Assembly (NCBI GenBank): GCA_030425045.1
Contig: JAUHVL010000002.1
Span: 124,001 to 188,000, forward strand
Reading direction: 5' to 3'
Length of the DNA: 64,000 bases
DNA from: a bacterium
Lineage (GTDB): Bacteria > Bdellovibrionota > Bacteriovoracia > Bacteriovoracales > Bacteriovoracaceae
Made by a program: the position numbers and the translations under genes. This document shows, piece after piece, positions 1 through 64,000 of the stretch; position 1 is the stretch's first letter, and every line of letters begins with the position of its first letter. The notes beneath the pieces were generated by a model. It was not told the origin of the DNA. It did no database searches and saw only the letters and a program-made list of their open reading frames with translations.

Positions 1-922
1 CTTCAGAAACATCAAGCCCTCGAGCACCAACATCGGTCGATACTAAAACTTCAGCTTTCTTATTTTTAAATTGCGCCATCGCATGATCTCTTTGTCTTTG
101 ATTGAGATCACCGTGAAGAGCGACAACTCTTTTACCAATGTCTTGTAATTTCTCTGAGAGGTTTTTCGTTTCATCTCTTGTTTCACAAAAGACAATGCCA
201 TAAAAGTCATCTTCCGTTAAAAGAATTGCTTTTAATGCTTTTAAAAAATCTCTTCTTTCTAGACGACAATAACTTTGAAGTACATTATCACTCGATAAGG
301 TTTTCTTTTTAACTCTAACCATTTCTGGCGAATCTAGCTTTTCTTCCATCAACCTCACAATGGGAGGTGGCATGGTCGCAGAAAACATCCATGTTTTAAC
401 ATCGTCAGCAAGCTGATCCATTAAAACCTCAACGTCTTCTATAAATCCCATCTTCAACATTTCATCTGCTTCATCAATGATAAAAAAGCGAGCATTTTGT
501 ATTTTAAGATTTCCTCTTTTTAATAAATCAATTGCTCTTCCTGGAGTGGCGATCACAATCGAAGCCTCTTTAAGCGCCTTAATTTGTTTTCCGTAATCAA
601 CACCACCAAAAACAGTGGCTGTCTTGTAATCTGTATATTTAGAAAACTTCATAAGCTCATCATTAATTTGATTCGCAAGCTCTCGAGTTGGACTTAAAAT
701 CAAGGCCTGAATGCCTCTAAAAGTTGGATCTAATTTTTCTAAAAGAGGTAAACAAAAAGCTGCTGTTTTTCCCGTTCCCGTTTGGGCCTGCCCAACAAAA
801 TCAGTTTCATTAGCAAGCAAGACAGGGATTGCCTTTTCTTGTATCTCAGTTGGACTCTCGTAACCTAAATCAGAAATGGCCCTAACTAGCTGATTTGATA
901 GGTGATTAAAACTAAACGTCAT
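1..922 (-). CDS. DEAD-box ATP-dependent RNA helicase (3' end cut by window edge)
   Basis: An open frame runs from an ATG at 922 on the minus strand to the window edge, so the C-terminus is missing. The translation carries the DEAD-box helicase motifs in order: the Q-motif region (GYESPTEIQ), Walker A AQTGTGKT, PTRELA, TPGR, DEAD, SAT and, near the cut, STDVGARGLD. The family unwinds RNA duplexes in ribosome assembly and mRNA decay, especially in the cold. Both RecA-like domains are largely present. It could be any of the DeaD/CsdA/RhlE/SrmB-type helicases, since the tail that separates them lies outside the window. Confidence 0.95.
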   Translation of the reverse strand, partial: MTFSFNHLSNQLVRAISDLGYESPTEIQEKAIPVLLANETDFVGQAQTGTGKTAAFCLPLLEKLDPTFRGIQALILSPTRELANQINDELMKFSKYTDYKTATVFGGVDYGKQIKALKEASIVIATPGRAIDLLKRGNLKIQNARFFIIDEADEMLKMGFIEDVEVLMDQLADDVKTWMFSATMPPPIVRLMEEKLDSPEMVRVKKKTLSSDNVLQSYCRLERRDFLKALKAILLTEDDFYGIVFCETRDETKNLSEKLQDIGKRVVALHGDLNQRQRDHAMAQFKNKKAEVLVSTDVGARGLDVSE

Positions 923-1084
923 TTTCTTTTCCTTATGCTAGATCGCAACCTATCCCACTAAAGACGGGGTTACAAGTAAGTACTTGAAACCCTGTCTTTA
1001 TTACAAAATCTCTTATTCAATAAAAACCTCTTAGTTCTCTGTCTAAGGTAAATAATTCGTTAAAGGAAAAAGCTCGCCTAATGC

Positions 1085-1090
1085 TATAAT
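1085..1090 (+). promoter_or_regulatory. Candidate -10 box directly before a GTG start
   Basis: A perfect TATAAT lies seven bases before the GTG start at 1097, and there is no Shine-Dalgarno sequence between them. A -35 box is not obvious upstream. If the box is used, transcription would begin at or within a few bases of the start codon, giving a leaderless mRNA. The sequence match is direct; its use is inference. Confidence 0.35.
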
Positions 1091-1096
1091 AAGCCT

Positions 1097-2539
1097 GTGA
1101 GAAGCCTATTTCTGCTCATATTAGTCATTTCAAATGTCTTTGCTTTAGAACAGTCTAAAGTTAAAGATCAGTACGAGCTTTTAACCTTAAGCGAGCGTAA
1201 AGAATTTCATCTTCTGCTCATGAAAAACCTCATAAAGAGAGACTTGATTACGAAGTATCAATTTAAGTTTCCCCTGCAAGATGCTCCTCAAAAAAAGATG
1301 AGCTTTTACCTTCATGAATTTTCCGATCTTTTTTTCTCTTTGGCCTATGCCGATCAGACCAATACCTGTAACTTTGGGGGATGGGTCTCCCTGCTAGATG
1401 AGACTGAGCAATGCCTGCCCCCTTGGTCTAATGCTGTTAAAAGAAATGAGCATATTGCCCGTTATGGAGCCACCTATTCTGGTGATTATAGCTGTGGAGG
1501 AGCGGATCTTTTTCGTTGTAATCCCTTACTTTTTGGACCTGGCCCGGAAGATCGTGACGGTAATGGCTTTTGTGCCAGAGCAAATGATCGTGACCCAAGA
1601 GATAGCACAAACGCCTGTATGCAACTCTACTTAGCAGACTCTAATTATATGGATCAACATCTTCTTGGCCTTGCTAATGATCCAGAGCGATTATCTCAAT
1701 ACCTCAATATTGTGGTAGATACCATGAAGTTTTGTGATGAAAACGATGATGCTTTTCCTTATTGTCCGGGACTAAAAAATATTCTTGAAGATCACGCTGC
1801 TCAAGCAGTTATGTGTGCCAATAGAGAGAATCTTGTTGCCACTCTTCCCCAAGTGATTTTACCAGCAGATCTCTCTCAACTTGATCGCATTGTAGAAGGT
1901 TTAGGTGTAGAGGCCAATGCCTATATTGAACAATTGAGACAACAGCGCCAAGCTGCGATTGCCAATAACCAAGTTGTTTACGAAGAGGCCATTACCGCTT
2001 ATCAACAAGATGAAAGAACTGGAGCTGTGATGGATCGATTAAGAGCAAACTCGGATAATTGTATCGGTGATGCCTGCACTGGTTCAAAGAGTCCATACTC
2101 ATCTGAGGGTAAATGCGCTCGCTATGTGAAATATGCTTTTTTCCCACCCAATAACTCAACTTCTTATGGACGTTGGGAAGATTATCCTTGGGGACAAGAT
2201 GCTGTTCAATCTGGAAGGTGGTTGAGACAACATGGTTTTGTAAACTTGATGAATGACCCCTCGATGGCTGGCCTCACTCCAGAAAACGCTCCCGTCGGGG
2301 CCATAATTGTTTATGAAGATGTCACTGTAGGAGCTGCTCGCTATACAGTTGATGGAGTCACAAGAGGCGGTCCAGGTCACGTCGAGATGAAGTTAAGTGA
2401 GAATGAATACGTCAGTGACTTTATAAATGACTCTCCCACAACGATTGGTGGAGATAGAGTTCCTATCGGTATTTATATTCATGTCCCCGATGAGTTTACA
2501 GGGAGATTACAATCGATTCCGGAGGTTGCCGGTGAATAA
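1097..2539 (+). CDS. Secreted protein with CHAP/NlpC-like Cys-His C-terminal region
   Basis: This 480-aa protein starts at GTG 1097, which begins a clean signal peptide (hydrophobic to about residue 16, ending NVFA). The next in-frame ATG would lose that signal. The middle is cysteine-rich, with a DRDGNGFCARANDRDPRD stretch that resembles a calcium-binding acidic loop. The C-terminal ~150 residues hold a Cys in GKCARYVKYAFF and a later GPGHVEMK, the order and spacing seen in CHAP/NlpC-P60 cysteine peptidases that cut peptidoglycan. The peptidase call is tentative because overall similarity is weak by eye. It overlaps the next gene by 8 bases, so the two are probably co-translated. Confidence 0.6.
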   Translation: MRSLFLLILVISNVFALEQSKVKDQYELLTLSERKEFHLLLMKNLIKRDLITKYQFKFPLQDAPQKKMSFYLHEFSDLFFSLAYADQTNTCNFGGWVSLLDETEQCLPPWSNAVKRNEHIARYGATYSGDYSCGGADLFRCNPLLFGPGPEDRDGNGFCARANDRDPRDSTNACMQLYLADSNYMDQHLLGLANDPERLSQYLNIVVDTMKFCDENDDAFPYCPGLKNILEDHAAQAVMCANRENLVATLPQVILPADLSQLDRIVEGLGVEANAYIEQLRQQRQAAIANNQVVYEEAITAYQQDERTGAVMDRLRANSDNCIGDACTGSKSPYSSEGKCARYVKYAFFPPNNSTSYGRWEDYPWGQDAVQSGRWLRQHGFVNLMNDPSMAGLTPENAPVGAIIVYEDVTVGAARYTVDGVTRGGPGHVEMKLSENEYVSDFINDSPTTIGGDRVPIGIYIHVPDEFTGRLQSIPEVAGE

Positions 2540-2912
2540 ATTACTACTGCTTCTCTTTTTCTTTTCACACACTCTGCTGGCAACAGAGCTTAGACCAATT
2601 CTCATAGAGGATCTTAAGAAAGTTCATCATCTTGAAAAAAGGCATGATAACCGTGTCTTGAAACTAATGGCCGATAGCTCACGAGAATTAAAAAAAGAAT
2701 GGTCAGAAGAGTTAGTAAAAGAGCTTGCGAGAGTTTATTCAATCGTAGTGAAAAAAAATCCCAATTATTTTATCGTATCAGTCTTTTCACCAATTCTGAA
2801 AGATAAAAGACTTGATCATAGTTTTTCAAAACTTCTTTCGAAAAAAGATTATGAACATTTTTTACTTTCAGTTAAAAAAAGAGAACATGAAATAAAATTT
2901 GGTAATCATTAG
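2532..2912 (+). CDS. Small secreted protein of unknown function
   Basis: I start this 126-aa protein at GTG 2532, because that codon opens a signal peptide (VNKLLLLLFFFSHTLLA) and follows a GGAGG at 2521-2525. Longer in-frame starts upstream would read the preceding gene's coding sequence in another frame. The mature part is lysine-rich and probably helical, with no recognised domain. It overlaps the end of the CHAP-like gene, so the pair forms a two-gene unit. No function can be assigned. Confidence 0.75.
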   Translation: MNKLLLLLFFFSHTLLATELRPILIEDLKKVHHLEKRHDNRVLKLMADSSRELKKEWSEELVKELARVYSIVVKKNPNYFIVSVFSPILKDKRLDHSFSKLLSKKDYEHFLLSVKKREHEIKFGNH

Positions 2913-3241
2913 TAACTGATTGACTTAATTATTTTTAATTCGGTTTTGATTATTGAAGTAATTCTATATACTTTCAAGATCCTAACCAAAACATCCGTGT
3001 TTTGCGATAACCAATATCGGGTCATCCCTGACCCGACCCTTCGGGCAAGTATTGGTCATCTTTAAATTTCTAACATCGCTTAATTACTTATAGATGCTTA
3101 GAACTCGCCCACGCAGTGGGTGCGACCAAGATGGGAGCATTCTAAGTATCAAAAAACATGGATGTTTTTTGAGGGACTATGCTTGAATGACTAAAGTTCA
3201 AATACGAATAAAGATCAATTAAGTCCATAAGTTTTAAATCA
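2913..3241. other. Gene-free gap holding a structured repeat
   Basis: This 329-base gap separates two convergent genes. Most of it (2988-3170) is copy A of the repeat described separately. The flanks are AT-rich and contain no open frame or clear promoter. No classic hairpin-plus-T-tract terminator is visible, so the repeat's own hairpins may end transcription from either side. Confidence 0.6.
2988..3170 (+). repeat. Intergenic element with terminal inverted repeats, copy A
   Basis: The element begins AAAACATCCGTGTTTTGCGA and ends with the near-complement (CAAAAAACATGGATGTTTTT), giving terminal inverted repeats of about 22 bases that are themselves small palindromes. Inside are an outer stem ACCAATA/TATTGGT (about 3010 and 3050), a perfect hairpin GGGTCA-TCCC-TGACCC, a CCC-TTC-GGG hairpin, and CCCAC-GCA-GTGGG near 3113. 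A second copy in opposite orientation lies at 24341-24510 with the same order of blocks. It resembles a MITE-type non-autonomous element or a repeated structured RNA; no coding capacity is seen. Confidence 0.75.
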
Positions 3242-4513
3242 TTAGATCTGATCTAGTGCTTGTTCAACATCTCTTTTTAAATCTGAAGAGTGTTCAATTC
3301 CAACTGACATCCGAATCACTCCAGCGGTAACTCCGTAAGTTTCTAGCTCAGCAGGGTCAACATCAGAGTGAGTCATAGTCATAGGATGCTCTACAAGACT
3401 TTCCGTTCCACCAAGAGAAACGGCCAAACGAAAAACTTTAAAGCTATCAAGAAGCTTAAACGCTTTTTCCTCACCACCATCAATTTCAAAAGCAATAAGG
3501 GACCCAGGTCCAGTACATTGCTTTTCAAAAATCTCTCGTTGTCGACTTCCCTTTTCAAAAAGAGTTGGAAACATCACTCTTTTAACTTTGGGATGTTCTT
3601 GCAAAAGCTCTGCTAATTTTACAGCGTTTTTCGCTTGTCTTCTCATACGAATAGACAATGTTTCAAGAGAACGTAATAACATCCAACCAGTAAATGGGTT
3701 TGCCATGGTACCAAAAATCGTTCGAAAATCTTTGATTGGTTTTATTAATTCTTTTGATCCCGTCACTACTCCAGCGATAAGGTCACTATGACCACCGATA
3801 AATTTTGTCGCAGAATAGATCACCAAATCAGCACCAAATAATGCTGGCCTTTGAAAGACAGGCCCTAAAAAAGTATTATCTACTGCAACCAAGACTTTAT
3901 CTTGTCCACCTTTTTTAGCAATCTCTTTAGAGGCCTTAGAAATCGCTTCGATATCAACCATTTTATTGGAGGGGTTTGCTGGAGTTTCAAGATAGAGCAT
4001 TTTTATTTTATCTTCACCAATTTCTTTTGCTTTATCTAAAATACCAGAGACAAGATTTTCTCCCGCTGCAATCTGAACAACATTAATTTTATATTTTGGG
4101 AGAATATGCTCAAATAGATAATGGGTTCCACCGTAAACAGGAGCACTAGAGATAATCGTATCTCCGGGTTGAGCGTGACAAAAAATCGAAGTCATAATGG
4201 CGGCCATACCAGAAGCGAAGACGGCCCCTTCCTCTGTTTTATCCCAAGCAGCAATTCTCTCTTCGAATATTTGAAGGTTTGGATTATTTATTCGACTGTA
4301 GATAAGCCCTATATCTTCATTTTCTTCTTTTTCTCTCAGTCCATAAGCAAGCTCAAAGAACTTTTTTCCATCCATGGCAGACTTAAATTGAAACGTTGAT
4401 GTTAAAAAGACTGGCGGTTTGACGGCCCCTTCTGAAAAGGCAGCATCATATCCATAACCTAATGCTAATGTTTCAGGATTATACTCTTTTCCATTAAAGT
4501 CTAAGCGATCCAT
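3242..4513 (-). CDS. Cystathionine gamma-lyase / methionine gamma-lyase family PLP enzyme
   Basis: The 423-aa length and motifs fit the Cys/Met metabolism PLP-dependent family. YSRINNPN (72-79) and the SGMAAI loop (101-106) are typical, VDNT (211-214) carries the Asp that contacts the pyridine nitrogen, and SATKFIGGHSD (234-244) contains the PLP-binding Lys237. Members cleave or make C-S bonds in cystathionine, homocysteine or methionine in the cytoplasm. Which reaction is catalysed cannot be told from motifs; O-acetylhomoserine sulfhydrylase is an alternative. The ATG is preceded by AGGAGAG. It stands alone, convergent to the repeat-bearing gap. Confidence 0.88.
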   Translation of the reverse strand: MDRLDFNGKEYNPETLALGYGYDAAFSEGAVKPPVFLTSTFQFKSAMDGKKFFELAYGLREKEENEDIGLIYSRINNPNLQIFEERIAAWDKTEEGAVFASGMAAIMTSIFCHAQPGDTIISSAPVYGGTHYLFEHILPKYKINVVQIAAGENLVSGILDKAKEIGEDKIKMLYLETPANPSNKMVDIEAISKASKEIAKKGGQDKVLVAVDNTFLGPVFQRPALFGADLVIYSATKFIGGHSDLIAGVVTGSKELIKPIKDFRTIFGTMANPFTGWMLLRSLETLSIRMRRQAKNAVKLAELLQEHPKVKRVMFPTLFEKGSRQREIFEKQCTGPGSLIAFEIDGGEEKAFKLLDSFKVFRLAVSLGGTESLVEHPMTMTHSDVDPAELETYGVTAGVIRMSVGIEHSSDLKRDVEQALDQI

Positions 4514-4561
4514 GCTCTCTCCTAAATTATTTTCTCTTAATAATTTAGCATTTGAGCATAC

Positions 4562-5884
4562 TTATTTCAGTAAGTTTTTTAACCCCATAAGACAACTTCT
4601 TAGAGAGAATTGGTTGGTGCCAAGCAGCTGCGAAATTTTTTGTTTCTGAGCATCTGTTACCAGGCTTGAGTGAGCTATTTGAAGTAAAACATGAGAAGAA
4701 TGCTCAAGTCCTTCTAAGCTCTCTTGTGAAAAGAATCTTGCTAACATGTTATCTAGACTTTGCTTTTCTGCGTTAGAGAATTCGAGATAAGAAAACATTC
4801 TCGATAACTCAGCCAATTCTTCAAAAGAAGAAATTCGAGTAAAAATTTTTTCTGCTAAAAATAAAAACTCTTCTTTTGTTAATTTTTTAGCTTTTCTTAA
4901 TAACTCAAGATATTCAGAAAAACTTAAATCAATATCATTCTTTTTAATAAAAATAATTTCTTTTAGTCTCGCTCTGGTTTCGGCCATTCTGAAATAGGGT
5001 AAACCTTTGAGCTGATCAGAAATATTTTCATTTAACTTTAGTCTATCAAGAATTATCTTTTCTTTTTCAGCCAACTCTGCTCTTTCTCTTGCTATCAAAA
5101 GATTCAACTCTGAAAAAAAGTCTTCATATTCTTCTCTCATGCGATCAAACATGGCCATAGGCATAGGGTGTCCATAAAGGTCTTCGTAAATATGCGACGA
5201 TGCTCTTAACTCACTGATGGCAAGTCTTAAATTTATAAAGTGATCACTTATAGGAGACCTCGCTCTAATATGCGAGCTATTCCAATCAATTAACTTCCAC
5301 TGCTTTTCCTCCCTAGAGTAAACCAGCTGATCAAAATGAAAATCTCCAATTTCTTGAAACTCCACTGATGACTTAATAAAGTCCACGAGCCTTTCTTTTG
5401 CTTCTTTTTTTTGTGCGCTGTCGATTGAACTCATGGGATTAAAGAGATCGGATAAAGAAAAATCTATATTTTCAACGGCCGTTAAAACAAATTGGAATTC
5501 TCGCGAGTCAACAATAACGGCCGTTCTCATTTGAGAATTTCGCAAGACTTTATAACCTTCAATATAATCGTTAAGATAATCAATAAGATCAGCTACATTC
5601 TTTTTAAAATGACTTGTTTGTGGAATACGAAGAGCAAAACTAGCTGACTCACCAGGAAGTCGTACTCTTAATACGGCCGTGGTATTTCCTCTCCCAAGTT
5701 CACCTTGATATTCAAAGATATGCTCATCTGAAAAGATTAAGCGATCGCCAACTTCGAAGGGTTTACTCTTAATATATTTCGCTTTTAATTCCACTCTCTC
5801 ATTTAATAAAAAATGATCTTTTGCCAAAGTCAGGTTCGCAAAAGCAAAAAGAGTAAAAATAATGAGAGTATTCAAAAACTTCAT
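4562..5884 (-). CDS. Secreted kinase-like (APH/protein-kinase fold) protein, possibly a pseudokinase
   Basis: I start at ATG 5884 because it opens a signal peptide (MKFLNTLIIFTLFAFANLTLA); a TTG ten codons upstream is less likely. Residues 61-71 (GELGRGNTTAV) look like a glycine-rich nucleotide loop, followed by FALRIP (83-88), where kinases have the VAIK lysine but here Arg is found. GDFHFDQLVY near 180-189 and IDWN (199-202) resemble the catalytic and metal-binding motifs of APH-type kinases. The C-terminal half is helical and unassigned. The kinase call is inference from motif order; the Lys-to-Arg change and export suggest a non-canonical or inactive enzyme. Confidence 0.5.
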   Translation of the reverse strand: MKFLNTLIIFTLFAFANLTLAKDHFLLNERVELKAKYIKSKPFEVGDRLIFSDEHIFEYQGELGRGNTTAVLRVRLPGESASFALRIPQTSHFKKNVADLIDYLNDYIEGYKVLRNSQMRTAVIVDSREFQFVLTAVENIDFSLSDLFNPMSSIDSAQKKEAKERLVDFIKSSVEFQEIGDFHFDQLVYSREEKQWKLIDWNSSHIRARSPISDHFINLRLAISELRASSHIYEDLYGHPMPMAMFDRMREEYEDFFSELNLLIARERAELAEKEKIILDRLKLNENISDQLKGLPYFRMAETRARLKEIIFIKKNDIDLSFSEYLELLRKAKKLTKEEFLFLAEKIFTRISSFEELAELSRMFSYLEFSNAEKQSLDNMLARFFSQESLEGLEHSSHVLLQIAHSSLVTDAQKQKISQLLGTNQFSLRSCLMGLKNLLK

Positions 5885-6028
5885 ACGGAGATTAGTTTTC
5901 AAGAATGATTCCAATATTAGGCAGCTAACCTATTGTTTTTACATAAACCCTTTCGTTACTTTTTAAGCTACTGCTTGCTTCTTATTCATTCTAAAAGGCC
6001 ACTAAGGGCCCATTCTAAAGTTTTTACA

Positions 6029-6058
6029 CGTGGCAAAACAAAATATTGATTTGCCACG
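6029..6058 (+). promoter_or_regulatory. Inverted repeat in the leader of the next gene
   Basis: CGTGGCAAA (6029-6037) and TTTGCCACG (6050-6058) form a perfect 9-bp inverted repeat with a 12-base spacer, 43 bases before the ATG at 6102. It could be a leader hairpin or a protein-binding site. There is no T-tract, so it is unlikely to be a terminator. Confidence 0.4.
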
Positions 6059-6101
6059 GGTTGTGGCATTAAAGTGCTTTCAACGACAACGAGGAGACAA
6101 A

Positions 6102-6575
6102 ATGAAAGCAATTTTAACAATAACGGCATTAGCATTATCGCTAAACACTTTTGCTACCAAAACTTATGTTGGAAAAAATAGCAAATGTATTATGACGTTA
6201 AACGAAGGGATCTCAAAGCAACTTAAATCTTCTGAAGAGTATGCTGACTTTATTGAGAACTCATCAGACGGATTTCAAATCGAAATCACAGAAACTTATG
6301 TTTCGACTTACAAAGCAATGATTGCAAAGAAAGGGGAAGCAAAACCCGTTAAGAAGCCTGAAGTAAAACCTACAGAGAAACCTGTTATGAGTACAACAGG
6401 GAAAAAACCAGTTAAGCCTGGATCAAAGCCTGCGCTTAGAACAAGGATTACTCATATCGGTATGGTAACTTCAGCTGCTGGAGTTGTTGAGTTCAAAGGA
6501 CTCTACGCCATAGCAAAAGGAAAGAAGGGATCTTTCTGTAAGCAGATCAGACTTGAGACAAGATTAGTAAAATAG
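6102..6575 (+). CDS. Small secreted protein with a Lys/Pro-rich linker
   Basis: The 157-aa product starts at ATG 6102, after GAGGAG and with a signal peptide (MKAILTITALALSLNTFA). Upstream in-frame starts would place the signal internally. About residues 80-115 form a linker of repeated KP/EKP units, dividing two short regions of unknown fold. Two cysteines, one in each part (SKCIM and SFCKQ), could form a disulfide. No family is recognised. A strong hairpin terminator follows. Confidence 0.75.
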   Translation: MKAILTITALALSLNTFATKTYVGKNSKCIMTLNEGISKQLKSSEEYADFIENSSDGFQIEITETYVSTYKAMIAKKGEAKPVKKPEVKPTEKPVMSTTGKKPVKPGSKPALRTRITHIGMVTSAAGVVEFKGLYAIAKGKKGSFCKQIRLETRLVK

Positions 6576-6593
6576 TCTGTTCTTCTAAACACT

Positions 6594-6622
6594 AAAAAGG
6601 CACCCTAAAGGTGCCTTTTCTT
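6594..6622. terminator. Bidirectional intrinsic terminator
   Basis: AAAAGGCACC (6595-6604), loop CTAAA, and GGTGCCTTTT (6610-6619) form a perfect 10-bp hairpin with A-run before and T-run after. It can serve the plus gene ending at 6575 and the minus gene ending at 6643. Confidence 0.9.
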
Positions 6623-6642
6623 TATTTATATTATTTACTTTT

Positions 6643-7104
6643 TTATCTACCACCAAAGTCTCCACCACCTCTAAAATCACGTCTCGGCTCATAAGTCAGC
6701 TTGCACTTTAAACCTTTCGATGGAAATTCAACTACTCTAATAAGTTTTTTCGTTTTAGCGTCTGGAATTGCAATATACTTTCTGTGAACTTTTACTGTCT
6801 GGTTACAAAGATACCTTCTCTCTGAAGCATCACTTTCTCTTTGATACGTAAGACGATAAATCTTCACACCATTTTTACCGTTTTTGAGATACCTTAAATT
6901 TTTAAAGTCATAAAAGCTCATATACTCACGATATTTTCTTACTAACTGACCAGAAATTGCCGCCACATCTTCCATACTCATGCTAGGTGATGACCTATCA
7001 TAACTTTGACTTGATCTAGAGCTTGAACCGAAGCCAAAACCAAAAGAAGACTGAAGTGAAAAAATTGATAAAAATATTAGTACGAGCTTAATTGATTGCT
7101 TCAT
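6643..7104 (-). CDS. Small secreted protein of unknown function
   Basis: The 153-aa protein has a signal peptide to about residue 22, then a Gly/Phe/Ser-rich stretch (FGFGFGSSSRSSQS) and a basic C-terminal domain with two cysteines (YLCNQ, LKCKL) ending in an Arg/Gly tail. The ATG follows a GGGGG run. No family is recognised. It shares a terminator with the convergent gene and has its own promoter region of about 170 bases. Confidence 0.7.
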   Translation of the reverse strand: MKQSIKLVLIFLSIFSLQSSFGFGFGSSSRSSQSYDRSSPSMSMEDVAAISGQLVRKYREYMSFYDFKNLRYLKNGKNGVKIYRLTYQRESDASERRYLCNQTVKVHRKYIAIPDAKTKKLIRVVEFPSKGLKCKLTYEPRRDFRGGGDFGGR

Positions 7105-7272
7105 ATATTACCCCCTGAATGAAGAACAAATTCAATGTAGATTTATCTTAAAAGAAGATCGGATAAAGCTAGAGGTGAAAATTCGATATACCCACGAGAA
7201 ACCCTCTCAAGGCATTTTCATAATTTTTTATTGATATTTTTCTGCCTTATGAATGAGGCAAAAGCCGCTAAC

Positions 7273-7488
7273 TTATAGATTTTTAATAAGTGACTCTAGA
7301 CCATTGAGTTTAATCTCATAGAGCTCTTCAAAGAGCTCTCCAAGCTCTCCTTTTGGTCTCGCATTCTCAATCGTCCAGATAACGTAATGTTCAGGCAAAT
7401 CGATCAACCGTCTTCCCGCATACTTACCGTAGGGCATTTTACTTTCTTTTAATTTAAATAGGGTTTCAGGCTTAAATGAGGGTTCCAT
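7273..7488 (-). CDS. DUF3820 family protein
   Basis: The 71-aa product has the family hallmark MPYGKYAGRRLIDLPEHYVIW (starting at residue 18, a longer motif than shown in most alignments) and ends with the conserved GELGELFEELYEIKLNGLE region. DUF3820 members are small cytoplasmic proteins often annotated as putative quorum-sensing-regulated virulence factors; their biochemical role is unknown. The gene is divergent from yebC with about 58 bases between starts, so they may share a promoter region. Confidence 0.85.
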   Translation of the reverse strand: MEPSFKPETLFKLKESKMPYGKYAGRRLIDLPEHYVIWTIENARPKGELGELFEELYEIKLNGLESLIKNL

Positions 7489-7546
7489 ATTTACATTTCA
7501 TAACCTAAATATTTATATAGTAAAAGGACAAATCAACGAGGACATC

Positions 7547-8254
7547 ATGGGAAGAAAATCGGCCAAAATCGCCGCTAAAAAAGGTGCCACCGATAGAGCA
7601 AAGGCACAAATCTATACGAGAGCACTAAAAGACGTTTTTAAGGCATCTAAAAGCGGTGGTCCAGATATTGATACCAATTTTCTCTTAAAAGTGGCCGTAG
7701 AAAGGGCCAAAAAGTTTAACGTTCCCAAAGATAATATTGATCGCGCTATTAAAAAAGGTCAGGGATCAGATGGCGTAGGCTATGAAGATATTTCTTACGA
7801 GGGTTATGGACCAGGTGGCGTTGCCATCTTCGTTGAAGCCTCGACAAATAACGGTACCCGAACTGCTGGAAACGTCAGAAGTTATTTTAAAAAATGCGGT
7901 GGTTCACTCGGAGTCTCAGGTTCTTTAGAATTTATTTTCGAAAGAAAAGCTGTTTTCACCATCCCCGCGGAAGGAATTGATGAAGATGACTTTACTCTCC
8001 ATATGATCGATGCCGGCGCAGAAGATGTTGAACTCGAAGAAGACTTTTATGAAGTCAAAGGTCCCATGGATGTCTTTGGTGCTATTCAAGAAAAACTTCA
8101 AGAAATTAGTATCACTCCTGAAGAAGCAGGCCTAGTTAGAATCCCTCTCACCACAAAAGAAGCTGACGATGAAACCGTCGAGCAAATCGAAAAACTCATT
8201 GCAATGCTCGAAGAAGATGAGGATGTGGTTACGGTTTACGATAATCTTGAATAA
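7547..8254 (+). CDS. yebC: YebC/PmpR family regulator (TACO1-like)
   Basis: The 235-aa length, the MGRKSAKIAAKKGATD start and blocks such as NVPKDNIDRAIKKG, YEGYGPGGVAIFVE and NRTAGNVR-like GTRTAGNVRSYF identify the YebC family. Members act as DNA-binding regulators and, as now understood, as translation factors that relieve ribosome pausing. The ATG follows an ACGAGGAC Shine-Dalgarno region. The stop lies 3 bases from the convergent gene's stop, leaving no room for a terminator. Confidence 0.95.
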   Translation: MGRKSAKIAAKKGATDRAKAQIYTRALKDVFKASKSGGPDIDTNFLLKVAVERAKKFNVPKDNIDRAIKKGQGSDGVGYEDISYEGYGPGGVAIFVEASTNNGTRTAGNVRSYFKKCGGSLGVSGSLEFIFERKAVFTIPAEGIDEDDFTLHMIDAGAEDVELEEDFYEVKGPMDVFGAIQEKLQEISITPEEAGLVRIPLTTKEADDETVEQIEKLIAMLEEDEDVVTVYDNLE

Positions 8255-8257
8255 GTT

Positions 8258-8713
8258 TTAATCTATTAACGAATTTATCAGCTTATCAAGAGACTCTTCA
8301 AGAATTCCTAATTTTTGACAGGTAGAACATTTCTTTTGTTTTTCGAAACTCTTTATTAAATCGACGGTGGCCCCTTCTTCACTTTTAAGACAAGCTATGA
8401 TTTTTTTTGTAAGAAGCATTTCAATAGTTTTTGCTTTTTCTTGATCACCTTCGGCATAAAGTAGAAGCTGAAACTCTAGTTTTTGATAATTGATTTCGTA
8501 AATGTCTGTACGACCATCAGTATGAATCTTATTTTTCACCATCCATGAAGGGAAATAATCTGGAGATTTTAAAAAGCCCTGTTTAATGGCATAACAAAAA
8601 AAATCAACAAACTTCTGTTCAAGTGAAATGAGATATTTTTTTTCTTTAATAACAGGAGTGGGATAAATTAAAAATTGATCTTCACTAACGACGTTTTTAA
8701 ATTCTGTTCTCAA
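8258..8713 (-). CDS. Hypothetical protein with a CxxC motif
   Basis: I take TTG 8713 as the start of this 151-aa protein. It sits 4 bases after the stop of the upstream phosphodiesterase gene, and the next in-frame ATG is near residue 59. The product has no signal peptide or membrane segment. A CSTCQKLG motif near residue 129 could bind metal or be redox active. The close spacing implies translation coupled to the upstream gene. No family is recognised. Confidence 0.65.
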   Translation of the reverse strand: MRTEFKNVVSEDQFLIYPTPVIKEKKYLISLEQKFVDFFCYAIKQGFLKSPDYFPSWMVKNKIHTDGRTDIYEINYQKLEFQLLLYAEGDQEKAKTIEMLLTKKIIACLKSEEGATVDLIKSFEKQKKCSTCQKLGILEESLDKLINSLID

Positions 8714-8717
8714 GTTT

Positions 8718-9656
8718 TTATCTTTTTAAATAGTCTGATGGGAGATCTGTAACCATACCATCAAAATCATAAGTCTCATAGGTTTCCCACTGAGCTTCGT
8801 CATTGAGTGTCCAGGGATACATTTCAAAAGGCCGTCCCTCCTTTTGAAAATACTTACGAAAACCACCATTATACGTAGATTGCGTTAGCTGCTCCCAATT
8901 GGGCATAAAAACATCAATTTTATGTTTGATTAGCCATTTATAAGTGTTTTTCCAATTAGGCCACCAACAGCTATCAAAACACTCTCGCTCCATGTATTTA
9001 ATAACTGGCCATAAAAAAGGGGCATAGAAACCTTTGAATAATAAACCATAACGAAAGGTTTCATTTTCTTTTTTGTCTGCTTTTACTTGTAACAAGAGGT
9101 CTCGACTAAAAGTCGTAAAAAGAATGTTTGAATCGATACCAAAACTTCTTACTTTTTTTAATGCCAACTCTCCCATTTCTTTTTCTGAGAGATGGAATGA
9201 CTTGTGCTCCATTCCTTTATAACGACTCCAGTTTTCAATAAGTTTATCGAGCACCTTTATTTCAAAATTTAATTCGATATCATTACGTCCAGAATTTATA
9301 TAAGCTTCTAAAATACTATCTAATGTTGGTACACGATAATACTTCTTCACTTTATCATTATAACAATTGAGAGCGAGGATATCTTTTAAGTTAGTTTGAG
9401 CGATAATTACTTTTCTTTTATCACCCTTTTTAAAACAATTATAATCATCGAGCACAGGATCATGACTTAAGACAATTTCACGATCCGCAGTAAAATGGAC
9501 ATCAAACTCAATAGCATCAATAGGAAGCTCTAATGAGTAGAGAAATCCTTCAAGTGAATTTTCAGGATACTCAAGGCCTGCCGTTTTATGACTGGTGACC
9601 ATCGCGGCTGAAAGGGTCGTTATTAAAAGCAAAGATATAAATAATAATGTTTTCAT
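8718..9656 (-). CDS. Secreted glycerophosphodiester phosphodiesterase
   Basis: After a signal peptide ending near residue 18, the protein has the GDPD active-site pattern: His23, PENS (31-34), EFDVHFTADREIVLSHD (50-66) with Glu50, Asp52 and His65. The family hydrolyses glycerophosphodiesters from phospholipids to glycerol-3-phosphate and an alcohol, with metal help. Length (312 aa) is normal, and the C-terminal MVTDLPSDY fits the TIM-barrel end. The usual HRG is HKT here. It is probably periplasmic and could recover phospholipid breakdown products. Confidence 0.9.
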   Translation of the reverse strand: MKTLLFISLLLITTLSAAMVTSHKTAGLEYPENSLEGFLYSLELPIDAIEFDVHFTADREIVLSHDPVLDDYNCFKKGDKRKVIIAQTNLKDILALNCYNDKVKKYYRVPTLDSILEAYINSGRNDIELNFEIKVLDKLIENWSRYKGMEHKSFHLSEKEMGELALKKVRSFGIDSNILFTTFSRDLLLQVKADKKENETFRYGLLFKGFYAPFLWPVIKYMERECFDSCWWPNWKNTYKWLIKHKIDVFMPNWEQLTQSTYNGGFRKYFQKEGRPFEMYPWTLNDEAQWETYETYDFDGMVTDLPSDYLKR

Positions 9657-9814
9657 AATGGCAAAATACGCATGAGTTGAGAGATTGAATAGGCACTTGT
9701 AATTGTTTCACGATAAGAAAACCCCATATTATCAGACACTTAGACACTATCTTTTTTGTCTACGTTTCATAAGTTCCCCCCGTCTAAGAGTTACAAACAA
9801 CAAAAGAGGACGTG

Positions 9815-11029
9815 ATGAAAACAACATTCTTAAAAACAACACTTTTAGCCGCTGTGACTCTTATGAATATTGGAGCTGCAGAAATCGAAAATTTAAAGCT
9901 GAATATTAATCGAGTGAAGCGAGATGCTCTGGTCATTAAGCCAAATAAAAAACAAAAAGAAAAGCCCGCACTATTAATCTTCTTTCACGGTGGTAATGGT
10001 ACCGCCGACCAAATGGTTCCTATGACTGATATCGATAAATATGTCGATGAACATAACCTCGTCGTCATCATGCCAAACGGATTAAAAGACCCAGAGAAAG
10101 ATTTACAGTTTTGGAATGATGGAAGAAATGAAACAGCACACTTAGGTGACGATGTCTTATTAACAAAGAGACTCATTCAAGTTGCAAAGAAAAAGTATAA
10201 TGCCGATACCAAAAAAGTATTTGCTGGAGGTATCAGTAATGGTGGTCTCATGACCAGCAGACTTATTTGTGAACAAAAAGATCTCTTTTTAGGATTTGTT
10301 ACTGTTGCCGCAAGTATGCCTCGAGACCTAAAGGAAGTTTGCCAAATCGAAGGGCCAATTAACCTCAGCTTCATCATAGGAACAGCTGACTTTGTTATGT
10401 ATGAAGGAGGTACGATCCCTTCATCTAAAAGAAAAGGTCTTTCTGGTGAAGTCATTAGCACAGAGAAAGTCCTAAACAAATATTTAAAGGCTTCAAAATG
10501 TAATAAAAGAAAAGTGACCAAAGAGTTAATCGACAGTAAAAAAAGAGATAACCAATCGACAGAAAAGTCGATTTACTCGAAATGTGCTGATCAATCTCAA
10601 ATTACAACTTTTGTGATTGAAAATGGTGAACATGGTTACCCTACTCCAAGAAAAAGAAATAATCCTGCCGGAGTGGACATCGAAACTACAGAAGTCATCT
10701 TAAACTTTATCAAAGATACCATTCAAAGAATCTATCCACCTAATACCGCCCCTGAGCTTACAGGACCGACCAGCTACGAGGTTAAAGAAAGAAGAACACT
10801 AAGTTTCACTCTTCAAGCTAATGACGGTGAAAACGATCCGCTACAATTTAGCTGTGTAGGTAAATGTGATTATATAACAGTGAACAAAGATTCCGGACTT
10901 GTGACTTACAAGTCACCTAATATCGTAGGAAGAAAAGCTCTTACGGAAACCTTCACTTTTCAAGTAAGCGATGGAGAACTCTCAAGCTCTACTCAAATCA
11001 GCGTCACGACGACCCCGTCGATACGTTAG
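9815..11029 (+). CDS. Secreted PHB-depolymerase/feruloyl-esterase-type hydrolase with C-terminal cadherin-like domain
   Basis: I choose ATG 9815 over the overlapping GTG 9812 because it is better spaced from AGAGGA. A signal peptide is followed by an LpqC-type alpha/beta hydrolase: FFHGGNG oxyanion loop (57-63), nucleophile Ser141 in GGISNGG, Asp in IIGTADF and His in ENGEHGYPTP. From about residue 310, NTAPELTGP begins an Ig/cadherin-like module (QANDGENDPLQF, FQVSDGEL). The family cleaves polyhydroxyalkanoate or other ester polymers; the substrate is not known here. A paralogue without the extra domain lies at 34210-34998. Confidence 0.85.
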   Translation: MKTTFLKTTLLAAVTLMNIGAAEIENLKLNINRVKRDALVIKPNKKQKEKPALLIFFHGGNGTADQMVPMTDIDKYVDEHNLVVIMPNGLKDPEKDLQFWNDGRNETAHLGDDVLLTKRLIQVAKKKYNADTKKVFAGGISNGGLMTSRLICEQKDLFLGFVTVAASMPRDLKEVCQIEGPINLSFIIGTADFVMYEGGTIPSSKRKGLSGEVISTEKVLNKYLKASKCNKRKVTKELIDSKKRDNQSTEKSIYSKCADQSQITTFVIENGEHGYPTPRKRNNPAGVDIETTEVILNFIKDTIQRIYPPNTAPELTGPTSYEVKERRTLSFTLQANDGENDPLQFSCVGKCDYITVNKDSGLVTYKSPNIVGRKALTETFTFQVSDGELSSSTQISVTTTPSIR

Positions 11030-11039
11030 TCCCAATACA

Positions 11040-11075
11040 GACATGGTACTCTAAGGAGTACCGTGTCTTCTTTTA
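11040..11075 (+). terminator. Intrinsic terminator of the esterase gene
   Basis: GACATGGTACTC (11040-11051), loop TAAG, and GAGTACCGTGTC (11056-11067) pair over 12 bp with one G-U, followed by TTCTTTTAT. Confidence 0.85.
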
Positions 11076-11138
11076 TAAAAACAGTCTATATAAAAACTCT
11101 CAAGAAAGTTATAATTGAAAAAACGGGAGATCTTCACT

Positions 11139-12170
11139 ATGTACTTTACTCAAGTATTGCTTTCACTTTTTCTTTTTACAAATATTCAAGCCGCCAATAT
11201 TCATGGTGTTTGGAATGATAAATTTAAGCCTTATAACGAAAAGAGAAAAGAGTATAAGAAAAAAGAAGAAGAACGAATGAGAAAGAGTAGAGATACATTT
11301 TCTGCAGTTAATTCAAAATATTACAAGGAGAAAAAAGAACTTGAAGAAAATGAAAAAAATGAAATTAAGCAAATGAAACAAGAGCTTTATCAGAATGTCA
11401 CCATGCCAAAGTTTTCAGGAAATAATACGGAACAATATAAAAAAGATTCTCAAAAAATGGCCAGTGACCTCTTTTCACTTCGACTTGAAGAAGGTCAACG
11501 AAAAACTAAAATTAAACATAAATATGCACGATTGCATATTGATAATGAAAAACAAAAAAGAAAAGACTCATATAAAATTATGTATCTTAATAATAAAGAA
11601 TGGGACAACCTCTATGACTCATACGGCATGAAAGAATACCCTATGCCCAACCCTGAAATAGAGACGGTGAAAAAAGGAAAACGCGAATCACTAGAGCGAT
11701 TTCAAAAGAGTAAAATTAGGATTTATAAAAAAGCGATTATTGGCAAAAGAAACGCTGTTTACCAACCTTTCTATCAAAAGGTCAATATTAAGAGAGTTAT
11801 TGCTTCAGATAATGTACGTTTTAAATATAAATACAAACTTAGAGATGCCTATGAAGAGAACTATGAAAAAGGAAGAACTCTGTCATTAGACTTTCTCAAA
11901 GTACATCAAGAGGCACTTTCAAAGGGAAAAATAGAGGAAAACCAAGAGTATCAACAGAAGAAGAAAGAATACACTGAAAAAATCGTTGCTCTCGATCGTA
12001 AAAAGCAAGGGTTTTATAATGAGTTTCAAGATCTAGAACGAGCAGAAATCGAACTCATAGAAAATAAGATCAAAGAGACACTTGAAAAAAGAAAGAAAGA
12101 CTTACAAGATCAATTTTTAGCGACAACACCAGCGTATGTGCAAGAAGCTCTAAATAAAATAAAAAAGTAA
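11139..12170 (+). CDS. Secreted, highly charged coiled-coil protein
   Basis: I start at ATG 11139, which follows CGGGAG and opens a signal peptide (to about residue 18). A TTG at 11115 is possible but puts the ribosome site inside the gene. The remaining ~325 residues are very rich in Lys, Glu, Gln and Tyr with long heptad-like stretches, so a rod-like coiled coil is likely. No enzyme motif is visible. The stop is one base from the convergent HD/ankyrin gene's stop. Function unknown; a periplasmic spacer or scaffold is a guess only. Confidence 0.7.
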   Translation: MYFTQVLLSLFLFTNIQAANIHGVWNDKFKPYNEKRKEYKKKEEERMRKSRDTFSAVNSKYYKEKKELEENEKNEIKQMKQELYQNVTMPKFSGNNTEQYKKDSQKMASDLFSLRLEEGQRKTKIKHKYARLHIDNEKQKRKDSYKIMYLNNKEWDNLYDSYGMKEYPMPNPEIETVKKGKRESLERFQKSKIRIYKKAIIGKRNAVYQPFYQKVNIKRVIASDNVRFKYKYKLRDAYEENYEKGRTLSLDFLKVHQEALSKGKIEENQEYQQKKKEYTEKIVALDRKKQGFYNEFQDLERAEIELIENKIKETLEKRKKDLQDQFLATTPAYVQEALNKIKK

Positions 12171-12171
12171 T

Positions 12172-14373
12172 TTAACCACTAAACTTTTCTAAAACGGCAA
12201 GAATCTCTTTATTCTTTTTGGCGTAATCTCTTATGCCTTTGCCGTTGGTATCTTTAGCAGATACGGGCACGCCTTTTCCTAGCACTCGATGTAACATATC
12301 AGCTCTTCCATACTTTGCTGCAGTCATGGCAAGGTTTACTCCACCAACACTTTGCTGGTTCACCCTAGCGTTATTGTCGATAAAGTAATCAAAGCATGCT
12401 GAATGATTTTTAACGATCGTAAAGAAGATAGGATTTCTTCTTTTCCCATCAAGGTGATTTAACTTTGCCCCATTATCGAGAAGGTATTGGCATACATTGA
12501 TATTACCTCCTATGGCCGCAAAATGAATTGCCGCTCTTCCCTCTCCATCAGTTCGGTTGAGAGTTGTTTTATCCTCTTCTAAAAAGATTTTACATAACTC
12601 AAGACTACCTTTCATCGCTGCCAACATCAGATCTGTCACACTGGATTTTTTAATATCCAATGTTCTCTTTTTGATATCATCTAATTTTGAAGCATTACCT
12701 GAAATTTTATGTCTCAACTCTTTTAACTTACCGTCTTCACCACCTTTTACGATATACTTCGTTTTATCTTCTTCACTTGGGTTACCCTTTACTAACTGGT
12801 TTACCTCACTTAAGGCATCAGTAATTCCTTTTAACACTTCGGCATCTTCCTCTTCGAGTTCATTTCCACCCTTTACCAGTAAATGATTTGCCTTCTCTGC
12901 ATAAAAGCCGATAGCACTTAAGTCCTCTTGGGCCTCTTCATCAATCCCATCACCACTTACTTTAATAATTTCTTCGAGTTCGACCAGATCTTTTCCAAGA
13001 TTGGTAACGGCTTCTTCCTCTTCACTATCACTTTTAGCGAGATAGGCCATCAGATCGTCAACAGTCTCAATATTTAAAATGAGAATTGAATTTATAATCT
13101 CTAAATAATCTTGTCCGGGAAAAGTGCTTTTTAATTTTTCACCGATTTGATCATTTGAAAGTTTTCCTTCACTTTGACCATAGACCATATAGGCCCAATA
13201 GTTCGAAACAAGAAAGATCTTTGAAAGTGGTTTTAATTTATCCAGATCAGTTAAAAATCCCACTCCTCTAGTAGAACCATGATGTTCCTTCACAAGTTGT
13301 TTGGCCTGATCAGAAAGAGAGGGAACACCTCTTAGTACTGTCCAAATAAGGCGAGGATGCTCATTCACAATTTGTTTTTTTTCTGCATTTAGGCCTAAAG
13401 CCTCTAACTCTTCTTGAGACCCTACCCGCAACTGATCTTCATCTTCGAGAATAAGATCATGAAAAAATGCTGCTGTTGCGATGTCATCTTTCGGGTTTTC
13501 TAAAATCCAATCGAGAGAATCCACTACATGGTTTCCCATAAAAGCTATCGCAAAAGAGATGACCGAACGAATAGTCACACTTCTTGAAATCATATTTTCT
13601 TTTAATTTATGGAGTAAGGGCGAGGACATCGGCGTATCAATAATTGTTTTAATACAAGATTCAGCAATCTGAATAGACTCAGGCTGCATTCCGCCGTTTT
13701 TAAAGTCTCGCGCTACAAAACTCATTACCTGCTCTAGCCTTTCAGTTTTTTGGTCGATATCAATAGCAAAGTCAGTCAGAAGATTCGACATCTTGGCAAA
13801 TTGATCCGTAAAGGAATTGGTAAAACTTAAACGTTGAATAGATTCAATGAAAACTTCACTATCTTCATTGAGTGCAGCTAAAAAGTCTTCACTGATAGAC
13901 TTTCCAGCAGGTAACGCCAGTGTAATTTCTCCTTCATCTTTTAAAAAGAGATCACACGGCGAAAAAATTAATCGTGAAAAAAAATTATGAGGGATGGCCA
14001 TATACTGATCATATTTCAAGCTGGCCATTTGCGAAGCAGTCACATTCAAGCGAGGTGCTAGGTTTCGCAATAAATCTTGAATTGTAATATGCTCATCGAG
14101 AATTTCTAAATTTTCAAACTCTTCTTTAGGTTCACCTAGAGAAATAAGCTCCACTCCCTCAATATCTTTTACTAAATTAATAATGTCACTTACACAAAGA
14201 GATTTATGAACAATAAAAACCTTTGGCCTTATATCTTGATCTAGTTTTTCTTTTAATGAATCAATATGATGAAAAGTTGATACTTCTGCATTTAGATACA
14301 TCTCAAAATTGAGAGAGAGAACGGGAACCTTTTGCAAACGTGGATCAAATAAAAAAATTTTATGGTACTCCAC
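12172..14373 (-). CDS. Signalling protein: N-terminal regulatory region, HD-type domain and C-terminal ankyrin repeats
   Basis: This 733-aa cytoplasmic protein has three parts. Residues 1-110 look like a degenerate receiver-like alpha/beta domain (FLFDPRLQ, KVFIVHKS). About 265-410 resemble the HD/HD-GYP phosphohydrolase fold, with AAFFHDLILEDED, a later His in NEHPRLIW and EHHGSTRGVGF, metal-ligand-like positions but no GYP. About 590-733 contain four ankyrin repeats (TDLMLAAMKGSLELC, AAIHFAAIGGNINVC, NPIFFTIVKNHSACF, LAMTAAKYGRADML). HD-GYP enzymes degrade cyclic di-GMP; whether this one does is uncertain. Transcription runs from the same direction as the histidine kinase upstream. Confidence 0.7.
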   Translation of the reverse strand: MEYHKIFLFDPRLQKVPVLSLNFEMYLNAEVSTFHHIDSLKEKLDQDIRPKVFIVHKSLCVSDIINLVKDIEGVELISLGEPKEEFENLEILDEHITIQDLLRNLAPRLNVTASQMASLKYDQYMAIPHNFFSRLIFSPCDLFLKDEGEITLALPAGKSISEDFLAALNEDSEVFIESIQRLSFTNSFTDQFAKMSNLLTDFAIDIDQKTERLEQVMSFVARDFKNGGMQPESIQIAESCIKTIIDTPMSSPLLHKLKENMISRSVTIRSVISFAIAFMGNHVVDSLDWILENPKDDIATAAFFHDLILEDEDQLRVGSQEELEALGLNAEKKQIVNEHPRLIWTVLRGVPSLSDQAKQLVKEHHGSTRGVGFLTDLDKLKPLSKIFLVSNYWAYMVYGQSEGKLSNDQIGEKLKSTFPGQDYLEIINSILILNIETVDDLMAYLAKSDSEEEEAVTNLGKDLVELEEIIKVSGDGIDEEAQEDLSAIGFYAEKANHLLVKGGNELEEEDAEVLKGITDALSEVNQLVKGNPSEEDKTKYIVKGGEDGKLKELRHKISGNASKLDDIKKRTLDIKKSSVTDLMLAAMKGSLELCKIFLEEDKTTLNRTDGEGRAAIHFAAIGGNINVCQYLLDNGAKLNHLDGKRRNPIFFTIVKNHSACFDYFIDNNARVNQQSVGGVNLAMTAAKYGRADMLHRVLGKGVPVSAKDTNGKGIRDYAKKNKEILAVLEKFSG

Positions 14374-14481
14374 TCTCTCCCCTGAAGTCTACAAGTGTAC
14401 TATTATGATAAGATATATTCTTAAATTATCATACTTCTAATTATCTATATCTGAGTAATCGTCTCAAGAGATGAGACAAGT

Positions 14482-16860
14482 CTAAGCAGCTTTTTTCTTT
14501 CTAAAGCAAGTTGTAATCACGTCTTTAACTTGTGCTCTTGAAAAAGGTTTAAAGAGGTATCCATCTAGTTGTTTATGATAAATACTGTTTTCAGCATCGA
14601 GATCAACACTAACTCCACCAGTAATTAAGATTATCACCGGTTGTTTAATTTCATTTTGAGATCTTATATTTCTAATCAGTCCAAAGCCATCAAGAACAGG
14701 CATCTTCGCATCCGTAATAATAAGATCATAATGTTCAGGATTTTTTAAATAGAGATCACTGGCCTCTTGTCCATTTGAAGCACAGTGAACTTCGTGCTCT
14801 AGGTCTTCAAGAATATCAGCGAGAATCTCTCGAATCCCCTCTTCGTCATCGGCAATAAGAATTCTTTTTTGATGTACTGACAATGGTGAATCTTCATTTT
14901 GAGCACACTCTTGTTCAATTTTATTTTCAAGATTTATAAATTTAATTTTAAAAGTTGTTCCTTCATTTTTCACACTCTCAAATGAAATATTTCCTCCTAA
15001 CTCACTAACAAAGCTATGAACGAGGGATAGTCCAATCCCCGTTCCTTTATTTACTTCTTTGGTGGTAAAGAAAGGGTCAAATATCCTCTCTTTCACATCT
15101 TCAGGAATGCCACCACCCGAATCTTTAATTCTTAATTCAAAACCATCGTCTTGGTGAATCGATACTTCGATTTTTTTTAGTTTAGAATGAGTTAGTGCAT
15201 CTTTTGCGTTTGATAGGAGATTAACACAAATCTGTTGAAATTTTCCTTGGCTTCCCGAAATCAAAGCAGCACGACTTTCATCATCAACGAAGAAACTAAT
15301 ATCAATATCTTCGACTTGAAAAATCTCTCTTACCATTTCAAAGGCATCTTTTGTCGCCTCAACAAGATCAAATTGTTTATTTTCGTCTTTATCAATTCTT
15401 GAAAAGGTTCTTAAACCTTTAACGATTGTCGATATTCGATCAGTAGCAAAATCAACTTTCTTTAAATACTTTTCAATTCTATCGTATGAAATGTCTTTTT
15501 TTCTTTCATGGAGATCAGCTAATAGTAGTTCCACATGTCCTTTAATTACGGCGAGTGGGTTATTAATTTCATGCCCCACCCCTGCAGCGAGCTCCCCAAG
15601 AGAAGCGAGCTTTGACTGATGCTGAGCTTTCGCTCTTTGTTGGCGATACTCTTCTTCAGCGTGAACTCTTTCAGTTATTTCATTGGTAATGGCCACATGA
15701 CCTATTTCACCATTGGCAAGCTGATAAGGAGCCGCATACGTCTCCATCCATCGTCTTGTTCCTTTTAAACCAATAATTTCAAAAACAAGAGTCTCTTTAT
15801 GACCAGCACAAATTCGTTCATTAAACTTTTTAAATTTTTCTCGGTGGGACTGATCAACGATATCATAAACATTAGCACCACGAACTGCATCGAGAGATTC
15901 TGCTTCAATAAGGTTAAGTCCTCTTTGATTCATATTAACAAGGTGACCTTCTTTAGAAATAATTTTTAAACAAGAGGGTGTTGAAGAGAGAATCTCTTCA
16001 AACTCTTTTAATTTTGCGTCATGAGACTTTATAAGTTCACGTTCAAGTTTTTTCTGCTCGGAAATATCTCTAACCAAAGCATGAAGATAGACTCCATCAG
16101 AATCTTCAATACGGCTAAGTAAGACGGTACAAGGTATCTCTGTCCCATCTGATGTACAGTGAGACCATTCAAAAAAACATGATCCATCTTCAACAGCTTT
16201 TGTAATATACATGTTAGCGAGTTCTGCCGAAGATGTTCCATCAGGTTGAAACTCTGGTGAAACATTCCAAGGCCCTAGTTTTACAAACTCTTTTTCTGAT
16301 TCAATATTAAAGAGATTTAAAGTCGCTTCGTTACAACTGGCAAACTTCCAATCAGGATGAGCGAGAGTCATAATAGCATCTTTTGCTTGGTGAAAAAGTT
16401 GTTTGTGTTTACTTTCACTTAACTCTAACTTTTCAAGGGCCAACTTTCTTTCCGTAATATCATAACGAAAAGAAATAAAACCAGTGATGTCTCCAGACTC
16501 ACTTATTAGTGGAGATATTGTTGAGTCAACCCAATAATAATCTCCGCTTTTAGCTTTATTTTTTATTTCACCTCTCCACACTTCGCCATTTTTAATGGTA
16601 TTCCAAATTTCTTGAAAAAATTCTTTGGAGTGGTGACCTGAATTTACAATACGATGATCTCTTCCGAGAAGTTCCTCTCTTTGATAACCAGAGATTTTAC
16701 AAAATTGATCACAGGCATGAGTAATTTTTCCCGTTAAATCAGTTTTAGAAATGATAAAGTGAGCACTTAATTTTTTATCGATTATAATCGAATCGTCTGA
16801 AGTAGTGCCCTTCTCATTTTGCAAAGAAGAATTCTTTTTGAGCATGATAGAATCTCTCAT
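14482..16860 (-). CDS. Cytoplasmic three-PAS hybrid histidine kinase with receiver domain
   Basis: The 792-aa protein has no membrane segment. PAS domains lie at about 30-145 (ending FRYDITERK), 150-270 (ending VRDISEQKK) and 285-400 (ending TNEITERV). HisKA follows with [14 protein letters not shown] (phospho-acceptor His about 425), then HATPase with [23 protein letters not shown] and GTGIGLSLV. The end is a receiver (about 670-790) with ADDEEG and the phospho-Asp in LIITDAKMP. It would sense redox, ligand or light through PAS domains and relay phosphate within itself; no output gene is adjacent apart from the HD/ankyrin protein downstream. A second ATG 15 bases in is an alternative start. 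Confidence 0.93.
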
Positions 16861-16915
16861 TAATAACCAAATACTTTTCGGTTATACTTAGACAAAACTT
16901 ATCATTATTTTTTAT

Positions 16916-17368
16916 TTAGCTTAACAGTGCGGAAGGTGGTTCACAGCGCTGAATTTCGATAATTTTTTTCCGACCAAACTCTTCGGGATCTCTTGTATCA
17001 AGTATTTCAAACTTCAAGACATCCTCTGATGAAGGAAGGGAAATAACGGTATTTAAATCTCTTCCCTTAAGAGTTATTTCACTATTTAAAGTCCTATAGA
17101 ACAACTCACTACTATCTTTTTTATTTCCAAAAAAACAGGCCACATCTGAAAAAGTATCGACACCATATTTGAATGTGTAGAAGAACTTCCAATAAGGTCC
17201 ATCGACTGCATCTGTTTGATCTTTTAACTGGTTTTCATGATCGACAAGATTGTACTCGAAAGTATTTTCTGATGTTTTAATAATAAAACCAGTATCATAA
17301 CCATTTTTGGCCATTAAAGAGTGACTAAAAAGAAAGATACAAAGCGAAAGAAGTGATATTGTTTTCAT
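16916..17368 (-). CDS. Small secreted protein of unknown function
   Basis: A signal peptide (MKTISLLSLCIFLFSHSLMA) starts this 150-aa protein. The rest is a mixed sequence with two cysteines (DVACFFG, QRCEPP) that may pair. No domain is recognised. It is 55 bases upstream of the hybrid kinase in the same direction and could share its transcript. Confidence 0.7.
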   Translation of the reverse strand: MKTISLLSLCIFLFSHSLMAKNGYDTGFIIKTSENTFEYNLVDHENQLKDQTDAVDGPYWKFFYTFKYGVDTFSDVACFFGNKKDSSELFYRTLNSEITLKGRDLNTVISLPSSEDVLKFEILDTRDPEEFGRKKIIEIQRCEPPSALLS

Positions 17369-17499
17369 TATTCATTTTTATCATAAAGCCTTGTAAACAA
17401 GGCCTTAACGAGTAAAGATTTCAATGGGTGTCACATTAACAACAGGTTATTTATTTCAATCAACTAGACGTTTCTAACTGATTGATATACCAAGGTTTT

Positions 17500-18339
17500 A
17501 TGAGAGTAGAATCGATAACTTTAACTGATAAAACTAAAATCAATATCAACCTGATAGATAATCAGGCAGATACTTGGCTAGTCATCACTCACGGTGTTTC
17601 AGAACATCATGAGCGCCACCTCTTCTTAGAAAAACTATTTGGAAAGAAGCTCAATTACCTCTTTTACGATTTGAGAGGTCATGGTTTTAGTTCTGGGCAT
17701 CCTGTCTATGTTGATGACTTTTCCCAATACGCCCATGACCTTGGTGAACTTATTGAATATCTTAAAGTTAATCATGGAATGAAAAAGTATATTCTTTTTG
17801 GCCATTCTCTTGGAGGACTGATCACTTCTGATTTTATGAAAAATACTGTCAAGCAAGATCTCTACCCTGAGTTAGTTTACTTGAGTTCTCCTCCGGTAAC
17901 AGCAGGCGGTCCACTCGGTAAGATCGCTCAAGTTGCTCCCATGCCTCTTTACGATTTTTTGATTAATCTTCCTTTGAGTATCAGAATAAAATTATTACCA
18001 CCTGGCAACCTCTCTCACGATCCTAAAGTTAACCAAGCAGCAGAGGATGATCCCCTTTCCTGTAATGGGCTTCATACCAAAGTTGCCTTTGAAACTATGA
18101 AGGCCGCGAGAAATGTTTTCTCTGGCCCACTAAATCTAAAATGTCCTGCTTATATATCAATTGGAACAGGTGATAAAATAGTATCACCAGAAGCGGCTAT
18201 TGATTATTTCACTAAAGTTGAAAAAAACTTTAAGCTTAAAATTATCAAAGATGCCTTCCATGAAATTCATCATGAAACCGATGAGTATCGCCTTCCCTAT
18301 TTTGAATTTCTCAAGAATGCTATTGAACCTGTTCTCTAG
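17500..18339 (+). CDS. Alpha/beta hydrolase, monoacylglycerol-lipase-like (serine aminopeptidase S33 fold)
   Basis: I choose ATG 17500, which follows an AAGG, over a TTG six codons upstream. The protein shows THGVSEHHERH, YDLRGHGFSSG, nucleophile Ser103 in FGHSLGG, Asp in IGTGDKIVS and the last His in AFHEIHHE, the order typical of monoglyceride lipase/lysophospholipase. No signal peptide is seen, so it acts in the cytoplasm or on the inner membrane face. It would hydrolyse acylglycerols or lysophospholipids; substrate unproven. Its stop is 2 bases from the asnB stop. Confidence 0.88.
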   Translation: MRVESITLTDKTKININLIDNQADTWLVITHGVSEHHERHLFLEKLFGKKLNYLFYDLRGHGFSSGHPVYVDDFSQYAHDLGELIEYLKVNHGMKKYILFGHSLGGLITSDFMKNTVKQDLYPELVYLSSPPVTAGGPLGKIAQVAPMPLYDFLINLPLSIRIKLLPPGNLSHDPKVNQAAEDDPLSCNGLHTKVAFETMKAARNVFSGPLNLKCPAYISIGTGDKIVSPEAAIDYFTKVEKNFKLKIIKDAFHEIHHETDEYRLPYFEFLKNAIEPVL

Positions 18340-18341
18340 TT

Positions 18342-19931
18342 TTATTTTCCGCTTTTGCCATAGTTTGGAAGAACACGTGCACTAGGATCAGAGACATCAC
18401 AGTTCTCCCATTCTTTGTTTGGCATCCAGAAGTCGTCAATTAATTCTGCCTTTCCTTCAAAGTGCGACTCAAAGATTTCACGATACATTAAAGACTCTTT
18501 GGTAAAAGGTATGCCGTGTTTATATTCACTTGATTTATTAGAAAAATCTTCATCAGTATATGTTTGTTCAGCAAACTCTTTTAACCAATCAACCATCGAG
18601 TGGCCGACAGCATCTGAAAAGGCAGCCTTCTCACGATAAAGGATATCAGGGGGCAGATATTCTTTACCGTTGAAGGCCTTTCGTAATAAGTATTTTCCTA
18701 TCCCTGTGGTATTCATTTTTATCTTTGGATCGATAGACATGACATAAGAAACAAAGTCTCTGTCACTAAAAGGAACTCTCGCTTCGAGAGAGTTTGCACT
18801 TATACAACGATCTGCTCTTAAAACATCGTATTGGTATAATTCCTTAACTCTTTTAATTGCTTCTTTTTGAAACTCTTCAGCAGAGGGAGCAAAGTCCGTA
18901 TATTTATAACCAAAAATTTCATCAGAAACTTCACCGGTCAAAAGTGCTTTGACATCCGTTTCTTCGGCAATATATTTACAAATTAAATACATACCAAGCG
19001 AGGCCCTAATTGTTGTTATATCCCAAGTTTCGAGGTGATAAATAAGATCACTTAAGGTTTCAAAAACTTGCTCTTTCGTAAAAAGATATTCATGGTGATC
19101 TGTTTTTAAATAGTCAGCGACAACTTTAGCGTACTTGGTGTCGATCGGATTATCGGTAATTCCTACTGAAAATGTTTTAATCGGCTTATCAGACAGTCTA
19201 GCAGCGATTGCACAAACCAAACTGGAATCTAGCCCGCCACTGAGTAAAAAACCAAGAGGTGCATCGGAATCTAACCTTTTTTTAACGGCATCAACTAATC
19301 TTGAATGTATTCCATCAAGAATTTCCTCTTCTGTTCTATCTTTTACAACCTCAGTTTTTCCATAATCGAGATAACAGATAAATTCTCCCTTTTCATAATA
19401 ATGACCTGGAGGAAAAGGACGTATCTCACGACAAAAATCTAAAAGAGCCTTCACTTCGGAAGCAAAACAAATTTTTCCACCATCAGTGTATCCATAAAAT
19501 AAGGGACGTATCCCCATGGGGTCTCTCGCCGCAATGAACTCTTTCGTTTTACGATCAAAAAAACAAAGCGCAAACTCACCATCAACCAGTTCACATAATT
19601 TTCTTATTCCATATTCACGGTAAAGCGGGACCAAAACTTCGCAATCTGATTGAGATACAAAGTTATAACGATCAAAATAATCTGTTTTAATCCGGCGGTG
19701 ATTATAAATTTCACCATTACAAACCAAATCGACATACTGGTCATCGCTTGAAAAGGGCTGATCTCCAGCGTGTGTTAAATCCATAATCGCCAGTCGTTGA
19801 AAGCCCATTTTACCGTACTGCTCACACTCTAGAGTTTTGGTGTCATCTGGCCCTCGATGAGCAATTTTATCTAATGCCTGCTCAAATAACTCTTCTTTTG
19901 ACGATCCTGTAATAATAAGAAATCCACACAT
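18342..19931 (-). CDS. asnB: Asparagine synthetase (glutamine-hydrolysing)
   Basis: The protein begins MCGF, giving the N-terminal Cys nucleophile of a class II glutaminase after Met removal. QRLAIMD (45-51), CNGEIYN (71-77) and RDPMGIRPLFY (136-146) complete that domain. The synthetase half has the ATP-binding SGGLDSS (231-237) and GEVSDEIFGYKY. It converts aspartate, glutamine and ATP to asparagine and glutamate. Length is 529 aa, slightly shorter than E. coli AsnB. GGAGGGG precedes the ATG. A divergent AsnC/Lrp regulator suggests specific control. Confidence 0.95.
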   Translation of the reverse strand: MCGFLIITGSSKEELFEQALDKIAHRGPDDTKTLECEQYGKMGFQRLAIMDLTHAGDQPFSSDDQYVDLVCNGEIYNHRRIKTDYFDRYNFVSQSDCEVLVPLYREYGIRKLCELVDGEFALCFFDRKTKEFIAARDPMGIRPLFYGYTDGGKICFASEVKALLDFCREIRPFPPGHYYEKGEFICYLDYGKTEVVKDRTEEEILDGIHSRLVDAVKKRLDSDAPLGFLLSGGLDSSLVCAIAARLSDKPIKTFSVGITDNPIDTKYAKVVADYLKTDHHEYLFTKEQVFETLSDLIYHLETWDITTIRASLGMYLICKYIAEETDVKALLTGEVSDEIFGYKYTDFAPSAEEFQKEAIKRVKELYQYDVLRADRCISANSLEARVPFSDRDFVSYVMSIDPKIKMNTTGIGKYLLRKAFNGKEYLPPDILYREKAAFSDAVGHSMVDWLKEFAEQTYTDEDFSNKSSEYKHGIPFTKESLMYREIFESHFEGKAELIDDFWMPNKEWENCDVSDPSARVLPNYGKSGK

Positions 19932-20066
19932 AGCCCCTCCAAAGTGCTGATCTACTACTATTATTCGTCTTTTTTTAATATTTTCTCAATATCTAACCTC
20001 ATAAAGCATCAATTATTTACCAAAAGAGCCATTTAGGCATTAAAATATCAAAAAAGGATGACTTTT

Positions 20067-20531
20067 ATGGATGAAAACTACCAAATTGATAGCACTGACA
20101 AACAAATATTACGCCTACTTCAAGAGGATGCCAGAAGACCATTTCTCGATGTAGCGAGAAAAATAAAGGTTTCAGGTGGCACGATTCATCAAAGAATAGA
20201 GAAGCTCAAAGAGGCCGGAATTATCACTGGTAGTAAAATTACAGTCGATTATAAGAAGCTGGGAAAAAACGTTACCGTACTTTTAGGTATTCACCTTAAA
20301 AACGCTAAAGACATTAAACTCGTGATCAAAAAACTGAATCTTCTCGACGAGGTTATTGAAGCTTATTATACCACTGGAAATTACGCTCTCATTATTAAGA
20401 TACTCATGGAAGACATCGATGACTTTCATGACTTCTTAGTCAATAAACTTCAAAAAATTGATGAAATTCAATCTACGGAATCATTTATTTGTTTAAAGCA
20501 AGTGATTAAAAAAGATATTGTCTTTAAATAA
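20067..20531 (+). CDS. AsnC/Lrp family transcriptional regulator
   Basis: I choose ATG 20067 over ATG 20058, because AAGG sits right against the first but 9 bases from the second. The N-terminal helix-turn-helix (DKQILRLLQEDARRPFLDVARKIKVSGGTIHQRIEKLKEAG, too long to quote as a unit) and the C-terminal ligand-sensing RAM domain (GIHLKN, EVIEAYYTTGNYALIIKI) are standard. Family members bind amino acids such as leucine or asparagine and control amino-acid genes. Lying head-to-head with asnB it matches the logic of E. coli asnC-asnA, so asparagine-responsive control is a reasonable inference. Confidence 0.92.
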   Translation: MDENYQIDSTDKQILRLLQEDARRPFLDVARKIKVSGGTIHQRIEKLKEAGIITGSKITVDYKKLGKNVTVLLGIHLKNAKDIKLVIKKLNLLDEVIEAYYTTGNYALIIKILMEDIDDFHDFLVNKLQKIDEIQSTESFICLKQVIKKDIVFK

Positions 20532-20560
20532 AAAAGGGATGAGCACAGGCCCATCCCTAA
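20530..20560 (-). terminator. Intrinsic terminator between convergent genes
   Basis: AGGGATG (20535-20541) pairs with CATCCCT (20552-20558). Read on the minus strand the hairpin is followed by TTTTTTA, so it mainly ends the DUF1501 transcript; on the plus strand the downstream tract is only AAATTATATT. Confidence 0.8.
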
Positions 20561-20570
20561 ATTATATTAT

Positions 20571-21842
20571 TTAAGAAAGAAATGGAATTCGGTCACTTTT
20601 ACCGAATTTAAAATTAGCATCATTACCAAAGACCGCTTTAAGTGCATCATTACTCAGTCTAAATCTCATTTTAAAAACTTCTGCGTAGAGATTTCTTACA
20701 TCGTAGAAAACACCGAGGTTTGATCTGGGGTTTGTTTCTGTTGCAGCAAGTTTACTTTTGAGATCGTCAACATAAGATCTCTTTTTATAAACTTTTCCAC
20801 CTTTTACTTTTCCACCAAGAACATAAGCGATCCCACCACGGCCATGGTCACAACCAAGAGAACCGTTCTCACCGACACGTCTACCAAACTCACTGTGGAC
20901 AATAATAGTCGTGTTATTCCACTGACCACTTGCTTTTAGATCATTTGTTAAGAGTAAGAGATCATCAAAGAGTTTATCCACTAGTGAGACAAACTGACTT
21001 TTTAGGTCTCGGTGATGATCCCAACCACCAACACTGATGGTATAAATACCGTTATTACCACCAGAGATCATCTCAGATAAGAGTCCTAAGTTTTTATTTT
21101 GATATTTAGTTCTTAAGTTTAACTTTCTAATAGTACTAAATACTTCTTCAGACCTATTGGCATGCTGGTTAGCAATTTTAGAAACTTTACTTTTTGTTCC
21201 TTTTCCAAAGAAAGATCTTAAAAATTCTGATTTTGTAATCCCATTTTTCTGTCTTCCCGTTTTTTGGATATTTCCAAGGTTCCACTTATCTGTAAACTGC
21301 ATTACATACTGATCTGATCTCAAACTTCTTGGGACTTTACTTTCTAGCGCAAACATATTGGAAAGGTTAGCGATTTCACAAAACCTTCCTAAAAACCCTT
21401 TTGGAGTCAGAGTTCTAGAGTGTCCACTTTCGATATAGTCCATTTGAGCAAAATGAGAGGTCGTCTCGTTTAAACCTCCCACACCATGAACAATGGCCAT
21501 ATCTTTAGACGTAAATAAGTCTGTTACACTACTTGATACTTCTCTATTGAGACCAAAAAATGAATCCCCAATATTTTTCATACCATAAGAAATATTCGGT
21601 CTTTTCTTATCGTAGTTTTTCTTTGCTGTGCCACCAAGAGGAGCACACATTGAAAGAGCATCATGTCCCCCTCTTAAAAAGATCGTTATGACATTTTGAT
21701 TTGATCCAGGAATCACCGATCTCGCAAAAGCATCTCCGATCATCAGGTTACTACTCATTAGAGCGAGAGCTCCACTTCCTGAGTATTTTAAAAGGTCTCT
21801 TCTATTTATGTTCTTTTTTTCTTCGTTCTTTTTCGTTTTCAT
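20571..21842 (-). CDS. DUF1501 family protein with Tat signal
   Basis: I start at ATG 21842, six bases after GGAG; a TTG four codons upstream overlaps that site. A twin-arginine signal (NRRDLLKYSGSGALALMSS) ends near DAFA. The body has family blocks such as FLRGGHDALSMCAP, GVGGLNETTSHFAQMDYIESG, WDHHRDL and HSEFGRRVGENGSLGCDHGRGG, related to sulfatase/alkaline-phosphatase-like folds. DUF1501 proteins are exported and nearly always follow a DUF1800 gene, as here. The substrate is unknown. The gap to the DUF1800 gene is 26 bases. Confidence 0.9.
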   Translation of the reverse strand: MKTKKNEEKKNINRRDLLKYSGSGALALMSSNLMIGDAFARSVIPGSNQNVITIFLRGGHDALSMCAPLGGTAKKNYDKKRPNISYGMKNIGDSFFGLNREVSSSVTDLFTSKDMAIVHGVGGLNETTSHFAQMDYIESGHSRTLTPKGFLGRFCEIANLSNMFALESKVPRSLRSDQYVMQFTDKWNLGNIQKTGRQKNGITKSEFLRSFFGKGTKSKVSKIANQHANRSEEVFSTIRKLNLRTKYQNKNLGLLSEMISGGNNGIYTISVGGWDHHRDLKSQFVSLVDKLFDDLLLLTNDLKASGQWNNTTIIVHSEFGRRVGENGSLGCDHGRGGIAYVLGGKVKGGKVYKKRSYVDDLKSKLAATETNPRSNLGVFYDVRNLYAEVFKMRFRLSNDALKAVFGNDANFKFGKSDRIPFLS

Positions 21843-21868
21843 ATTCAACTCCAAGTTCTACTCGGTTT

Positions 21869-23605
21869 CTATTTTCTTAAAAATGCACCTGAACTAACGG
21901 CCCTTAACAGTGTTGATTTCACATAATCAACTTCACCATCTAACATATCAGGCTTATCAAATTTTTCTATCATTGGTTCTCTTAAAACATAGACCGTATG
22001 AGGATAAAAAACTGGTGCTACTTGATACATAACTGTATTGTATGCAGCAGCCTTACCTCTTTTCTTTTTTACATCAGCAATATGTCGATTTAAATTTTTA
22101 TACCAAAGACTTTTTGCTGGAGAAAAAGGAGACCCATGGCTAAGAACCAAGCGGTTATAATGCCTCTCCATATTTTTATTTACTTTATCGATTCGACTAG
22201 CAATAAATGTCGAAGAGTGTAAAATAGAAGAGTCATACTTTATACCAGTCGGTTCAGCTACATTATACAAGTCTTCACCCAATTGCTCGACAGATGTCAC
22301 AATACGAGAGGCTTGTGTATGAAGATCATCATTAGAAAATCTTCTTGTATTTAAATGTCCACCCATTGCTCTAATCGAAGAGATTACTGCTTCAAATGGT
22401 GTCTTATTACCTCTTAACATATAGTCTCTCGACCAGAAGAACTCACTATTAATATAACTTGTATACATAGCTTTTAGATTTCCTCTTTTACCATAAGCTT
22501 TAGCACATTTTGTTACGTTCTCTACACCAGGGTGAAACCCAAAGATGGCCTTACCTAATTTACGACAGATATGTCTTTTGGTTCTCCAATGACCAGATAA
22601 AAGGTTTAGGAAACGTAAGCTTTCATTATAACCTTCACCAATGACAACTTTACGACCAAACATTTTAGGGAAGTATTTTTTCCCAGGCTCATGAAGTTCG
22701 GGCTTAAACTTGAAGCCTCCACTTTTCCAATCGATATTAAAACCAGTTAACACCTTTGTTGCTTCTAATACTTCATCATATTTATGTCTATCACCAACAT
22801 AATAAGCATAGACAGGGTTTCCTTTGTCATCATAACGAAGAACAGGACCTGTTCCTAAAGTATGAAGTTCAACAATTTCACGTCCATAGTTCTCATTGAG
22901 GTTACTAACAACAACACCTTTCTTTTTGATTTCTTTGGTGTTTTTCACATTATCAAGGTAAACCATCATCCCTGGATGAGTAGCGGTTTTCTTTAACATA
23001 TCTGCAAAAGTTCCACACATGCTTCTTCTTAGAGTTCCAAGGTAGTTTGTGTTATAAGGCCTCGCTTTTTGACCTTGGATATTAAAGTGGTTAAACCAAA
23101 ACTCTAAAAGTTGTCCTGTAACATTGTAGTTTTGAACATTGATCGCATCGATTACTTTTCTTTTCTTTAAAGTATTTCTAAAAATACTTGTGACCTGAAC
23201 TTTTCTTAATCCATGAGCATCAGACATTTCATCACGATAAGCCTTTATTTCTGTATTTGACTTACCAAATGGATTGATTCCAAGTCCATTTCTGTGGATA
23301 ACAGCCAATCTTCCTGCGTTTAAAAACTTTTCACTTTCCATACGCTTAAAAGACTTTCTTAACTCATCGGCCATCATCTTTACGGCAACTCTTTTGCCGT
23401 ATCTTCTTTCAATAAGGCTAATCATATTTGTATTCAACCAACTATTTGCTTGAACACCATACCCTAACCTGTTCATACTCATCATTAATAGTGCCGCCGA
23501 ACCTGCTTTAGACTTCATCATATGGCCTTCAATGCCCCTTAAGTCTGCACAAGAGAAACTATTAAATGAAAAAATTAATAATATTGGAATAAGTAGCTTT
23601 TTCAT
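21869..23605 (-). CDS. DUF1800 family secreted protein
   Basis: A signal peptide ending FSC is followed by the family opening with NRLGYGVQ (about 45-52) and later blocks with GQLLEFWFNHFNI, NENYGREIVELHTLG and the C-terminal region LLSGHWRTKRHICRKL. The 578-aa length is normal. DUF1800 and DUF1501 occur as a pair in many Gram-negative bacteria; their joint role outside the cytoplasm is not established. It is the middle gene of a three-gene operon. The signal peptide is Sec-type while its partner is Tat-type. Confidence 0.88.
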   Translation of the reverse strand: MKKLLIPILLIFSFNSFSCADLRGIEGHMMKSKAGSAALLMMSMNRLGYGVQANSWLNTNMISLIERRYGKRVAVKMMADELRKSFKRMESEKFLNAGRLAVIHRNGLGINPFGKSNTEIKAYRDEMSDAHGLRKVQVTSIFRNTLKKRKVIDAINVQNYNVTGQLLEFWFNHFNIQGQKARPYNTNYLGTLRRSMCGTFADMLKKTATHPGMMVYLDNVKNTKEIKKKGVVVSNLNENYGREIVELHTLGTGPVLRYDDKGNPVYAYYVGDRHKYDEVLEATKVLTGFNIDWKSGGFKFKPELHEPGKKYFPKMFGRKVVIGEGYNESLRFLNLLSGHWRTKRHICRKLGKAIFGFHPGVENVTKCAKAYGKRGNLKAMYTSYINSEFFWSRDYMLRGNKTPFEAVISSIRAMGGHLNTRRFSNDDLHTQASRIVTSVEQLGEDLYNVAEPTGIKYDSSILHSSTFIASRIDKVNKNMERHYNRLVLSHGSPFSPAKSLWYKNLNRHIADVKKKRGKAAAYNTVMYQVAPVFYPHTVYVLREPMIEKFDKPDMLDGEVDYVKSTLLRAVSSGAFLRK

Positions 23606-23629
23606 TATAAACCCCGCTTTTAATTGACG

Positions 23630-24079
23630 TTATTCTTTCCAATTCAACTGTTCAGTTGAATCACGATCTTCTAACGCCTGCACTCCATCTAGTTGTTCTT
23701 GAACAACAACTTCTTCATTTGTATTATATTGATCTGAATTGAAATTATTATTGTCTGCCAAAACGATCTCTGGCTCATTCATGTCGTATCCTTCATCTTC
23801 GGGATACAACTCTGCAATTTTCTCTTTAAGAATTCTTACCTTCTCATCATCTGAAAGGTTCGCGTGCTTTTCAGCATTGGCCTCAATAAAACTCTCAAGT
23901 TTTTTATTGGCCGAAGCTTGAAGTCCGTCATGTGCACTGACTTCATCTAGAGAAATTTCTTTTCTTTGTTCTGATTCTGTATGAGCAGTGGTGGCAACCT
24001 TATCACTTGAAAAGTAATATAGAGAAAAGGCACCGACTGACATGATTCCAAAAATGGCAAATTTTACTTTGTGAGACAT
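23630..24079 (-). CDS. Small membrane-anchored acidic protein, first gene of the DUF1800-DUF1501 operon
   Basis: The 149-aa protein has one N-terminal membrane segment (about 7-25, KFAIFGIMSVGAFSLYYF) and a strongly acidic, Asn/Glu-rich tail with no obvious fold. GGGGGGA precedes the ATG. It lies 24 bases upstream of the DUF1800 gene on the same strand. It is not a known member of the DUF1800-DUF1501 pair and may be a lineage-specific accessory or anchor. Function unknown. Confidence 0.7.
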   Translation of the reverse strand: MSHKVKFAIFGIMSVGAFSLYYFSSDKVATTAHTESEQRKEISLDEVSAHDGLQASANKKLESFIEANAEKHANLSDDEKVRILKEKIAELYPEDEGYDMNEPEIVLADNNNFNSDQYNTNEEVVVQEQLDGVQALEDRDSTEQLNWKE

Positions 24080-24591
24080 GATATCTCCCCCCTTACGTTC
24101 AACTTAATTTTAGAGTAGCACTGATTTTAAGGGTTAATGATACATTCCGGAAATGTGTCAACAAGGTTCAATGATATTGAGAGGTTATCTCAGCCAAGCA
24201 AAGTTTATTGTTCAAAAAAAGCGTCCACAATTATGGTCAGCTCTTTTAGTTTCAAAGAGTTAGTCTTGTAAATTTTTTTAACTGAAGTACTTAAATGGAT
24301 ATGTTTCATTTTTGAAATATAGACTATTTTTGATAATCCTAAAAAAACGTCCTTGCTTTTGGATATTTAAAATGCTCCCATCATGGTCACACCCACTTCG
24401 TGGGCAAGTTTTAAACACCCCTTATTTTAAAAAAGTAGATGACCAATACTTGCCCGAAGGGTCGGGGCAGGATGACTCGATATTGGTTATCACAAAACAT
24501 GGAAGTTTTAATTTAGTTTTTGTAAGTAATTGGAACTTTGTAAATGATACGAGTTTACGTTCATAACTTATCTCCAATTAAAGGGATCAGT
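24080..24591. other. Gene-free gap of 512 bases
   Basis: The right part holds copy B of the inverted-repeat element (24341-24510). The left part (24080-24340) is AT-rich, contains the promoter region of the small membrane protein gene and has no supportable gene. A frame at 24312-24566 runs through the repeat and is rejected. No terminator with a T-tract is visible after argH. Confidence 0.6.
24341..24510 (-). repeat. Intergenic element with terminal inverted repeats, copy B
   Basis: Read on the minus strand this element repeats copy A (2988-3170) block by block: AAAACTTCCATGTTTTGTGA, ACCAATATC, CCGACCCTTCGGGCAAGTAT, TGGTCATC, GCCCACGAAGTGGGTGTGAC, CATGATGGGAGCATT and the closing inverted end. 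The AT-rich filler between the two halves has diverged, while stems are kept: CCCAC-loop-GTGGG has loop GCA in copy A and GAA here. It sits just after the argH stop, as copy A sits after convergent gene ends. Confidence 0.75.
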
Positions 24592-25902
24592 TTATAAATT
24601 TTTAATTTGAGCTTTTAAGGCCGCGAGAGCGGTTCCTCCACCACTTTGGCGTGACTCTACAGAGGAATGAAAGGTTAAATGTTCTGGCCATTGCTCGAGC
24701 TCATGGACCTGAACACCCTTGGCTTCAGCTTTGTCTACAAGCTCTTTTGTTTGCAGATAAGCATCTCTAAACTCACCATTATTCTGACTCGCCTTATGAT
24801 TAGCAAATTCAGTCGCTAGGATATGACCTTTCTCAAGCATTTTTCCCGCAGCTTCTTTAGATACCTCCAACTCTAAAATGAAAGGAGTTAAAAGCTCTAA
24901 ACTTTGTGTGATTTCATTAAAAGATTTCACAAAGGTTCTTTTTAGTTCATGCAAATCGGAACCATAACTGGGGATCACTTGAGATACAAGCTGAGTCGCT
25001 TCTGCTGAACTCGCCATAATTCTGGCCATCTTCGCTCTGGTGATCTCTATGGTGTCGGGATTTCTTTTATTGGGCATGATCGAGCTACCCGTGGTCCAAT
25101 TTTTCGGAAGTTTTAATAGTCCTACCGATGAAGATGAGTAATAGATGATTTCGTTACAGAGTCGGCTTAAATGAGCTGCCAATGTAGAAAAACTCGCTAA
25201 CGTCTCCAAAATAAAATCTCTATTTCCAACGGCATCGTAACTATTTTTTAAAGACGATTCAAAGCCTAAATTAGTCGCCAAACGATCTAAGTTTAAATTT
25301 AAATGAGTGCCAGAAAATGCCGCTGCTCCAAGCGGTAAACTCTCTAAGCATTCATCAAGAGCATGAGATAAACGCTTTTGATCTCTCTTGAAAGCTTGTA
25401 AGTGGGCCAGCACCGTATGTGAATAACGAACAGGTTGACCAGATTGCAAATGAGTCATTCCTGGAATGATCAAGTCGAGATTATTTTCCGCTAATTTAAG
25501 TAAGGCCTTCTCACTTTGAGATAATTTGCTCTTCACCTTTACTATACAGTTTTTGACAAAGAGCCGTTGAGTTGTCGCGACCAAATCATTTCGTGATCTT
25601 CCTAGGTGAACCTTTTTACCAAGATCTCCAAGTTTTTCGGTTAACGCTCTTTCGATATTCATATGAATATCTTCATCTTCAATACTCCAAGCAAACTGCT
25701 CTTTTTCTATTTCTTGCTTTATATCTTCTAGACCACTTAAAAGTTTTTCTGATTCATCGTATGAAAGGTATTCACTTTCACAAAGTTCAATCACCCACTT
25801 TTTTTGAACCTCAATCTCTTCAGCGTACATGAGAACGTCGACATCGAGTCCTTGGGTAAATGAGGTGAGAAGAGAGCTCGCCTTTCCTCCGAGAACCTTC
25901 AC
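24592..25902 (-). CDS. argH: Argininosuccinate lyase
   Basis: The 436-aa protein has the fumarase/aspartase-superfamily signature GSSIMPNKRNPD (272-283), GRSRNDLVATTQRL (101-114) and TH in GMTHLQ (148-153). It cleaves argininosuccinate to arginine and fumarate, the last step of arginine synthesis. The GTG start at 25902 overlaps the argG stop by 4 bases (GTGA), which implies coupled translation. Length is slightly shorter than the usual ~460 residues. Confidence 0.95.
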   Translation of the reverse strand: MKVLGGKASSLLTSFTQGLDVDVLMYAEEIEVQKKWVIELCESEYLSYDESEKLLSGLEDIKQEIEKEQFAWSIEDEDIHMNIERALTEKLGDLGKKVHLGRSRNDLVATTQRLFVKNCIVKVKSKLSQSEKALLKLAENNLDLIIPGMTHLQSGQPVRYSHTVLAHLQAFKRDQKRLSHALDECLESLPLGAAAFSGTHLNLNLDRLATNLGFESSLKNSYDAVGNRDFILETLASFSTLAAHLSRLCNEIIYYSSSSVGLLKLPKNWTTGSSIMPNKRNPDTIEITRAKMARIMASSAEATQLVSQVIPSYGSDLHELKRTFVKSFNEITQSLELLTPFILELEVSKEAAGKMLEKGHILATEFANHKASQNNGEFRDAYLQTKELVDKAEAKGVQVHELEQWPEHLTFHSSVESRQSGGGTALAALKAQIKNL

Positions 25903-27074
25903 TTAACTTTACCTTCATTGATATATTGTAGATTTCTTGTTTTACAAAAACCTATGGCACTTTTATTAATACCAAACTCGTCTTCTTCAAAACTAACAAG
26001 ACTTTTTGAATAAAGACTTTTTTCGCTTTTACGAGAGAGAACTTTCATAAAAGAAGGGCCAAACTCTAAACTAACAGTTCCCTCTAAATTTTGAGCGGCA
26101 GAATTAAAAAAGGCATCTAGAGATGTTCTTGCCGTTGAGAACCATGCTCCTTCATAAACAAGTTCTGCGTATTCAATGCTCATCATTTGAGCAAGCTTCG
26201 TTGTTTTATGACTCCAACAAATCTCTTTTAATTTTTTCAAAGCGAAGGCCAAAACCGTTCCCCCGGGAGTGTGGTAGACGCCGCGACTTTTAATTCCGTT
26301 CACTCGCTCTTCGACAATATCAGCAATTCCAATATTGTATTGAATGCCATACTTGTTAAGCTCATCGAGAAGATCTTTTGCTCCATACTCCTCACCATTG
26401 AGAGCAAAGGGAATCCCCTTTTTAAAACTGAGTGTAATTTTTGAGGGCATCGTTTCTTCAATCTTATGATCTAAGATCTCATCATTATATGAAATCGCTA
26501 CATCCTCTAACTCTGCACCTTCTGTTGACTTATGAAAAATATTTTCATCAATACTATATCTTCCACCAGACTCTCCTTCATAAGGATAACCTTGAGCTTC
26601 TAAGTAATTTAAAAGTTCATTACGTCCTTTGAAGCTCCATTCTTTCCAAGGAGTAAGGATTTCTTTATCAGGATAGAGATAAGACCATGACTGCTCTAAA
26701 CGTAACTGATCATTTCCTTTCCCCGTTGCTCCGTGAACAAAAATATCAATATCATATTCCTCTGCAACTTTACCCATTTTTGAAGCAATCAGTGGACGAC
26801 CGATCGCTGTTCCAAGGAGGTACTCTCCTTCATAAAGCGCTCCACTTTTAATAACGTTAAAGACATAATCATTAACAAACTCTTCTCTAGCATCATCAAA
26901 AATAAATTTCTTCGCACCAAAGCTTAAGGCCCTTTTCTCTAACCATTCCTTATCTGGCATATTGCCCATGTCACAACAATAACAATAAACCTCGAGGTTC
27001 ATTTCTTTTTGTAACCAAACCAAAATGGCCGATGTATCTAGTCCACCTGAATACGCTAATAATGCTTTTTTCAT
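25899..27074 (-). CDS. argG: Argininosuccinate synthase
   Basis: I start at ATG 27074, which follows GGAGGAG and puts the PP-loop SGGLDTS at residues 9-15 as in the family. The product is about 391 aa with ATGKGNDQLRLE and later SRGVYHTPGGTVL, both conserved. It joins citrulline and aspartate with ATP to make argininosuccinate. It forms an operon with argH and faces argR across a region with ARG-box-like palindromes. argF and the carbamoyl-phosphate genes are not in the window. Confidence 0.95.
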   Translation of the reverse strand: MKKALLAYSGGLDTSAILVWLQKEMNLEVYCYCCDMGNMPDKEWLEKRALSFGAKKFIFDDAREEFVNDYVFNVIKSGALYEGEYLLGTAIGRPLIASKMGKVAEEYDIDIFVHGATGKGNDQLRLEQSWSYLYPDKEILTPWKEWSFKGRNELLNYLEAQGYPYEGESGGRYSIDENIFHKSTEGAELEDVAISYNDEILDHKIEETMPSKITLSFKKGIPFALNGEEYGAKDLLDELNKYGIQYNIGIADIVEERVNGIKSRGVYHTPGGTVLAFALKKLKEICWSHKTTKLAQMMSIEYAELVYEGAWFSTARTSLDAFFNSAAQNLEGTVSLEFGPSFMKVLSRKSEKSLYSKSLVSFEEDEFGINKSAIGFCKTRNLQYINEGKVK

Positions 27075-27133
27075 TTCTCCTCCGCTGTTGTTTGTAATAT
27101 GGCCTAGCCACTTATTTTCTTCAATCATTATTT

Positions 27134-27166
27134 TGCATATTATTCATTTTTGTGCATAATTATGCA
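27134..27166. promoter_or_regulatory. Pair of ARG-box-like operators between argG and argR
   Basis: TGCATATTATTCA (27134-27146) and TGCATAATTATGCA (27153-27166) match the AT-rich ARG-box palindrome pattern, with centres about 20 bp apart. Tandem ARG boxes with a similar spacing bind ArgR hexamers in other bacteria. They would control argGH and autoregulate argR. Confidence 0.7.
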
Positions 27167-27188
27167 TAACTATTCTTGAGGGATTTGT

Positions 27189-27647
27189 ATGGATTTAAAG
27201 ACGAAACGCAAAATGATCGAAGTTTTAAGAGGCACCATAGGCCATGGCTATAACGGTACACAAGAAGATCTAAGAGAGATCCTTATTAGTAAGGGCTTTG
27301 ACGTCACTCAATCGACCATATCCCGTGCCTTAAGAAAAATGGGCGCCATTAAAACAGCAGGGCCTGACGGAAGTAGTCGTTATGAGCTTTCCAAACAACA
27401 GCCCATGAGTGCCTATGGTGGAAATATCAACAACCTGGTTCTCTCCACCAAAGCAAATGAGGCCATGATTGTTTTAAAAACCACGCCGGGTGCCGCTATG
27501 TTTGTTGCTGGTTTTATTGATCACCGCTGTGGTGATTTTATCCTAGGAACAATTGCTGGAGATGACACTATCTTTTGCACTCCCGTCTCAACCAAAAAAA
27601 TTTCGACACACCTTAATAAAATTAAAGAATATATTTTAAATAATTAG
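27189..27647 (+). CDS. argR: Arginine repressor
   Basis: The 152-aa protein has the ArgR winged-helix domain with TQEDLREIL and DVTQSTISRALRKMG, and the C-terminal hexamerisation/arginine-binding domain with KTTPGAAMFVAGFID and ILGTIAGDDTIF. The GTIAGDDT motif carries the arginine-contacting Asp pair. The ATG follows TGAGGGA. It represses arginine synthesis when arginine is plentiful, here most simply through the sites between it and argG. Confidence 0.96.
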   Translation: MDLKTKRKMIEVLRGTIGHGYNGTQEDLREILISKGFDVTQSTISRALRKMGAIKTAGPDGSSRYELSKQQPMSAYGGNINNLVLSTKANEAMIVLKTTPGAAMFVAGFIDHRCGDFILGTIAGDDTIFCTPVSTKKISTHLNKIKEYILNN

Positions 27648-27772
27648 GAACTCATTGAATTTTCGTTCAACATTTTTTTGACAATACTTAACTTTTTAAA
27701 AGCTGAAATTCTCTCTTGAATTAGTGAATGGCCCCGGGTTTAATATTCCTCCACACATAACGGAGAGACAAT

Positions 27773-28690
27773 ATGAACACGATCAATATTAACGATATCG
27801 TCGTTAAGAGTCCCTATTTGAGAACAAAAACAGATATCGATTCCTTAGTAAAAAGTATCGAAACGATTGGACTCATTCATCCGTTAACAGTAAATGAAAA
27901 CAATGAACTTCTGGCCGGTGGCCGCCGTTATCAGGCTTTAAAAGAGTTAAACTATACCGAAGTTCCGGTAACAGTTGTGACAGAAAACGAGCTTCTGCAA
28001 GAACTTATTTCTATTGATGAAAATTTAGTAAGAAAACCTCTAAACAAATTAGAATTTGAACAATGCCTCAATCGCGGTCGTGAAATTTATGAAAAACTAA
28101 ATCCTAGCGCGAACAAAGTTGATATCGAAAAAGAGGCCCTTACTCCTTCAGAAAAAAAGCAGGAGAAAGAGGAAGAGGAAAATGATGAGACATCTTTCGC
28201 TGCCGTCACTGCAGAAAAGCTTGGGGTCTCAAAAGCTGTTATCAAAAAAGCGATAAAAAGAGATGCCAAATCCAGCTCAACAGTAAAAGAAGCTCGTGGC
28301 GCTGGTGAAGTTTCTGCTAGTCAGGTAAATGAAATCATAAAACTATCTCCTGAGGAACAAGATCAGATACTTCCCTATATAAAGGATAAGTCTGTTCGTG
28401 AAGTTCGTAAGTTTGTTGAGAAAGCAAAGGTCGATGGGCTTGATTATGCGATTGAGTCTTCTAAAGAAGAGAAATACCTTCCAAAAGAATTTATAAATTT
28501 AAACACACAGGTCAAAAATAAAATGATATCTAAATTGATTGTTGAAAATATAGATGTCGATCATCCTGATATGGCTAAGATTCTTGATCAGATCAAGCAA
28601 CTTCAAGATCTCACCTATAGTTTTCAAAATACTTACTCAAACACAAGTGATTTTGACCATGACCAAGATTCAGAAGAGGCTATCCACTAA
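27773..28690 (+). CDS. Orphan ParB/Spo0J-type partition protein
   Basis: Residues 5-90 form the ParB N-terminal CTP-binding/nuclease-like domain with LLAGGRRYQALKEL (47-60) and SIDENLVRKPL. A low-complexity Glu/Lys linker (about 120-145) precedes a helix-turn-helix region (AAVTAEKLGVSKAVIKKAIKR). No ParA ATPase or parS-type site is seen beside it, so it is an orphan; it could be a nucleoid or plasmid-type segregation factor or a transcription regulator. The ATG follows GGAGAG. Its 3' end overlaps the next gene by 32 bases. Confidence 0.85.
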   Translation: MNTININDIVVKSPYLRTKTDIDSLVKSIETIGLIHPLTVNENNELLAGGRRYQALKELNYTEVPVTVVTENELLQELISIDENLVRKPLNKLEFEQCLNRGREIYEKLNPSANKVDIEKEALTPSEKKQEKEEEENDETSFAAVTAEKLGVSKAVIKKAIKRDAKSSSTVKEARGAGEVSASQVNEIIKLSPEEQDQILPYIKDKSVREVRKFVEKAKVDGLDYAIESSKEEKYLPKEFINLNTQVKNKMISKLIVENIDVDHPDMAKILDQIKQLQDLTYSFQNTYSNTSDFDHDQDSEEAIH

Positions 28691-29390
28691 GAACAAAGGT
28701 TTCTCTTTGGTCGAGGTTATGATCGCCTCGGCCATTGCTGGAGTTCTGATTCTTTTCATTCAACACACCATTGATAATTTAAGAAAATCTCAACAGGCCA
28801 TCGAAAGAAGAGTCGAAGTTGGCGTTTCAGGACAGGATATTAAAAATCTTCTTTCCCATAAAGAAAGCTGTCGGACAACATTTCATCACTTGCAGTTTCC
28901 CTCTCCCAATAATTTCTCAACCAATAATGACTTTATTTACGAATTAGAAGATCTCAAATATCTCATCAAACTAGAACCTGAATATAGCAATATGTTTTTT
29001 CTCAGCGATTTTCTAGAAAATTATTATGAGTACCAATCCCCCAACAACAGCAATGAAATTGCAACACCTCATGAAAAGTACCTATATGAACATAAACCGG
29101 CACTTAATGGTTTTACTCCTGACCCGAGTAACCAAACAGTTCATCTCTTTCGTCAATACGCTCTTAAAAACAAACTGAGTACCAAAATCACCCCCGTAAA
29201 ATTCTCTCTTCAAAGAAGCTCTGTTGATTATTACGACGACGACCTCAAAACGAATAAACTCACTCTACTTATTCAGTTTAATGTTGCAAGTGGAGGCGAA
29301 ACTCATATTGTTCCAGCGAGAATTCCCCTCTATTTTTCAGTGAATGATCTGTATGAGGTGGAAAAGTGTTCAACAAGTTTACCGTTATAG
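28659..29390 (+). CDS. Prepilin-like protein (type IV pilin / pseudopilin N-terminus)
   Basis: I start at ATG 28659 so that a short basic leader (MTKIQKRLSTKNKG) precedes the class III cleavage motif G-FSLVEVMIASAIAGVLIL. The rest (about 200 residues) is a soluble globular region with two cysteines near either end. The Glu at position +5 of the mature protein is present. Such proteins are cut by the prepilin peptidase and assemble in type IV pili or type II secretion pseudopili; this one is larger than a major pilin and could be a minor pilin. It overlaps the orphan parB gene. Confidence 0.85.
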   Translation: MTKIQKRLSTKNKGFSLVEVMIASAIAGVLILFIQHTIDNLRKSQQAIERRVEVGVSGQDIKNLLSHKESCRTTFHHLQFPSPNNFSTNNDFIYELEDLKYLIKLEPEYSNMFFLSDFLENYYEYQSPNNSNEIATPHEKYLYEHKPALNGFTPDPSNQTVHLFRQYALKNKLSTKITPVKFSLQRSSVDYYDDDLKTNKLTLLIQFNVASGGETHIVPARIPLYFSVNDLYEVEKCSTSLPL

Positions 29391-29399
29391 CGTACTCTT

Positions 29400-29936
29400 T
29401 TATTTCTTCAAGATAATCAAACACTCTTCAAAACTTTTAAGCGCCGTAGGGGCCAAATGAAGACCCTCATCGTGATGGCCATCAGCTGAGCAAGAGTAAG
29501 CACGATTTAACATTCTTTCTCCGTAAGAAAATTTTATCATTAACTCACTTCCCTCTTCTGCATTCATGGTATTTAAAAGTTGGTGCCTCTGATCGTTAAA
29601 ACGAATAATAAATTCATCTTGAATTCTCATGAGATGATTTAACCAGTCTTCACGTTCATAACTTTGCATTTTGGCCACAAGATCGTGAAGTTCTTTTGTG
29701 ATTGACGTAATCAAAATGTGAGGGGAGTCTTCACTTTCTTCTAGTAATAAATCTGACTGCACCGTTTTGATTTGTGAGCGCCACCAAATTAAACCACCGA
29801 TAGACATCACCATACCTATAAGAAACGATGGACTAAGCATGATATCTTTGGTGGTCATGGTATCGGTGTAATGAGCAGCTGAAACAATCGCAATAATTAA
29901 GCCTGCAAAATATAATACAATAGATAGATTTTTCAT
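29400..29936 (-). CDS. Membrane protein of unknown function, coupled to OPT transporter
   Basis: The start is ATG 29936, six bases after AGGGG; a GTG one codon upstream is less well spaced. Two N-terminal membrane segments (about 6-22 and 36-54) are followed by a soluble, helical cytoplasmic part of ~120 residues. No family is recognised. It begins 9 bases after the OPT transporter stop on the same strand, so an accessory role is possible. Confidence 0.7.
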   Translation of the reverse strand: MKNLSIVLYFAGLIIAIVSAAHYTDTMTTKDIMLSPSFLIGMVMSIGGLIWWRSQIKTVQSDLLLEESEDSPHILITSITKELHDLVAKMQSYEREDWLNHLMRIQDEFIIRFNDQRHQLLNTMNAEEGSELMIKFSYGERMLNRAYSCSADGHHDEGLHLAPTALKSFEECLIILKK

Positions 29937-29945
29937 CACTAACCC

Positions 29946-31685
29946 CTACTTCGCAAAAATCTCAAAGGCCGCATGACCTATTCCGGTTATGGCCTCACCA
30001 ATAATAAGACCGGCTGCAAAGGGAACCAGTTTATGTTCTGTAAAAACTTTCCCTTTTGTTTTTTCTAAATACATCTGAATCAGACATCCGACTCCGTAAC
30101 CTAAAGTAATGGAAAACGGGAGATACATCGCTAGTCCAATCAAAACACCAAGGCCTGACCATGGTGCTAGAGATAAGACGGCACCGATTAACCCTCCGGC
30201 CATATATTTATCCATAGGAATATTGCCTGTTTTAAGGGCCTTAATAATCCCTACCAAGACTCCCGCTTGAGGAGCAGGAAGATCTGTTCCCGGTCCAAAA
30301 CCACCTTGTCCATTTGGTCCGCCTTGCCAAAGAATATAAACAGCACCGATGGCAACAACTACCCCGATCCAAGTCACAAAAAACTGAACAATCTGTTGCT
30401 TAAAAGGAGTTCCCCCTAACATAAAACCCGTTTTCAAATCTTGCATCATATCGGCACCTTGTCCGATCGCAACACAGACAGCAACACCGACCACAACCGC
30501 AGCAGCAATATTTTTATCGAGTAAAAACATCATAATGGTTACAGTGATAAGGGCCATACCAGACATAGGTGAAATATCTGTCATCCCCGTTGCTTGGGCC
30601 ACAATCAATGCGGCAAGGGCCAACCAAATAGGTCCAACGATAGCGACAAGAACTGCTTGAAAGAAAGTTACTCCACTCATCATATAGGTAGCGGTAAAGA
30701 AAAGAGCAACTGCTGCAACTCCACCTGCAATTAAAACCCAAAAAGGCATTTCGTCTCTACCTGTTCCAGCGCCTGAAGTTGAGGCCACGTTAGCAAGTGA
30801 TCGAAGAGCACTTTTAATGGCGGGAAAGCACATAACCGTTCCCATAAGAGCGCCACCAATCAGCACACCAATGCCAAGAGGGCGAAGCATTTTGCCATAG
30901 ATAAATCCTCCCATGGCCACTTCATCCATTCCCGTTGGGATCCAACCGAGACCGACACTAATGGGAGAAATTACCCACCAAGCAATAAGTCCACCAAAGA
31001 AAAAAGATAAACCTCCACGGCCTGCGAGCAAGCCTGCCGCCACATTCATCAGAGAAAGATAAATAGCAGGAGTCATATACTGGGGAATAAAACCAAAGCC
31101 AAAATTAAATTCTTCATGCTCAAGAATTCCTGGTATCTCAAGCCAACCTGAAACCATTAAAAGTTTCCACACGGCACTGATGGCAAAGCCGATCGCCAAT
31201 AATTTTGCTTTTGAGTAATCACCTTCACTACCCGAGCGAATAATGGTTGTCACTGCAACACCAGATGGGAAACGTAAGCGATCTAGTTCAATCATTTGTT
31301 TTCGAAGAGGAACAATAACCACAACTCCAAGAAAGGCCCCCGCAATCCCCGCAATAATAAAAGGGACAAGATTAAAATCAAATTGAATCTCTCCACCTGC
31401 ATTGAGAATAAAAAGAGCGGGAAGAGTAAAGACGATTCCGGTTCCAACCGTATTTATACCGGAAGCGATCGTTTGGTTGATATTATTTTCAATACTGGTT
31501 CCCTTTCCAAGTACACCTTTTAAAAGGGCGTAACCCATAATGGCGGCGACAGTTGAGCCTCCGATGGAAAAGCCTAGCTTTAACGAAGCGTAGACAAAGG
31601 CCAAATTTAAAATAATACCTTGAATAATACCTAAGAAGATCGCAGCAAAAGTTAGCTCACGATATGGTTTCGTAATTGTCGACAA
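29946..31685 (-). CDS. OPT family oligopeptide / metal-chelate transporter
   Basis: The 579-aa protein has about 14 hydrophobic membrane segments and OPT-family features: NINQTIASGINTVGTGIVFTLPAL (positions about 67-90), FPSGVAVTTIIRSG and DMMQDLKTGFMLGGTPFKQQ. OPT transporters take up small peptides or peptide-like chelates with protons across the inner membrane. Length is near the bacterial norm. It is divergent from, and its start region overlaps, the upstream edge of the kinase-like gene at 31742. Confidence 0.9.
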   Translation of the reverse strand: MSTITKPYRELTFAAIFLGIIQGIILNLAFVYASLKLGFSIGGSTVAAIMGYALLKGVLGKGTSIENNINQTIASGINTVGTGIVFTLPALFILNAGGEIQFDFNLVPFIIAGIAGAFLGVVVIVPLRKQMIELDRLRFPSGVAVTTIIRSGSEGDYSKAKLLAIGFAISAVWKLLMVSGWLEIPGILEHEEFNFGFGFIPQYMTPAIYLSLMNVAAGLLAGRGGLSFFFGGLIAWWVISPISVGLGWIPTGMDEVAMGGFIYGKMLRPLGIGVLIGGALMGTVMCFPAIKSALRSLANVASTSGAGTGRDEMPFWVLIAGGVAAVALFFTATYMMSGVTFFQAVLVAIVGPIWLALAALIVAQATGMTDISPMSGMALITVTIMMFLLDKNIAAAVVVGVAVCVAIGQGADMMQDLKTGFMLGGTPFKQQIVQFFVTWIGVVVAIGAVYILWQGGPNGQGGFGPGTDLPAPQAGVLVGIIKALKTGNIPMDKYMAGGLIGAVLSLAPWSGLGVLIGLAMYLPFSITLGYGVGCLIQMYLEKTKGKVFTEHKLVPFAAGLIIGEAITGIGHAAFEIFAK

Positions 31686-31741
31686 AACAAACTCCTGATA
31701 AAAAGGAAAAAAGCACTATAACGACTAAGACATCATGTGAC

Positions 31742-32704
31742 ATGGAACATGGCGAGATGCACTACTCTATGGATGAAAATATAAAAGAGCTCGTTTTAAA
31801 AACAACGAACTCACATAAAATCAACGATATAGAAATTATTCAAAACCTATGGAGTGGCTACGGACAACTTTGTCGTGTAAAAACAGAAAGTCACTCTGTC
31901 ATTGTAAAGCTAATAACGTTTCCAACTCGAGAAAACCATCCTCGTGGGTGGAATACAGACTTCTCTCACCAAAGAAAGGTTAAGTCCTATCAAGTGGAGA
32001 TGAATTGGTATCGTCAGTATGTTCAAAAAATCGAAAATGCAAAAATGGCAAAACTCCTTCTCTGTGGTGAAGAAAACTCACATCAATATTTAATACTAGA
32101 AGATCTGTTAGAGAGTAACTTTTATCCAAAGCACTCACCTTATAAAAGCGATATTAATCTTTGCTTAAAATGGATGGCGTCGTTTCATGCACACTACCTT
32201 AAAGTCAGTCCTGAAAAACTTTGGGAAAGTGGAACTTATTGGCATCTTGCCACCAGACCACATGAATTAGAAGCCTTAGAAGACAAAGAACTCAAAAATG
32301 TTGCTTCTTTAATCGATAAAAAACTAAACGATGCTAAATACCAAACCTTAGTCCATGGTGATGCAAAGCTTGCAAACTTTTTATTTAGGGACAACGATGT
32401 TGCGGCCGTCGATTTCCAATACGTTGGTGGTGGCGTGGGAGTTAAAGATCTCGCTTATTTTCTGAGCAGTATCTTTTCAGAAGATGAGCTTTTTGAAAAA
32501 GAAGAGTCCTGTTTAAACTATTATTTTGATATACTGAATTCATTATGTGGAGAAGAGGGAGATAAAATCGAAGCGGAGTGGAGAGAGCTCTACCCCTATG
32601 CTTGGTGTGATTTTTATCGTTTTCTACAGGGCTGGTCTCCGGGCCATCCCAAGATTAATCAATACTCTGAACAAATGAAAAATAAGGTCCTTTCATGTCT
32701 TTAA
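31742..32704 (+). CDS. APH/choline-kinase-fold phosphotransferase (EcKinase-like)
   Basis: The motifs LVHGDAKLANFLF and AAVDFQYVGGG are the catalytic loop and metal-binding site of aminoglycoside/choline-type kinases; LIKLITFPTRE-like VIVKLITF holds the ATP lysine. The overall arrangement matches the ecdysteroid-kinase-like subgroup. The start is uncertain. I choose ATG 31742, because a TATAAC near 31716 would begin the transcript downstream of the TTG at 31676, and a TTG start would overlap the divergent transporter start. It overlaps the next gene by 10 bases. Substrate unknown. Confidence 0.8.
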   Translation: MEHGEMHYSMDENIKELVLKTTNSHKINDIEIIQNLWSGYGQLCRVKTESHSVIVKLITFPTRENHPRGWNTDFSHQRKVKSYQVEMNWYRQYVQKIENAKMAKLLLCGEENSHQYLILEDLLESNFYPKHSPYKSDINLCLKWMASFHAHYLKVSPEKLWESGTYWHLATRPHELEALEDKELKNVASLIDKKLNDAKYQTLVHGDAKLANFLFRDNDVAAVDFQYVGGGVGVKDLAYFLSSIFSEDELFEKEESCLNYYFDILNSLCGEEGDKIEAEWRELYPYAWCDFYRFLQGWSPGHPKINQYSEQMKNKVLSCL

Positions 32705-33564
32705 AAAAAGAAGAACAAGAAAAGCTATTAGAAATTGCTAAAGATGCAGTTTTAAAAGCGGGTAATATTATTGCTGATCACTTTGGAGATCTTCCAGAGC
32801 TTTCAGAAAAAGAAGGTGGTGAAAACCTTGCTTCCTGTGTTGTCACAGAAGTTGATCTTAAATCACAACAAGCCATTGTCGAAACTCTCAAAGCATCTCT
32901 TGATGAATATAAATTAGGACTCTTAGCAGAAGAAAGTGAAGATGACGAATCTCGGTTTGAGAAAGATTATTTTTGGTGTGTCGATCCTCTTGATGGAACG
33001 CTGGTCTTTAGTTTAGGCCAAGACGGCTTTAGCGTCTCTATTGGTTTAGTTTCAAAAGAAGGAGAAGCCATATTAGGTGCTATTTATAATCCCAAAACAC
33101 AAGATCTCTACCATGGACTTCTTGGAGGTGGGGCTTTTAAAAACAATTCTCCTCTTACCTTAAACACAGACTCAAAAAAATTATCTATTTTTTTCGATCA
33201 TAGTTATCGTCATCATGAAAAATTCGATTCTCATATTAAGGAAGTAGAGAAGAATGCCAAAGCACAGGGCTTTGAAAGTATTATTGTGAACCCTCAAGGG
33301 GGCGCTGTTATGAATGCTATCGGAGTAGCAGAAAACTCTCCCGCCATTTATTATAAACTTCCCAAAAAAGAATTTGGTGGAGGAAGTCTTTGGGACTTTG
33401 CCGCAAGTTCATTAATATTAAAAGAAATGGGATGTTTTATTGGTAACTACGACCAATCACCTCTTCATTTAAATAGCAAATCTGTATTTATGAATGAAAA
33501 AGGAATTCTCTTCGCAAGCTCACAAGATTTATGTCAAATCGTACCAAAGGCAGAACATGAATAA
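32695..33564 (+). CDS. Inositol-monophosphatase family phosphatase
   Basis: The 289-aa protein carries the metal sites of the IMPase/FBPase superfamily: AEESEDD (Glu), DPLDGTL (about residues 98-104) and WDFAASSLILKEMG. Members remove phosphate from inositol phosphate, 3'-phosphoadenosine 5'-phosphate (CysQ) or related sugars. Which substrate cannot be told. The ATG follows AAGG and overlaps the kinase-like gene, so a kinase and a phosphatase are co-translated. The end overlaps the TM2 gene by 8 bases. Confidence 0.9.
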   Translation: MSLKKEEQEKLLEIAKDAVLKAGNIIADHFGDLPELSEKEGGENLASCVVTEVDLKSQQAIVETLKASLDEYKLGLLAEESEDDESRFEKDYFWCVDPLDGTLVFSLGQDGFSVSIGLVSKEGEAILGAIYNPKTQDLYHGLLGGGAFKNNSPLTLNTDSKKLSIFFDHSYRHHEKFDSHIKEVEKNAKAQGFESIIVNPQGGAVMNAIGVAENSPAIYYKLPKKEFGGGSLWDFAASSLILKEMGCFIGNYDQSPLHLNSKSVFMNEKGILFASSQDLCQIVPKAEHE

Positions 33565-33955
33565 TAACACTCATAATATTCCCATCGGCTATGCTTTTTG
33601 GCTTTTTGGATTTACGGGCTCTCATCGTTTCTATTATGGAAAACAAATTAGTGGTACCATTTGGTTTTTTACGTTTGGACTTTTGGGAATTGGCTGGCTA
33701 ATCGATCTCTTTTTAATTCCCTCCATGGAAAGGGCGGCTGATAGAAGATACCGTGATGGAAAAATCGACTATACTCTTGCGTGGGGGTTACTTACCTTCT
33801 TAGGGATTTTTGGTATCCATCGCTTTTATATGGATAAATGGATTACCGGCATTCTCTATCTCTTAACGGGCGGTCTTTTAGGATTTGGTTATCTCTATGA
33901 TTTCTGGACCCTCAATGAACAAATAAGTGACGTTAATCACTCGATCCATACATGA
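33557..33955 (+). CDS. Membrane protein with two TM2 domains
   Basis: The start ATG 33557 follows AAAGG. The 132-aa product has two tandem repeats of the TM2 pattern: GFTGSHRFYYGK with WFFTFGLLGIGWLIDLF, then GIFGIHRFYMDK with LYLLTGGLLGFGYLYDF. Each unit is a pair of membrane helices with a conserved G-x-H-R-F-Y turn. TM2 proteins have no settled function in bacteria. It is the last gene of a three-gene unit with the kinase-like and IMPase-like genes. Its 3' end overlaps the convergent small gene by 19 bases. Confidence 0.9.
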   Translation: MNNNTHNIPIGYAFWLFGFTGSHRFYYGKQISGTIWFFTFGLLGIGWLIDLFLIPSMERAADRRYRDGKIDYTLAWGLLTFLGIFGIHRFYMDKWITGILYLLTGGLLGFGYLYDFWTLNEQISDVNHSIHT

Positions 33956-34188
33956 TAAGACTTCTGTTCATTATCCATTTCAAACAACGTTTGAGGTGCA
34001 TAGTTTTCTTCTTTGAGCCTTGTCATGATTTCACTAAGTGAAATACCTTTTTGTTCAAGCTTTGGTAAAATTGCTTCTGGCATGACGGTATCTAAAATTG
34101 TGACCGAATAGATCGGCATAGTGAGGTTAACAACCTCACTGCCATTTTTCTTCACAATCACTCTGAGATGCTTTGATAATTTTTCCAC
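33937..34188 (-). CDS. Small protein of unknown function
   Basis: The 83-aa product starts at GTG 34188 with only a weak Shine-Dalgarno. It has a beta-rich N-terminal half (LRVIVKKNGSEVVNLTMPIY) and a short helical part (SLSEIMTRLKEENY), the general look of small SHOCT-like or DUF-type adaptor proteins. Its stop end overlaps the TM2 gene on the other strand. It begins 21 bases after the esterase gene stop, so co-transcription is likely. Function unknown. Confidence 0.55.
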   Translation of the reverse strand: MEKLSKHLRVIVKKNGSEVVNLTMPIYSVTILDTVMPEAILPKLEQKGISLSEIMTRLKEENYAPQTLFEMDNEQKSYHVWIE

Positions 34189-34209
34189 AACTCATTTTAT
34201 CTCATTTTT

Positions 34210-34998
34210 TTATTTACGCATTGTATGGAGCAACAACTCACCTAAGTCCATATTATATTCTTTTATGGCCGCTTTATATAACGTGTCAGCTCCATGCTCA
34301 CCCGTTTTTAAAATAGTCGTTTTCACTTCCTTTGCTCCTGCTTTTTTAAGAATTCCGACAGTCTTTTTATGAGGATAAAATGGTTCTCCCATTAGTCTCT
34401 GACCTTTCCCCCCACCTTTTAGTGGCACAGTTGTATCAAGTTTCCCGTGTATAAAATAAACACCCACACCATCTAAGTTACGACACTCTTGTGAGGCAAA
34501 GGTTCCTCCTAATGAAAATATAGCCTTAACTAAATGGTTATTTTCGCAAGCAAAATGAAAAGACATCATGGCCCCATTTGAAGAACCTAATAAAATAAAT
34601 TTTTCCTTTGTCGCAATTCCTTCTTTTATCAGTTCAGTCATCACACCCTTAATATAAGAAATATCATCAACTCTTTGGTCAAAGGCACTGCCACAGCACT
34701 TACCAGCATTCCAGGTTTTCATTTTTTTTAATCGAGGCCTTTGGTTAGTACCATTCAAAAAAACTCCATGATACCCAAGTTTAATCAGAGTTTTATTTAG
34801 CTTAATTTTTTCCGCTAAGATTTCTGAATCTGTTAATCCACCATGTAAGGCCAGGATGACAGGAGCTTTTTTGTTAACAATTTTTTTAGGACTATAAAGA
34901 TCTGCTTTTCTACCATTTAACCAGATTGTTCTTTTTACAATACTTGATGCCCATACATTTGAACAAAGTGTCATCATTAAAATAATTAGGATTTTCAT
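34210..34998 (-). CDS. Secreted LpqC/PHB-depolymerase-type esterase
   Basis: A signal peptide ending WAS is followed by LALHGGLTD, a double-cysteine AGKCCGSAFDQRVDD, nucleophile Ser in LLGSSNGAMMSF, Asp in FIHGKLDTTVP and His in GEHGADTLY. These mark the poly(3-hydroxybutyrate) depolymerase/feruloyl esterase group. It is a shorter paralogue (262 aa) of the protein at 9815-11029, which lacks the CC motif and carries an extra domain. It probably acts on extracellular or periplasmic esters. GGAGGGG precedes the ATG. Confidence 0.88.
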   Translation of the reverse strand: MKILIILMMTLCSNVWASSIVKRTIWLNGRKADLYSPKKIVNKKAPVILALHGGLTDSEILAEKIKLNKTLIKLGYHGVFLNGTNQRPRLKKMKTWNAGKCCGSAFDQRVDDISYIKGVMTELIKEGIATKEKFILLGSSNGAMMSFHFACENNHLVKAIFSLGGTFASQECRNLDGVGVYFIHGKLDTTVPLKGGGKGQRLMGEPFYPHKKTVGILKKAGAKEVKTTILKTGEHGADTLYKAAIKEYNMDLGELLLHTMRK

Positions 34999-35059
34999 TT
35001 CCCCTCCTTTTCGTGTCTTAAGACTTTGACGAGTGAGAAAGGAATTTTGATGACAAACT

Positions 35060-35548
35060 TTACTTAACTTGTTCTAAACAGCTCTCTAAAGATTCGATAT
35101 TTAACTCTTTTCCATAGTTTGTCAGGAGCTGGCGGCCAATCACATTACTTCCAAGGTAGGAAAGTTGCTGTCTCATGGCCATCAAAACATGAGCGCCACC
35201 ACCTCCACTGTGAGTCGCTATAATGGCAGGTTTTCCGTTGAAGGCACCTCTCCAATCTTCTGTGCTTCGACTAATCCAGGCAATTGAATTATTGATCGTT
35301 GGGGCCATACTTCCATTATACTCTGGAGAGATGACTACCATGGCCTTTGCTTCAGTCAATTTATTGGTAAGCTCCAATGCTTTTTCTGGAATCCCTTTTT
35401 CTTCCTCTACACTGGAATAAAGAGGCAAATTAAGATCGACAAGGTTTATAATCTCTGTGTTAAAGCCTTTTGCATCAGCCGTTTTTTTTACGACGTCACC
35501 AAGTTCTGCGTTTTTTCCCTTACTGGCCACAAGTACAACGAGTTTCAT
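35060..35548 (-). CDS. NADPH-dependent FMN reductase family protein
   Basis: The 162-aa flavodoxin-fold protein has the family motif SPEYNGSMAPTINNSIAWISR (97-117, longer than can be quoted in full use) and GGGGAH, which bind FMN. Members reduce FMN, azo dyes, quinones or chromate with NAD(P)H. The N-terminal phosphate loop is ASKGKNA. It lies 13 bases downstream of the MBL-fold gene on the same strand and may share its transcript. Confidence 0.88.
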   Translation of the reverse strand: MKLVVLVASKGKNAELGDVVKKTADAKGFNTEIINLVDLNLPLYSSVEEEKGIPEKALELTNKLTEAKAMVVISPEYNGSMAPTINNSIAWISRSTEDWRGAFNGKPAIIATHSGGGGAHVLMAMRQQLSYLGSNVIGRQLLTNYGKELNIESLESCLEQVK

Positions 35549-35561
35549 AATTTACCTTTGA

Positions 35562-36587
35562 TTAATATGTTTTTCCAAACACTGGTACGATAAAATCACT
35601 TTCAAATATATTGTTCGCTTTTAAGGCTTTATTCAAGTCTTTTCTAGGTTGATCAATCTCTTCATCAGTTAAACCGGAAAATGTTCCAAAATGAATACCA
35701 ATAGCTTTTTTAGATTTAGTATCTTGAAAAATTTTAACTGACTCTTTAGGCCAAACATGAGCATTTTTCATAAAGTCTCTTGGCTCATAAGCCCCAATCG
35801 GAATCAAAGAAAGATCCATCGCTCCTAGTTTTTCATAAATCAATTTAAAAACTTTTCCGTATCCCGTATCTCCGGCAAAAAAGACTTTTTTATTTCCCTC
35901 TAGTACAAATCCTCCCCAGAGAGTTTCTCTTTTGTCAGAAGTACTGCGGGCAGACCAATGCTGAACGGGAACAAAGTGAATCGCCACCTCTCCAAATATG
36001 AGTTTTTCCCACCAGTCCATTTCAATCACTTTTTCGATTTTATTTTCATTAAGAAGTGGTTTGTTTCCGAGACCAACATAAACAGTGGGGTTAAACTTTT
36101 CATTTAACCGTTTTAAAGTCGGAAGATCTAAATGATCATAATGGTTATGACTAATCACCACGATATCAATGGGAGGAAGATCTTCAAACGCTATTCCAGG
36201 AGAGATCACTCTTTTCGGTCCGGCCCAACTTAGAGGAGACGCTCTATTGGAGTATTGAGGATCTGTTAGAATATTCAGCTTATTCATTTGAATTAAAACA
36301 GTTGAGTGATTAATGACTGTTACTTTTAGTTCTTCAGATCTTTCAGTCATGGGCTTAAATCTTTTATTATCGAGATTCTCTGGCCATTTTGGCTTGGTAA
36401 AAAGAGATGGTATTTTCCAACTCAAAACTTGAAAAAGGCTTTTATCGGGAAATGGCTCAAGATTTTGAAACTTCTCTCCATCAAAAGGTGCGACAATTTT
36501 ATCTATATCTTTTGTAACTTTGGGATGACTCCCACAAGAACTTGAGATCGTGAGAAGAAAGAATAAGAAAAGCAGTGATAATTTCAT
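35562..36587 (-). CDS. Exported metallo-beta-lactamase-fold hydrolase (NAPE-PLD/UlaG-like)
   Basis: A hydrophobic leader ends in SSSCGS, a weak lipobox, so it may be a lipoprotein. The metal motif SHNHYDHLD, then VQHWSARS, FAGDTGYG and IPIGAYEPRDFMKNAHVWPKE (family region) identify the N-acyl-phosphatidylethanolamine phospholipase D-like branch. Such enzymes use two zinc or iron ions to hydrolyse phosphodiesters or lactones. The 341-aa length is typical. Substrate not determined; membrane lipid is plausible given the leader. Confidence 0.87.
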   Translation of the reverse strand: MKLSLLFLFFLLTISSSCGSHPKVTKDIDKIVAPFDGEKFQNLEPFPDKSLFQVLSWKIPSLFTKPKWPENLDNKRFKPMTERSEELKVTVINHSTVLIQMNKLNILTDPQYSNRASPLSWAGPKRVISPGIAFEDLPPIDIVVISHNHYDHLDLPTLKRLNEKFNPTVYVGLGNKPLLNENKIEKVIEMDWWEKLIFGEVAIHFVPVQHWSARSTSDKRETLWGGFVLEGNKKVFFAGDTGYGKVFKLIYEKLGAMDLSLIPIGAYEPRDFMKNAHVWPKESVKIFQDTKSKKAIGIHFGTFSGLTDEEIDQPRKDLNKALKANNIFESDFIVPVFGKTY

Positions 36588-36646
36588 AGCTGATAGTCTA
36601 AATAAAAGTCGCTGAATCTTCTATTTCTTCTTTCGATCTTAGACAC

Positions 36647-36678
36647 AAAAAAGCCTCCCAATCGGGAGGCCTTTTTTA
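36647..36678. terminator. Bidirectional intrinsic terminator
   Basis: GCCTCCC (36653-36659), loop AATC, and GGGAGGC (36664-36670) form the stem, with an A-run before and CTTTTTTATAT after. Read on the minus strand it ends the gene at 36697; the same hairpin lies upstream of the MBL-fold gene. Confidence 0.88.
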
Positions 36679-36696
36679 TATATATTTTCCAAGAGA

Positions 36697-37395
36697 CTAC
36701 TGTTTTACACAGCTTACGATATTTGTTATCTCAGGGATGAAACCAGCAAGCACGTTCATTTTGTCTTGGCATTGCTGTTGAGCTTTTTTACACGCTTTCG
36801 CTTTCGCTCTTTTCTTGTTCTGACCTTTCGCTTCAGCTGTGAACGTTCCCCATGATTGTCCAAACATTGTTTCCAGCTTCACAGAACATTGTGCCTTTCT
36901 CATTTTTCTGGCAGGAATATCCATCGTTACATCAATTTTCTTAACTTTGATATTTCCATTTAAAACCAGTTGCCAACGAACTTGCTCCATCTCTCTTGGA
37001 GTTCTTAAAATTACCTCTGAAAATCCACCAGGCTTATGAAAACCTTGGTGCTTAAAAGACTTATCAATTGTTTTTTGTCTTGAGTAGAATTGTCCTTCCT
37101 TAACAAGAGCAGTTCCATATCCAGCTTTAGACTTAGCCTTTACGAGTACTTTTTTAAGGTCTGCTTTTGTAAGATCTAAGTTAGGTCTAATTTGCTTAAG
37201 TTTTCTTTTAAGACCAATTACTGTTTGCTGTCTATGTACAACTCCGGCATCCATTGGGATTGTCACTGTGATTCTTTCTTTCCCCTGAGCTGGACCATGG
37301 CCATGACCACCGTGACCACCGTGACCACCATGAGCAAAAGCTGTTGTTGATATTGTTGCTGCGATTAAAGATAAAGCTAATAATTGTTTTTTCAT
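36697..37395 (-). CDS. Secreted protein with His/Gly-rich N-terminus
   Basis: A signal peptide ending AFA is followed by HGGHGGHGGHGHG, a His-rich stretch that could bind zinc, nickel or copper. The rest has a repeated domain-like region with ITVTIPMDAG and FSEVILRTPREMEQVR and ends with a Cys-containing segment (KACKKAQQQCQDKM, IVSCVKQ). No family is recognised. AAGGGG precedes the ATG. Metal binding is inference from composition alone. Confidence 0.72.
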   Translation of the reverse strand: MKKQLLALSLIAATISTTAFAHGGHGGHGGHGHGPAQGKERITVTIPMDAGVVHRQQTVIGLKRKLKQIRPNLDLTKADLKKVLVKAKSKAGYGTALVKEGQFYSRQKTIDKSFKHQGFHKPGGFSEVILRTPREMEQVRWQLVLNGNIKVKKIDVTMDIPARKMRKAQCSVKLETMFGQSWGTFTAEAKGQNKKRAKAKACKKAQQQCQDKMNVLAGFIPEITNIVSCVKQ

Positions 37396-37499
37396 TTTTT
37401 CACCCCTTATTTGAAAACAAATCCAAAATGTTTTCTATGAACCCAATGTGAACCAAGCTAAGGAGAATTAAAATCTGAAAATCAATTTGGGCCTTATTA

Positions 37500-37517
37500 C
37501 TGCGCCAAGTGGCGCAG
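37500..37517. promoter_or_regulatory. GC-rich hairpin in an AT-rich gap
   Basis: CTGCGCCA (37500-37507) and TGGCGCAG (37510-37517) form a perfect palindrome with a 2-base centre. It has no T-tract. It lies between the end of the hydrolase at 37593 and the promoter region of the His-rich gene, so it could be an operator or a processed RNA end. Confidence 0.4.
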
Positions 37518-37592
37518 CTGATATTTAAAATGTCTATAAGTAGCTGATTTTACGGAAGAAAAGGCTCCAACTGGTGAGGCTTCTTTGTCATT

Positions 37593-38390
37593 TTAGTCTT
37601 TAAAAAATCGAGTAATGGCCCTTTTATTTAGTAACCAAGTCTTTAAAACGGTATTTGTGTGGTTGAAGTTTGAATCTAATAAGAGGTCGGGGTTCCACTT
37701 CTTTTTTAATGCAATTTGATTACTCGTCGGCACCGTTACATCGTCGTATGAAATACTCATACCAATTTTACGCCCCTCTCTTTTGATCTCCATATCAAGT
37801 ACTTCAAAGGGAATATGAGGTTTTAAAGCTTCTTCGTATTCATCCTCTGACTCAAAACCATAGAGTTCAAACCTAATTTCTTTAAACTTTAACGTTTGCT
37901 CTTGATCGGTTCTCGCAATCATCGAAGCAAGATTGCCTCCTCCAACGATTAAAAAAACAGAATCGATAAAATCGTTTCGAGCAAAACTAATAGAAGCATG
38001 AAGTGAGCCAAGACTGGTCCCAAGCATTCCAATTTTATAATCTGAATGATGGTTTAATACAGAATCGATAGCCGCTTGAGCATTCATATAATAATCAGTG
38101 TGAACAGAAAGGTCGTAGCGAACCTCGAAGTTTTCACTCCAACTTTTGATAATGACAGCGCTCATACCTTTTTTACAAAAATGCTGAGCATAATTACGAT
38201 CGATGAAATTTACTCCCCCTGTAGGAGGCAGGATGACGATCAAACGTTCTGACTTTTCACTTGTTTTAAAAGAGCTCAGTTCAATATCCATGTCATTTTT
38301 CTTCAAAACAACATTTTCTTCTTCGCAACTTGCCATAAGGTTGAATGAAAAAAGAGTGATAAATAAAAGAGAGAACATTTTTGACATCAT
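37593..38390 (-). CDS. Secreted alpha/beta-hydrolase-like protein
   Basis: After a signal peptide (ending LMAS), VILPPTGG gives an oxyanion-type loop, MLGTSLGSLHAS the nucleophile elbow (GTSLG), and SNFNHTNT a late His; an Asp in ISYDDVTVP fits the third site. The 265-aa protein is therefore probably a hydrolase, but no named family is clear. GAGGAG precedes the ATG. It follows the DUF4331 gene by 14 bases on the same strand. Confidence 0.7.
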   Translation of the reverse strand: MMSKMFSLLFITLFSFNLMASCEEENVVLKKNDMDIELSSFKTSEKSERLIVILPPTGGVNFIDRNYAQHFCKKGMSAVIIKSWSENFEVRYDLSVHTDYYMNAQAAIDSVLNHHSDYKIGMLGTSLGSLHASISFARNDFIDSVFLIVGGGNLASMIARTDQEQTLKFKEIRFELYGFESEDEYEEALKPHIPFEVLDMEIKREGRKIGMSISYDDVTVPTSNQIALKKKWNPDLLLDSNFNHTNTVLKTWLLNKRAITRFFKD

Positions 38391-38404
38391 AAACTCCTCG
38401 CTTC

Positions 38405-39556
38405 CTATTGGAACTGCCTAGCTAACCATGCTTTCATACGTGCAGATAAACTGGTATCAGGTTTATTCAAATATGGAAATTCTCTACTGATACTTCTGTA
38501 TGCTTTATCAACACCATCACTCAGTTTGTCTAAGTCAGAAGCAATATAAAGCGAAAGTATTTTGTCCACCACATCATCTTGTAGTTGCCTTCCACCACAA
38601 TCATTGATCTCAAGACCATTTAAAAGAGCGTACTCAATTGAGAAATAACTATCCTTCGAACATGGGTTTGAAGGGGCGACAATGAGAAAATCATTTAACA
38701 AGAGATCGACAAATTTTTCTGCTTTTGGTCTATCCCAATCTTTTGTCATATCTTGATGATCGTAATGAACTAAAATATTCTCAATCATTCTTTCTTTATA
38801 AAGATCTTCTTTTTTCATTGGTCTTTGAAAAGGAACTTCTAGGTTATAAAAGTCTCTCAATTCTAAAACTTCACTGTCAGGGATCATGGTAAAGTTTGTA
38901 ACCTCAGGTCTTCCTACCCAGTCAATTTGTTTCCAACGGGCTTGAGCATGATCTCTTCCCATAGACTTTGCGGCCACGGCAATTAATTCATTATTATAAT
39001 CTTCAAATAGATCATTTAAATTGAGCTCAATAACAATAGAAAGAACATTGAGCTGATCCATCACATTTGTCCCATCACTGACACCGAGAAATCCTTGCTC
39101 TACAGAGTGAGTCACCCATTCTTGATTAAGAAAGAAAGGATCTGATCTCATTCCTGCAAATAATTTAAAATCAGCATCAATTATTTGATTCACTTTTCCC
39201 TTTGATCTTAAACCGTTTGAACTCTCACAAAGAACACTATAGTTATGGCCATGGGGAGTTTGAAAAGAACACTCTATTTTAACTTCCTCATACGTTTGTA
39301 TTGAGTTTTGGTTATCAAGTTGAAGTTTACGAAGTTGAAAAACATAATTTACCTTTTCAGAAAAATGACCTTTTGGGGAAACCATAGGATAGACATTTAA
39401 AATTAAATTTAAGTTTTGATCCTTATCTTCACTAGGAAAAACAAAAAGATCTGCAATATCTGTAACCCCATGCTCTTTTGTAACAGGGCCATCAATATGA
39501 TCACTGGCAAATAGATTCACCGCTACTAAAAACATTAAAACGCTGATTGCTTTCAT
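38405..39556 (-). CDS. Secreted DUF4331 family protein
   Basis: I choose ATG 39556, six bases after GGAGAGG; an upstream TTG overlaps that site. The signal peptide ends LFAS and is followed at once by DHIDGPVTKEHGVTDIADLFVFPSEDKD (start of the family domain), matching the DUF4331 pattern of SSHREAP...DxTDLYAF. The family's function is not established; members are exported and often near outer-membrane or iron genes. The C-terminal ~100 residues are helical. It heads a two-gene unit with the hydrolase-like gene. Confidence 0.82.
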   Translation of the reverse strand: MKAISVLMFLVAVNLFASDHIDGPVTKEHGVTDIADLFVFPSEDKDQNLNLILNVYPMVSPKGHFSEKVNYVFQLRKLQLDNQNSIQTYEEVKIECSFQTPHGHNYSVLCESSNGLRSKGKVNQIIDADFKLFAGMRSDPFFLNQEWVTHSVEQGFLGVSDGTNVMDQLNVLSIVIELNLNDLFEDYNNELIAVAAKSMGRDHAQARWKQIDWVGRPEVTNFTMIPDSEVLELRDFYNLEVPFQRPMKKEDLYKERMIENILVHYDHQDMTKDWDRPKAEKFVDLLLNDFLIVAPSNPCSKDSYFSIEYALLNGLEINDCGGRQLQDDVVDKILSLYIASDLDKLSDGVDKAYRSISREFPYLNKPDTSLSARMKAWLARQFQ

Positions 39557-39610
39557 GAAATACCTCTCCAAAATTATTGACTTGATTGCTTATAGCATAA
39601 GTCTCTCACA

Positions 39611-39657
39611 TCAATACTCAAAACATAAAAGTATTGAATATTAACACCCAAGGTGTT
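39611..39657. promoter_or_regulatory. Two inverted repeats upstream of the XRE regulator gene
   Basis: TCAATACT (39611-39618) and AGTATTGA (39630-39637) form a perfect 8-bp inverted repeat with an 11-base spacer. AACACC-CAA-GGTGTT (39643-39657) is a second palindrome, 12 bases before the ATG. Both lie between divergent genes and look like operators, perhaps for autoregulation. Confidence 0.55.
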
Positions 39658-39669
39658 ATTTTATGCCCT

Positions 39670-40395
39670 ATGAAACTCAGTACAGCGCTTATTGACCGCA
39701 TCAAACAGCTTTTAAAAAAAAAGGGTCTTACTTATGCCAATGTGGCCAAAGGCCTCAATGTTTCAGAGTCCACTTTGAAAAGATGGTTTTCTCAAAAAAA
39801 CTTCAGCCTTAAGCAAATGGAGCAAATTTGTAATTTTGCCGGCATTAGTGTTGAAGAGCTGATGAAAACAAACCTTCTTCAGCAAAGACAAGAATATTTT
39901 TCAGAGCAACAGGAAGAGCTTTTTGATAAGAACGAAAAAGCAATGGCCTTATTTTACCTCACAACTTTTGGGTTAAGCTTTGATGAAATTCATACAAATT
40001 ATCATTTCGAAAAAGCTGAACTTATCAAACTTCTTAATCAACTCGAAAAAGTAAACCTCATAGAACTTCATCCCAACAATCATATTGTCAAAAAAATAGA
40101 TCTCTCAACAATGTGGATTCCGAAAGGAAAATTAAGCACAAAGTATTTTAAACAAATTAGACAAGAGTTCATGAATACATACTTTTCAGATCACGATGAA
40201 ACTCAACACTTTCACTCCGGTAGACTAACCTCTGAAAGTAACAAAATTATTCAAAAAAAAATCGATAAACTTGTAGAGGAAATTCGAGAACTCTATCTTC
40301 TCGATGCCAATGAAAAGACGGCAGAGAATATATCTGTTTTTATCGGTATGAGACCGTGGAATTTTTCCTTGATCTCTAAGTTTAAAAAGGTTTGA
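39670..40395 (+). CDS. XRE-type helix-turn-helix regulator with a DUF4423-like C-terminal region
   Basis: I start at ATG 39670 because it opens the helix-turn-helix (LTYANVAKGLNVSESTLKRW, about 20-39); an upstream start would read through a palindrome. The C-terminal ~150 residues contain a second winged-helix-like segment (FYLTTFGLSFDEIHTNYHF) and a helical tail, the arrangement of DUF4423-type regulators common in Bdellovibrio relatives. No Shine-Dalgarno is clear. It may control the divergent DUF4331 operon and itself. Target not proven. Confidence 0.82.
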   Translation: MKLSTALIDRIKQLLKKKGLTYANVAKGLNVSESTLKRWFSQKNFSLKQMEQICNFAGISVEELMKTNLLQQRQEYFSEQQEELFDKNEKAMALFYLTTFGLSFDEIHTNYHFEKAELIKLLNQLEKVNLIELHPNNHIVKKIDLSTMWIPKGKLSTKYFKQIRQEFMNTYFSDHDETQHFHSGRLTSESNKIIQKKIDKLVEEIRELYLLDANEKTAENISVFIGMRPWNFSLISKFKKV

Positions 40396-40398
40396 TCA

Positions 40399-41235
40399 TT
40401 AATTATTTAAAACCTGTGAGTAAATAATATTCTGTAACTGAAAAATATGATCCGTAAAACGTAATTTAAATATTAACTTTACCTCTTCAGGCGCCTGATC
40501 CCAAATTTTTTCTCTTAAACCAAGTTTATGGGGATACTTTAATGATTGATTTTTTTCAATAAAGCTCAAACTTCTTAAAGAGGTTGCTAAGCTGGTAACC
40601 GTCATGCGAATCGCATCTAAGTTAACCTCTGGAGATTGAACCATTTGAGCAATTCTTTCATCCCTTGAGAAAAGTTGATTAATGACTCTTTTATTATTTT
40701 TATACCAAGATTTGTAATATTTTTCTAAAAAAGCTTTGTAGTTATCACATCGAAAAGCTGAAACTAAAACGTTACTCTCCTTGCTCATTAATTCACTGAG
40801 ACTTTTATTAGTATAAGGCGCTAAAGAGTCATGATGAGTTTTTATTCTTGGACTATCCGAATTCGCATTACTCGCTTTTTCAAAAATAGAATTAGAATCA
40901 AGATAAACGGAAGCATGAACGGGAGTTCTGGTATTACCCTCAACCTTAAGTAATAAAAGAAGATCTCCTCTTCTTAAAGAATTAACCGTTTTAATTTCCT
41001 TACATAGTGGACTTTCAAGTAATGTCTGAAACTGCTTGCCATCGACATAGCCAGAGTAAGGTAAAACATTCACTGCAGCTAATGCTGTTGAAAAGCAGTT
41101 AGGCCCCAAATAAATTGGTTTTTTATTATTATAATGAGTAATAAACTGGTTTAATGACTCTTCTTCTGCTGACACAAAAGAAGTGAATGATATAAAAAAA
41201 AGCAGCGTGAATATTTTAATCTTACTCATATTCAT
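40399..41235 (-). CDS. Secreted protein with NlpC/P60- or CHAP-like Cys-His pattern
   Basis: A signal peptide ending VSA precedes GPNCFSTALAAVNV with a possible catalytic Cys, then RRGDLLLLL and PVHASVYLDSNSIFEKAS with a possible His. The order C-x...-RRGD-x...-H matches papain-like NlpC/P60 and CHAP folds, which cut peptidoglycan or amide bonds. The C-terminal ~110 residues are helical. Confidence is moderate because no complete signature is seen. Its stop is 3 bases from the convergent regulator's stop. Confidence 0.55.
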   Translation of the reverse strand: MNMSKIKIFTLLFFISFTSFVSAEEESLNQFITHYNNKKPIYLGPNCFSTALAAVNVLPYSGYVDGKQFQTLLESPLCKEIKTVNSLRRGDLLLLLKVEGNTRTPVHASVYLDSNSIFEKASNANSDSPRIKTHHDSLAPYTNKSLSELMSKESNVLVSAFRCDNYKAFLEKYYKSWYKNNKRVINQLFSRDERIAQMVQSPEVNLDAIRMTVTSLATSLRSLSFIEKNQSLKYPHKLGLREKIWDQAPEEVKLIFKLRFTDHIFQLQNIIYSQVLNN

Positions 41236-41309
41236 ATAAGGATAGTTTATCGAAAAATGAGATAATTAAACTCTAATGGAATATTTTTCTTTAGGATATG
41301 TGCTCTAAC

Positions 41310-42584
41310 TCAATTTATATTCTTATCCATAATGCTTTTAACATTGAATTGAGCTTTCAACGAGCTTAAGAGTGTATAGACCCCTAATATCTTTCTATCT
41401 AAAAAAATAAACTGATGAGGTATTGCGGTAATTCGTACAGTCTTTTGTAATTCTCTACCTTTTTTGTAGAGTTCATCAATAAAACTCTGATCTCCCCAAC
41501 TGTAGTTCTCTTCTCTTAAAGGGTTCGTCAAAAAACAGATATAATCCCACATAAGATCACGATCAAATTCTAGTTCTCCTTCCCACTGCTCTATAAATTG
41601 ATCGGTTTCTTGAAAGAACTTCTCTTTATTTTCTTCATAAGCAAACTTTATAAAGTTTCTATAAAACTGAATCGTTTCCTCTTTGAAAGATAAGCATGCT
41701 CCAAAATCAAGTAAGTAAACACAACTAAAGTCATGGGCAATATAATAATTTCCTCCATGGGCATCAGTTTGAACGAGGGAGAACTCGTAAATCTCTCTTA
41801 AGAAAAGATCAAATATCTTCTCTCCAATTTTGTTTTTCACTTCTTGAGAAGGGTTATAGTCATCAATTTTACTGAGAGCAAAACCTTCAACATAATCCAT
41901 ACATAAAACTGTTTTACTAGAGTACTTATGTTCGACACGGGGAATTTTAAAAAAAGGATCGTCTATTTTTTCAATATAATCATTTTGTGTTTTAGCTTCT
42001 CTAATATAGTCCATTTCAGATTTTAATGTCCGCTCTATTTCATCAAAAACATTTTTAGAATCGACTCCCTTTGGTACTATATTAATTCCTTTTACTAACA
42101 TCTTAAGAAAAAACATATCAGCATCGATGGCCTTTGAAATTCCAGGATATTGAATTTTTAGTACATATTTTTGCTCAGGATTTGACTTGAGAGTTGCTAT
42201 ATGAACTTGGCCAATACTCGCTGCTGCGAGAGGTTCTTTTTCAATATCCATTTCTATAAAAACAACCTGATGTATTTGTTTTTTAATTTTATCAAAGTCG
42301 AGATAATCAGTTTGTGCCTGTAATGATTTTAATTTGCTTTTCAGTGGCTCATCTAAGTATATCTCTGCATACTGAGATAACATTTGCCCAGCTTTTGTTA
42401 TAGAACCCTTAAAAACCGATAACTCTGAAATAAACTCATCGGGAGATTTTCCAATGACTCCTTGAAGAATTTTCTTAGGATCTTCATTATTGAGAACAAG
42501 ACTCTTTCCTGTACGAAGTGCATATTTCAATAGAGATGTATTTCGCTTTATGAGTCCGCTTTTAATCGCTTTTAGTTTCTTCAC
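41310..42584 (-). CDS. UbiB/ABC1 (ADCK) family atypical kinase
   Basis: The family pattern is present: KxGQ-type KGSITKAGQMLSQ, the Ala-rich nucleotide loop PLAAASIGQVHIA, the catalytic DAHGGNYYI and metal-binding LLDFGACLSF. UbiB-like proteins are ATPases/kinases at membranes that support ubiquinone or other isoprenoid lipid metabolism. The 424-aa length is on the short side and no C-terminal membrane helices are seen. The GTG start overlaps the SDR gene by 23 bases, so the two are co-translated. It is the last gene of the GbsR operon. Confidence 0.9.
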   Translation of the reverse strand: MKKLKAIKSGLIKRNTSLLKYALRTGKSLVLNNEDPKKILQGVIGKSPDEFISELSVFKGSITKAGQMLSQYAEIYLDEPLKSKLKSLQAQTDYLDFDKIKKQIHQVVFIEMDIEKEPLAAASIGQVHIATLKSNPEQKYVLKIQYPGISKAIDADMFFLKMLVKGINIVPKGVDSKNVFDEIERTLKSEMDYIREAKTQNDYIEKIDDPFFKIPRVEHKYSSKTVLCMDYVEGFALSKIDDYNPSQEVKNKIGEKIFDLFLREIYEFSLVQTDAHGGNYYIAHDFSCVYLLDFGACLSFKEETIQFYRNFIKFAYEENKEKFFQETDQFIEQWEGELEFDRDLMWDYICFLTNPLREENYSWGDQSFIDELYKKGRELQKTVRITAIPHQFIFLDRKILGVYTLLSSLKAQFNVKSIMDKNIN

Positions 42585-43950
42585 GGTCCTTTCCCTCTTT
42601 ACGATCTCTTTCTAAAAAATCACCAAACTTATGCATCACCTGTAAATGTATTAAGGCTTGAGAATAACGGTATATATACCAGGGTAATGAAGGAACAAAC
42701 TCATTTATTGAAGCCAAGGTTTCCCCTGTTCCATGAACTTTTCGAAACTCTAGCCATCCGGTATTATCAGTCTTACTTAGGATTCCACCTTTTATATGGA
42801 GCTTTAATCTATCTAAGTCATTATCGTCTTCTTGCCTACTCAGAACAAGTAAGGGCGTATTAAGTCCTGCTAACTTAAAGGTTAAGATGTTTTTATCAGG
42901 ATACACCTTTATCAAGTTTTTCATATAACTTGGTAGCCATGTAAAATAGAGATCACAAATTTCATCAACTTCAAGATCATAGGGGTTTGGTAATCTTTGA
43001 ATTGAACGTACAGTATTCCCTGAAAACTTCTTGAATGTCTTTTTCTTAATACTCTTTTCTTTTTTTATTTCAGGTAGCATATCCTCAAACTTTCTAAAAA
43101 GTATCAAATTTTCAATTTCAGGTGGAATGTCATGATGAGGAAGGTTGCATAAAAGGCTATCGATGAGAGGAGAAACCAACTCATAGTCAGCATTTCCAAA
43201 GATCTTTACCCAAAGCTTAGAAAAGGATGTGTAATTAACGGGCACAGAAAACATCGGCTTTTTTACATCAAGATGTTTGGCCACACTTTTTATGAGATCA
43301 GCATATGTTAACTCTTCACCATTAACAGCGTTAATCGTCTTTCCAAAAAAGTCTTTATTATCGATCGAGTGGATCATAACTCTGATTAAGTCATCAATGT
43401 AGATCGCTTGAGTTTTACTTGCAGTCCACTTAGGAAGAACCATACAAGGTAGATTTAAAACAAGATTTCTCAAAATCTCAAAAGATGATCCCCCAACACC
43501 GGCGACCATACCGGCCCTTAAGACCGTAGTCGCAATTTTTGATGCTTTAAATACATCTTCAACTTCTCTTCTACTTTCTAAATGTTTACTAACTTGTTTT
43601 TCGGGAACGAGACCACCGAGATATATAATTTGTTTAACATTATTTTTAATACAAGCTTTGGCGAAATTATCGGCCAACAAAAGGTCAGTATCTTGAAACT
43701 CTCCCTGAAATAATCGCGAGGAGGGCAACATTGAGTGGACTAAATAAAAAGCGACATCAGTATCTTTTAATGCTTCTTCGGTACTCTGATAAGAAAAGAG
43801 GTCTGCTTTTTTCCAAAGGGCACCATCCTTTTCTCCCTCTCGTGATCGGCTCAATGCTTTAACCTGACACACACTCGAAAGACTATCAATCAGATTCTTA
43901 CCAACGAATCCCGACGCTCCTGCAATCGTTATTTTAAGTTGCTTATTCAT
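42562..43950 (-). CDS. NAD(P)-binding SDR-type protein with C-terminal DUF2867-like domain
   Basis: The extended-SDR Rossmann motif GASGFVGKNL is at residues 11-20, followed by YLVHSMLPSS, IIYLGGLVPE and YIDDLIRVMI, as in NDUFA9/YbjT-like proteins. The last ~150 residues (DEICDLYFTWLPSYMKNLI, WYIYRYSQALIHLQVMHKF) match the DUF2867-type domain often fused to it. The substrate is unknown; cofactor-bound lipid or quinone metabolism fits the neighbouring UbiB. It begins 1 base after the GbsR gene. Confidence 0.87.
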   Translation of the reverse strand: MNKQLKITIAGASGFVGKNLIDSLSSVCQVKALSRSREGEKDGALWKKADLFSYQSTEEALKDTDVAFYLVHSMLPSSRLFQGEFQDTDLLLADNFAKACIKNNVKQIIYLGGLVPEKQVSKHLESRREVEDVFKASKIATTVLRAGMVAGVGGSSFEILRNLVLNLPCMVLPKWTASKTQAIYIDDLIRVMIHSIDNKDFFGKTINAVNGEELTYADLIKSVAKHLDVKKPMFSVPVNYTSFSKLWVKIFGNADYELVSPLIDSLLCNLPHHDIPPEIENLILFRKFEDMLPEIKKEKSIKKKTFKKFSGNTVRSIQRLPNPYDLEVDEICDLYFTWLPSYMKNLIKVYPDKNILTFKLAGLNTPLLVLSRQEDDNDLDRLKLHIKGGILSKTDNTGWLEFRKVHGTGETLASINEFVPSLPWYIYRYSQALIHLQVMHKFGDFLERDRKEGKDREETKSD

Positions 43951-43951
43951 A

Positions 43952-44485
43952 CTATGGAGAAAGTGTTTCTTTTTCTATTTTGATAAGAGGAGCCTTATCA
44001 AAAATAAAATTACTAATCTTTCCTCCACCAAAAATCAGTATCTCAAGATAATTAGATGCTGTTTTGACCATTTTATGTAAGAACGCAATTCGCTTTAAGT
44101 TAATATCTTGTAATTGCTCTTTTGGAAGACCTCCTAAAAGATCCACTGCTTTTTGAATTCCTGAAATCATTTTTCTCTCTCTAGACCTCAAAACATTTTG
44201 AATAACATCCGTTATGTTTTCATTTATTTGAAAGTATTGAGTTCTGCGCCCTTTTGTGTACTCATGCCTAATCACTTCATATTCGAGAAGCCTCGCTATT
44301 GAAATACTGACAAGACCCTTTGATACACCCGTTCTATCCATTAAGTCTTGCGGACAAAGAGGCTTGTTGGCAAGAAGGAGATGACACCAAAGCCTCCCTT
44401 CAATTTCTTTGAAGCCCCAGTATTCTATGAATTTACCGACTTCTATACACAGTTCGTCTAGTTCACGCGGTATTTGATTTTTCAT
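43952..44485 (-). CDS. GbsR/MarR-family transcriptional regulator
   Basis: The 177-aa protein has the GbsR-type layout: IEYWGFKEIEGRLWCHLLL, then a winged helix with LMDRTGVSKGLVSISIARLLEYEVIRH and the wing GRRTQYFQIN, and a helical dimerisation tail. Members often act as repressors of stress or osmolyte genes. It is the first gene of the left operon. A perfect 38-bp palindrome lies between it and the divergent right operon, so it probably controls both. The inducer is not known. Confidence 0.88.
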   Translation of the reverse strand: MKNQIPRELDELCIEVGKFIEYWGFKEIEGRLWCHLLLANKPLCPQDLMDRTGVSKGLVSISIARLLEYEVIRHEYTKGRRTQYFQINENITDVIQNVLRSRERKMISGIQKAVDLLGGLPKEQLQDINLKRIAFLHKMVKTASNYLEILIFGGGKISNFIFDKAPLIKIEKETLSP

Positions 44486-44527
44486 ATTTTTATAACCACC
44501 TGTTTTTACGATGTTTAATAATATACC

Positions 44528-44565
44528 TTGATTTAAAGTTTAACTTACCTTAAACTTTAAATCAA
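44528..44565. promoter_or_regulatory. Perfect 38-bp palindrome (operator candidate)
   Basis: TTGATTTAAAGTTTAA (44528-44543) and TTAAACTTTAAATCAA (44550-44565) are perfect complements over 16 bp with spacer CTTACC. It lies centrally in the ~100-bp gap between the divergent GbsR and glutathione peroxidase genes, over any -35/-10 region, which fits repressor control of both operons. Confidence 0.8.
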
Positions 44566-44588
44566 TAAATTTTTATCATGAGGATGTT

Positions 44589-45122
44589 ATGAAAAATATA
44601 ATCACAATCTTATTCACTCTCCTTGTCTTTAATAGCAATGCTATGGAGAAAACTGTTTTTGACCATTCTATCAGCCTGGCAAATGGAGAAGCCCTTAATC
44701 TCGACAAGATGAAAGGTAAGCCTATTTTATTTGTCAATATCGCCACTCGCTGTGGTTATACTGGGCAGCTTGATGACATTGAAAAGCTCTATCAAAAATA
44801 CAAAGCAAAGGGGTTTAATGTTGTCGGTGTTCCTTCAAACGATTTTGGTTCTCAAACACCAGAGCAAGGAAAAGACATTGTGAAATTCTGTCGACTCAAA
44901 TACGGAGTATCTTTTCCAATAACGAAAAAAGTTCCCGTAACAGGAAAAAGTAAACATTCATTAGCTAACTATCTCGTATCAATTTCTGGCGGAAAAGAAA
45001 TAGGATGGAATTTTGAAAAATTTCTTTTTAACGGGAATGGTAAATTCGTTTCAAGATTTACATCATCCGAAAACCCTGTTGGTGGAACACTAGAGAAGAA
45101 AGTGGCGTCACTATTAAACTAA
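44589..45122 (+). CDS. Glutathione peroxidase family protein (Cys type), exported
   Basis: A signal peptide (about 1-18) precedes the thioredoxin-like fold. The peroxidatic Cys55 is in NIATRCGYTGQ, GVPSNDFGSQTPEQ carries the family's second block and GWNFEKFLF the Trp-Asn site. It reduces peroxides, including lipid hydroperoxides, with thioredoxin or glutathione. The ATG follows GAGG. It is the first gene of the six-gene right operon. Confidence 0.92.
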   Translation: MKNIITILFTLLVFNSNAMEKTVFDHSISLANGEALNLDKMKGKPILFVNIATRCGYTGQLDDIEKLYQKYKAKGFNVVGVPSNDFGSQTPEQGKDIVKFCRLKYGVSFPITKKVPVTGKSKHSLANYLVSISGGKEIGWNFEKFLFNGNGKFVSRFTSSENPVGGTLEKKVASLLN

Positions 45123-45129
45123 AATAGAT

Positions 45130-45555
45130 ATGGATAAAATACTTCTTTTACATTTTTCAACTTGCTTATTGATGAGTGGACTTATCTGGGTAGTTCAGTT
45201 TGTTCACTATCCATCTTTTAAGTACGCCAGTTCTGCAAAGTTTAAAAGTTTTTGCGAGTTCCATGTGAAGTCAATCAGTTTTATCGTCATGCCCTTGATG
45301 ATCGTTGAACTCGTCACTGGTGCCTACCTTTTTATATCTGGTCCAAATTTTATCCATGCCCTAAACTTTAGTTTTATCATCTTGACGTGGATTTCTACTT
45401 TTATCTTAAGCATGCCTCTTCATCAAAAATTGGCAAAAGATTATGACATCACAACAATAAACAATCTCGTTATGACAAATTGGCCGAGAACTCTTTTTTG
45501 GACTGGGCGTAGTGTACTTTTATTTTATTACCTTTTCACAACAATGGGTCTCTAA
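45130..45555 (+). CDS. Four-helix membrane protein of unknown function
   Basis: The 141-aa protein has four membrane segments (about 5-25, 48-68, 76-96 and 120-138). A conserved-looking WVVQFVHYPSF follows the first helix and NWPRTLFWTGRS precedes the last. Similar short 4-TM proteins (DUF1772-like) occur in photolyase and SDR clusters, but I cannot assign the family with confidence. It starts 7 bases after the peroxidase stop and ends one base before the SDR start. Confidence 0.75.
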   Translation: MDKILLLHFSTCLLMSGLIWVVQFVHYPSFKYASSAKFKSFCEFHVKSISFIVMPLMIVELVTGAYLFISGPNFIHALNFSFIILTWISTFILSMPLHQKLAKDYDITTINNLVMTNWPRTLFWTGRSVLLFYYLFTTMGL

Positions 45556-46320
45556 ATGAAATTAGATTTATCGACTTGTAAAAATGTATTGATCGTTGGA
45601 GCTGGCCATGGCATTGGTTACTCGCTAGTGGAGAACTTACTTAGCTTTTATCCACAGCTCAATGTTTATGCTACTTATAGGATTGAAAAAAGTGCGGGTA
45701 CGCTTTTTCGCCTCAAAGACTTTTTTATGGACAGGCTTTTTATCCATCAAGTAGACCCTACCAATGATTCTCAAGTTTTTGATCTCTCTATCGATCTTAA
45801 GTCAAAGAATATCACACTAGACCTCATCATTAATTCAGTAGGTCTCTTACATAATGAAAAGATATCTCCAGAAAAATCGATCAAAAGCTTTAACCCAGAT
45901 AGCTATTTGGAAATCGTTAAAGTTAATTCTGTTGTGACTCCAATCATTGCAAAGCATTTTGAAAAACTCGTCAACAAAGACAATGTCTCTGCTTTCATTT
46001 CAATCTCCGCGAAGGTAGGCAGTATTGAAGATAACCGAATGGGCGGATGGTATAGCTACCGAGCATCAAAAGCGGCTTTAAATATGTTGATCAAAGGAAT
46101 CTCTATTGAGTTTAATCGAAAGAGGATGAATTGTATTGTCATGGCAATACATCCAGGGACAACAAACACTACTCTTTCATCTCCCTATATTAAAAACACA
46201 ACTTGCAAAGTTCATTCGAGTGAAGAAACTGCCGCTAATATTATTAAAACGATTAACCATAAAAATGTAGAAGACAGTGGGAAATTTTACTCTTGGAACA
46301 ACGAGGAGCTCCCGTGGTAA
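45556..46320 (+). CDS. Short-chain dehydrogenase/reductase (CsgA/C-factor-like)
   Basis: The Rossmann motif GAGHGIGYSL (about 15-24), NSVGLLH, SISAKVGS with the catalytic Ser and YSYRASKAAL with the Tyr-x-x-x-Lys pair identify a classical SDR, close to the C-factor branch. It reduces or oxidises a carbonyl or hydroxyl with NAD(P). The substrate is unknown. It starts directly after the stop of the previous gene and its end overlaps the next start. Confidence 0.9.
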   Translation: MKLDLSTCKNVLIVGAGHGIGYSLVENLLSFYPQLNVYATYRIEKSAGTLFRLKDFFMDRLFIHQVDPTNDSQVFDLSIDLKSKNITLDLIINSVGLLHNEKISPEKSIKSFNPDSYLEIVKVNSVVTPIIAKHFEKLVNKDNVSAFISISAKVGSIEDNRMGGWYSYRASKAALNMLIKGISIEFNRKRMNCIVMAIHPGTTNTTLSSPYIKNTTCKVHSSEETAANIIKTINHKNVEDSGKFYSWNNEELPW

Positions 46321-47342
46321 AGCCTTGGATGAAAAATATCTTATTGATAGCAGGCCTTTATAATATTCTTTGGGGCAGTTGGGTTATCTTCTTTCCACTT
46401 CACGTGTTTCAGCTGACAGGAGCAAGGCTCCCTCAGTACCCTGAGATCTGGCAATGTGTTGGTATGATTGTCGCTGTATATGGCCTCGGTTATGCCATTG
46501 CTGCTTACTCTCCCATCAGACACTGGCCTATTGTCCTCGTTGGTTTATTGGGTAAAGTTTTTGGCCCCATAGGCTTTATCTGGTCAATTTATAATGATGT
46601 TTTTCCACTAAGCTTTGGAATCAATATTATTTTTAACGATCTTATCTGGTGGATTCCATTCGCTCTTATTTTAAAAAAAGCTTATAATGCAAACCAATGC
46701 TCTCCCTCGGTAAAGTCAATTTCACTTGAAGAGTTTTCTCATTATCCTGAACGATTTAGAGCGAAGTTTATTAACTCTCTTTCCGGCATTAAGTCCTCAA
46801 ACCTTATCGGCACCATTAATGACGATGGGTTAACTAACTTATGTATCGTTAGCTCAGTATTTCATCTAGGAGCAAACCCTGCCCTTATCGGACTTATTAT
46901 CAGACCAGATAGCACCAGACGAGATACTTTGGAAAATATTCGTCAAAATAAATTTTATACCATTAATCATGTGAATGAATCGATTTTAAAACAGTCTCAC
47001 CAAACCAGTGCTCGCTATAACGAGAGCACTAGCGAGTTTAAAGCCTGTCAACTAACAGAAGAATTCCTTGATAACTTCAAGGCCCCTTTTGTAAAAGAAT
47101 CAAAGGTAAAAATGGCAGTTGAGCTGATAAGAGAAGAAACATTGCCTGAAAATGGAACTCATTTAATTATTGGAAAGATTCAGCACGTTTATATTCCAGA
47201 AGACACTCTCGAAGAAGATGGTTTTATCAATATAACTAAAGCTGGTAGCCTAGGAGTGAATAGTCTCGACGGTTATGTAAAGGGGGACCTTATAGGTAGA
47301 CTGAGCTATGCAAAAACTGATAAAAAAACGGAGTGGTTATGA
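46314..47342 (+). CDS. Membrane domain fused to a flavin-reductase-like domain
   Basis: I start at GTG 46314, five bases after GAGGAG (46303-46308); the later ATG 46329 is too far from it. Residues ~8-110 contain four membrane helices (LLIAGLYNILWGSWVIFF, MIVAVYGLGYAIAAY, IVLVGLLGKVFGPIGF, DLIWWIPFALIL). From about 130 a flavin-reductase-like split-barrel begins (NLIGTINDDGLTNLCIVSS, LIIRPDSTRRDTLENI, FYTINHV). Such domains bind FMN and supply or use reduced flavin. A membrane fusion is unusual; a role in flavin supply to the photolyase is inference. Confidence 0.8.
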   Translation: MVKPWMKNILLIAGLYNILWGSWVIFFPLHVFQLTGARLPQYPEIWQCVGMIVAVYGLGYAIAAYSPIRHWPIVLVGLLGKVFGPIGFIWSIYNDVFPLSFGINIIFNDLIWWIPFALILKKAYNANQCSPSVKSISLEEFSHYPERFRAKFINSLSGIKSSNLIGTINDDGLTNLCIVSSVFHLGANPALIGLIIRPDSTRRDTLENIRQNKFYTINHVNESILKQSHQTSARYNESTSEFKACQLTEEFLDNFKAPFVKESKVKMAVELIREETLPENGTHLIIGKIQHVYIPEDTLEEDGFINITKAGSLGVNSLDGYVKGDLIGRLSYAKTDKKTEWL

Positions 47343-47587
47343 AAGAGATAAAAAAATCTGAGCTCGTTGATGCTGAAAAACAAAAAATCATCATCAATAA
47401 AATTATTCAAAACTTATTTCTTGAAGATACATCTCTTTACTATGCCTCGACTATTGATATTGCGATGATTATCAAAATGAAAATAGAAACTCCAGCTTAC
47501 TTAAATAATGCAGATAAAGAGCTCGTCGCTGGCCTGACCGCAAGAGATATTCAAAACCTTATTAGTTACGCTTCAAACTGCTGTTAA
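47339..47587 (+). CDS. Small conserved-looking protein of unknown function
   Basis: The start ATG 47339 follows GGAG and overlaps the previous stop (ATGA). The 82-aa product is helical and charged and ends in ASNCC. It has no signal peptide or membrane segment. It lies between the flavin-reductase fusion and photolyase genes with no gap, so it is co-translated with them. No family is recognised. Confidence 0.65.
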   Translation: MKEIKKSELVDAEKQKIIINKIIQNLFLEDTSLYYASTIDIAMIIKMKIETPAYLNNADKELVAGLTARDIQNLISYASNCC

Positions 47588-49051
47588 ATGAATTTATCAA
47601 TCATACTAGGTAATCAACTTTTTCCCCTCACCTATTATAAAAATCATGATCTGATCTTCATGAGTGAAGACTTCTCTCTTTGTACTCACTTTAAATATCA
47701 TAAACACAAAATAATTTTCTTTCTCGCCAGTATGAGAAACTATCGAGATCAGCTTAAAAAAGAAAACAAAGACGTTACCTACTTTGAACTAAATCCAAAA
47801 AGAACATTTTTTTCAAACTTACGTGAAACCGTTAAAGAAAAAAAGTGTACGTCACTAACATTATATGAAATTGAAGATAAGTTTTTTGAATACGAAATAG
47901 AGAATTTTTGTCATGAAAATAATTTAGAACTTATCATCAAAAAAAGTCCGATGTTTCTTGTTTCAAGAGAAGAATTCTCTAAATACAATGGCCAAGCCAA
48001 GCGCCCTTTCATGAAAGAGTTTTATGAAAGTTTTCGTCGAAGTACTGGTATTTTAATGGATCAAAATAAGAAGCCCCTGGGAGGCAAGTATAGCTTTGAT
48101 ACCGAAAATAGAAAAAAAATCCCAAAAAAATTTGATGTCATACAAAATCCCTTAAATTGTGATCATGACAAAAACACAAAAGATGTCATCAACGATATCG
48201 AAAAATATTTTCCCGATCACCCGGGAGACTCTCACCGTTTCTGGATGCATGTGACAAGAGAGGGTGCCCTCAGTGAACTCAATTATTTTTTAAAAGAAAA
48301 ATTTGAAAATTTTGGTCCCTATGAGGATGCCATCGATGGCAGAGACCCTTTTCTTTATCACTCAGTTCTCAGTCCTTATATTAATATTGGTTTTATCACT
48401 CCAGAAGAAGTTGTTAAAAAGGCGCTTAAAGCAGATGTCTCATTAAATTCTAAAGAGGGCTTCGTTAGACAGATCATTGGATGGAGAGAGTTTATTAGAG
48501 GTATTTATCAAGAATATTCCGAAGTACAAGATGTGACGAACTTTTTTGATCATCAAAATAAGCTAAACGAAAATTGGTATAATGGAACGACTGGCATTGC
48601 CCCACTAGACGATGCCATTTTAAAAGTTGATCGATTTGGCTATTGTCATCATATCGAAAGACTGATGATCATCTCTAACCTTATGCTTTTATCTGAAATT
48701 CACCCCAATGAAGTTCACCGCTGGTTTATGGAAATGTTTGTCGACTCTAGCGACTGGGTTATGGGGCCGAACGTCTATGGGATGGCGCAATTTAGTGATG
48801 GTGGTATCTTTGCTACCAAACCTTATATTTGCGGTTCAAACTATATTAGAAAAATGAGTCATTATAAAGTTGATGACTGGTGTGACATTATGGACGGACT
48901 TTATTGGCGTTTTATCGACAAAAATCAAGAGTTCTTCAAAACAAATTACCGAATGAGTATGATGGTTAAACTTTCTGAAAAAATGGATAAAACAAAAAAG
49001 AACCGTATTTTAAAACTTGCCGAACAGTTTATTGAAACAAACACTCTTTAA
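47588..49051 (+). CDS. Cryptochrome/photolyase family protein (FeS-BCP/PhrB type) apparently lacking the Fe-S cysteines
   Basis: The 487-aa protein matches the bacterial (6-4)-photolyase/CryB family: VTREGALSELNYFL, FLYHSVLSPYINIGFI, GFVRQIIGWREFIRG, YCHHIERLM (352-360), DWVMGPNVYGMAQFSDGG and GLYWRF. The FAD site is therefore intact in outline. Where the family has a cluster Cys before the AHHIQRL region, this protein has APLDDAI (338-344), and the usual CxxC insertion after RMSxY is missing (SHYKVDDW, 424-431). Only Cys432 could match a ligand. It probably repairs UV lesions or senses light without a 4Fe-4S cluster. Confidence 0.9.
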   Translation: MNLSIILGNQLFPLTYYKNHDLIFMSEDFSLCTHFKYHKHKIIFFLASMRNYRDQLKKENKDVTYFELNPKRTFFSNLRETVKEKKCTSLTLYEIEDKFFEYEIENFCHENNLELIIKKSPMFLVSREEFSKYNGQAKRPFMKEFYESFRRSTGILMDQNKKPLGGKYSFDTENRKKIPKKFDVIQNPLNCDHDKNTKDVINDIEKYFPDHPGDSHRFWMHVTREGALSELNYFLKEKFENFGPYEDAIDGRDPFLYHSVLSPYINIGFITPEEVVKKALKADVSLNSKEGFVRQIIGWREFIRGIYQEYSEVQDVTNFFDHQNKLNENWYNGTTGIAPLDDAILKVDRFGYCHHIERLMIISNLMLLSEIHPNEVHRWFMEMFVDSSDWVMGPNVYGMAQFSDGGIFATKPYICGSNYIRKMSHYKVDDWCDIMDGLYWRFIDKNQEFFKTNYRMSMMVKLSEKMDKTKKNRILKLAEQFIETNTL

Positions 49052-49584
49052 ATGCGCTCCCTTCCTTTTAAAACGAAGCTTCCCTTTTCATTTCTCACCC
49101 AAAAGATTTCTCCAGAGTTAGGAAAAGCTCCTGTCAGAGCCGTCATCACCACTTGATGAGTAATCATAACGGGCAGTTTATTTCCATCATAATTTTTTAA
49201 CCACTGCTTAAATGATCTCATCTGAGTTTTTTCTTTTTCCCACTGCCTAAAAAAGGAATTTATTTTAGGAAAGTCTTGGGCCGTTCCCATATCCATTAAG
49301 TTGGCGGTCTCTCGACAACGACACCACTGACTCGTTAAAAGTAGTGTTTTGCCAGCATAGTTCGATTTTATATGCTTCCCTAATTTTCTTGCCTGCTTTT
49401 TTCCCTCTAAATTTAAGTTTCGTTGGGTACTACAATCATTAAGTTTAAAATTATCGGGGTCCCCTGTTCCTGGAGCAAGAGCATGACGAATAATAAGGAT
49501 ATCTTTTTTGGGGTCAATATTTTTCCATTCGATGGCGAAACAAAAATGACTAAAAAGAAAACTCAATAATAAGATTAATTTCAT
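49048..49584 (-). CDS. Exported histidine-phosphatase-superfamily protein
   Basis: The signal peptide ends FAIE. ILIIRHALAPGTGDP carries the Arg-His phospho-acceptor of the phosphoglycerate-mutase/histidine-phosphatase branch, SQWCRCRETA a conserved Arg region and MITHQVV the second catalytic His. The 178-aa length is short but fits small SixA-like or lipid-A/heptose phosphatases. Its stop overlaps the photolyase stop by 4 bases. The substrate is unknown. Confidence 0.83.
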   Translation of the reverse strand: MKLILLLSFLFSHFCFAIEWKNIDPKKDILIIRHALAPGTGDPDNFKLNDCSTQRNLNLEGKKQARKLGKHIKSNYAGKTLLLTSQWCRCRETANLMDMGTAQDFPKINSFFRQWEKEKTQMRSFKQWLKNYDGNKLPVMITHQVVMTALTGAFPNSGEIFWVRNEKGSFVLKGRERI

Positions 49585-49639
49585 AACTAAATCTTACGCA
49601 CAAATTCTCTTTATTCCATTACTTTTTTTAATTCTTATA

Positions 49640-50902
49640 CTATTTGACTTTAGGCAACTCATTCCAGCCAGTAACATAACGTTGAGACTTTAAAGTTTGG
49701 CGCATTTTCCATGCTTTATTATTCACCCCGCAGGCAAGTGATTTAATCGTATGTGGCCCTTCTCTTCTATTAATATCGTCTATCACCTTCATCAAAGCTT
49801 CCGATTGAACTTGATCAGTCTCTTCAAAAAGAGATAACTGAGTCTCCTTTTGGTCTTGAAATGAAGAAATTCTCACCAAGGCCTTTTTGTATTCAAATCC
49901 TTGGCGGTAAAGTTTATCGATAATTTCCCAAGAGTGTTTAATAATTCTTCTGGTATCAGAACTCCCCGCTAACATCGTATAAGAATCGACAGCATAATAC
50001 TGCTCGACATCTTTAAAGGGGTTCGTTCTTACCCAAACTTCGACTTTACGACATACCGACTTTTGTTCTCGTAGTTTTTCACAAGCCGTACTAGCGTAAT
50101 TCGCCACCGACTCAAGTAAAGATTTCTTATCAAAGACGGGGGCCCCAAATGTTCGGCTAGAAATAATCTCTTTCTTTTTTTCAATTTCTAGTGTGAGATC
50201 AAAACATAAAATTTCTCTCAACTCGTCTTGAGTCTGCCTTCCAACTTTAGTAAATGTTTTTTGAATCAAAGAATTATTTTTATAATCACGAAACTGCTTT
50301 GCTGTTTTTATATTTATCATATGAAGTTTCTTTGTACTTTGCCGGCCAATTCCCCAAATATTATCGACACTCGTTTTTTCCAAGGCCCACTCTCTATTGT
50401 TTTTCTCTAAGCAAGAGAAAACTCCATGAAACTGCTCATTTTTTTTTGCTATATGATTCGCAATTTTTGCCAAAGTTTTTGTTCGTGCGATACCAATACT
50501 CACAGGTATTCCAATATGCCGATCAATCACATATTTAATATGGCGACAGTACTGCTCTACATTTTTCACTCCCGTTAAATCTAAAAAGGCTTCGTCTACA
50601 GAGTAAATTTCAACTTCGGGAGCAAACTGAGAGAGTGTAAACATCACGCGATCTGAAATATTGGTATAGAGTGAAAAGTTTGCAGAAAAAACCGCTACAT
50701 TATTTTTCCTGCAAAGGTCTTTCACTTTAAAATAAGGTTCTCCCATTTTTACACCGAGGGCCTTGAGTTCATTCGTTCTCGATACAAAACAGCCATCGTT
50801 ATTTGAAAGAACACCCACGGGACGCTCATTTAGATCTGGCCGAAAGAGCCTTTCACACGAGCAGTAAAAACTATTGCAATCGACCAACGCAATAACTTTC
50901 AC
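49640..50902 (-). CDS. umuC: Error-prone Y-family DNA polymerase UmuC
   Basis: The GTG start at 50902 shares its G with the umuD stop (TAGTG) and puts LVDCNSFYCSCERLF at the N-terminus, the catalytic palm motif. YSVDEAFLDLTG carries the second acidic pair, and SIGIARTKTLAKIANHIAKK is the family block. The 420-aa length equals E. coli UmuC. It forms Pol V with processed UmuD and copies past damaged bases in the SOS response. Candidate operator repeats lie upstream of umuD. Confidence 0.96.
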   Translation of the reverse strand: MKVIALVDCNSFYCSCERLFRPDLNERPVGVLSNNDGCFVSRTNELKALGVKMGEPYFKVKDLCRKNNVAVFSANFSLYTNISDRVMFTLSQFAPEVEIYSVDEAFLDLTGVKNVEQYCRHIKYVIDRHIGIPVSIGIARTKTLAKIANHIAKKNEQFHGVFSCLEKNNREWALEKTSVDNIWGIGRQSTKKLHMINIKTAKQFRDYKNNSLIQKTFTKVGRQTQDELREILCFDLTLEIEKKKEIISSRTFGAPVFDKKSLLESVANYASTACEKLREQKSVCRKVEVWVRTNPFKDVEQYYAVDSYTMLAGSSDTRRIIKHSWEIIDKLYRQGFEYKKALVRISSFQDQKETQLSLFEETDQVQSEALMKVIDDINRREGPHTIKSLACGVNNKAWKMRQTLKSQRYVTGWNELPKVK

Positions 50903-51300
50903 TAAGAGACATCTCCACACTTGGCTATCACCACTCCCCAAAGTGATGTTTCAAAAGACTCGCGAACAATAATATCTTTAAAGCGATTATTATCTGACTT
51001 CAAAAGCAACCCTTCTCTCGTTTTAAAGACACGCTTACACAGCAACTCACCGTTATAAGTCACGACACAAACTCGCCCATGAAATTGATCAATAGAGCGA
51101 TCGACAACCAGATACTCTCCGGGAAAAATCGTTGGGATCATCGAATCCCCTACTGCTTGAAAGAAAAATGTGGATGTCTTATTTTTAATAAAACGCTCAT
51201 CGAGGCTTTGGTATTCTTCTAAAAAATCTTCCGAGACCCCAAAGAGGCCACAAGATGCCTGATGAATAAAGTTATCTCTTGGAACTTCTCTTATTTTCAT
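50902..51300 (-). CDS. umuD: UmuD-type S24 self-cleaving peptidase
   Basis: The 132-aa protein shows the Cys-Gly cleavage site in QASCGLFG (Cys17-Gly18), the nucleophile Ser53 in GDSMIPTIFPGEY and the general-base Lys89 in GELLCKRVF. RecA-stimulated self-cleavage activates it as a Pol V subunit. It is the first gene of the umuDC operon. Its start faces the SRAP gene across 79 bases. Confidence 0.95.
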   Translation of the reverse strand: MKIREVPRDNFIHQASCGLFGVSEDFLEEYQSLDERFIKNKTSTFFFQAVGDSMIPTIFPGEYLVVDRSIDQFHGRVCVVTYNGELLCKRVFKTREGLLLKSDNNRFKDIIVRESFETSLWGVVIAKCGDVS

Positions 51301-51310
51301 GATAGTATTT

Positions 51311-51347
51311 TATACTTACGCATAACTTACGCAATACAATCTGCGTA
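51311..51347. promoter_or_regulatory. Direct-repeat operator candidate between umuD and the SRAP gene
   Basis: ACTTACGCA occurs twice (51314-51322 and 51325-51333), 11 bp apart, one helical turn. TGCGTA (51342-51347) adds an inverted half-site. On the minus strand the repeats run into AAGTATAAAAT, a -10-like box for umuD. The position suits a damage-response regulator, but the motif is not a textbook LexA box. Confidence 0.5.
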
Positions 51348-51379
51348 GGCCTAGTAGTTTTAATTATTTAGGAGGATTT

Positions 51380-52108
51380 ATCTGCTTCTCAGTCCAAGTT
51401 GATGTCGATATTAAAAAACTCGCCAGACGCTTTAATGCCGAAGCGAAGACTTCTTCTTACCAATCATTTATGGCCCAAAGAGAGCTAGAGAAATCAATTC
51501 CAGTCGATGAATTAAAACAAGAGTTCGGTCTCAAAAGAAAACCTAGCTCATCTCTTTTTAAAGCAATCGACGAAGAAAAAAGAATCTATCCCGGATACTT
51601 CACCAATGTCATTCGTATGGAAAATGGAAAACGAATCATCGAGCCCATGAGATACCGAGTGCGCCCCAACGGTTCAAAGGAAGAAATCCCCTCCAAGTTC
51701 AATGTTTTCAACGCAAGAATCGACGCCCTTGAGAAAAGAAAAACATGGTCACCTCTTTTTATGAGAAACCATGGCATCTTTGTTTTTTCTAAATTCTTCG
51801 AATGGGTAGAAAAAGATGGAAAAAAGCAGCTCATTAATTTTTATCCGCGTAATAAAGAAATGATGTGGGCCCCCTGTCTTTGGGATAGCTGGCAATCAAA
51901 AAACGGAAAGTTTTCCTTTAAATCCTTTGCCATCATTACCAACGAACCTGCTCCCGAAGTCGAAAGCATGGGTCATGATCGTTGCCCAATTTTTCTAGAT
52001 GAACAATACTTTGATGATTGGCTCTCTCCAGAAAAAGAAAAAATTGGCGAAATCTATGAAATCTTAAATCAAACGGAAATGGTTACATATCAGTATAGCT
52101 GGGTCTAA
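51380..52108 (+). CDS. SRAP (HMCES/YedK) family abasic-site protein with an apparent ATC start codon
   Basis: The frame encodes CFSVQVDVDIKKLARRF directly after an ATC at 51380, which follows AGGAGG (51370-51375) by four bases. SRAP proteins need Cys at position 2, exposed by Met removal, to bond covalently to abasic DNA sites. No ATG, GTG or TTG exists in frame upstream, and the first ATG (51470) would remove Cys2 and 30 residues. NAR (111-113), FFEW (Glu141) and GHDRCP (His199) complete the active site. Divergent from umuDC, it fits an SOS role. ATC as start is inference; a point mutation or read error of ATG is the alternative. Confidence 0.85.
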   Translation: MCFSVQVDVDIKKLARRFNAEAKTSSYQSFMAQRELEKSIPVDELKQEFGLKRKPSSSLFKAIDEEKRIYPGYFTNVIRMENGKRIIEPMRYRVRPNGSKEEIPSKFNVFNARIDALEKRKTWSPLFMRNHGIFVFSKFFEWVEKDGKKQLINFYPRNKEMMWAPCLWDSWQSKNGKFSFKSFAIITNEPAPEVESMGHDRCPIFLDEQYFDDWLSPEKEKIGEIYEILNQTEMVTYQYSWV

Positions 52109-52114
52109 GAAAAA

Positions 52115-52933
52115 CTAGATAATATCGTCGTTAACTTTTTTTAGCTGTATTAAATTATTAATCTTATCTATAACAGCGCCAAAAAAGAGAACCATCATTC
52201 CAGAAAATAAAAAACGAAAGAATTGACTATAACCAAAAGAGATTTTCTCTTCGTAATCTTTTCTCTCTTCAGCATGAATCGTTTTTTTCAAAGATGGAAA
52301 AAGCTCTTTTGCTTTATTATCGATAAAATTCTTCTTATATTGTTGCTGCTCTTTTTTAAACTTTTCGGGATCTTCTTCTCTAATTTTTATTTGTTGAAGC
52401 GCTTGATGGGCCTCAATGGGAGTCAAATCTGAAAGTTTAACGGGCTTAGCGCTAGCGAGTCCTCGGATCTGTTCCAAGAGATACATTCGATCTGCTTCTC
52501 GATGTGCTTTTACTCTAATTGTTTTATCACTTGAAAGTTTTAACTCATCGACATTAAATGGTCCCCAAATAGGAGAAGTAATAATAAGCATACAACCAAT
52601 CCACTGAAACGCTGTAGAGAACAATCCTAAAATGGTAATGTCTGCTCGATTTTCAACATCCTTGGGCAGTAATAATAAGAAGTTTAGTTTTTTATTTGAA
52701 AATATTTTGGGCCTTACGATCGTAATATATTTAAAGATAAGAATAAAAGCAGGAAAAATAAAGAAGGCATTCAAAGCAACATCAAAGCGACCAAGGTTTC
52801 CAAAAAAGAGGTACTTTAATAACACGATAAACCCAACGGAAACAGCAATGATCAGAGTATCGATCCAGTTAAACCGAGTATTAACGATAGTTTTAGACAT
52901 ATGTTTAAAAGAACGATCATCCATACTCATCAT
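52115..52933 (-). CDS. Membrane protein with a cytoplasmic coiled-coil region
   Basis: Four membrane segments are visible (about 22-42, 47-67, 105-125 and 240-260). Between the third and fourth lies a ~110-residue charged region rich in Lys and Glu (RVKAHREADRMYLLEQI, EEDPEKFKKEQQQYKKNF) that should be coiled coil. No family is recognised. Several ATGs are clustered at the start (52933, 52930, 52924) and the exact one is uncertain. The stop lies 6 bases from the SRAP stop. Confidence 0.68.
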   Translation of the reverse strand: MMSMDDRSFKHMSKTIVNTRFNWIDTLIIAVSVGFIVLLKYLFFGNLGRFDVALNAFFIFPAFILIFKYITIVRPKIFSNKKLNFLLLLPKDVENRADITILGLFSTAFQWIGCMLIITSPIWGPFNVDELKLSSDKTIRVKAHREADRMYLLEQIRGLASAKPVKLSDLTPIEAHQALQQIKIREEDPEKFKKEQQQYKKNFIDNKAKELFPSLKKTIHAEERKDYEEKISFGYSQFFRFLFSGMMVLFFGAVIDKINNLIQLKKVNDDII

Positions 52934-52996
52934 ATCGGATAAAAAAGATGATCAATTTAGAAAAGGGCCCCCGAAGAGGCCCAATAAGGAGACTTT

Positions 52997-54046
52997 TTAG
53001 AAAAAAGTCAGTCCAAAGGGGTTGTTCCCTGTTGGAATGCTTTGCTCAAGTTTTAGTGAATTTGTGATGGTAGAGAACTTTAGAATTGAGTTATTCGTCT
53101 GGCTCCCTCCAGAGTGAGTGACGACTAGAGAAAACTCTGCTCCTCTATCATCGACAGCGATATTATGGGCAATGGGAAAACTAAGTGCTTCACTTGCCAC
53201 AATTTTTAAACCCGATTGAGTGTTTTCTAAGGCATAAACAGCAGGTGATCCGGCTGGCTCATTTATATCAAGAGTAAAAAGATACTTTCCATCTTCAGAA
53301 CCAGAAATACCATGAATGCCCTCGGCAACTTGGATTTTATCGAGAGTATTTAAAGACCCTTGTTCAATAAGATGAAGGTCTCCCGTTTCCTCTTCAACAA
53401 CGACAAAAAATCCAGCTTTTACAGGGTTAAAAAGGTGAATATCTTCCGAGAAGATTTTTGTATTAACAACCTGTAGTGTATTTAAAGAAATTTGTAATAA
53501 GGTATCAAACTTACCATTGCTACCTTGAACACCTTTAACAGTAAGGTAAGCAAAACTTCTATCAAGTACAACATCGTGAGGGTTCCCAGACGTTAAGTTT
53601 TGAGGAAGAGAGAAATGCTTTTTACTCAATGTCTTTCCATCATCAGAAACGTTAATAAGATCCATTCCCTTATCAATATCAGTTGCAACCGCAACTGTTA
53701 GTCCCATTAAGGGATGTGAAAATTGATGAAACGCTCCTTTCGATAGTTCAATTTGAGATAATGTTTCTTTTGTGTTGGCATTTAAAATCGAAAGTTGATT
53801 TTTTGTTCTATCGGCAAAGGCCAAAAGGCGTTGACCTTTCGAGTTACCAAGAGGTGTAATATACATAGGCTCACTCACCTCTGTAGAAAGTAAATCTCCT
53901 CGAAACGACAACTCTCGGCCATCCTTAACATACTCCATAAAACTTACACTTCCCCCACGGTTTGCAATAGCAAACTCACCAACAGGTTTAGCGAAAACAG
54001 TTTGTGCTACAAATGCAGCAATTCCTAATGTGACAATCTTTTTCAT
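52997..54046 (-). CDS. Secreted beta-propeller protein
   Basis: The start ATG 54046 follows AAGGAG and opens a signal peptide ending VFAKP. The mature ~330 residues show repeated blade-like units (RLLAFADRTKNQLSIL, HDVVLDRSFAYLTV, HGISGSEDGKYLFTLD, HNIAVDDRGAEFSLVV), as in YncE/lactonase-type 7-bladed propellers. These bind ligands or act as lactonases; no catalytic residues can be assigned. It is a single gene. Confidence 0.78.
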   Translation of the reverse strand: MKKIVTLGIAAFVAQTVFAKPVGEFAIANRGGSVSFMEYVKDGRELSFRGDLLSTEVSEPMYITPLGNSKGQRLLAFADRTKNQLSILNANTKETLSQIELSKGAFHQFSHPLMGLTVAVATDIDKGMDLINVSDDGKTLSKKHFSLPQNLTSGNPHDVVLDRSFAYLTVKGVQGSNGKFDTLLQISLNTLQVVNTKIFSEDIHLFNPVKAGFFVVVEEETGDLHLIEQGSLNTLDKIQVAEGIHGISGSEDGKYLFTLDINEPAGSPAVYALENTQSGLKIVASEALSFPIAHNIAVDDRGAEFSLVVTHSGGSQTNNSILKFSTITNSLKLEQSIPTGNNPFGLTFF

Positions 54047-54162
54047 ATTTTTCTCCTTATTAAAGGTCAAAGCCAAGCTTCGTACCTGAGAAAAATACTA
54101 GTTAATTTAAGAGAAAATGAATAATGCTAAGTACATATACAGATATACTTAATACGTATACT

Positions 54163-54723
54163 CTAATTTAACAGCGAGGGCTTAGTAGAAGGAGTGACAC
54201 CATCGCTTTGATAAAAAGGAGAACCCTTTGTTTTTTTCCCAATGAAACCTTTAAAGATAAATGGCAGAACTACAAAAGCATCTGCAAGTTTCATTTTTTC
54301 AGAAACCTTAAAAGGCGGCTCCCCTTTTTTATACTTTCCAAAAATCCGACTTTTGATTTCACCTAAGGATTCTAGTGAAGGCCCATCACCATTTTGATAA
54401 GCCTTATGATTTATACCAACCCAAGGAAACTTTCCTTTGGTGTTGGCAATAGGTGTTTGACAACAATTGGTAGACCAACGATCAATTCCATGGGGAGTTA
54501 AACGATTACATTTAAGTTTTTCTTTTCCACTAAGAATTTTAAAATCAGCAGGATAGACGGGAATAATTTCTGTTCCACCATAAGCATCCAACAGCTCACT
54601 TCTTTTTATCTTTTCAAGATACCTCTGACAGTCGTCACAATAACAAGCAACTCTCCCCGGTGAATTTTGGGGAAACTTCGTAAGCTCAGCTGAAAAAGCA
54701 CCACAGTCACATTGTATTTTCAT
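54163..54723 (-). CDS. GFA/DUF6151-like zinc-binding protein
   Basis: The 186-aa protein has the cysteine pattern CDCGAF, then CYCDDCQRYL and later STNCCQTPIAN, as in glutathione-dependent formaldehyde-activating (GFA) relatives and DUF6151. These form a zinc-bound beta-tent fold. Whether it handles formaldehyde is not known, as the catalytic role of the family is debated. It lies upstream of the propeller gene on the same strand with about 116 bases between. Confidence 0.8.
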   Translation of the reverse strand: MKIQCDCGAFSAELTKFPQNSPGRVACYCDDCQRYLEKIKRSELLDAYGGTEIIPVYPADFKILSGKEKLKCNRLTPHGIDRWSTNCCQTPIANTKGKFPWVGINHKAYQNGDGPSLESLGEIKSRIFGKYKKGEPPFKVSEKMKLADAFVVLPFIFKGFIGKKTKGSPFYQSDGVTPSTKPSLLN

Positions 54724-54765
54724 AGGTGTTATCCTTTTTGTGGAAGTAAAGATAACACCATTCTA

Positions 54766-55506
54766 TTACATTTTATGCTGATCTTTCAAAAAGCTAGAGT
54801 AGCGAATCCAAGAGCGCTCATCGGCTTCTTTACGATATCTTTCGGTACCAAACTTTGTAAAAGCGTGAGGAGCGCCACTATAAGTGATCATCTCATGGGG
54901 AATATTTTCTTTTTCTAATAACGTAGCGAGATCAGCAAACTCTTGCATGGGGACAATCTTGTCTGCCGTGCCGTGAAAGACCATTATTTTTGACTTCGTG
55001 TTTTTATAAGAGTCGTTTTCCTTTGGTCCTAGATTTCCATGAAAGCTAACAAAGCCATTTAAGTTGGCGCCAGACTTTGCCCATTCCAAAACAGAAGTCC
55101 CGCCAAAGCAATAACCAACAGTGGAAGCATTTTTAACATTTAGGCCGAGCTTCTTCGCCTCAGAAAGTGCTCCATTCATTAACTTTCTCATTCTGGTTCT
55201 GTCTTTATAGAGCGCTCCCGTAAGTCTTTTACGCTCACTGATTTCTGCAGGCCTAATTCCTTTGCCAAACATATCGAGAGCAAAAACAGAATACCCCATT
55301 TTTTTCAACATCTGACTGCGCTTGATTTCATATTTATCAAGGCCATCCCAGTCGTGAACAATGATAACAAGGGGAGATGATTTTTTATTTGTTAAAACAT
55401 AACCTTCAAACTTCTCACCATCGATTTCATAGTCATGGCTATTAGAAAAAGCATTAAAGTTAAGAAGTAATAATAGCGATGTAAAATAAGTGAAGGTCAA
55501 CTTCAT
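54766..55506 (-). CDS. Secreted dienelactone-hydrolase family protein
   Basis: A signal peptide ending NAFS precedes VIIVHDWDGL, FALDMFGKG, nucleophile Cys in VGYCFGGTSV, Asp in FHGTADKIVP and His in GAPHAFTKFG. The Cys nucleophile is characteristic of dienelactone hydrolase. Such enzymes open lactones or cleave esters; an exported form is unusual for the classic pathway, so a broad esterase role is more likely. It is a single gene. Confidence 0.88.
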   Translation of the reverse strand: MKLTFTYFTSLLLLLNFNAFSNSHDYEIDGEKFEGYVLTNKKSSPLVIIVHDWDGLDKYEIKRSQMLKKMGYSVFALDMFGKGIRPAEISERKRLTGALYKDRTRMRKLMNGALSEAKKLGLNVKNASTVGYCFGGTSVLEWAKSGANLNGFVSFHGNLGPKENDSYKNTKSKIMVFHGTADKIVPMQEFADLATLLEKENIPHEMITYSGAPHAFTKFGTERYRKEADERSWIRYSSFLKDQHKM

Positions 55507-55798
55507 TTTGTTCCTTTAATAGAGTTATAAAATTTGTAGGAGGCCTCTAAACAAAAGTCAATCACACCCTAATTTGTATAAGAAATCACTTAATATTGTT
55601 TGACCAAAGAATATGGTTTTCACAGCCTAAGTATCGATAATTATGGAACTTTTTACTCAATAAAAATAGTGTTTGCGATGGGTTATTTTCGGTGATAAAG
55701 TACATCTAAGTAAATTGTCTCGAGTTCTATTAAGTCTTTCGTCCTTATTTTCTCTAGTTCAATTTTTTAAGTTTAACCCGAATCGTGAGGAGATTCTG

Positions 55799-56074
55799 AT
55801 GAGTAAAAAAATCTATGTAGGTAACCTATCTTTCAATGCAAGTGAAGATCAACTTAAAACTTATTTTGAAACATACGGAACAGTTGAGTCTTGTAAAATC
55901 ATTACAGATAGAGAAACTGGTAGAAGTAAAGGTTTTGGTTTTATCGAAATGAGTTCAAGTGATGAAGCTCAAGACGCTATTTCAAACCTTGATAACAAAG
56001 AATTTGAAGGTAGAAACCTTCGTGTAAACGAAGCTAAGCCTCAAGAAAGAAGACCTAGCAATAATCGTTGGTAA
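55799..56074 (+). CDS. RRM-domain RNA-binding protein
   Basis: The start ATG 55799 follows GAGGAG; upstream in-frame starts lie in the long leader. The 91-aa protein is almost a single RRM with RNP2 IYVGNL (about 5-10) and RNP1 KGFGFIEM, and a short Arg/Asn tail. Bacterial RRM proteins bind single-stranded RNA and are often cold- or stress-induced. The leader before the ATG is ~200 bases without a gene, which suggests post-transcriptional control, but no specific structure is clear. Confidence 0.9.
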   Translation: MSKKIYVGNLSFNASEDQLKTYFETYGTVESCKIITDRETGRSKGFGFIEMSSSDEAQDAISNLDNKEFEGRNLRVNEAKPQERRPSNNRW

Positions 56075-56087
56075 TTCAACGTTTTAT

Positions 56088-56112
56088 AGTGCCAGTATTT
56101 CATACTGGCACT
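56088..56112 (+). terminator. Strong hairpin after the RRM gene
   Basis: AGTGCCAGTAT (56088-56098), loop TTC, and ATACTGGCACT (56102-56112) form a perfect 11-bp stem. Only TCATAATTT follows, so the T-tract is weak; the hairpin may also protect the 3' end. Confidence 0.7.
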
Positions 56113-56234
56113 TCATAATTTCTGTTACTTAAAACTGTCAAATCACTATACACTTTTGTAATTTTTATAACTTATATATTTCCTGTGCTCGTTTCTGGTA
56201 TCTTGAAGGTATTAATCTTTATTTGAGACGACAT

Positions 56235-57671
56235 ATGAAAGTTATCATTTTTGCAACAACGTTAGCATTTTTATCAAACCCAATTCTAGCAAATCCGGCT
56301 GACTGCTCTTCTGCTTTAAAAAGGCTCATTACTAGTGAGAAAAAAGCGAGAGTAACAGAAAGCAGAATGCTTTCCGAGATATGGACAAGAGCACACCAAG
56401 TGACGTCAAGTATTCATGAAGGGCGAATCGTATTATATAGAATGGTCGCAAAAGGAAACATTCAAAAAGGCTTTGTGGAATATGCATCAAGAAAAATTCC
56501 TCAGATTGTAAAAGATAATCCTGAAATAAAAATAACTGAAAATACTTCAATACTATTTTTCACATCGACAGGAGAAAGAAATGGCCTTCTAAGACGAATG
56601 GCGAGAAGTTCACTCAACGATTTGTTTTCAGATTTTACAGGTGTTCACCCAGTAGAAATAACATCGTCCTCAATTGAAGGAACAAAAACGACAACAAGTC
56701 TTTATATAGTTGTTTCAGATACTTTTAAAGATTACAGAGAAGGTGTTAAGGCAACAGCTCGAACATTAGATGATATAGAAGATATTATTGCTACAAACTT
56801 AGAAGATATTTACAACCAACTCTTCAGTGATGATATTTTAAAATTATCTTCTTCAAGCCAGTCATTGCAAAAGGCAATGAAGACTATCGGAACTCCTCCA
56901 GGAAACAAAGGTATCGACTTATCAGAATCGACGGAAAGATTTTTACAATCCTATCGACTAGCTATCAGAAAATGGTTGAAAGCAAGAAATGTTACAGACC
57001 TTCTTTATATCGGAAATAGTTTTTGGGATGAAATTCCTACACCAAGCTCACAAGAAATAGAACTTTATAAAAAGGCTTACCAAATACAAGATGAAACTGA
57101 GTTTACTTCTCAATATACTCAAAGGGCCCTAGCGCTAAGAGAGTCATTACATACAATGCTTCATAAAGGCCAAAGTAGAGAATCTAACCCAAGTCAAGTA
57201 TATGGGACTGAGTATAACCCTGAAAGAGAAGTCTCTTACCAAGCCGTTGTGGATTCTCCACTATTTGAGAGAAGGCATCTCGACAATGGTAGAATATTTG
57301 AATCTGCTCAAGAAACCCATGGGACAGATTTCTTTTCTGATGGCGCAAGAGCTATTTCGATTGAAGATCTAAATCCAAATGATTTACCAGAAGTTGAAAA
57401 AGTCATCTCTGCATTAGAAAATATTGGAATCAAAGATACTTCAGAGCTTCACTTCTATGATGCCGAAAAGCTTATTGAGCTAACAAATATCTCGGAGCAA
57501 GATCTGTTTAAGTTTGCTTATGAGTTAGCACTAAATGGAACTTACTTAAGCTACTCACCTGCCTTATTTAGAACTATGCCTGCTGATATTCGAACGGCCA
57601 TTAGACCTCCTCGAAATCAGAACTTTGTTTATGATCCACTCTTAAATGTTTATTTACCTAAAGAAGATTAA
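56235..57671 (+). CDS. Secreted protein of unknown function
   Basis: I start at ATG 56235, which opens a signal peptide ending ILANPADC; an upstream TTG is less likely. The mature ~460 residues are helix-rich with no recognised enzyme motif. Parts (EDIIATNLEDIYNQLF, KAYQIQDETEFTSQYTQRAL) look like long helices. The C-terminus ends in LYSPALFRTMPADIR-like text before a short tail. A single gene with its own promoter region; its stop overlaps the convergent CNNM stop by 4 bases. Confidence 0.7.
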   Translation: MKVIIFATTLAFLSNPILANPADCSSALKRLITSEKKARVTESRMLSEIWTRAHQVTSSIHEGRIVLYRMVAKGNIQKGFVEYASRKIPQIVKDNPEIKITENTSILFFTSTGERNGLLRRMARSSLNDLFSDFTGVHPVEITSSSIEGTKTTTSLYIVVSDTFKDYREGVKATARTLDDIEDIIATNLEDIYNQLFSDDILKLSSSSQSLQKAMKTIGTPPGNKGIDLSESTERFLQSYRLAIRKWLKARNVTDLLYIGNSFWDEIPTPSSQEIELYKKAYQIQDETEFTSQYTQRALALRESLHTMLHKGQSRESNPSQVYGTEYNPEREVSYQAVVDSPLFERRHLDNGRIFESAQETHGTDFFSDGARAISIEDLNPNDLPEVEKVISALENIGIKDTSELHFYDAEKLIELTNISEQDLFKFAYELALNGTYLSYSPALFRTMPADIRTAIRPPRNQNFVYDPLLNVYLPKED

Positions 57672-58633
57672 GACTCGTCATCTTCGTCATAGATGTTTTG
57701 ACCTAATAAGTTTTCTATTAGGTCTTCTAGAGTGACAATTCCGATAAACTCACCATTTTCATTAATCACTGCCGCGATATGGGCCTTCATCGCAATTAAC
57801 CTTTCAAACAAAACTTGACCACTGGTATGCTCAGATAAAATCAAAATTTTTCTTGATAGTTCATTAACAGTGATATCTTTTTTATCAATATAAGCTTGGA
57901 GAATTTGTTTTCGTAACACATAGCCTTTGATGTCATTTTGATGAACACCAAAAACGATAAGCCTTGAAAAAGTATTTGATGAAATGAGCTCATAAGCCTC
58001 ATCAACTTTGACATCCCCTCTCACACCAGCAACTTTATCAGCAGACTTCAAAATTTGTTTAAGTTCAACTTTATTAAAGGCAATTAAGTTTTTAAGCGAA
58101 AGAAATTCTTCTTTTTTAAGTGCTCCCGACTTATAGGCCAGTTCCGCAATGGCAGGAATTTCATCACGAGAAATTCCATCATCAGACTTCCCTTTTATAA
58201 TATTTGAAAGCTGAGTTGAAATCCAAACAATGGGATAGGATAAGTAAATCATCGGTTTTAAAAAATAATAACTCATAGGAAGAAACAACTTCCAATTTTT
58301 TGCACCGATAGACTTTGGAATAATTTCACTGAAAAATAAAATAATGAAGGTTAAAACGGCAGAAAAAATCGCTAGGTATTCATTTCCCCAAAGACTTTGT
58401 GCCTCCGCACCTGCTCCAGCAGCACCAATAGTGTGAGCAATGGTATTAAAAGTTAAAATTGAAGCAAGAGGTTTTTCGATATCATTTTTAAGATAACTTA
58501 CTTTTTCATAGAGCCCGAGATTTTTTTGTTTGAGAGAGCTCAGGTAACTTGGGGTAACACTTAAAATAATCGCCTCAAGCATAGAACAAATAAAGGAGAC
58601 AAAAACCGATAACGAAATGTAGAAAACTAACAT
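57668..58633 (-). CDS. CNNM/CorC-type membrane protein with CBS pair
   Basis: Residues 1-150 form the CNNM (DUF21) membrane domain, with FNTIAHTIGAAGAGAEAQ, FFSEIIPKSIGAKNW and a membrane-hairpin layout. About 190-315 are two CBS domains (LKSADKVAGVRGDVKV, LIAMKAHIAAVINENGEFIGIVTLEDLIE), ending acidic (YDEDDES). The family exports or senses Mg2+ or Co2+ and belongs to the hemolysin-C-like group. The C-terminal transporter-associated domain is missing, so it is a short form. It follows the sodium-channel gene by 33 bases. Confidence 0.88.
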   Translation of the reverse strand: MLVFYISLSVFVSFICSMLEAIILSVTPSYLSSLKQKNLGLYEKVSYLKNDIEKPLASILTFNTIAHTIGAAGAGAEAQSLWGNEYLAIFSAVLTFIILFFSEIIPKSIGAKNWKLFLPMSYYFLKPMIYLSYPIVWISTQLSNIIKGKSDDGISRDEIPAIAELAYKSGALKKEEFLSLKNLIAFNKVELKQILKSADKVAGVRGDVKVDEAYELISSNTFSRLIVFGVHQNDIKGYVLRKQILQAYIDKKDITVNELSRKILILSEHTSGQVLFERLIAMKAHIAAVINENGEFIGIVTLEDLIENLLGQNIYDEDDES

Positions 58634-58666
58634 TAATACTGATCCATTAAATGATAAGAGACAATT

Positions 58667-59497
58667 CTAATCCTTATTTTGCATTTGATCTATCTTCGTA
58701 TTAATTTTTTTAAGTTCCTCAAATATCAGTTCTCGCTCTTTTATTCCCTGCTCTGCCCTCTCTGCCGCATTGGCGTCGGTTTCAGCCTGCATAGCATTAA
58801 CAATGACAGCAATAAAGAGGTTTAGCATTGTAAAAGTTGTAATCAGGATAAAAGGCAAAAAGAAAAGCCACGCGTAGGGAAAACGGTCCATCACAGGTCT
58901 TACAATTCCCATTGACCAACTCTCTAATGTCATAATTTGAAATAAGCTATAGGCGCTGGCCCCAATCGTTCCAAACCAAGCGGGAAAGTCCATACCAAAA
59001 AGTTTGGTGGCCATAACTGAGCCAACATAAAACAAAAGGCAAATGATAACAGTCACCGCACCAAGCCCTGGTATTGCTTCCATCAATCCGTTGACAACTT
59101 TCTTTAGTGAAGGAACGACACTAATCATGCGAAGGGTTCTTAATATTCGTAGAGATCTTAAAACGGAAAATGGTCCACTCGCCGGCACACATGCAATGAG
59201 GACAATAACAAAATCAAAAACTCTCCACGCATCTTTAAAATAAGATATTTGATAGACTCTAAACTTTAATAAGATTTCGACAACAAATATGCCTAAAAAT
59301 ATTGTGTCTAGGTATTCTAAAAAACGAAAAACTAAATGAGGAAGTGAGTGAATCGTTTCCAAACCTAACGTAATTGCATTTAAAATGATGATAAATGTTA
59401 TGAATTTTTCAAACCTATCTGACTCTACCAACCTTTTCATTTGTTCAGCTGAAAGGGAAAGCCGTGAAGTGTGATCTATTGTACCTAAGTTTTTCAT
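58667..59497 (-). CDS. Voltage-gated sodium channel (BacNav/NaChBac type)
   Basis: The 276-aa protein has six membrane segments. S4 carries regularly spaced arginines (LRSLRILRTLRM, Arg at 114, 117, 120 and 123). The pore loop reads TLESWS (190-195), the same selectivity filter signature as sodium-selective BacNav channels. A helical C-terminal tail (about 240-276) fits the tetramerising coiled coil. It conducts Na+ on membrane depolarisation; in marine bacteria these channels may aid motility and pH or sodium balance. It is first in a two-gene unit with CNNM. Confidence 0.92.
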   Translation of the reverse strand: MKNLGTIDHTSRLSLSAEQMKRLVESDRFEKFITFIIILNAITLGLETIHSLPHLVFRFLEYLDTIFLGIFVVEILLKFRVYQISYFKDAWRVFDFVIVLIACVPASGPFSVLRSLRILRTLRMISVVPSLKKVVNGLMEAIPGLGAVTVIICLLFYVGSVMATKLFGMDFPAWFGTIGASAYSLFQIMTLESWSMGIVRPVMDRFPYAWLFFLPFILITTFTMLNLFIAVIVNAMQAETDANAAERAEQGIKERELIFEELKKINTKIDQMQNKD

Positions 59498-59564
59498 CAG
59501 GGGATTCTAACGGGGAACGTCACTAGATAATATTTGAAAAAATCGAATACTCACTTCAGTTTTT

Positions 59565-60446
59565 TTAATAGATATTTTCCAGCATCTCTTCAAGAATTTC
59601 TTTTTTAGAAGAAACCTTAGGGTAATTCACGAAAAAACTTATTGGTTTAAAAAAAGGTAGTTTAATCCTTCCCAGCCTTTTTTCTGAAATATCTTCCCAC
59701 ACTCCAATTTCGGGAATGAGCGCCACTCCAGCACCCGAGTTAGCGAAGAACCTTAATAGAGAGATATCATCTGATTCGAGTTTTATATTTAAATTGATAT
59801 TAAGTTTTTTGGATAGTTTTTTTAAAAAGTCACTATCAAAATAAGGATACTTAAAAGTATAGAGGTCTATCTCAATAGGGTTGACTCTTTTTTTCTTTAT
59901 TCTATTCAATACTTTTGGATTTCCCGTTAAACAGAAGTCACTTTTTTGAATCACCTTCGAATCGAGTAAAGAAAGATGGCTTCCCGTTGGTGGCATTAAG
60001 GAGACAAAAAAATCGATTTCATAATTTATGCAAGCTTCTGATAATTCATCAAAGCTTCCATTAAACACTTCAAATTTCTTCATCGTTCCCTGATCGAGGG
60101 TATCTTTTAAGAGCCTAAAGATAAGGTTTCTTGAAACTCCACCAATAATGCCAACCTTGAGTTCACCAAAAAGCTGAGAGTTTTCATCTCGAATCAAGAG
60201 ATTGATTTCTTTACTTTTTTCAAAGATCGCATCGGCTATAAAAAATAATTGCTGTCCTGTTTCAGTTAGCTTAAGACCTCTGGTGTTTCTCTTAAAGACA
60301 CTTTTTTGCAAATACTCTTCAAGTAAAGCGACCTGTTCACTCACCGTTGACTGAGAAACATTAATTTGTTCTGCGGCAACTTTAAATCCACCAGCTTTTT
60401 TTACCACCCAAAAAGAATATAAATGTCTGAAATTTATCCATTCCAT
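59565..60446 (-). CDS. LysR-family transcriptional regulator (NhaR-like)
   Basis: The N-terminal helix-turn-helix region (INFRHLYSFWVVKKAGGFKVAAEQINVSQSTVSEQVALLE, longer than quoted here) resembles NhaR, which answers to sodium and alkaline pH in E. coli. The C-terminal part is a periplasmic-binding-protein-like sensor. It is divergent from an SbtA-type bicarbonate transporter unit and lies next to a sodium-channel gene. A 17-bp palindrome sits 13 bases upstream of its start. Confidence 0.9.
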   Translation of the reverse strand: MEWINFRHLYSFWVVKKAGGFKVAAEQINVSQSTVSEQVALLEEYLQKSVFKRNTRGLKLTETGQQLFFIADAIFEKSKEINLLIRDENSQLFGELKVGIIGGVSRNLIFRLLKDTLDQGTMKKFEVFNGSFDELSEACINYEIDFFVSLMPPTGSHLSLLDSKVIQKSDFCLTGNPKVLNRIKKKRVNPIEIDLYTFKYPYFDSDFLKKLSKKLNINLNIKLESDDISLLRFFANSGAGVALIPEIGVWEDISEKRLGRIKLPFFKPISFFVNYPKVSSKKEILEEMLENIY

Positions 60447-60458
60447 AAAAATACTCTA

Positions 60459-60475
60459 TATCGGTAAAACCGATA
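60459..60475. promoter_or_regulatory. LysR-type palindrome between divergent genes
   Basis: TATCGGT (60459-60465), AAA, ACCGATA (60469-60475) is a perfect palindrome with the T-N11-A core of LysR sites (ATCGGTAAAACCGAT). It lies between the LysR gene and the small gene at 60555. Confidence 0.75.
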
Positions 60476-60554
60476 AATCAAACCTGTATTATCTATTTTA
60501 CTATTTTCTGTAATTTGATATTTAATAAATCTATACAGAGCATGAGGAGAAGTA

Positions 60555-60971
60555 ATGCATCCGTTTAAAAAATCTAAGTTTTCTTTGAAATGGGAAGGTC
60601 CGTTTCAAGAGGTGAATATTTTATTCACAACACCTGACTTTGAAGCCTTAACTCCTGAAGTTTGGGGCGACATTGGGCCAAATTATGGCTTTCAACTAAC
60701 AGAAGCTGACCCTTTTAGGATACAGTATCAAACTCAATATGACATTAAGGAGTTTCACTTACTCCATGTCACATTAGCGACACCCTTTTCTTTAGAAAAA
60801 AGAGAGAAGTATCCCTTTCAATTAAATATCGAAGACAATGATCATAATTTCTTTTCACAAGTCTTTTTTGATCAATCAGGAATCATCGTTGACGCTGCGA
60901 CAACCTATCAATTTGATAGTTTTATGGTTCAGCCAAATATTACTCATGCACAAGAGAATTTAAGATGTTAG
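60555..60971 (+). CDS. Protein of unknown function, upstream of SbtA
   Basis: The ATG follows GGAG. The 138-aa product has no signal peptide and a beta-rich look, with an acidic C-terminal half. It is not an SbtB/PII-like protein by eye, as no PII T-loop or GlnB-type motif is present. The stop overlaps the SbtA start by 7 bases, so the two are co-translated and may form one functional unit. Unknown. Confidence 0.7.
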   Translation: MHPFKKSKFSLKWEGPFQEVNILFTTPDFEALTPEVWGDIGPNYGFQLTEADPFRIQYQTQYDIKEFHLLHVTLATPFSLEKREKYPFQLNIEDNDHNFFSQVFFDQSGIIVDAATTYQFDSFMVQPNITHAQENLRC

Positions 60972-61900
60972 ATCCAACTATATTCTTTTTTATTGTCGGT
61001 GCTTTTATCAGCTTGTTGAAAGTGGATATCAAAATCCCAAAATCAATTTATGAAATGATTAGCATCTTTTTATTAATCACAATCGGAATCAAAGGAGGGA
61101 TGGAACTTGCGGCCCATTCATTTTCCGATCTTGCGCCAAAAATTTTACTCGTCTTTCTCTTGGGACTTTTCCTGCCGATTCTAGCTTATCCTATCTTGAA
61201 AAAAGTAGGAAAGTTTGAAAACTCTGACGCTGCTTCTATTGCTGCTCATTACGGCTCTGTAAGTGTTGGAACTTATGCTGTCAGCATCAGTTTCCTCCAG
61301 CAGATGAATGTTCCCTTTGAATCATATATGACCCTCTTTCTTGTGATTTTAGAGTTCCCTGCCATCATTGTTGGAATTTGCCTTGCTAAGGGGTTTAAGC
61401 TCAGTGCTCTTAAGCAAGATGATGTTATGAAAGAAATCTTTCTAGGCAAAAGCACATTTCTTCTAGGTATTGGTGTTTTAATGGGTCTTCTCTTTCACTC
61501 TAGTCATGAGGCTTTTTTACAAAAATACTTCATTTCAAACTTCAAAGGTGCTCTTGCCTTATTCTTACTTGAAATGGGAATAGTCGCGACTAAAGAGATC
61601 AGGCTTTTTATCTCTAAAAGTAAATTCCTCTTGTTTTTTGGTATAGCTGTGCCCATGCTCTTCGCACTTATCGGTGCTAATATCGGACTACTTATGGGAC
61701 TCTCTGTAGGTGGAGTGACGATTATGGCCACCTTGTCAGCGAGTGCTTCCTATATCGCTGTTCCTGCGGCCATGAGAACCTCAATACCAGAAGCAAACCC
61801 TGCCCTTTCTCTTGGAAGTTCCCTCGGTATTACTTTTCCTTTTAATATACTCATTGGAATTCCACTTTATTACAAAGTGATCCAAATGATCTTAATGTAG
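60965..61900 (+). CDS. sbtA: SbtA-type sodium-dependent bicarbonate transporter
   Basis: The 311-aa membrane protein matches the SbtA/DUF897 family with about ten helices, LLITIGIKGGMELA, SDAASIAAHYGSVSVGTYAVS and ASASYIAVPAAMRTSIPEANPALSLGSSLGITFPFNI (conserved end). In cyanobacteria SbtA takes up HCO3- with Na+. Here no carbon-fixation gene is near, so anaplerotic carboxylation or pH control is more likely. LysR control is suggested by the divergent gene. Confidence 0.9.
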   Translation: MLDPTIFFFIVGAFISLLKVDIKIPKSIYEMISIFLLITIGIKGGMELAAHSFSDLAPKILLVFLLGLFLPILAYPILKKVGKFENSDAASIAAHYGSVSVGTYAVSISFLQQMNVPFESYMTLFLVILEFPAIIVGICLAKGFKLSALKQDDVMKEIFLGKSTFLLGIGVLMGLLFHSSHEAFLQKYFISNFKGALALFLLEMGIVATKEIRLFISKSKFLLFFGIAVPMLFALIGANIGLLMGLSVGGVTIMATLSASASYIAVPAAMRTSIPEANPALSLGSSLGITFPFNILIGIPLYYKVIQMILM

Positions 61901-61946
61901 ACGAGAATTCTCAAGAATATAAATTCTAAGACTATAAAAGTTATTT

Positions 61947-61972
61947 CACGAGTAGCCGAAAAGCTACTCGTG
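61947..61972 (+). promoter_or_regulatory. Hairpin overlapping the GTG start of a histidine kinase
   Basis: CACGAGTAGC (61947-61956), loop CGAAAA, and GCTACTCGTG (61963-61972) form a perfect 10-bp stem. The last three bases are the start codon. TATAAA near 61933 would start transcription right at the hairpin's 5' base. The structure would hide the start and could repress translation until opened. Confidence 0.65.
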
Positions 61973-63310
61973 AATTCAAATAAAATCAGAGAAAAATACA
62001 TTTATTTTGGTGCGGCCTTTACGGTTTTTTGTTTAATAGGAATTATCTTTCTTGTCTCAAGATTAGTTTCTATTACTGAAAAAAATAATCAGCTTATAGG
62101 GAAGCTCATTCACTATAAAGATCAAATTATTTATTTTGATGAAGTCTTAACGATGTCAGCAAGAATGGGAGCCTTAACAGGTGAAAAAAGCTGGGAAGAA
62201 CGCTATAACGAGTATGTTCCCCTTCTTGACAAAAGCATCAATGATGTCCTAGCAGAATCACCAGCTGCTTTTGATGGTAGTAATGCAAAAGAAACTCAAA
62301 AAGCAAATGAGCTCTTAATTCAATATGAAAAAGAAGCGTTTCAAGCTATCAATTTAGGAGATAAAAAAAAGGCTAAGAAAATACTCTTTTCTCCAGAATA
62401 CCAAAAACAAAAAGATATATACTCAAACTCTATGAAGATGTTTGAAAAGAAAATATTTGCTCATGTAAGTTTAATTAACAATGAAACGAACAAGTATCAA
62501 AACTACATCATTTTGACAGCTATTGGACTTTTTCTTCTGACTTTATTTCACTGGTCTCTCATTTTTAGAAAAATTCAGCTCTTACGAAAATCTCTTGAGA
62601 AAAGTAAGGCTGAAATTGAAGATCGAACTAACCAACTCGCTCTAATGGGAGAAATGTCTCAAGGCCTAATTCATGATATTGCAAATCCTATTTCAATTAT
62701 TCAACTGGGAATTCAAGCCTATGAAAGTGGTATATCCCCTGAAAAGCAATTTTCTCGAATAAAGGATGCCTCACAGATGGCCACTAATATTATTAAAAAT
62801 ATTAGAAGTTTATCGACTAATGAGAGCAATCGAGAAAAAGAACTTTGTAATCTTAATGAAATCGTCGATGATTCCATCTTATTTTCAAAGAAAAGATTAA
62901 AGGCCAATAATATAAACGATATTGAAAAATGTTTTTCATGTGATGTCACTATTTTATGTAAGCCTAGTCAGCTAAAACAAATCATGATTAATCTTTTAAT
63001 TAATTCTTCTGACGCAATCAAAGATCATGAAAAAAGATGGATCAAAATTAATTCTTTTAACTTAAAAGGGCATCACTATATCACCGTTACAGATTCAGGA
63101 TCAGGCATTCCAGATAATATCGCGGATCATCTTTTTGATCCTACTTTCACCACAAAAGAAAGAGGTGAAGGAACAGGCTTAGGGCTGAGCCTTAGTAAAC
63201 GATTAATCACATCTATGGGTGGAAAGATTGAAATAGATCACAAAGCTAAAAATACAACATTCGTCATTTCTCTTCCCATGGAACTTATAAAAGAAACAAA
63301 GGCCGCATAA
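61970..63310 (+). CDS. Membrane sensor histidine kinase
   Basis: Two membrane segments (12-30 and 178-198) flank a ~145-residue periplasmic sensor region with helical heptads, probably a four-helix bundle. There is no HAMP or PAS. HisKA has phospho-acceptor His235 in GLIHDIANPISII, and the ATPase domain has LMINLLINSSDAIKDH (N box), TDSGSGIPDNIADH and GEGTGLGLSL. GTG 61970 is the only good start; upstream the frame stays open to the SbtA stop with no ATG, GTG or TTG. No response regulator gene is nearby. Confidence 0.9.
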   Translation: MNSNKIREKYIYFGAAFTVFCLIGIIFLVSRLVSITEKNNQLIGKLIHYKDQIIYFDEVLTMSARMGALTGEKSWEERYNEYVPLLDKSINDVLAESPAAFDGSNAKETQKANELLIQYEKEAFQAINLGDKKKAKKILFSPEYQKQKDIYSNSMKMFEKKIFAHVSLINNETNKYQNYIILTAIGLFLLTLFHWSLIFRKIQLLRKSLEKSKAEIEDRTNQLALMGEMSQGLIHDIANPISIIQLGIQAYESGISPEKQFSRIKDASQMATNIIKNIRSLSTNESNREKELCNLNEIVDDSILFSKKRLKANNINDIEKCFSCDVTILCKPSQLKQIMINLLINSSDAIKDHEKRWIKINSFNLKGHHYITVTDSGSGIPDNIADHLFDPTFTTKERGEGTGLGLSLSKRLITSMGGKIEIDHKAKNTTFVISLPMELIKETKAA

Positions 63311-63540
63311 TGGAAGAAGCTGTTCCCGTATCATCTATTTTTCTTATGTATATCCCCTTTTTTATCATAGGATTTATTATGGGCTTGATCTCACGAGATG
63401 GCGGTAGCGGTAGTAGCTCGAGCTGGTCGTCTAGCTCTAGAAGATCCAGTTTTAGCTCAAGCAGCAGTTCAAGTTCAAGTTCAAGTTGGTCTGGTGGAGG
63501 AGGAGGATTCTCAGGAGGAGGCTCTAGTGGAAGCTGGTAG
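63310..63540 (+). CDS. Small membrane protein with Ser/Gly-rich tail (TPM-tail-like)
   Basis: The ATG overlaps the kinase stop by one base (TAATG). The 76-aa product has one membrane segment (about 8-26) and then a long Ser-rich run, ending GGGGGFSGGGSSGSW. That ending is the same as the tail of TPM-domain (YgcG-like) proteins, but the TPM domain is missing here. The following gene encodes a TPM domain, so the pair may be a split version. Confidence 0.7.
   Translation: MEEAVPVSSIFLMYIPFFIIGFIMGLISRDGGSGSSSSWSSSSRRSSFSSSSSSSSSSSWSGGGGGFSGGGSSGSW
63466..63487 (+). repeat. Hexanucleotide repeat in the Ser-rich region
   Basis: AGTTCA is repeated three times plus AGTT, encoding alternating Ser codons. 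Changes in copy number would keep frame and only alter tail length. Confidence 0.6.
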
Positions 63541-64000
63541 TTATACATTTAATCCAGATAGTATTAAATCATTGATACAAAATATAGAAAGTAAAACTTC
63601 TCTTGAAGTCGTTGCTAAAGTCGTTAAACAATCAGATGACTACCCCGCTGTGTTTCCGAGGTTATCACTCTTTCTTTTTTTCTCAGCTTTTCTTGCTTTA
63701 TCTATTTTTGGACTTCATTACTTTTTAAACACGCTAGCTGTTGTATCAATACTCATCATTTGTCTTTTGGTCTCATTTTTACTTAGTAAAGTGTCTCTTT
63801 TTAAACTCGCTTTTATTTTATCGCAAGAATCAAGTGAAGAAGTTCGTCAAAAAGCTCTCGAAAGTTTTTTCGAACACAACCTTCATAGTGTAAAAACAGG
63901 AAGTATCCTGGTCTTCTTTTCACTATTAGAAAGAAAAGTAGAAATTATTTATAATCATCAAGTTGAAGAAAAATCATCGCCAGAAGATTGGAGTAAAATC
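63527..64000 (+). CDS. TPM-domain protein (cut by window edge)
   Basis: The start is GTG 63527, five bases after AGGAGGAGG, which is at the same time the Gly-rich tail coding of the previous gene. The first ~40 residues (SIKSLIQNIESKTSLEVV) and the later LSQESSEEVRQKALESFFEHNLHSVKTGSILVFFSLLERKVEIIYNHQVEEK region match the TPM fold (TLP18.3/Psb32/MOLO-1 type). Two membrane helices lie between them (about 45-85). TPM proteins are often phosphatases or assembly factors. It overlaps the small gene by 14 bases. Confidence 0.8.
   Translation, partial: MEAGSYTFNPDSIKSLIQNIESKTSLEVVAKVVKQSDDYPAVFPRLSLFLFFSAFLALSIFGLHYFLNTLAVVSILIICLLVSFLLSKVSLFKLAFILSQESSEEVRQKALESFFEHNLHSVKTGSILVFFSLLERKVEIIYNHQVEEKSSPEDWSKI

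Follow-up and report, generated by a model that had tools for sequence, protein, structure and literature searches.

An apparent ATC/ATT start codon on a putatively LexA-controlled SRAP gene in the Bacteriovoracaceae

The SRAP locus and its putative operator

The stretch of DNA analysed here, called the window throughout, comprises 64,000 nucleotides from a member of the Bacteriovoracaceae. It carries a gene of the SRAP (HMCES/YedK) type and a umuD-like gene that diverge from a common putative operator, with a umuC-like polymerase gene lying beyond umuD (Table 1). In addition to its Peptidase_S24 match, the umuD-like gene scores 88 bits against a UmuD-type model, which is below the cut-off of that model, and the energy of its Shine-Dalgarno (SD) pairing is 0.1 kcal/mol. 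The start of the umuC-like gene, read by eye, is probably a GTG that overlaps the umuD stop (TAGTG). On the minus strand, a TAAAAT lies just 5' of umuD without an SD (window 51295-51320), and the umuD mRNA may be leaderless, unlike that of the divergent SRAP gene with its strong SD. A sigma-70 consensus promoter scan returned no SRAP promoter, and Rfam gave zero matches within the window.

Table 1. Coordinates of the features discussed; positions are those of the window unless a locus is named
Feature	Position	Strand	Basis
umuC-like Y-family polymerase	49640..50904	-	IMS 132 bits; UmuC model 391 bits, below cut-off 431
umuD-like gene, divergent from SRAP, ATG start, no SD	50902..51300	-	Peptidase_S24 78.6 bits
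TATACT, likely SRAP promoter -10, in contact with the operator	51311..51316	+	by eye
Perfect direct repeat CTTACGCA-TAA-CTTACGCA, putative LexA operator common to SRAP and umuD	51315..51333	.	pattern match
TGCGTAGG, inverted copy of the operator half-site	51342..51349	.	RNA fold of 51322-51420
Shine-Dalgarno AGGAGG, 4 nt 5' of the ATC	51370..51375	+	sequence; anti-SD duplex -10.2 kcal/mol
ATC, putative start codon	51380..51382	+	sequence; ATC/ATT before the equivalent Cys in 10 other genomes
SRAP (HMCES/YedK-type) gene, 242 codons	51380..52108	+	PF02586, fold match, conserved active site Cys2/Asn111/Glu141/His199
Operator copies (SRAP/umuD, recA, lexA and uvrA-like sites)	window 51315-51333; L066 1525-1554; L067 1281-1299; L068 1338-1356

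The SRAP product matches Pfam PF02586 with 101.6 bits against a cut-off of 27.1, and it is the single match to this family in its own genome. An AlphaFold2 model made from an alignment of relatives (pLDDT 95.9) was compared with the PDB, where BT_1218, HMCES and YedK were each matched with a probability of 1.00; a sequence profile was also run. Cys2, which the first-pass annotation had taken as the crosslinking nucleophile, is invariant in 50 of 50 relatives, as are Asn111 and Glu141, and His199 is present in 49 of the 50, with one gap. The protein thus shares with YedK and HMCES the Pfam family, the fold and the Cys2-Asn-Glu-His active site, and differs from them in its ATC start and in an identity of only 15-22% to the structurally solved members. 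Relatives on phages amount to one weak match, and those on plasmids are distant, at about 30-34%. In YedK and HMCES, the removal of Met1 exposes the N-terminal Cys, which is required for the crosslink (PMC9436759). By analogy, the SRAP of the window would need initiation exactly one codon 5' of the Cys. As part of the overall explanation set out below, the gene is probably functional and its product a putative abasic-site crosslinker.

The putative operator between SRAP and umuD reads CTTACGCATAACTTACGCA, which has the form TTACGCA-N4-TTACGCA with an 11-bp period. Allowing up to three mismatches, the pattern has one match in the window, compared with 0.20 expected in shuffled windows. In the own genome there are no mismatches at SRAP/umuD, none at recA, where three half-sites are present, one at lexA and two at a uvrA-like gene, whose identity as UvrA was judged by eye from the translation. 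A reversed control pattern found three sites in this genome against six for the operator pattern, so weight can be given to the best sites alone, and the weaker ones are unsure. The repeat is read as the putative LexA operator of this lineage, and because the same operator precedes recA, lexA and the uvrA-like gene, SRAP is probably LexA-controlled. It resembles the LexA operators of other groups in standing before lexA, recA and umuDC, and LexA of Alphaproteobacteria likewise uses direct repeats (GTTC-N7-GTTC; PMC8565304). In contrast, the operator of Bdellovibrio is palindromic, TTAC-N3-GTAA (PMC8565304). The second half-site and TGCGTAGG (51326-51349) could form a hairpin of eight pairs in the SRAP leader, according to the RNA fold. 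A further copy with two mismatches occurs at about 31306 of contig C91 (L069); further TTACGC and TACGCA fragments lie close to it, and no repair gene is obvious next to it.

The start of the SRAP frame in the window and in relatives

The observation that drew attention to this gene, an ATC at 51380 placed four bases past AGGAGG and followed at once by TGC, agrees with the sequence, in which the spacer ATTT occupies 51376-51379 and the Cys2 codon begins at 51383. The frame opens past a TAA at 51323-51325, runs through 18 codons up to the ATC and then remains intact for 242 codons, ending with the stop at 52106-52108. The absence of ATG, GTG and TTG upstream, first claimed for the SRAP frame, holds in all three frames from the operator to the Cys (51310-51382), where only ATA, ATC, CTG and ATT are found; a start in another frame upstream was thereby ruled out. 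The first canonical start in the SRAP frame, ATG 51470, is codon 31, and its use would remove residues 1-30 including Cys2, as had been pointed out. A scan of the 64-kb window covered 66 stop-to-stop frames with a length of 110 codons or more. Of these, SRAP alone combines an ATH or CTG codon behind a strong SD with a first canonical start that comes late or is absent.

The comparison with relatives covered 129 genomes of the family Bacteriovoracaceae, and an order-level search gives the same 129. A SRAP match is present in 53 of them. Immediately 5' of the Cys codon, the window and L011, L020, L023, L034 and L045 have ATC, L012, L015, L016 and L021 have ATT, L018 alone has GTG, and the remaining family SRAPs in which this codon is readable have ATG. 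With one gene from another family of the wider phylum (L101), the ten family genes bring to 11 the genomes that keep a start outside ATG/GTG/TTG, though most others have ATG. Besides the window, ATC/ATT recurs at the same position in at least 10 other genomes. In L015 and L016, a stop stands directly 5' of the ATT and is followed by an ATT-ATT pair, so that no canonical start is possible there. A distant SRAP from a different subgroup, L156, likewise carries an ATC in front of the Cys, but a GTG lies four codons 5' of it, so this case is ambiguous. On this comparative reading, the SRAP gene very probably does start at ATC.

The SRAP orthologues with an ATT start are under purifying selection. 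The pair L015/L016 has a dN of 0.107 and a dS of 1.51 (dN/dS 0.07), and two other ATH pairs have dN/dS values of 0.15-0.17, their dS being close to 1.8 or higher. Synonymous sites are near saturation, yet positions 1 and 2 of the start codon stay A and T, and position 3 is only T or C. Moreover, SD duplexes are stronger at ATH starts, with a median of -7.4 kcal/mol compared with -3.8 kcal/mol at ATG starts (Mann-Whitney p = 1e-4, a value that is optimistic because the rows are related). The first-pass annotation had left two branches open, a genuine start at ATC by which expression is held low and an ancestral ATG mutated so that the gene is silenced. The former is upheld by the recurrence in at least 10 other genomes, the stronger SDs and the intact active site, and the latter is not supported, given the dN/dS of 0.07 among ATT-start orthologues. 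The ATC/ATT start looks like a conserved brake on SRAP translation, not an error or a dead gene, and low expression through the ATC is likely.

The start codon also appears to go with the arrangement of the genes. ATH was scored in 10 of 18 umuD-divergent SRAPs and in 2 of 81 others (Fisher p = 1.6e-7); one divergent gene with ATG (L038) had been misclassified by the search pattern, and the corrected counts are 10/19 and 2/80. As eight of the 19 umuD-divergent SRAPs start with ATG and one with GTG, the arrangement does not require the weak codon. L045 has an ATC start with neither umuD nor the operator alongside. L017, a tree neighbour of L015/L016, and L004, the sister to the window, have lost the arrangement and start with ATG. 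On the tree, seven changes of start-codon class are needed, at least five of them on well-supported branches. Independent contrasts and pairs between start codon and operator or arrangement are neutral or point the expected way; they are too few to be significant, which makes the association of the ATH start with the arrangement suggestive.

IF3 and the proposed gating of SRAP

Very few well-characterised bacterial starts lie outside ATG/GTG/TTG besides that of infC (PMC5472188), the gene of initiation factor IF3. In the Bacteriovoracaceae, infC has no ATG start and appears to begin with ATT, ATC or ATA (loci L070-L099; ATA in the own genome, L098), as assigned from the SD and N-terminal alignment, so initiation at AUH is evidently possible in these bacteria. 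The ARAGORN tRNA loci, counted without three weaker matches, contain three CAT tRNAs, of which L178 has an initiator-type C1:A72 end by eye. A special initiator tRNA was considered and rejected, since the same set of loci holds no initiator with a non-CAU anticodon.

IF3 has been found to reject weak pairing at the third base, as in AUU/CAU (PMC10158994), to repress the GTC start of sigR in Streptomyces as well as the AUU of infC (PMC5472188), and to inhibit leaderless mRNAs in E. coli (PMC9031893). Because IF3 disfavours third-base mismatches, initiation at AUC would be inefficient. The SRAP gene is like infC in having AUU/AUC behind an SD, in a family whose own infC starts at ATT/ATC/ATA. 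Unlike infC, it is a DNA-repair gene and not that of IF3 itself, so that a feedback loop is not implied, and many relatives use ATG. SRAP resembles Streptomyces sigR in that both are stress-response genes whose non-canonical starts would hold down output in the uninduced state; the codon there is GTC instead of ATC/ATT, the link between SRAP and IF3 is a proposed one, and SRAP transcription appears to be LexA-controlled. Control of the SRAP start by IF3 is a reasonable supposition, slightly more likely than not.

The explanation that best fits the whole, and that we regard as probable, is an SOS-type SRAP gene with a genuine ATC start, gated by LexA and IF3, whose product loses its Met. LexA would block a promoter whose likely -10 touches the operator, and DNA damage would lead to a SRAP mRNA with a short leader. 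The strong SD would then set the 30S subunit over the AUC, where, as the comparative evidence suggests, the ordinary fMet-tRNA (CAU) would initiate despite the third-base mismatch, and IF3, by analogy with infC and sigR, would discriminate against the AUC/AUU pairing and limit the yield. Finally, methionine aminopeptidase would remove the Met, as is known for this protein family, and expose the Cys nucleophile for abasic sites. With LexA gating transcription and AUC/AUU together with IF3 gating translation, it is proposed that little SRAP would be made without damage.

The most serious competitor, which is nevertheless unlikely, accepts ATC/ATT as the true start and regards it as merely weak, with a fixed low level of SRAP, compensation by the strong SD and no regulatory role of IF3. 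Such a trade-off between SD and start codon is indeed a general trend among GUG and UUG starts as well (PMC5622118), and several relatives with the umuD-divergent arrangement use ATG. However, SRAP starts here favour ATH over GTG/TTG by 11 to 1, whereas a survey of start switches from 61,358 ancestral AUG starts counted 476 AUG-to-GUG/UUG and 1 AUG-to-AUU (PMC5622118). With the ratio so reversed, the choice of codon is not explained by simple weakness; the ATH excess, which comes from few independent events, is as expected if sensitivity to IF3 was selected.

Building on the dual gating by LexA and IF3, it could be speculated that AUU/AUC constitutes a second, translational SOS checkpoint that couples abasic-site crosslinking to the IF3-ribosome balance. 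This extension is tentative, and we would not favour it at present. Since umuD looks leaderless and IF3 inhibits leaderless mRNAs, a shortage of IF3 would raise the output of both arms of the locus at once. The AUU/AUC start recurs on a DNA-repair gene and gives way to ATG in relatives in which that gene has left its SOS-type promoter, and this offers a natural comparative system in which to ask whether IF3 discrimination controls genes beyond infC.

Other readings of the SRAP 5' end

Translation might instead begin upstream, for example at the in-frame CTG 51341, 13 codons 5' of the ATC, with the extension being cleaved to expose the Cys. Some relatives do have long open frames upstream of the start, and in L101, whose ATT lies behind AAAGGAG, an ATG stands in frame nine codons further 5'. 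The CTG, however, has no SD, in contrast to the AGGAGG at the ATC, and the frame is closed directly upstream in L015/L016 and three codons upstream in L034, which makes such a start very improbable.

Silencing of SRAP by a one-base mutation of an ancestral ATG is still harder to credit. The sister L004 has ATG, so the codon of the window may derive by one change; against this, ATC/ATT is found in 10 other genomes, the ATT genes have the low dN/dS given above, and the frame of the window is complete and retains every active-site residue. No more credible is an error of sequencing or assembly at 51380-51382. The base in the window rests on one assembly, but ten other genomes have the same codon class in the equivalent position, with a strong SD alongside, and this recurrence, together with the stops in L015/L016, makes an error at that single base unlikely. 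A start at ATG 51470, the first canonical one in the frame and the choice of a gene caller, is the least probable of all, because its product would lack the invariant Cys2 together with the initial strand and helix of the confidently modelled fold, and the strong SD stands at the ATC. Gene callers will thus truncate SRAP and delete its catalytic Cys.

As a separate observation, genome G009 contains SRAP copies in pieces with internal stops (L048 and L054), which shows that decay of the gene does occur in some lineages.
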